NCBI GenBank assembly: GCA_030698575.1
Contig: JAUYMQ010000435.1
Span: 1-17,025, forward strand
Length of the DNA: 17,025 nucleotides
From: Deltaproteobacteria bacterium
GTDB taxonomy: Bacteria > JAUYMQ01
Direction of reading: 5' to 3'
In this document: positions 1 to 17,025 of the stretch, in pieces
How the letters are laid out: every line of letters starts with the position of its first letter
How positions within the stretch are numbered: position 1 is the first letter of the stretch
The notes under the pieces: model-generated
The model's input: the letters and a program-made list of their open reading frames with translations, nothing else
The model's database searches: none
Told to the model about the DNA's origin: nothing
Position numbers and translations under genes: made by a program

Positions 1-28
1 AGGAGTGGGGTACGGGTCATCTCGGGAG

Positions 29-964
29 TCAAGGTACCAACGAATATACCGGGGTCAAAGGGGGTCCGCCGCTCAGCACCGATTGCACGTTTGCGAGGGC
101 GATCGCGGCCATCTTGCGGCGCGTCTCCACCGTGGCGCTGCCGATGTGCGGCAGCAGCACCGTCCGCGGGGCTGCCAGGAGCCGCGGGTGAACCGCCGGC
201 TCCTCCATGTAGACGTCGAGGCCGGCGGCGCCGAGGGTGCCGGCCTCGAGGGCGGCGGCGAGCGACTCCTCGCGCACGAGATCCCCGCGGGAAGTGTTGA
301 TCAGGATCGCGCCGCGCTTCAGGCGAGCGAGCGTCTCGGGACCGATCACGCCCTTCGTATCCGGCGTCGACGGCGCGTGGAGGCTCAGCACGTCGCTCTC
401 GGCGAACAGCCGCGAGCGATCGACGCGCACGGCGCCGGTCTCGCGCTCGAACTCCGGCTTGGCGGTGCGCGCCGTGTAGACGATGCGCATGCCGAACGCC
501 AGCGCGCGGCGCCCCACCGCCTGGCCGATGCGCCCCGCTCCGAACAGTCCCAAGGTGCGCCCCCGCAGCTCCATGCCGAGCAGCTGCTCGGGATGCCAGC
601 CGGCCCAGGCGCCGGAGCGAACGAGGTCCACGCCTTCGACGAGACGACGGGCACAGGCCAGGATCAGCGCCCACGTGAGATCGGCCGTCGCCTCGGTGAG
701 CACGTCGGGCGTATTGGTGACGATCACCGTGCGCATCTCGGCCGCGACGAGGTCCACGTTGTCGTAGCCGACGGCGACATTCGCGACAATGCGCAGCTTG
801 GGCAGGTGCTTGAACTCCGTGCCCCCCACCCAGCGCGTGAGCAGCGGGACGAGGGCGACCCACTCGCCCTTGGGAGTCGGCGCGGTGGCGGGAATCCAGG
901 TGACGTCGAGACCTGCGAGCTGGGCGGGCTCCAGGAGCTGGCGGAGCTCTTCGGCCACCAACAC
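29..964 (-). CDS. D-2-hydroxyacid dehydrogenase (glyoxylate reductase / D-glycerate dehydrogenase-like)
   Basis: This is a cytosolic NAD(P)H-dependent reductase expected to interconvert 2-oxoacids such as glyoxylate or hydroxypyruvate and D-2-hydroxyacids. The 311-residue length is normal for the family. Visible are the Rossmann dinucleotide motif G142-A-G144-R-I-G147, the catalytic Arg226 in NTSRGDLV, Glu255 in DVYMEEP and His273 in LPHIGSAT, which is the complete catalytic set. The start is GTG at 964, with TTG and GTG codons immediately after it as alternatives and no clear ribosome binding site. It begins 8 bp after the stop of the ABC exporter gene, so it is probably the last gene of the five-gene minus-strand operon. 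Exact substrate cannot be told from the sequence. Only 28 bp lie downstream within the window. Confidence 0.93.
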   Translation of the reverse strand: MLVAEELRQLLEPAQLAGLDVTWIPATAPTPKGEWVALVPLLTRWVGGTEFKHLPKLRIVANVAVGYDNVDLVAAEMRTVIVTNTPDVLTEATADLTWALILACARRLVEGVDLVRSGAWAGWHPEQLLGMELRGRTLGLFGAGRIGQAVGRRALAFGMRIVYTARTAKPEFERETGAVRVDRSRLFAESDVLSLHAPSTPDTKGVIGPETLARLKRGAILINTSRGDLVREESLAAALEAGTLGAAGLDVYMEEPAVHPRLLAAPRTVLLPHIGSATVETRRKMAAIALANVQSVLSGGPPLTPVYSLVP

Positions 965-972
965 GAGGTGCG

Positions 973-2862
973 TCAGCGCAGCACCTCGTCGCGCTCGTGT
1001 CCGTGCGACGCCATCTGGCGCCGCACCATGTCGTGATAGGTGCCGCGCTTCTCCATCAACTCGGCGTGCGTCCCCCGTTCGACGATGCGGCCCTCCTCCA
1101 TGAGGAGAATCATGTCGGCGCGCCGGATCGTCGACAGGCGATGCGCGATCACGAACGTGGTCCGGCCGGCGAGCAGCGTGGCCATCGACGCCTGAATCAG
1201 CTGCTCGCTTTCGGTGTCGAGGTTGCTGGTCGCTTCGTCGAGGATGAGGATCTGCGGCGCGGCGGCGAACGCGCGGGCGATCGCGAGCCGCTGTTGCTGC
1301 CCGCCGGAAAGCTTGACGCCGCGCTCGCCGATGATCGATGCATACCCCTGCGGCAACCGCGCGATGAACTCATGCGCGTTGGCGCGCTGGGCGGCGTCCT
1401 CGATTTCGGCGTCGGTCGCGGCATGGCGGCCATAGCGGATGTTTTCGCGCACCGTGCCGTCGAAGAGAAAGACCTCCTGCTGCACGATCGCGAGCAGGTC
1501 GCGGTAGGAGCGCAGCTGGAAGTCGCGGATGTCCGAGCCGTTGAGCAGGATGCGCCCCTGCGTCGGATCGTGAAAGCGCGCCACGAGGTCGGTCACCGTG
1601 GTCTTCCCCGCTCCACTGCGCCCTACGAGCGCCACGACGGAACCGCCCAGGACGGTCACGTGGAACTCGCGGACGACCGGCAGGCCGGGGCGGTATTCGA
1701 ACGACACGTCCTCGAAGTGAATCTCGCGGACGGCGCGCGGCGCCTCCCGGGCGTCCGGGCGGTCCGGCTTATCCGGCTCCATCGCCAGGACCTCGAACAC
1801 CCGCTCCATCGCGGCGAGCGAGCGCTGCAGCTCGGAAAACGAGTTGACGATGTTCCAGACGGGATTGAGCAGCAGGAAGGTGTACCACTGGAACGCCATG
1901 ATGTCGCCGATCGAGGCACGGCCCATCAGGTTCAGGTAGCCCCCGAACCAGACGATGACGACGGCGATGCCCGCTTCGAGCAGTCCCCACGAGGTCCACA
2001 GCACCAGCTCGCGGCGGTGCGCGAACAGCTCCTTGCGCAGTACCGTGTGGCGGCCGACGAGATAGCTCCACAGCTCCTGCACTTCCTGGCGAAACGCCCG
2101 GACCACGCGGATGCCCGAGAACGCCTCGCCGACGCGCCCGTCGACCAGCTCCACATCGCCGCGCACCGAGCGGTAGATCGGCCGGACGCGCCGCGCGAAC
2201 ACGAGGCTCAACACCATGACGCCGGGGATGATGGCCAGCGCCGTGAGCGCGAGCCGCCAGTTGAGCAGCAGCAGGACGACGATGGCGATCAGCAGGCGAA
2301 TCACCGAGATGGCGGGCGACACGATCGCCATCTGGAGGAGACCGGTCGTCGTCTCGATGTCGCCGGTGAGCCGCGAGAGAATGCCGCCGGTCTTCATCTC
2401 CCAGAGGCGCGGCAGTGGCAGATGGAGCAGCCGGTGGTACAGCGCCCGCCGCAGCGACAGCATGACGCCGACGTTCAGGAGGCGCTGGCGGTAGTCCTTG
2501 AAGGCGTTCAGCAGGTGCGACACGACGACCACGCCGACGAAGATGCCGCCCACGAGGTGCAGCATGGAGAGCCGGGTGGGCGTGTCGAGGCCCGTGCGGA
2601 GCAGGATCCGATCGACGATAAACCGCATGAACAGCGGCTCGATCATCTGGATGGCGGCGACGAGGAGGGCGAGGAGGAAGACGCCCGCGAGCGCGCCCCG
2701 ATGCGGCGTCAGCCAGCGGAGGTAGTCACGCAGGAATTGGCGGCGCCTGCCCTTCGGACCGTCCTCGGCCTTCGGCTGGGCACCATCCGTGGCTTCATCG
2801 AGCCGGCCCTGCTTGTATTGCTTGACGAACTCGCGGTAGCGCTGGCGCGACGACCGACTCAC
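973..2862 (-). CDS. ABC exporter half-transporter, MsbA/LmrA-like (fused membrane and ATPase domains)
   Basis: A 629-residue inner-membrane ABC exporter that would act as a homodimer, exporting a lipid or other hydrophobic substrate. A charged N-terminus (about residues 1-50) precedes a six-helix membrane domain (about 55-330) and a C-terminal ATPase: Walker A GRSGAGKTT near 412, signature LSGGQQQRLAIARA near 515, Walker B ILILDEATS near 536 and the H-loop IAHRLS near 571. All catalytic elements are intact. The start is GTG at 2862, chosen because it overlaps the TGA of the upstream TPR gene in a GTGA junction, which implies translational coupling. Family members include the lipid A flippase MsbA and multidrug exporters; the neighbouring PAP2 phosphatase makes a lipid substrate plausible, but that is inference. 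Confidence 0.95.
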   Translation of the reverse strand: MSRSSRQRYREFVKQYKQGRLDEATDGAQPKAEDGPKGRRRQFLRDYLRWLTPHRGALAGVFLLALLVAAIQMIEPLFMRFIVDRILLRTGLDTPTRLSMLHLVGGIFVGVVVVSHLLNAFKDYRQRLLNVGVMLSLRRALYHRLLHLPLPRLWEMKTGGILSRLTGDIETTTGLLQMAIVSPAISVIRLLIAIVVLLLLNWRLALTALAIIPGVMVLSLVFARRVRPIYRSVRGDVELVDGRVGEAFSGIRVVRAFRQEVQELWSYLVGRHTVLRKELFAHRRELVLWTSWGLLEAGIAVVIVWFGGYLNLMGRASIGDIMAFQWYTFLLLNPVWNIVNSFSELQRSLAAMERVFEVLAMEPDKPDRPDAREAPRAVREIHFEDVSFEYRPGLPVVREFHVTVLGGSVVALVGRSGAGKTTVTDLVARFHDPTQGRILLNGSDIRDFQLRSYRDLLAIVQQEVFLFDGTVRENIRYGRHAATDAEIEDAAQRANAHEFIARLPQGYASIIGERGVKLSGGQQQRLAIARAFAAAPQILILDEATSNLDTESEQLIQASMATLLAGRTTFVIAHRLSTIRRADMILLMEEGRIVERGTHAELMEKRGTYHDMVRRQMASHGHERDEVLR

Positions 2863-3698
2863 GGACGCCGGCCGCCCAGTCTCCGCAGCTCTACCTCAGA
2901 CACGATGAACCCAAATGCCGGCCAGCCGCCGGACCGCACCGAGCGCTCGAACCAGGTCCGCGCCCGCGCGGTATCGCCGCGCACCAGGTGCCAGTTCCCC
3001 ACCCCATACGCCAGCGTGGCGACGGCGATGTCGCCCGTGTCCGCCGGGGTGAGCACCGAGTCCGGCACGATCTCCCCACGATAGAGTCGCAGTCGCTGGA
3101 CGTAGGCGTTGGCGCCCGGGATCGAGTCGGGGCGGCCATCGAGCAGCGCCTGCGCGTCAGCTTTGCGCCCGGCGCGCGACAGCGACATCCACAGCCAATC
3201 GGTCGACGCGGCGCGCTCGCCCGAGTCCGGGGCGATCGGCAACGCGCGCGTGAACGCCTCGACGGCCGCGGCGAAATCACCCTTGGCGTGCCGCACGATG
3301 CCGAGGTGATACCAGATGCCGTAATTGGTGCTGTCGAGCTGGCGGCCGCGCGTCAGGTCGTCATGGGCCTGATCGAGCTCGCGCACCGAAAGGTGACGAT
3401 GCCCGCGCCAGCGATAGAGCAGCGCGTGCTGTGGCGCGAGCGCGAGTCCGCGAGTGAAGGTCGCGATGGCCTCGCGATACTGCCGGACGCCGGACTGGGC
3501 CACGCCGAGGGCGATGATCTTGTCCACGTTGCGCGGGTCGGCGGCGAGGGCGCTCTCGGCGCGCGCGACGGCGCCGCCCCCGGTGTCGCGCTGAGCGCGG
3601 TATTCGACGCCCGCAGGAGAGCGATACTGGACGGACTGGGCGAAGGCGGCCGCGGGAAGCAATGCCGCGAAGACGGAAACGGCGAGTCGTGTGGGCAT
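2859..3698 (-). CDS. Secreted tetratricopeptide-repeat protein
   Basis: A 279-residue protein with a Sec signal peptide (MPTRLAVSVFAALLPAAAFA, cleavage near residue 21 before QSVQY). The mature part contains several helical TPR-type repeats; one clear unit is in the region LDSTNYGIWYHLGIVRHAKG followed by FAAAVEAFTRALPIAP. TPR proteins act as protein-protein scaffolds, so this is probably a periplasmic or outer-membrane-associated partner protein; no enzymatic motif is visible. Its stop overlaps the GTG start of the ABC exporter by 4 bp, and it starts 12 bp after the PAP2 gene, so it is co-transcribed. The start is ATG at 3698, with only a weak ribosome binding site. Specific function unknown. 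Confidence 0.88.
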   Translation of the reverse strand: MPTRLAVSVFAALLPAAAFAQSVQYRSPAGVEYRAQRDTGGGAVARAESALAADPRNVDKIIALGVAQSGVRQYREAIATFTRGLALAPQHALLYRWRGHRHLSVRELDQAHDDLTRGRQLDSTNYGIWYHLGIVRHAKGDFAAAVEAFTRALPIAPDSGERAASTDWLWMSLSRAGRKADAQALLDGRPDSIPGANAYVQRLRLYRGEIVPDSVLTPADTGDIAVATLAYGVGNWHLVRGDTARARTWFERSVRSGGWPAFGFIVSEVELRRLGGRRP

Positions 3699-3710
3699 GC
3701 GGAATTCTAT

Positions 3711-4433
3711 TTAGCGCACGGCGTCCTTCAACTGGTAGGCGATCCAGGCGCCGGCGGTGCCGAGGCTCGCGATCCCCAGGATGCCGAGGGCGAAGACCGG
3801 CGCCAGGCGGCGATCGAGCTCAGGGATCTCGTCCCGAGGGGCGGTACGAAGCAACAGGGCGTACGCCAGCAGGGCCAGGAGGGCTCCCGCGACGACGTCG
3901 AGAATGTAGTGCTGCTTGATGAACAGCGTGGACAGCCCCACCAGCGCCGCACAGACGAGCGCGATGATGCCGACCGTGCGATGCACCCGATAGGCGGCCA
4001 AAGCCCCCACACAGGAGTGCGCCACGTGGAGCGAAGGAAAGCAGTTGTACGGCGGATCGGCATCGTACAGAAACCGGAGGCTCCAGACCGCGAATCCCTC
4101 GCCGCTCAGCGTCTCGGGGCGCGGGGCGGCGGTCGGATAGAAGAAAAAGAAGACATAGGCGGTCGTCCAGACCAGCAGATACGCCAGCACGGTCCGGCGG
4201 AGGTGCTCCGGCGCACGGACGGTAAACACGGGCAGCAGAATCAAAAAGAGATACAGCGCTCCGTATATCAGTCCCCACACCGGCTGCAAGGGCAGCAACC
4301 GATCCCACGCCACTTCCGGGACGTAGACCGCCCGGCCGGTCGCGAACCCGGGGATGAATACGTAGACCGGCACCATCCCGACGAGGACGACCATCGGCAG
4401 GCTCACCCGGTACGGGCGCCTGAGCGACTGCAC
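3711..4433 (-). CDS. PAP2-superfamily membrane phosphatase (Aur1/PAP2_3-like)
   Basis: An integral membrane protein of about 240 residues with roughly six hydrophobic helices. It carries the PAP2 active-site motifs CFPSLHVAHS and the downstream FIKQHYILDVVAG, whose histidines and aspartate form the phosphatase or phosphotransferase centre. The spacing and the absence of a clear KxxxxxxRP motif resemble the PAP2_3/inositol-phosphotransferase branch rather than classical PgpB. The expected substrate is a lipid phosphate. Start choice: GTG at 4433 has a strong GGAGG site six bases upstream, whereas the longest reading frame starts at TTG 4475 without a visible ribosome binding site; 4475 remains possible. 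It follows the hydrolase gene (stop at 4496) and precedes the TPR gene by 12 bp, as part of the same operon. Confidence 0.88.
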   Translation of the reverse strand: MQSLRRPYRVSLPMVVLVGMVPVYVFIPGFATGRAVYVPEVAWDRLLPLQPVWGLIYGALYLFLILLPVFTVRAPEHLRRTVLAYLLVWTTAYVFFFFYPTAAPRPETLSGEGFAVWSLRFLYDADPPYNCFPSLHVAHSCVGALAAYRVHRTVGIIALVCAALVGLSTLFIKQHYILDVVAGALLALLAYALLLRTAPRDEIPELDRRLAPVFALGILGIASLGTAGAWIAYQLKDAVR

Positions 4434-4495
4434 GACGAGCCTCCAGGTGGATGGCGCGGGGTCGGGCGGGCTCAACCGAGGGGCCGCTCGCTCGC

Positions 4496-6016
4496 TCAGG
4501 GGCGTTTGAATCGAATCGGCGGCAGCCGCACCCGCTCCGTCAGTCCCGAGTCGCCGCGCAGAAACGCCCGCATCGTCGCCAGAATCTCGGGCGACGAGAG
4601 CAACAGATCGTCGTCGTGCGAGCCGCCCTCAATGATGAGATGATGGCTGCTCGGGAACCCCGCGCGCACCTCCACCGCGTTGCTGGGCGGGGTGTGGATA
4701 TCGAGCGTCCCGCTGATGAACAGCACCGGCACGTCCGACGTGACGGGACTGCGGAAGGCATCGCCGAGATCCTCGACGGGCCACTCGGGGCACCGCGCCT
4801 CGAGGCCGAGGTTGCCGGCGTCACCCAGGATCGCCGTCCGTGCCTGCGACCGGATGAGGGCGCGGCGCTCGGCGGAGGCGCCGGAGCTGCAGTCCATGGC
4901 GATCGTCATCGCCAGCTCGCGGGTGCCGCGCCGCGCCCGGGCGACGAGCGGCGCGACCGCCGTCCAGTCGCCGCGCAGAATCGGAATGATACGGGCCGGA
5001 AACTCCGCGATGTCCTCACGCTCGCCGAGCTGGTTCAGGATCCCCCGGCGCAAGTCGTCGGCACCCACGACCACCCCCACCGTATCCCCCGTCTCGCGGT
5101 CCACGAAGGCGAGGCGTTCCGGCTCGGTCTCGAGACGGGCGAGCAGCCGCCGCAGATCGCCGGGCAAGTCGGGCACGGCCGCCCGCAGCGCAGGATCGGC
5201 CTGCATGGCGCTGTCCACGCGCAGAAGGATCCGGTCGAGGTTGGCGGGGAGCTTGTAGGTGTGATCGGGCCCTTCGATGCCCGCGAGGATCGCCGCGGCG
5301 GCCCGATCGGGGAACTGGCGCAGGTACGCCAGCGCCAGGTGCGTGCCGTAGCTGATGCCCCACAGGACTAGGCGCTCGGCGCCGAGGGCGACGCGCAGCG
5401 CGTCGAGGTCGGCCGCGCTTTCGCGCGTGGTGAATGCCTGGAGATCCACCGAGTCCGACCAATGCGCGGAGCAGGACTCGAGGAACGGGGTGATCGCCTG
5501 CCGGACGACGGATACGCCCGTCGGTTGATCGAGGGGGTGATCCCAGCTGTTTGGGCAGACGAGGTACGGACGGGTCAGGTACGCTCCGCGCTGGTCGAGG
5601 GCGATCACGTCGCCGTGGGCGCGCAGGGCTTGGAAGAGATCGTAGCGGTCTCCCGCCGAGGACAGCGTGCCGGAGCCGCCGGGGCCGCCGGCGAGGTACA
5701 CGATGGGGGGGCCAGGAGTTTCGCTCGTGCTCTTGAAACGGACGAAGTGGATCTCGATGGAATCGGCGCCGGGGGTCGCGTGGCGCATGGGGACCCGCAG
5801 GCGGCCCTCGTCTGCGTCGACAGTCCGCGGGCCGGGGATCAGCCGGCGCGGCGTGGGGATCATCCAGTACTCGGTCTCGGCAAACTCGATCGGTGAGAGT
5901 GTGAGGGCGCCCGTGGTGACCGACGGGCCGCGGGCTTCGCGGATGGGCCCGTCTCCCCAGCCGCAGGCCGTCATGGTCATGGCGAGCAGCATTGCGGAGC
6001 GACGTGTCAGTGCCAT
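4496..6016 (-). CDS. Exported alpha/beta-hydrolase, S33 tripeptidyl/prolyl aminopeptidase-like lipoprotein
   Basis: A 506-residue exported alpha/beta-hydrolase. The N-terminus MALTRRSAMLLAMTMTAC is a short signal peptide with a possible lipobox (Cys18). Seen in order: the oxyanion region AGGPGGSGT (about 109-117), the motif ALDQRGAYLTRP typical of the proline iminopeptidase/tripeptidyl aminopeptidase group, nucleophile Ser222 in GISYG, Asp439 in FISGTLDIHTPP and His467 in EGGSHDD. The catalytic triad is therefore complete. It probably trims peptides in the periplasm. The reading frame extends upstream to 6157, but that extension translates an attC relic and must be non-coding; ATG 6016 has GAGG at suitable spacing. 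First gene of the five-gene minus-strand operon. Confidence 0.92.
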   Translation of the reverse strand: MALTRRSAMLLAMTMTACGWGDGPIREARGPSVTTGALTLSPIEFAETEYWMIPTPRRLIPGPRTVDADEGRLRVPMRHATPGADSIEIHFVRFKSTSETPGPPIVYLAGGPGGSGTLSSAGDRYDLFQALRAHGDVIALDQRGAYLTRPYLVCPNSWDHPLDQPTGVSVVRQAITPFLESCSAHWSDSVDLQAFTTRESAADLDALRVALGAERLVLWGISYGTHLALAYLRQFPDRAAAAILAGIEGPDHTYKLPANLDRILLRVDSAMQADPALRAAVPDLPGDLRRLLARLETEPERLAFVDRETGDTVGVVVGADDLRRGILNQLGEREDIAEFPARIIPILRGDWTAVAPLVARARRGTRELAMTIAMDCSSGASAERRALIRSQARTAILGDAGNLGLEARCPEWPVEDLGDAFRSPVTSDVPVLFISGTLDIHTPPSNAVEVRAGFPSSHHLIIEGGSHDDDLLLSSPEILATMRAFLRGDSGLTERVRLPPIRFKRP

Positions 6017-6039
6017 GCCAGCCTCGGTCGTGGAGAGCG

Positions 6040-6070
6040 GACTCCGTTCGCTTGGGCGGGGAGCGGAGTC
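6040..6070 (-). promoter_or_regulatory. Inverted repeat in the leader of the five-gene operon
   Basis: GACTCCG at 6040-6046 is the exact reverse complement of CGGAGTC at 6064-6070, separated by 17 bases, 24-54 bp upstream of the hydrolase start codon. It could be a leader hairpin or an operator half-site pair. I could not recognise a convincing -35/-10 pair nearby, so the operon promoter is unassigned. Confidence 0.3.
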
Positions 6071-6127
6071 TGTCGTGTTGGACGGTGGTGAGTTGGAGAT
6101 GGTGGTAGGCTGGCCCGCCCGCGACCA

Positions 6128-6193
6128 CGGCGCGCTGAAGAACGATTCATTCCACAATCTACGCGCGCCGCCAGCTTCAAGCGCGTGTTAGGG
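6128..6193 (-). repeat. attC relic (damaged integron recombination site)
   Basis: The central loop (GATTCATTCCACAATCTAC) and the arm GCCAGCTTCAAGCGCGTGTTAGGG match the intact attC sites between 10.9 and 16.9 kb almost base for base. The opposite arm, which should carry the L' and R' boxes, is missing: the sequence below about 6131 is unrelated. The remaining core reads GTTAGGG rather than GTTAGGC. It therefore cannot fold as a full attC and is a fossil. In array orientation (minus strand) the broken lipocalin-like gene lies immediately before it, as expected of a cassette. Confidence 0.8.
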
Positions 6194-6222
6194 ACCGGCC
6201 GCACCAAGGCTTCCAGCCAAGA

Positions 6223-6490
6223 TTAGCGTCGTGTAAAGACGAATTGAGCGAGGTGGAAGCGAGGTGGTGATCTGGATAATGTGACGCTTACCTGCCCGCG
6301 AGAGGAATCACTCTTTCGCATGTCGAACGTCAGGGCACAGGACGAAGGCTCATACTGCCAACGAGTCGGCACGCCAAGTCGCGGCGCGGATGTGTGAGAC
6401 ACACCGACGGAGCCGTCGGCGACTAACGTGAATCCGTATGGATTGCGAGACTCGCCCTGGGCTTCCCAATCGCCAACGAGAGAATCGCTG
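6223..6490 (-). pseudogene. 3' part of a lipocalin-like cassette gene (truncated)
   Basis: Minus-strand reading from about 6480 to the TAA at 6223 gives a protein-like sequence beginning LVGDWEAQGESRNPYG, continuing through FTLVADGSVGVSHTS and ending LAQFVFTRR. The pattern LVGxWE followed by FxxDGxV is typical of small secreted lipocalin-like beta-barrel proteins. No start codon is found in frame, and the sequence upstream becomes low-quality (serine- and proline-rich) near 6490, where a plus-strand fragment begins. The stop lies 30 bp before the R'' core of the attC relic, the arrangement seen for intact cassettes in this array. I interpret it as the 3' end of a decayed cassette gene. The upstream breakpoint is approximate. 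Confidence 0.5.
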
Positions 6491-6691
6491 GACGAGGGGC
6501 ACCAGGCCGTGGACCCCGGCGGCGCCGAACTGGACCTGGATGCGGGTTCCGCTGGGAGACGCGCCCTCGAGCCCGGCGTATTTGCGGAGGCATTGCTGCT
6601 CGACGGAGATGGGTGGAAGCTCTCGCTGCCGGCGGGCTGGCGCGTGGTGCGGGTGGGCGGGCGATTCGACCTGATGGCGCCACGCCCCTGA
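6485..6691 (+). pseudogene. Plus-strand gene fragment, unknown product
   Basis: A plus-strand frame ending at TGA 6689-6691 translates to a plausible beta-rich C-terminus (VFAEALLLDGDGWKLSLPAG, then WRVVRVGGRFDLMAPRP). The frame formally opens at GTG 6428, but the first twenty or so codons are antisense to the better-supported lipocalin-like fragment, so the true remnant probably begins near 6485. No ribosome binding site or family assignment is visible. GCCCC at 6684-6688 pairs with GGGGC at 6695-6699 over its stop codon. It may be the tail of an unrelated gene joined here by rearrangement, or a chance frame in GC-rich DNA. Confidence 0.3.
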
Positions 6692-6702
6692 ACGGGGGCA
6701 GA

Positions 6703-6723
6703 TCAGGGCAGCATGCGCGATGC
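6703..6723. repeat. Left copy of 21-bp direct repeat bracketing the PadR operon
   Basis: The 21 bases at 6703-6723 match 8950-8970 at 20 of 21 positions, in the same orientation (shared core GCATGCGCGATGC). On the minus strand both copies read as codons for SRM(L/R)P followed by TGA. The two copies bracket the serine hydrolase/HAAS/PadR operon with almost nothing else between. Confidence 0.6.
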
Positions 6724-6733
6724 GCTCCTCCGA

Positions 6734-6745
6734 CCCTGTTCAGGG
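6734..6745 (-). terminator. Possible terminator hairpin after the serine hydrolase gene
   Basis: CCCTG (6734-6738) and CAGGG (6741-6745) form a perfect 5-bp stem with a 2-base gap, 8 bp beyond the TAG of the serine hydrolase gene. There is no T-tract, so it would be at best a weak intrinsic terminator. Confidence 0.25.
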
Positions 6746-6753
6746 CGGTACGA

Positions 6754-7821
6754 CTACGGAGTCGGCTCGAACACCGCGTGCAGGAGCTCGCGAGCCCGCG
6801 CGAGCGCGATGCGCTGTTCGAGGCCTCCGGTATTGGAGAGGATGACGACCGCCATCCGTGCGTTGAGATCCGCGAGCGCCACGGCTTCGCCGCCGGGACC
6901 GCTGCCGCCGGCGGTGAACACATCGCGACCACCGAGCAGTTGCCGCACGGCCCGCATCGGGACGAGCGTCTCCCCCAGCACCGCCATGTAGAACCGCGCG
7001 ACATCCTCCGCCGAGCCGATGTAACCGCCCCCACCCATCTTGCAGCTGTTGTCGAGCCTCGGCGTGCGGCGCAGCGCACCCGTACTGTCGACATCGTAGT
7101 GGCTCACGCGGTCCGTGCTGTCGGCCGGCGTGTCCCGCGCGGTGTGGATCATGCCGGCAGGCATCCGAAGTCGGGTCGCGAAAAGACTGTCGAACGACAT
7201 CCCGGCGGCGCGCTCCAGCACGGCGCTCGCAAGGACGAATCCCCACGTCGAGTACGACTCCTCCGAGCCAGGCGTGGCGACCAGCGAGTCCTCGACGAAG
7301 AGCGGGAGCGCCTCCGCGGCCCGCGCGCAGGCGACGCTCGACGAGGCCTCGACGGCATCCCGGTAGTGCCGCACGCCGGCGCGGTGGGCGAGGAGTTGCG
7401 TGAGCGTCACTCGGTCGTAGTGCGCCGGCAGGCTTGGCAGCACGTTCCTCACCGGATCGTTCAACCGGACCTCGCCGCGCGCCGCGGCCTGGAGCGCAAG
7501 CACCGCCGTCACGGGTTTCATCAAGCTGTACAGGCGGAAGCGCGCCGCCGGTGACACCGCCACCGTGCGTTCACGCGACGTGTGACCGAACCCCTCGGAC
7601 CACACGATCCTCCCGTCGATCGCCACGGCCACGGCAACCCCTGAGCCTCGCCGTACGAGGGGACGCACGATGTTCCGTCCGCGGACGATCGCCACGGCAT
7701 GTTCGGACGACACTACGCCAGGTGACTGGCCCGGGGAGGGAGCCGGCGCGCATCCCTGCGAGAACAGCGCGGCCGTGACCAGCAGGGGGAGGCGGGTTCT
7801 GCGAATCATGGAGCTGGTCAT
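6754..7821 (-). CDS. Exported serine hydrolase, beta-lactamase/D-Ala-D-Ala carboxypeptidase (class C fold) family
   Basis: A 355-residue protein of the PF00144 beta-lactamase-related family, exported by an N-terminal signal peptide with a possible lipobox (LFSQGC, Cys24). The nucleophile motif SxxK is S99-L-M-K102. The second motif, normally YxN, is Y190-S-T. The third motif, normally HTG or KTG, appears as GGSGPGG (about 305-311). The nucleophile is intact, but the two other motifs are variant, so substrate and even activity are uncertain; family members include peptidases, esterases and beta-lactamases. The frame is open to 8094, but that extension overlaps the upstream gene; ATG 7821 lies one base after its TGA. 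Last gene of the PadR operon. Confidence 0.88.
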   Translation of the reverse strand: MTSSMIRRTRLPLLVTAALFSQGCAPAPSPGQSPGVVSSEHAVAIVRGRNIVRPLVRRGSGVAVAVAIDGRIVWSEGFGHTSRERTVAVSPAARFRLYSLMKPVTAVLALQAAARGEVRLNDPVRNVLPSLPAHYDRVTLTQLLAHRAGVRHYRDAVEASSSVACARAAEALPLFVEDSLVATPGSEESYSTWGFVLASAVLERAAGMSFDSLFATRLRMPAGMIHTARDTPADSTDRVSHYDVDSTGALRRTPRLDNSCKMGGGGYIGSAEDVARFYMAVLGETLVPMRAVRQLLGGRDVFTAGGSGPGGEAVALADLNARMAVVILSNTGGLEQRIALARARELLHAVFEPTP

Positions 7822-7822
7822 C

Positions 7823-8458
7823 TCATGTCCCGAGCAGGAGGAAGAGCAACGAAAGCAGCAGCAGCGCGAGCGCACCGCGACGAAAGAGCTGATGGAGCCG
7901 GCGCATCGCACCCTCACCGAGCAGCACCGCGCTGCCATACGCGAGGGTCGGGTGTCGCCGCGTCCATCGCGCGCCGAACATCCACCATGCCGAGGCAACG
8001 ATCCCGGCGCCGCTCCACACCACCGCCCAGTACGCCGGCGTGCCGATCGACTCGGCCAGCCCGCGTTGCTCGAGATACGGCAGCGCGATCCCACCCGTGG
8101 CGAAGAGTGGCAGCACCGGCGCGAACGGCAGGAAGGCGAACAGGAGGATGGTGCCGAGTGTGAGCACCGAACCCACGAATCCCGCGGCGAGGTGAAGGGA
8201 CGGTTGTGACTGGGCCGCCGCCCCCGGAGGCGTGGCGGTCGCCGCCACCGCGATCGCTACGGGATGGCCCAGTCGCGCGATGAGGGCGTCCACGGAGAGC
8301 CCGGACCCGTCCGCTCGGCGTCCTTCGTCGGCGTACTCCTCGAGCCCCTCGATCACCTCGGACACGTCCGGTGCGTCCACCGCCGTGAGCGCCGCGTGAA
8401 CACGACGCAGGTAGTCCGCCCACCTCTCTTGCTCCTCGGGTGTCCACGAGTCCCTCAC
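7823..8458 (-). CDS. HAAS/DUF1700-like membrane protein paired with PadR
   Basis: A 211-residue protein with two parts. An N-terminal soluble helical domain (about 1-70) has the pattern WADYLRRVHAALTAV, then VIEGLEEYADEG, and ends ALIARLGHPVAIA. This matches the small HAAS/DUF1700 or permease-prefix domain commonly encoded beside PadR regulators. A C-terminal part has about four hydrophobic helices, the last being LALLLLSLLFLLLG. The start is GTG 8458, overlapping the PadR TGA in a GTGA junction; the longer frame to 8527 lies inside the PadR gene and is rejected. Function is probably membrane signalling or modulation of the regulator; the mechanism is unknown. Confidence 0.8.
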   Translation of the reverse strand: MRDSWTPEEQERWADYLRRVHAALTAVDAPDVSEVIEGLEEYADEGRRADGSGLSVDALIARLGHPVAIAVAATATPPGAAAQSQPSLHLAAGFVGSVLTLGTILLFAFLPFAPVLPLFATGGIALPYLEQRGLAESIGTPAYWAVVWSGAGIVASAWWMFGARWTRRHPTLAYGSAVLLGEGAMRRLHQLFRRGALALLLLSLLFLLLGT

Positions 8459-8799
8459 GACCGCCTCCCGGCGATGCCATCCACGCTGGCGGCGAGCGCG
8501 CGCCAGAGCCGGTTCATCGAAGCGCACATCGCCTCGCCCTCCGCGCTGAGTGTGTAGTACTTCCGTGCCGGGCCCACGCGGGACTCCTCGAGAGTGGAGA
8601 TGAGCAGTCCCTCGCGTTTCAACCGTGCGAGCACGGGATACAGGGTCCCACCTCCCGCCTCGAGTCCGCCGACCTCGTCCAGCACGGCCGCGATCTCGTA
8701 GCCGTACATGCGACGACGCCGCAGGGTATTGACCACGCAGAGCTCGAGGAGCCCTTTCCGCGCCTGCGTCTCCCAGTTGGACAGAAAGGCGGTGGACAC
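8455..8799 (-). CDS. PadR-family transcriptional regulator
   Basis: A 114-residue winged-helix regulator of PadR subfamily type. Hallmarks are WETQARKGLLELCVVNTL at the N-terminus, MYGYEI in the recognition region, GGTLYPVLARLKREGLL and the wing KYYTLSAEGE. PadR proteins are usually ligand-responsive repressors that often control their own operon. The start is GTG at 8799. The promoter's -10 box ends only 7 bases before this codon and no ribosome binding site exists between them, so the transcript appears leaderless. It overlaps the HAAS-like gene by 4 bp, and the same operon then encodes an exported serine hydrolase. Confidence 0.93.
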   Translation of the reverse strand: MSTAFLSNWETQARKGLLELCVVNTLRRRRMYGYEIAAVLDEVGGLEAGGGTLYPVLARLKREGLLISTLEESRVGPARKYYTLSAEGEAMCASMNRLWRALAASVDGIAGRRS

Positions 8800-8806
8800 G
8801 CGCGAA

Positions 8807-8834
8807 GTATTATGCTATACCAGCTAGCTGTCAA
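8807..8834 (-). promoter_or_regulatory. Promoter of the PadR operon with a dyad operator over the -10 box
   Basis: On the minus strand there is a perfect TTGACA (-35, at 8829-8834), a 16-base spacer and TAATAC (-10, at 8807-8812). GTAT-N6-ATAC at 8807-8820 forms a dyad that overlaps the -10 box and part of the spacer, a natural position for a PadR-type repressor. Predicted transcription start is near 8800, adjacent to the GTG start codon at 8799. Confidence 0.7.
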
Positions 8835-8949
8835 TACCACCTTGCAGCCGACACGCCGTGCGGAACAGGTCGATCGGTGCAGGATGCGGTCGCGCGCGTG
8901 GGCGGCGATGGCGCGGCATGCCACACGCGCCCGTGGTTGCCGCGGCCCC

Positions 8950-8970
8950 TCAGGGCCGCATGCGCGATGC
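8950..8970. repeat. Right copy of 21-bp direct repeat bracketing the PadR operon
   Basis: It matches 6703-6723 at 20 of 21 bases (A/C difference at the ninth base), same orientation, 2247 bp apart. It lies at the 3' end of the minus-strand gene fragment 8950-9051. Confidence 0.6.
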
Positions 8971-9051
8971 CGTCGTCCGGTCGATGTAGATGATCCCGTC
9001 GAACTCGAGCCGCATCCACCGCCAGCCGGTCAGTGCGACCCTTGGCTCGCG
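8950..9051 (-). pseudogene. 3' gene fragment, unknown product
   Basis: The minus-strand frame ending at TGA 8950-8952 gives a protein-like C-terminus, REPRVALTGWRWMRLEFDG then IIYIDRTTASRMRP, rich in beta-strand-type residues. There is no start codon in a sensible place, and about 30 bp upstream lies the broken half-attC. It fits the 3' end of a former cassette gene whose 5' part was deleted together with the rest of that attC. The remaining part of the PadR-to-attC gap (8835-8949) shows nothing I can name. The family is not recognised. Confidence 0.35.
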
Positions 9052-9082
9052 GCTGCGAAGCGGCCGCCATCCCCAGCTCGCT

Positions 9083-9107
9083 CGGCAGCTTCAACCCCAC
9101 GTTAGCC
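9083..9107 (-). repeat. Half-attC (R''/L'' arm only) of the HNH-RecQ cassette
   Basis: It reads CGGCAGCTTCAACCCCACG then GTTAGCC on the plus strand, corresponding to the R''-L'' arm of the intact sites including the extra base in CTTCAA. The loop and partner arm are absent. Its core GTTAGCC exactly mirrors the GGCTAAC core at 10893-10899, the other end of the same cassette. The TAA stop of the HNH-RecQ gene lies inside the core. Confidence 0.75.
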
Positions 9108-10811
9108 AGCCGGCGCAACAAACTTTACCTTGAGTCCTGTCGATCCCCAAATGCGAGCAGCCCAACCGATGACGCTGTCGACTCGAACCTGGTCGCATTT
9201 GTCACAGCAGCCGTGCGCGCGCGCGATCTGATTGGAACGGGAGAAGAGCCACTCCACAATCCTGACGGCCAGCGTTTGTCGTCGCTGCGTCTGCTCCTCG
9301 CCAAAGTAGCGCACAATGGCTGCTCGAAAACAGACTTCTCGCGCGGTTGCTTGCGCCTGCATCTGGGTGATGCCGTCGTATTTTGCTTGGAGAGCAACGG
9401 TCTTTCCCGCCGGATCGAGATCAGATTTCTCGACCGTCAGGTCTGCCATAAATGTGAGCAACCCAGCGTCCTTAGGTCCCGTGAACAAGACTGCAACCGA
9501 CGGCGCGCCGTCTCGTCCTGCGCGCCCGAACTCCTGCAGGTAGTCCTCTACCGAGGCGGGGTGCTGCCAGTGAACTACCAAGCGCACATTCGGCAGATCG
9601 AGTCCCATTCCAAACGCGTTTGTGCAGATAACAACGCGCGCGGCGGGCTCAAGGCGGCCAGTAAAACGTCCGAGTACCATATCGCGATCATTGGCCGTGC
9701 CGAGTTTGGAGTGAAAGAATGGAACATCCAAACCCAAGGAGCGCAGGCCTTGTTGGAGTTTCTCTCCAATCTTGACGGTAGGCACGAACAGCATGGCGCG
9801 ACCGGGCGGCATGATGCCCAGAAGGGAAATGATCACTGAATACCGCTTCTCATCGGCCACGCCATCAAGGCGCGCGAGAGCAATGTTCGGGCGATTCACT
9901 CCGGTTACAACAACTCGGGCAGTCGGTATCCCGAGTGATTGCAGAATCCGCTTTTGGCTCTCAACTCCAGCAGTGGCAGTAAACGCCAGCAGCGGAGGGT
10001 CGCCGAGAGCAGTACGCACTGCGCGCAATCTGCCGTAGTTCGGGCGAAAGTCCCGTCCCCAACGATCGATACAGTGTGCTTCATCGACCACCAAGTAGCT
10101 CGGCCTAGCCCGCGTGATCTCCTCGACCTCGGCTGGACGTACCATCGCGGAATCGAACCGCTCCGGAGTGCAAAAAAGAAACTTGATCGCGTGATCCCGG
10201 AGAAGCGCGTACCTGATTTCCTTCTCCATGGGTCCGAGATCGCCGTTGATGAATGTTCCTGGGATCTTCCAGGAGTGGAGGTCAGCCACCTGTTGGCTCA
10301 TGAGAGCCTTCAGCGGCGATATGATGAATCCACATCCCCGACCCAGCAGGATCGGCACCTGAAAACAGAGCGATTTGCCCGATCCGGTCGCGCTCACCAG
10401 CAGCAGTGACTCCCCGCGGAGCGCTGCGAGCACGACCTCCAACTGAGGGGTGCGAAAGCGAGTCACGCCAAGCAAGCGCAAAGTCGCTCCCAGTGACTCG
10501 TCGAGACCTGTCAGGTCACCTCGACGATCCAGCCACTTTGCAAGTCGCAAACCCCAACGTTCGATCACCCTGCGAGCGAGCGTGCCCTGCAAGTTGGGAT
10601 GGCGCGCCGCATGGCAACCGTCGCACAGTGTGATCAGATTCGCTGGGTCATCCATGCCCCCAGCTGCACGCGGAACCAGATGGTGTACGTCCGCTTCACC
10701 TTCGGCGCAGAGCTCACCGCACTGCTTACAACGTCGGTTGTCACGAGCGAGAACAACGGCCCGCACCTCGTGCCAGTGCTGTGTACTCGCACCGGAGCGT
10801 GAAGGGCTCAA
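9102..10811 (-). CDS. HNH nuclease-RecQ helicase fusion protein
   Basis: A 569-residue two-part protein. The N-terminal HNH nuclease domain (about 12-72) has zinc ligands C28-x2-C31 and C63-x2-C66, the DVHHLVPRAAGG core with His43/His44, Asn58 and a trailing HAARH. A RecQ-type superfamily 2 helicase follows: Walker A ATGSGKS (141-147), DEAH (243-246), AFTATA (276-281) and QEFGRAGRDG (426-435). A RecQ zinc region follows with Cys494 and CCDKC (535-539). No HRDC domain is present. The predicted activity is 3'-5' DNA unwinding coupled to DNA cleavage. The start is TTG 10811; a later start is possible because the HNH core begins about ten codons in. The TAA stop lies inside the attC core. Occurrence as an integron cassette suggests genome defence (inference). 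Confidence 0.9.
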   Translation of the reverse strand: MSPSRSGASTQHWHEVRAVVLARDNRRCKQCGELCAEGEADVHHLVPRAAGGMDDPANLITLCDGCHAARHPNLQGTLARRVIERWGLRLAKWLDRRGDLTGLDESLGATLRLLGVTRFRTPQLEVVLAALRGESLLLVSATGSGKSLCFQVPILLGRGCGFIISPLKALMSQQVADLHSWKIPGTFINGDLGPMEKEIRYALLRDHAIKFLFCTPERFDSAMVRPAEVEEITRARPSYLVVDEAHCIDRWGRDFRPNYGRLRAVRTALGDPPLLAFTATAGVESQKRILQSLGIPTARVVVTGVNRPNIALARLDGVADEKRYSVIISLLGIMPPGRAMLFVPTVKIGEKLQQGLRSLGLDVPFFHSKLGTANDRDMVLGRFTGRLEPAARVVICTNAFGMGLDLPNVRLVVHWQHPASVEDYLQEFGRAGRDGAPSVAVLFTGPKDAGLLTFMADLTVEKSDLDPAGKTVALQAKYDGITQMQAQATAREVCFRAAIVRYFGEEQTQRRQTLAVRIVEWLFSRSNQIARAHGCCDKCDQVRVDSVIGWAARIWGSTGLKVKFVAPAG

Positions 10812-10870
10812 GGGCGCTTGAGGGTTGTGTGATCTGCGCAGCGAGGTAATGCCGCTCGTGAAGGGCTCAA
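10798..10870. repeat. 14-bp direct repeat and inverted repeat at the HNH-RecQ start
   Basis: CGTGAAGGGCTCAA occurs at 10798-10811 and again at 10857-10870. The first copy ends with the proposed TTG start codon. An exact inverted repeat, CTCAAG-GGCG-CTTGAG (10807-10822), spans the same codon. A tandem-type duplication of the 5' end or a regulatory hairpin are both possible. Confidence 0.45.
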
Positions 10871-10892
10871 CCTACCAGCAACGCCCGTGGCT

Positions 10893-10982
10893 GGCTAACG
10901 GGGTGCGCTTAAGCTGCGGCGCGCTGAAGAAGAAGTCATTCCTTAATCTACGCGCGCCGTCAGCTTCAAGCGCGTGTTAGGC
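10893..10982 (-). repeat. attC site 1
   Basis: 90 bp, cores GGCTAAC (10893-10899) and GTTAGGC (10976-10982). Arms CGCTTAAGCTG and CAGCTTCAAGCG pair with one extra base. The loop is GAAGAAGAAGTCATTCCTTAA. The mismatched core pair is expected: GGCTAAC belongs to the HNH-RecQ cassette on its left and GTTAGGC to the cassette on its right. Confidence 0.92.
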
Positions 10983-11000
10983 GGCGCGGATTCATATAGT

Positions 11001-12053
11001 AAGTGCAACACCGCCGCCGACGGAAACGGTGACCTGGCGATACGATAGGCAACCAACTCCGCCAAGAGAAGGAAGCCTACCAATGCTGTACCGCCAGATC
11101 ACCTTCGAGGAAAGGTACACCGTGGGGCTGTTGCGGCAGCAGGGTCTCTCCCCCGCCGCCATCGCTCGCACGCTCGGCCGCCACCGCAGCACGATCGGCC
11201 GCGAGGTGCGGCGCAATCGAGCCCACAGTGATGGGACCTACCGGCCCCCGCTCGCCGACTGGTACGCCCGCGGTCGGCGTTCGCGCTCCCGGCGCAATCG
11301 GCAGTTCTCGCCTGAGGAGTGGACGCAGATCCAGGAGCTGCTGCGCGAGGATTGGAGCCCTGAGCAAGTAGCCGGGTGGCTGCGCCGCCACCGCGTGCTG
11401 CGGGTCAGCCACGAGACGATCTATCGCTACATCTGGGCCGAGAAGCGCGCCGGCGGCACGCTCTACCGGCATCTGCGCGGCGCACGCAAGCAGCGCCGCA
11501 AACGCTATGGCCGCTACGACAGCCGCGGCCGCCTGGCCGGCAAGCGCCCGATCACCACGCGGCCCGCGGCGGTCGAGACCCGGCGCGAGCTCGGACATTG
11601 GGAAGGCGACACGATGCTCGGCGCGAGCCAGGCCGGCCCGTGTGTGCTGAGTCTCGTTGAGCGGAAGACCGGCTACTTGCTGCTCGGCCAGTTAGACCAA
11701 CACACCAGCGCGGCGGTGAATCAGCGCGCGCAGCGATTGATTGCTGCGCAGTCCCACCCGGTGCGGACCATCACCGTGGACAACGGCACCGAGTTTCACG
11801 AGTACGCCGCGCTCGAGCGAGCAACCGGGACAGCGTTCTACTTCGCCACGCCGCATCACGCCTGGGAACACGGCACTAACGAAAACACCAATGGCCTGGT
11901 GCGGCAGTACCTACCCAAGCGCCAGAGTATGGCCCACCTCACCCAACACGATTGCAATCGGATCGCTGCGAAACTGAATCGCCGACCACGGAAGCGACTC
12001 AGCTACCGCACACCGGAGGAATGCTATGCGGGATAACGCTCAGTGTTGCACTT
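11001..12053 (+). mobile_element. IS30-family insertion sequence
   Basis: One IS30-type transposase gene is bounded by the 11-bp perfect inverted ends AAGTGCAACAC (11001-11011) and GTGTTGCACTT (12043-12053), giving about 1053 bp. The true ends may lie a few bases further out. I could not find a convincing target-site duplication. It sits 18 bp from the R'' core of attC site 1, inside the cassette of the 212-residue secreted protein and between that gene and its attC. The element is intact and reads opposite to the array. Confidence 0.85.
11083..12036 (+). CDS. IS30-family transposase
   Basis: A 317-residue DDE transposase that cuts and rejoins the ends of its own element. The N-terminal helix-turn-helix is ITFEERYTVGLLRQQGLS, then AIARTLGRHRSTIGREVRRN. 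The catalytic residues are Asp176 in GHWEGDTM, Asp233 in TVDNGTEF and Glu267 in TNENTNGLVRQYLPK, all in canonical IS30 context, so it is probably active. The start is ATG 11083, with AGAGAAGGAAG about 9 bases upstream; the frame is open from 11029, but that region is the terminal non-coding part of the element. It lies on the plus strand, against the cassette genes, and does not interrupt a reading frame. Confidence 0.95.
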   Translation: MLYRQITFEERYTVGLLRQQGLSPAAIARTLGRHRSTIGREVRRNRAHSDGTYRPPLADWYARGRRSRSRRNRQFSPEEWTQIQELLREDWSPEQVAGWLRRHRVLRVSHETIYRYIWAEKRAGGTLYRHLRGARKQRRKRYGRYDSRGRLAGKRPITTRPAAVETRRELGHWEGDTMLGASQAGPCVLSLVERKTGYLLLGQLDQHTSAAVNQRAQRLIAAQSHPVRTITVDNGTEFHEYAALERATGTAFYFATPHHAWEHGTNENTNGLVRQYLPKRQSMAHLTQHDCNRIAAKLNRRPRKRLSYRTPEECYAG

Positions 12054-12077
12054 CAAAGTTGATATCAGACGGCACGA

Positions 12078-12716
12078 TTACGGCGCTGCCTTGAGTTCAC
12101 GACAAGAACCTTTCGCGACGTAGCCTGAGACATCCCGCACATTAGGCAGCGGGGCCGGACGGTCGCGCGCCCGCAAGGTATCCGACACGACGTCAATCAC
12201 ATGCACTTTCGAGAGCCAGGTGGAACCATCCCGCTCGGTCGCGAACCACACGATACCAACAGTCATGTTGGTGAGACACGTTCCAACAAAGACGCGCGCA
12301 CGAACGATCGGAATAGTGTCCTCGAGATCAGAAGAGTAGCCGATACCTGGTGTGGCATATGGCTTCTGGGTTGGATAATAGACCGGCCCATCGGCGGGCG
12401 ACTGAATGTAGATCAGGGGGACCGCATCACACTCGACGCACCCTATGCCCTCGAGTACGAAGAATGGCGGCTTGTTGGAACGGGGCAGGATATCTAGGAC
12501 ACGGACGTGGTAGAGACCAGTGGCGAAGCGTGTGCCATTGGCGAGAACGAGAGTGTCTTGAGCCGTCGCCAGGCCATTGGGTAGTCTCGGTGCAACGACT
12601 GAAAGAACTCGCCAGTGGCGTAGAGTCGTTGAATCCGATGGGGATTGCGCGGCGGCGGACGCGACGAAAACTGCAGCAAGTAACGTAACCATTTCACCGC
12701 GAAAGGACGTCCTCAT
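12078..12716 (-). CDS. Secreted protein of unknown function (cassette gene)
   Basis: A 212-residue protein with signal peptide MRTSFRGEMVTLLAAVFVA, cleaved near SAAA/QS (about residue 24). The mature part is not recognised. It holds four cysteines (a close pair in EGIGCVECDAVP, one in VFVGTCLTN and one near the C-terminus in KGSCREL), which could form two disulfides. ATG 12716 lies 11 bp from the core of attC site 2, the usual cassette arrangement. A second ATG at 12692 is a possible alternative start. Its own attC (site 1) is now about 1.1 kb downstream because of the IS30 insertion; the reading frame itself is intact, with the TAA at 12078. Confidence 0.8.
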   Translation of the reverse strand: MRTSFRGEMVTLLAAVFVASAAAQSPSDSTTLRHWRVLSVVAPRLPNGLATAQDTLVLANGTRFATGLYHVRVLDILPRSNKPPFFVLEGIGCVECDAVPLIYIQSPADGPVYYPTQKPYATPGIGYSSDLEDTIPIVRARVFVGTCLTNMTVGIVWFATERDGSTWLSKVHVIDVVSDTLRARDRPAPLPNVRDVSGYVAKGSCRELKAAP

Positions 12717-12727
12717 CTTTGTGTGCC

Positions 12728-12817
12728 GCCTAACGGATCGCGCTTAAGCTGCGGCGCGCTAAAGAAAGATTCATTCCTTAATCTACGCGCGCCGGCAGCT
12801 TCAAGCGCTTGTTAGGC
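12728..12817 (-). repeat. attC site 2
   Basis: 90 bp, cores GCCTAAC (12728-12734) and GTTAGGC (12811-12817), arms CGCTTAAGCTG / CAGCTTCAAGCG, loop of the TTCATTCCTTAATC type. It contains the mini-ORF MNLSLARRSLSAIR (12774 down to TAG at 12730). Confidence 0.95.
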
Positions 12818-12823
12818 GGCAGG

Positions 12824-13492
12824 CTATTTGAAGCGTGGTCGCCAAAGACCATGGCCGCCGCGACGTTTCTCGTCTGCCTCGAGCCCGCTGTCGAGATACC
12901 ACAGGAGCATATAGGCGCCATCTCCCGCGCGCGTTGCGTCGGCATACGCAACCTCGCCCTTTTGATAGTGACCCTCGATGAGATTCATCAACCAGCGCAG
13001 TGACGCGAGTGCCTCTTCCACTTTTGCCCGACTTGCTGGCTCCAGCGGACGCGCTGATGGAGTGGCAGCATGCTCCAGGTCGCGGTGCGCATAAAGGCGG
13101 TGCCGCCAGTCTCGAGCAAACCGGGTCTTGTCCTCGAAATCATCCAGCCCGCGATTCAGCTCACCTCGAAGACCGCCTACGACTAGGGGCGTCAGGCCAC
13201 GGACCGAAACATTGCGCTGGCCCCCGGTTCCAGGCGGGTCAGAGAGGCGGCTCAGGTGAAGGAGTACATCCTGCCACAACACTCGTTCCAGGTTCGAGAA
13301 GAACTCGGGCGCCGTTTTATTCATTAAGGCGATTCGTGATTCGCTCGTCGCGAATAGTTCTCGGAACTCCTGCCACTTGAGGTGCAGCCAGGCCACATCG
13401 TGCCAGAGGAGGAAGTGCAGCTCACCAAGCTCCAGACCCATCGCGGCGATCTTGGCAGCGCGGACTTCCTCTTGAGTGCTAGATGTTGCCAT
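12824..13492 (-). CDS. HEPN_AbiU2-like protein (candidate abortive-infection factor)
   Basis: A 222-residue soluble, mostly helical protein. The stretch LHFLLWHDVAWLHLKWQEFR, then ELFATSESRIALMN and FFSNLERVLWQDVLLHLSRL with SDPPGTGG, matches the AbiU2-type HEPN family. The HEPN catalytic signature is seen as R130-H-R-L-Y-A-H136 followed by RDL, i.e. R-x5-H with a trailing Asp. HEPN proteins of this kind are usually RNases in toxin-antitoxin or abortive-infection systems; AbiU2 is tied to lactococcal phage resistance. No antitoxin gene is visible in this cassette. ATG 13492 lies 14 bp from the core of attC site 3 and has no strong ribosome binding site. The TAG stop lies 7 bp before attC site 2. 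Confidence 0.8.
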   Translation of the reverse strand: MATSSTQEEVRAAKIAAMGLELGELHFLLWHDVAWLHLKWQEFRELFATSESRIALMNKTAPEFFSNLERVLWQDVLLHLSRLSDPPGTGGQRNVSVRGLTPLVVGGLRGELNRGLDDFEDKTRFARDWRHRLYAHRDLEHAATPSARPLEPASRAKVEEALASLRWLMNLIEGHYQKGEVAYADATRAGDGAYMLLWYLDSGLEADEKRRGGHGLWRPRFK

Positions 13493-13506
13493 GGGGCTGA
13501 GCTGCC

Positions 13507-13596
13507 GCCTAACGGATCGCGCTTAAGCTGCGGCGCGCTGACGAAAGACTCATTCCACAATCTACGCGCGCCGCCAGCTTCAAGCGCTTGTTAGGC
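13507..13596 (-). repeat. attC site 3
   Basis: 90 bp, cores GCCTAAC (13507-13513) and GTTAGGC (13590-13596), loop of the CATTCCACAATC subtype. Mini-ORF MSLSSARRSLSAIR ends with TAG at 13509-13511. Confidence 0.95.
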
Positions 13597-13719
13597 GGCG
13601 CGCCAGAGTCGCTTGACGGGGGCTTGACGCTTGTCGGGCACTCTACTGGCATTCGAAACGCGAGCGCTTGATGGCGTGGCGTAGGAGGACGTTCGCCACA
13701 GTGGCTGACAGGAGGCGTT

Positions 13720-13929
13720 ATGCGAAAGCTCAAATGGCTTAGCCTGCTGTTTCCCCTGCTATGCGCTGGAGCTCTCCCGGCGATCACAGCCGGGTGTGAC
13801 GGGTTTGGACTCACCGAACCGGCGTGCCGGAAAGTAGGACAGGAGTGTGGCACCTTTGTGGGATCTTGCTGTGACGGCCCGCATTGGTGCAGGGACACGG
13901 TGAGCGGTCTGGTCTGTCAGGGGCCGTAA
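13720..13929 (+). CDS. Small cysteine-knot-like (knottin pattern) lipoprotein
   Basis: A 69-residue exported protein encoded against the array direction. The signal peptide (1-25) ends in a lipobox ITAGC, with lipidated Cys26 followed by Asp. The mature part has six cysteines in the order C36-x6-C43-x6-C50-C51-x5-C57-x8-C66, the arrangement of inhibitor cystine knots (conotoxin and spider-toxin type) and similar to cysteine-rich repeats in some bacterial surface proteins. Function is unknown; a protease inhibitor, toxin or surface binding module are possibilities. ATG 13720 has a perfect AGGAGG just upstream. Two TTGACG sequences (13613-13618 and 13624-13629) may belong to its own promoter, though no good -10 was found. 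Having its own expression signals fits its reversed orientation. Confidence 0.72.
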   Translation: MRKLKWLSLLFPLLCAGALPAITAGCDGFGLTEPACRKVGQECGTFVGSCCDGPHWCRDTVSGLVCQGP

Positions 13930-13971
13930 ACGTGATGGAAGCTGCCTGCGTTTTAAGTCGGTTTACGCGCC

Positions 13972-14061
13972 GCCTAACGGATCGCGCTTAAGCTGCGGCG
14001 CGCTAAAGAAAGATTCATTCCACAATCTACGCGCGCCGCCAGCTTCAAGCGCTTGTTAGGC
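13972..14061 (-). repeat. attC site 4
   Basis: 90 bp, cores GCCTAAC (13972-13978) and GTTAGGC (14055-14061), CATTCCACAATC loop subtype. Mini-ORF MNLSLARRSLSAIR from 14018 to TAG at 13974. Confidence 0.95.
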
Positions 14062-14085
14062 GGCGCGGACACCGAGGCGAGTCCT

Positions 14086-14547
14086 CTATAGCTGGGAGCG
14101 ATGTTCGTAACGGAAGAGTCGTCCAGCATACACAGGGCGCTCCAGCAGCACTGAGTCTCGTGAGAAAACGCCAAACTCCGGCAACGGACAGAGAGCGTTC
14201 GGAGGACACGTGAAATGTCCGATCATGAGGCTATCTGCGCGCACGCGATACCCTGAACGATGTGTCACGGTTTGCGCCGCAACCCCGATGATGTCAAGAC
14301 TGTCGCGCCGCCAACTGAATACGCGCGTCGCCGCCCCCTGGCCATCAAACCCGATGGTCTCAGATAGCAACCATAGTGTCTGTCCATTCTCGCTCCAGAG
14401 TAGTACAGGCAGTGGCTGCGCGTCGACGCTTGTGAGCGCATATGAGCCCTGCAGCTCGGATTCCGGCCCTAAGGTCGTTTCCCCACAGGCAGCCAGCACC
14501 AACGTGGTCATGAGCATCGATCGAGCACGAACGGAGGTGTAGGCCAT
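14086..14547 (-). CDS. Lipoprotein of unknown function (cassette gene)
   Basis: A 153-residue lipoprotein. The signal sequence ends MLMTTLVLAACGE with lipobox LAAC. The mature part begins with an extended linker (GETTLGPESE) and then LQGSYALTSVDAQPLPVLL, a pattern seen in small beta-barrel (lipocalin-like) lipoproteins, followed by alternating beta-strand-type segments and two cysteines in HFTCPPNALCPLPEFG. ATG 14547 has TGAGG about 6 bases upstream and lies 27 bp from the core of attC site 5. The stop lies 25 bp before attC site 4. The lipocalin-like assignment is tentative; no active site is visible. Confidence 0.78.
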   Translation of the reverse strand: MAYTSVRARSMLMTTLVLAACGETTLGPESELQGSYALTSVDAQPLPVLLWSENGQTLWLLSETIGFDGQGAATRVFSWRRDSLDIIGVAAQTVTHRSGYRVRADSLMIGHFTCPPNALCPLPEFGVFSRDSVLLERPVYAGRLFRYEHRSQL

Positions 14548-14573
14548 GGCTTACCTCACTTTGTTTGCGTGCC

Positions 14574-14663
14574 GCCTAACGGATCGCGCTTAAGCTGCGG
14601 CGCGCTGAAGAAAGATTCATTCCTTAATCTACGCGCGCCGCCAGCTTCAAGCGCTTGTTAGGC
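14574..14663 (-). repeat. attC site 5
   Basis: 90 bp, cores GCCTAAC (14574-14580) and GTTAGGC (14657-14663), CATTCCTTAATC loop subtype. Mini-ORF MNLSSARRSLSAIR from 14620 to TAG at 14576. Confidence 0.95.
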
Positions 14664-14670
14664 GGCGGAC

Positions 14671-14940
14671 TCAAGAACCGGAAGCCTGCGCGAAGCTGCG
14701 AATCATCCACCCGAGCGCGACGATCGCTAGGATGAGGACGATGCGAACCCAGGTTAGGAGACCTTGGCCGCCCTCATCATAAGTATCGCGAGATAGGAAC
14801 TCGGTGATGGGTGCTGGTGCGGCGAAAATGCCGTCCCCGTTTTGCCGATCTCGCCGAAATGCGCTCAGGCGCAAGAGCGAGATGATGTAGACAAGACTGA
14901 GGCCGAAGGCAACGTAGAACGCCTGCGGGACATCTTGCAT
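14671..14940 (-). CDS. Small two-helix membrane protein (cassette gene)
   Basis: An 89-residue protein with two predicted membrane helices: VAFGLSLVYIISLLRLSAF near the N-terminus and LLTWVRIVLILAIVALGWMI near the C-terminus, joined by a polar segment of about 40 residues. No family is recognised. ATG 14940 is chosen because GAGGG precedes it at good spacing; the longer frame starting at 15018 translates attC site 6 and is not considered part of the protein. The stop lies 8 bp before attC site 5, the usual cassette layout. Function unknown. Confidence 0.75.
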   Translation of the reverse strand: MQDVPQAFYVAFGLSLVYIISLLRLSAFRRDRQNGDGIFAAPAPITEFLSRDTYDEGGQGLLTWVRIVLILAIVALGWMIRSFAQASGS

Positions 14941-14964
14941 GTCGAACCCTCGGTCGAATCCGCC

Positions 14965-15057
14965 GCCTAACGGATCGCGCTTAAGCTGCGGCGCGCTGAA
15001 GAAAAAGTCGTCATTCAATATCCTGTGCGCGCCGCCAGCTTCAAGCGCTTGTTAGGC
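14965..15057 (-). repeat. attC site 6 (divergent loop, 93 bp)
   Basis: Cores GCCTAAC (14965-14971) and GTTAGGC (15051-15057). The loop is 3 bp longer and diverged (AAAAAGTCGTCATTCAATAT), yet the embedded mini-ORF stays in frame (MTTFSSARRSLSAIR, TAG at 14967-14969). Confidence 0.93.
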
Positions 15058-15082
15058 GGCACCATACCCACCGGAATACCTC

Positions 15083-16042
15083 CTAGCGTCGGAACCAGGG
15101 CTGAAGGTCGACGCCGGTGTGTTCGTACGCTCGTGAAAGCAGCTCCTCTGTGTTCAGCCTGCGATCCACCTGCCACACCGCGCGAAACCACGCTCGCATC
15201 CGGTCCAGCCCGGCAGTCTTCTCCAGCATCTCGAACAAGGCCAGCGATGCGCCGTAACGTGCGAGCGCGTTCGATTCGTCACTGATCATATCACCAGAGC
15301 CGAACCGGAAGGGTCCCGGAGGCGAGTAACTCGGATCGGTCTCCATTCGCGCGCGTTGCTCGGGTGTGACCTGTCGCAGAATGGCCTCTCGCTTCACGGT
15401 GACACCTCCCCATCCAGAGAGGTTGAGCGGTTCGCTCAGCGACTCATAGGCGTTCCTGAGTTCGGTACGCCTCTCCTGCGCCAGAACCGGTGCTCTACGT
15501 TGCGTCACATGCAGGCCGGCCCATTCGGCCATACCTTCGGCGAACCAACGAGGCGGCTCGGAGCCGAGCGTACTTTGGATTGCGTGTACCTGCTCGTGGG
15601 GGAGCGTCTGGTACAAGTCCCTCTCCCCCACAGGACCGAGGTGCCGAGACGGATCAACAAGAACATTCCAGCGCACCTCGCCGCTGCGGCGCGGCGGAAC
15701 GTAGCCGGAGTCCTGAACGAACGCGACAGCGGACCAATCAACCAAGCCAGGATCGACAGCCACCAACATGGCGGCTTCGCGACACAGGGCAGCGATCGTC
15801 GGAATGTACGTTCGGGCAACGTGCTCTACCGCGGCATCGTAATAAGCCCGGAATACGAGTCCGGTGGCGAGATCAACTGCACGGAGCACCGGAAGGTCCT
15901 CCGGCTGAGGACGGAGCTGAGCAATCTTCAGCGACGCCCGCTGTTCCTGTACGAGGGCGGCACGCCCGGAAGCACAAGCCGCAACAAGAGTCGACCCAAG
16001 CTGGACGGCCAGGCTCAGGCCCACCGCCGTGGATCTTGTCAT
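15083..16042 (-). CDS. HExxH zinc metallopeptidase lipoprotein (peptidase MA-like)
   Basis: A 319-residue exported protein with lipobox LVAAC (Cys23). The zinc-peptidase site is complete: H149-E-Q-V-H153 in LPHEQVHAIQ, with a third ligand candidate Glu169 in RWFAEGMAEWAG, 16 residues after the second histidine, as in the MA-like gluzincin peptidases. The C-terminal part is helical (SNALARYGASLALFEMLEK and onward), as usual for this family. It probably cleaves proteins at the cell envelope. ATG 16042 lies 40 bp from the core of attC site 7; the TAG lies 26 bp before attC site 6. Start and family are well supported, substrate unknown. Confidence 0.85.
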   Translation of the reverse strand: MTRSTAVGLSLAVQLGSTLVAACASGRAALVQEQRASLKIAQLRPQPEDLPVLRAVDLATGLVFRAYYDAAVEHVARTYIPTIAALCREAAMLVAVDPGLVDWSAVAFVQDSGYVPPRRSGEVRWNVLVDPSRHLGPVGERDLYQTLPHEQVHAIQSTLGSEPPRWFAEGMAEWAGLHVTQRRAPVLAQERRTELRNAYESLSEPLNLSGWGGVTVKREAILRQVTPEQRARMETDPSYSPPGPFRFGSGDMISDESNALARYGASLALFEMLEKTAGLDRMRAWFRAVWQVDRRLNTEELLSRAYEHTGVDLQPWFRR

Positions 16043-16081
16043 CTGGTACGTCCCAGCTAAGGGGCCATGGTGTTGTGTGCC

Positions 16082-16171
16082 GCCTAACGGAGTGCGCTTA
16101 AGCTGCGGCGCGCTGAAAAAAGATTCATTCCTTAATCTACGCGCGCCGTCAGCTTCAAGCGCTGGTTAGAC
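16082..16171 (-). repeat. attC site 7
   Basis: 90 bp, cores GCCTAAC (16082-16088) and GTTAGAC (16165-16171). The R'' core GTTAGAC contains the stop codon of the DUF2238 gene and matches GTCTAAC at 16840-16846, the other end of that cassette. Mini-ORF MNLFSARRSLSALR ends with TAG at 16084-16086. Confidence 0.94.
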
Positions 16172-16795
16172 AGCGGCGACACCCTCGGGCTGGCCCAGCA
16201 GTCTCCTCAGGGCGCGGTCATGCACTTTGCTGAGCACGAGCTGCGCGGTAATCGCCCCGATCAACGCGAGGAACATATCCCATTGCGTGTCCCACACGTC
16301 GCCTTGCGTCCCAAGGAAGGCCTCGGCGCTCTCCCCGCCGGCCAGCGCGGACCACCACTCGATGAATTCGTAACACGCACTGAAGGCCAAACACACTGCC
16401 GTGACGAGCACGAACAGCCAGCGGCCAGGGCGGAGCGGCGAGGTCCGTACGAGAATCTCGCGTACGAGCATGGCCGGGATGAAACCCTGGGCAAAGTGCC
16501 CCAGGCGATCATAATGGTTCCGTGCAAAGCCGAAGAGGTCCTGGGCCCAGAACCCGAGCGGCACGCGGGCGTACGTGTAATGCCCGCCTACCATGAGGAT
16601 GAGCGCATGGACCGCCAATAGCGTGTACAAAAGGGGGGTGAGAGGAAAGCGGCGATAGATGGCCACCAGGATCGGGGCCCCGATCAGGATGGGAAAGATC
16701 TCCAGCCACCACGTGGTACGGTCGTACGGCGCGAGTCCCGACAGCGCGAGCGCGACCGCGATCAGGATGAGTAGAGTGAGGGGATAGTGCTTCAT
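16166..16795 (-). CDS. DUF2238 (YjdF-family) inner-membrane protein
   Basis: A 209-residue membrane protein with about six hydrophobic helices. Characteristic family motifs are visible: HYDRLGHFAQGF in the middle, CYEFIEWW, and near the C-terminus FLGTQGDVWDTQWDM. Escherichia coli YjdF belongs to this family, whose role is not established; the length is normal. ATG 16795 is preceded by a small hairpin (16802-16816) that could cover the translation start region. The TAA stop (16166-16168) is part of the attC core itself. It is the only recognisable housekeeping-type membrane protein among the cassettes. Confidence 0.9.
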   Translation of the reverse strand: MKHYPLTLLILIAVALALSGLAPYDRTTWWLEIFPILIGAPILVAIYRRFPLTPLLYTLLAVHALILMVGGHYTYARVPLGFWAQDLFGFARNHYDRLGHFAQGFIPAMLVREILVRTSPLRPGRWLFVLVTAVCLAFSACYEFIEWWSALAGGESAEAFLGTQGDVWDTQWDMFLALIGAITAQLVLSKVHDRALRRLLGQPEGVAAV

Positions 16796-16801
16796 CGAAG
16801 A

Positions 16802-16816
16802 CCCCGTCAGTCGGGG
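16802..16816 (-). promoter_or_regulatory. Hairpin just upstream of the DUF2238 start codon
   Basis: CCCCG (16802-16806) and CGGGG (16812-16816) form a perfect 5-bp stem with a 5-base loop, ending 7 bp before the ATG. The only ribosome-binding-like bases (GGGG) fall within the stem, so it may reduce translation. Confidence 0.3.
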
Positions 16817-16839
16817 GACAGGACCGGTTCGTAGCCGCT

Positions 16840-16929
16840 GTCTAACGGATCGCGCTTAAGCTGCGGCGCGCTAAAGAAAGATTCATTCCACAATCTACGC
16901 GCGCCGCCAGCTTCAAGCGCTTGTTAGGC
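16840..16929 (-). repeat. attC site 8
   Basis: 90 bp, cores GTCTAAC (16840-16846) and GTTAGGC (16923-16929), CATTCCACAATC loop subtype. Mini-ORF MNLSLARRSLSAIR from 16886 to TAG at 16842. The GTCTAAC core differs from the usual GCCTAAC and marks the start of the DUF2238 cassette. Confidence 0.95.
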
Positions 16930-16950
16930 GGCAGATTGCGCCGATACGTG

Positions 16951-17025
16951 TCATGGCCCCTGCTCCAGCACGATCCGTGCTGGAATCTGGGTCGTGTCGC
17001 CATAGGTGAACCTAGTCACGTGCGG
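16951..17025 (-). CDS. 3' end of a cassette gene cut by the window edge
   Basis: The minus-strand frame is open from the window edge to TGA at 16951-16953 and reads HVTRFTYGDTTQIPARIVLE then QGP at its end. The residue pattern is protein-like, and the stop lies 21 bp before the R'' core of attC site 8, as for the other cassette genes. Too short to assign a family. Confidence 0.5.
   Translation of the reverse strand, partial: PHVTRFTYGDTTQIPARIVLEQGP

Follow-up and report, generated by a model that had tools for sequence, protein, structure and literature searches.

The window, which is the whole 17,025-nucleotide stretch of deltaproteobacterial DNA analysed here, carries an array of integron cassettes that includes a gene joining an HNH nuclease to a RecQ-type helicase (HNH-RecQ; Table 1). 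The reading frame of this gene stays open slightly upstream of its listed start codon. The array also contains a cassette for an AbiU2-like HEPN protein, which by its Pfam match is likely a second abortive-infection gene. An IS30-type element (10998-12060), with its transposase on the plus strand (11029-12036) and AAGTGCAACAC at both ends as short inverted repeats, is inserted in a cassette, adjoining an attC site.

Table 1. Features of the HNH-RecQ gene and its cassette array in the window
Feature	Position	Strand	Details
HNH-RecQ fusion gene	9102..10811	minus	569 aa, TTG start as listed
HNH nuclease domain, aa 28-71	10599..10730	minus	CxxC, HH, N, CxxCH, H; Pfam HNH 1.7e-9
DEAD/RecA-like domain 1, aa 122-286	9954..10448	minus	Walker A and DEAH; Pfam DEAD 5.8e-24
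Helicase C/RecA-like domain 2, aa 325-435	9507..9839	minus	Pfam Helicase_C 2.7e-17
RecQ-type zinc region, C494, C535, C536, C539	9195..9332	minus	Invariant cysteines and a weak Pfam match
attC R' (GTTAGCC), upstream end	10893..10899	minus	HNH-RecQ cassette begins at 10898
attC of the preceding cassette	10886..10985	minus	attC scan
R'' (GGCTGGCTAAC) of the HNH-RecQ cassette's own attC	9101..9111	minus	Stop codon inside; pairs with cassette start
L''-like remnant (GTGGGGTTGAAGCTGCCGAGCGA) of the HNH-RecQ attC	9078..9100	minus	Second half (L'-R') absent
Rest of cassette array	12721..16932	minus	7 complete attC: 12721, 13500, 13965, 14567, 14958, 16075, 16833
AbiU2-like HEPN cassette, same array	12824..13492	minus	Pfam PF18734 2.7e-21

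A first-pass annotation had read the protein as an N-terminal HNH domain with a full set of zinc ligands, followed by a RecQ helicase core and zinc region without HRDC, and profile searches bear out this architecture. The HNH domain belongs to the HNH nuclease superfamily (38.1 bits, Pfam cut-off 21.4), and its residues C28, C31, H43, H44, N58, C63, C66, H67, and H71 are invariant in an alignment of 30 relatives, as are T142, G143, G145, and K146 of Walker A, the DEAH box at 243-246, and the four cysteines of the zinc region. The protein falls within the RecQ family as defined by NCBIfam TIGR00614 (266.5 bits, cut-off 219.8) and outside the housekeeping RecQ equivalog TIGR01389, where it reaches 278 bits of the 640 required. 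In the zinc region an insertion separates C494 from the later cysteines, and the Pfam RecQ_Zn_bind match (1.6e-4) scores 22.8, slightly below the cut-off of 25; the region is identified by its invariant cysteines and by structural superposition up to residue 543. No Pfam match to HRDC or to an RQC/winged helix occurs in the protein, and neither follows the zinc region.

In the AlphaFold model (mean pLDDT 84.3), the stretch between about residue 97 and residue 543 fits onto RecQ cores. The top fold match is a construct of BLM (7aud; Z 35.7, rmsd 3.4, 410 aligned residues), and RecQ from Deinococcus radiodurans (4q48) aligns over 389 residues (Z 34.0, rmsd 2.6). HNH-RecQ thus shares its helicase core and zinc region with canonical RecQ proteins such as E. 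coli RecQ, BLM, and RECQL5, but has an added N-terminal HNH, and the winged helix and HRDC were not found. A Foldseek search with the HNH model returned nothing at an E-value below 0.001; EcoKMcrA and the Gme HNH nickase came first among weak matches, with ZRANB3 lower. The HNH assignment therefore rests on sequence profiles, which matched McrA, IscB/Cas9 HNH, and others, and on the conserved residues. EcoKMcrA and the Gme nickase carry an HNH domain with the same ligands but have no helicase, and their weak likeness to HNH-RecQ is confined to that domain.

In an integron, each cassette begins with R' bases of its own and finishes with its own R''. Eight attC sites in the window are complete, and all of them lie on the minus strand; the two that were tested for folding gave z-scores of -6.8 and -4.3. 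The array runs toward lower coordinates and HNH-RecQ is its last cassette. Cassettes in the window usually pair GTTAGGCGGC with GCCGCCTAAC; in the HNH-RecQ cassette the opening bases TTAGCCAGCC pair with the terminal GGCTGGCTAAC, and that R'' alone reflects the altered base found where the cassette starts (GTTAGCCAGCC). Another cassette of the window shows matching covariation (GTTAGACAGC with GCTGTCTAAC). The covariation between cassette start and R'' is strong evidence that HNH-RecQ is a genuine cassette whose attC differs from those of its neighbours. The attC scan detected no complete, folded attC 3' of the gene, where only the R'' and the L''-like remnant are found; with the second half of the site gone, the cassette is probably locked in place on its 3' side. 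A lone truncated attC, which has lost the same half, lies at 6110-6196 beside chromosomal genes, and between these two truncated sites a 30-nt direct repeat (87%) occurs at 6703-6732 and 8950-8979.

The genome encodes an integron integrase (450.8 bits, cut-off 265) on the 3.9-kb contig C206, which has no matching attC, and more attC sites like those in the window occur on contigs C364 and C308 of the same genome. Carriage as an integron cassette, claimed in the first-pass annotation, holds for the covarying ends and for a reading frame bounded by attC sequence within an attC array, but not for a complete attC belonging to the gene itself, and in the draft assembly the array and the integrase lie on separate contigs. 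No sigma-70-like promoter was found immediately upstream of the cassette; given this and its last place in a partial array, HNH-RecQ may be silent in the window genome. These features, together with the truncated attC and the broken or partial state of three relatives (L045, L046, and L091; loci of relatives are given L numbers), would suit a decaying or silent passenger with no present function in this genome. Against such a passenger, the reading frame of the window copy is open over its full length and has kept every invariant residue, and we regard this explanation as very unlikely.

A second cassette copy comes from the closest relative of the window protein, L016 (73% identity), which also lies in a cassette array. 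Its stop codon is followed, after 15 nt, by an attC that has an extrahelical G and in which 8 of 8 arm bases are paired; comparable attC-like hits arose in 2 of 500 shuffles of the contig and once in 0.5 Mb of other family loci. The gene that comes after L016 encodes an Mrr-type nuclease (Mrr_cat).

Relatives were collected by scanning 84,980 species genomes and fetching 80 loci, of which about 31, the best-matching ones, encode the HNH-RecQ family. About 30 members are full-length, and they come from several phyla. Every relative with at least 41% identity to the window protein has the HNH domain, save the truncated or broken L040, L045, L046, and L091, and RecQ relatives at 38% identity or below all lack it, leaving a clear gap between the two sets. 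All HNH-bearing proteins cluster together with 100/100 support in a tree of helicase cores that includes one flagged outgroup row on a long branch. Members of this group come from Pseudomonadota, Verrucomicrobiota, Actinomycetota, the window genome, and phage contigs; within it the window protein groups with L016 and with L017, a protein from Verrucomicrobia. Judged by these sequences, the fusion is a discrete family of single origin. A search of the phylum to which the window genome belongs gave no genome besides that one, and the relatives search gave distant genomes only. Matches in a collection of plasmid records were partial or HNH-less, and none in a collection of phage records included the HNH part, the alignments beginning near residue 93. 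Mesorhizobium sophorae carries two diverged copies in one genome, at different loci (L025 and L031).

Presence of the family is patchy, as in one Mesorhizobium genus where 11 of 146 genomes encode it, and a separate, stronger match to canonical RecQ was found in 12 of 15 host genomes. On these grounds housekeeping RecQ was rejected as the family-wide role. The window genome (91.6% completeness) has no second RecQ above the cut-off, so a housekeeping role within that genome is possible. This absence, shared in the sense that 3 of the 15 hosts have no separate canonical RecQ, also favours an accessory enzyme of DNA repair or of the replication fork, that is, a structure-specific helicase-nuclease that trims forks or recombination intermediates and spreads by transfer with no part in defence. 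RecQ cores work on forks, and human ZRANB3, to whose HNH the HNH model weakly matches, joins such a domain to an SNF2 motor. A repair role combined with horizontal spread would also give a partly similar pattern. The patchy presence, the separate canonical RecQ of most hosts, the carriage by phages and cassettes, and the lack of a conserved repair neighbourhood all speak against the repair enzyme, which we consider unlikely while giving it real weight.

Gene order around the family is not conserved among relatives and their positions are scattered. Several copies adjoin defence genes within about 3.2 kb: GajA and GajB of Gabija together with HmaA (L017), SIR2 and HerA (L026), a DruE of 1957 aa, the Druantia helicase (L027), the Zorya helicase ZorD (L038), a type III methyltransferase (L035), and a type IIG enzyme (L030); the Mrr-type nuclease gene of L016 falls inside this distance too. 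In relatives from Roseomonas, genes encoding MrcB_N and HNH domains, which resemble type IV restriction enzymes, lie immediately downstream (L036:1926-3455 and L038:9791-10909). Most copies from Rhizobiales have no recognised defence gene adjoining them in the stretch examined. Neighbours of the family, 175 in all and searched in two halves, matched 105 and 84 PADLOC families at 1e-15; the 130 genes neighbouring canonical RecQ matched 4, the strongest at 2.9e-46. Because the control was not matched to the family in taxonomy, and because families were counted and one gene can match many, this excess is evidence of direction and not a measured enrichment. Read with the same difference in taxonomy in mind, members of the family turn up repeatedly in mobile elements and beside defence systems, and the control neighbourhoods of canonical RecQ are nearly empty of such genes. 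The first-pass annotation had proposed a DNA-targeting defence role, to be abandoned if most homologues were found in conserved repair loci. This is not the case: their positions are scattered, their neighbours unconserved, and defence and restriction genes recurrent, and the context lends support to a defence function that is itself deduced from such evidence.

No conserved partner gene recurs beside the family. The only recurrent neighbours are the His-Xaa-Ser radical SAM/RiPP genes HxsA, HxsB, and HxsC in loci from Mesorhizobium and Aminobacter (L021, L024, L025, L029, L037, and in part L031). Their orientation and their distance from HNH-RecQ both vary, and HxsABC was set aside as a partner and taken to mark a probable shared insertion region, with a real link as the other possibility. 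In two loci a gene encoding NYN and OST-HTH (LOTUS) domains begins about 45 bp downstream on the same strand (L022:9708-10496 and L037:9707-10510).

HNH-RecQ is also carried by three viral contigs in IMG/VR, which represent two kinds of phage contig. In L096 genes for a primase and a Cas4-type exonuclease precede it and a phage HNH gene follows, and in L098 (2380-4059) it sits within the tail module, with a minor tail protein on one side and the tape measure gene on the other. Exclusion of rival phages by phage-carried genes has been shown for the P2 and P4 hotspots (PMC9122126), and by analogy phage carriage of HNH-RecQ is compatible with such exclusion. The phage copies could also mean that this is a gene of mobile elements, serving their replication, their recombination, or their attack on competing elements, and only sometimes captured by integrons and chromosomes. 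Its place in a DNA-metabolism module in L096 and in a tail module in L098 would agree with that, as would the nesting of phage copies inside chromosomal branches of the tree. With just the three viral contigs in IMG/VR, no match to the HNH part in the phage records, and most copies chromosomal, several of them beside defence genes, a mobile-element gene is quite unlikely, and an attack on rival phages would count as defence anyway.

In PADLOC, the top model for the window protein is PDLC02859, labelled DpdF (1.5e-180), which covers aa 20-541 with a profile of 545 positions and thus evidently represents the same protein family as HNH-RecQ. On the strength of this nearly full-length match, the protein might be counted among the components of Dpd, a system of DNA modification and restriction based on 7-deazaguanine. 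The NCBIfam DpdF model contradicts the label, since the window protein, at 139 bits, falls far short of its 550-bit cut-off and matches in the helicase part only. Moreover, no strong match to DpdA-D appears among the matches listed for the 175 neighbours, and the DpdE matches listed there trace to cross-hits by the ZorD protein. With the DpdF cut-off missed and no Dpd partners among the listed matches, Dpd membership was rejected, and its chance of being correct is exceedingly small.

Other known systems resemble HNH-RecQ in part. Like RqlH and PsyrT of the RqlHI and PsyrTA systems, it is a RecQ-like helicase with a fused effector domain found in accessory loci, and the PsyrT model matches its helicase part with 218 bits. 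RqlH, which RqlI keeps in check, has its PRTase at the C-terminus (PMC4670107). HNH-RecQ instead has an N-terminal HNH; no PRTase match was obtained in the protein, which places it outside these systems along with the lack of a recurrent partner. In Hachiman (HamAB), a sensor helicase releases a nuclease on aberrant DNA (PMC12278908). The likeness lies in a helicase sensor tied to an effector nuclease and triggered by the state of DNA, but Hachiman consists of two proteins with another helicase and a DUF1837 nuclease, and membership is not claimed for HNH-RecQ. DruE of Druantia III is an SF2 helicase-nuclease effector that loads on intermediates containing 3' ssDNA (PMC13192584). Its helicase is YprA-like, its nuclease is of the PLD type, and it has a partner, DruH; kinship with HNH-RecQ is limited to helicase motifs. 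The first-pass annotation knew of no described system with this exact architecture. The open literature searched, which leaves out most subscription papers, likewise yielded no test or description of such a system, but the family is already known as a mislabelled database profile.

Taken with the cassette and its relatives, HNH-RecQ is rather likely to be a stand-alone, one-gene defence against phages, plasmids, or both, mobilised here as an integron cassette. Anti-phage genes are known experimentally in chromosomal integron cassettes, accounting for about 10% of them in Vibrio cholerae (Darracq et al., as summarised in PMC12409362). A fuller version, to which we give an even chance, describes an uncharacterised single-protein defence in which intermediates of foreign replication or recombination are sensed by the RecQ motor and cut by the HNH domain, with no need of a partner, guide, or modification, and which is spread by integrons, phages, and defence islands. 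The motor would load on single-stranded or branched DNA exposed by a replicating or recombining invader and track 3' to 5' on ATP, bringing the N-terminal HNH domain to the invading DNA, which it would nick or cut. The target would be recognised by its structure or state; since no specificity subunit, methyltransferase or other modification enzyme, or obligate partner travels with HNH-RecQ, recognition by DNA state is likely. The logic of this mechanism is borrowed by analogy from Hachiman and from DruE of Druantia III. Its footing is the observed domains, the intact catalytic residues, the cassette status, the unity of the family, and the mobile and defence-rich contexts, from which we infer restriction of phages or plasmids, including the choice of substrate and its cleavage.

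If correct, this reading would add to bacterial immunity a compact helicase-nuclease encoded by one gene, of a size that fits an integron cassette. The database label would need correction, as genomes scored positive for DpdF in PADLOC through the PDLC02859 profile would not be Dpd genomes. In this family, a RecQ repair motor would have been recruited as a sensor of invading DNA.
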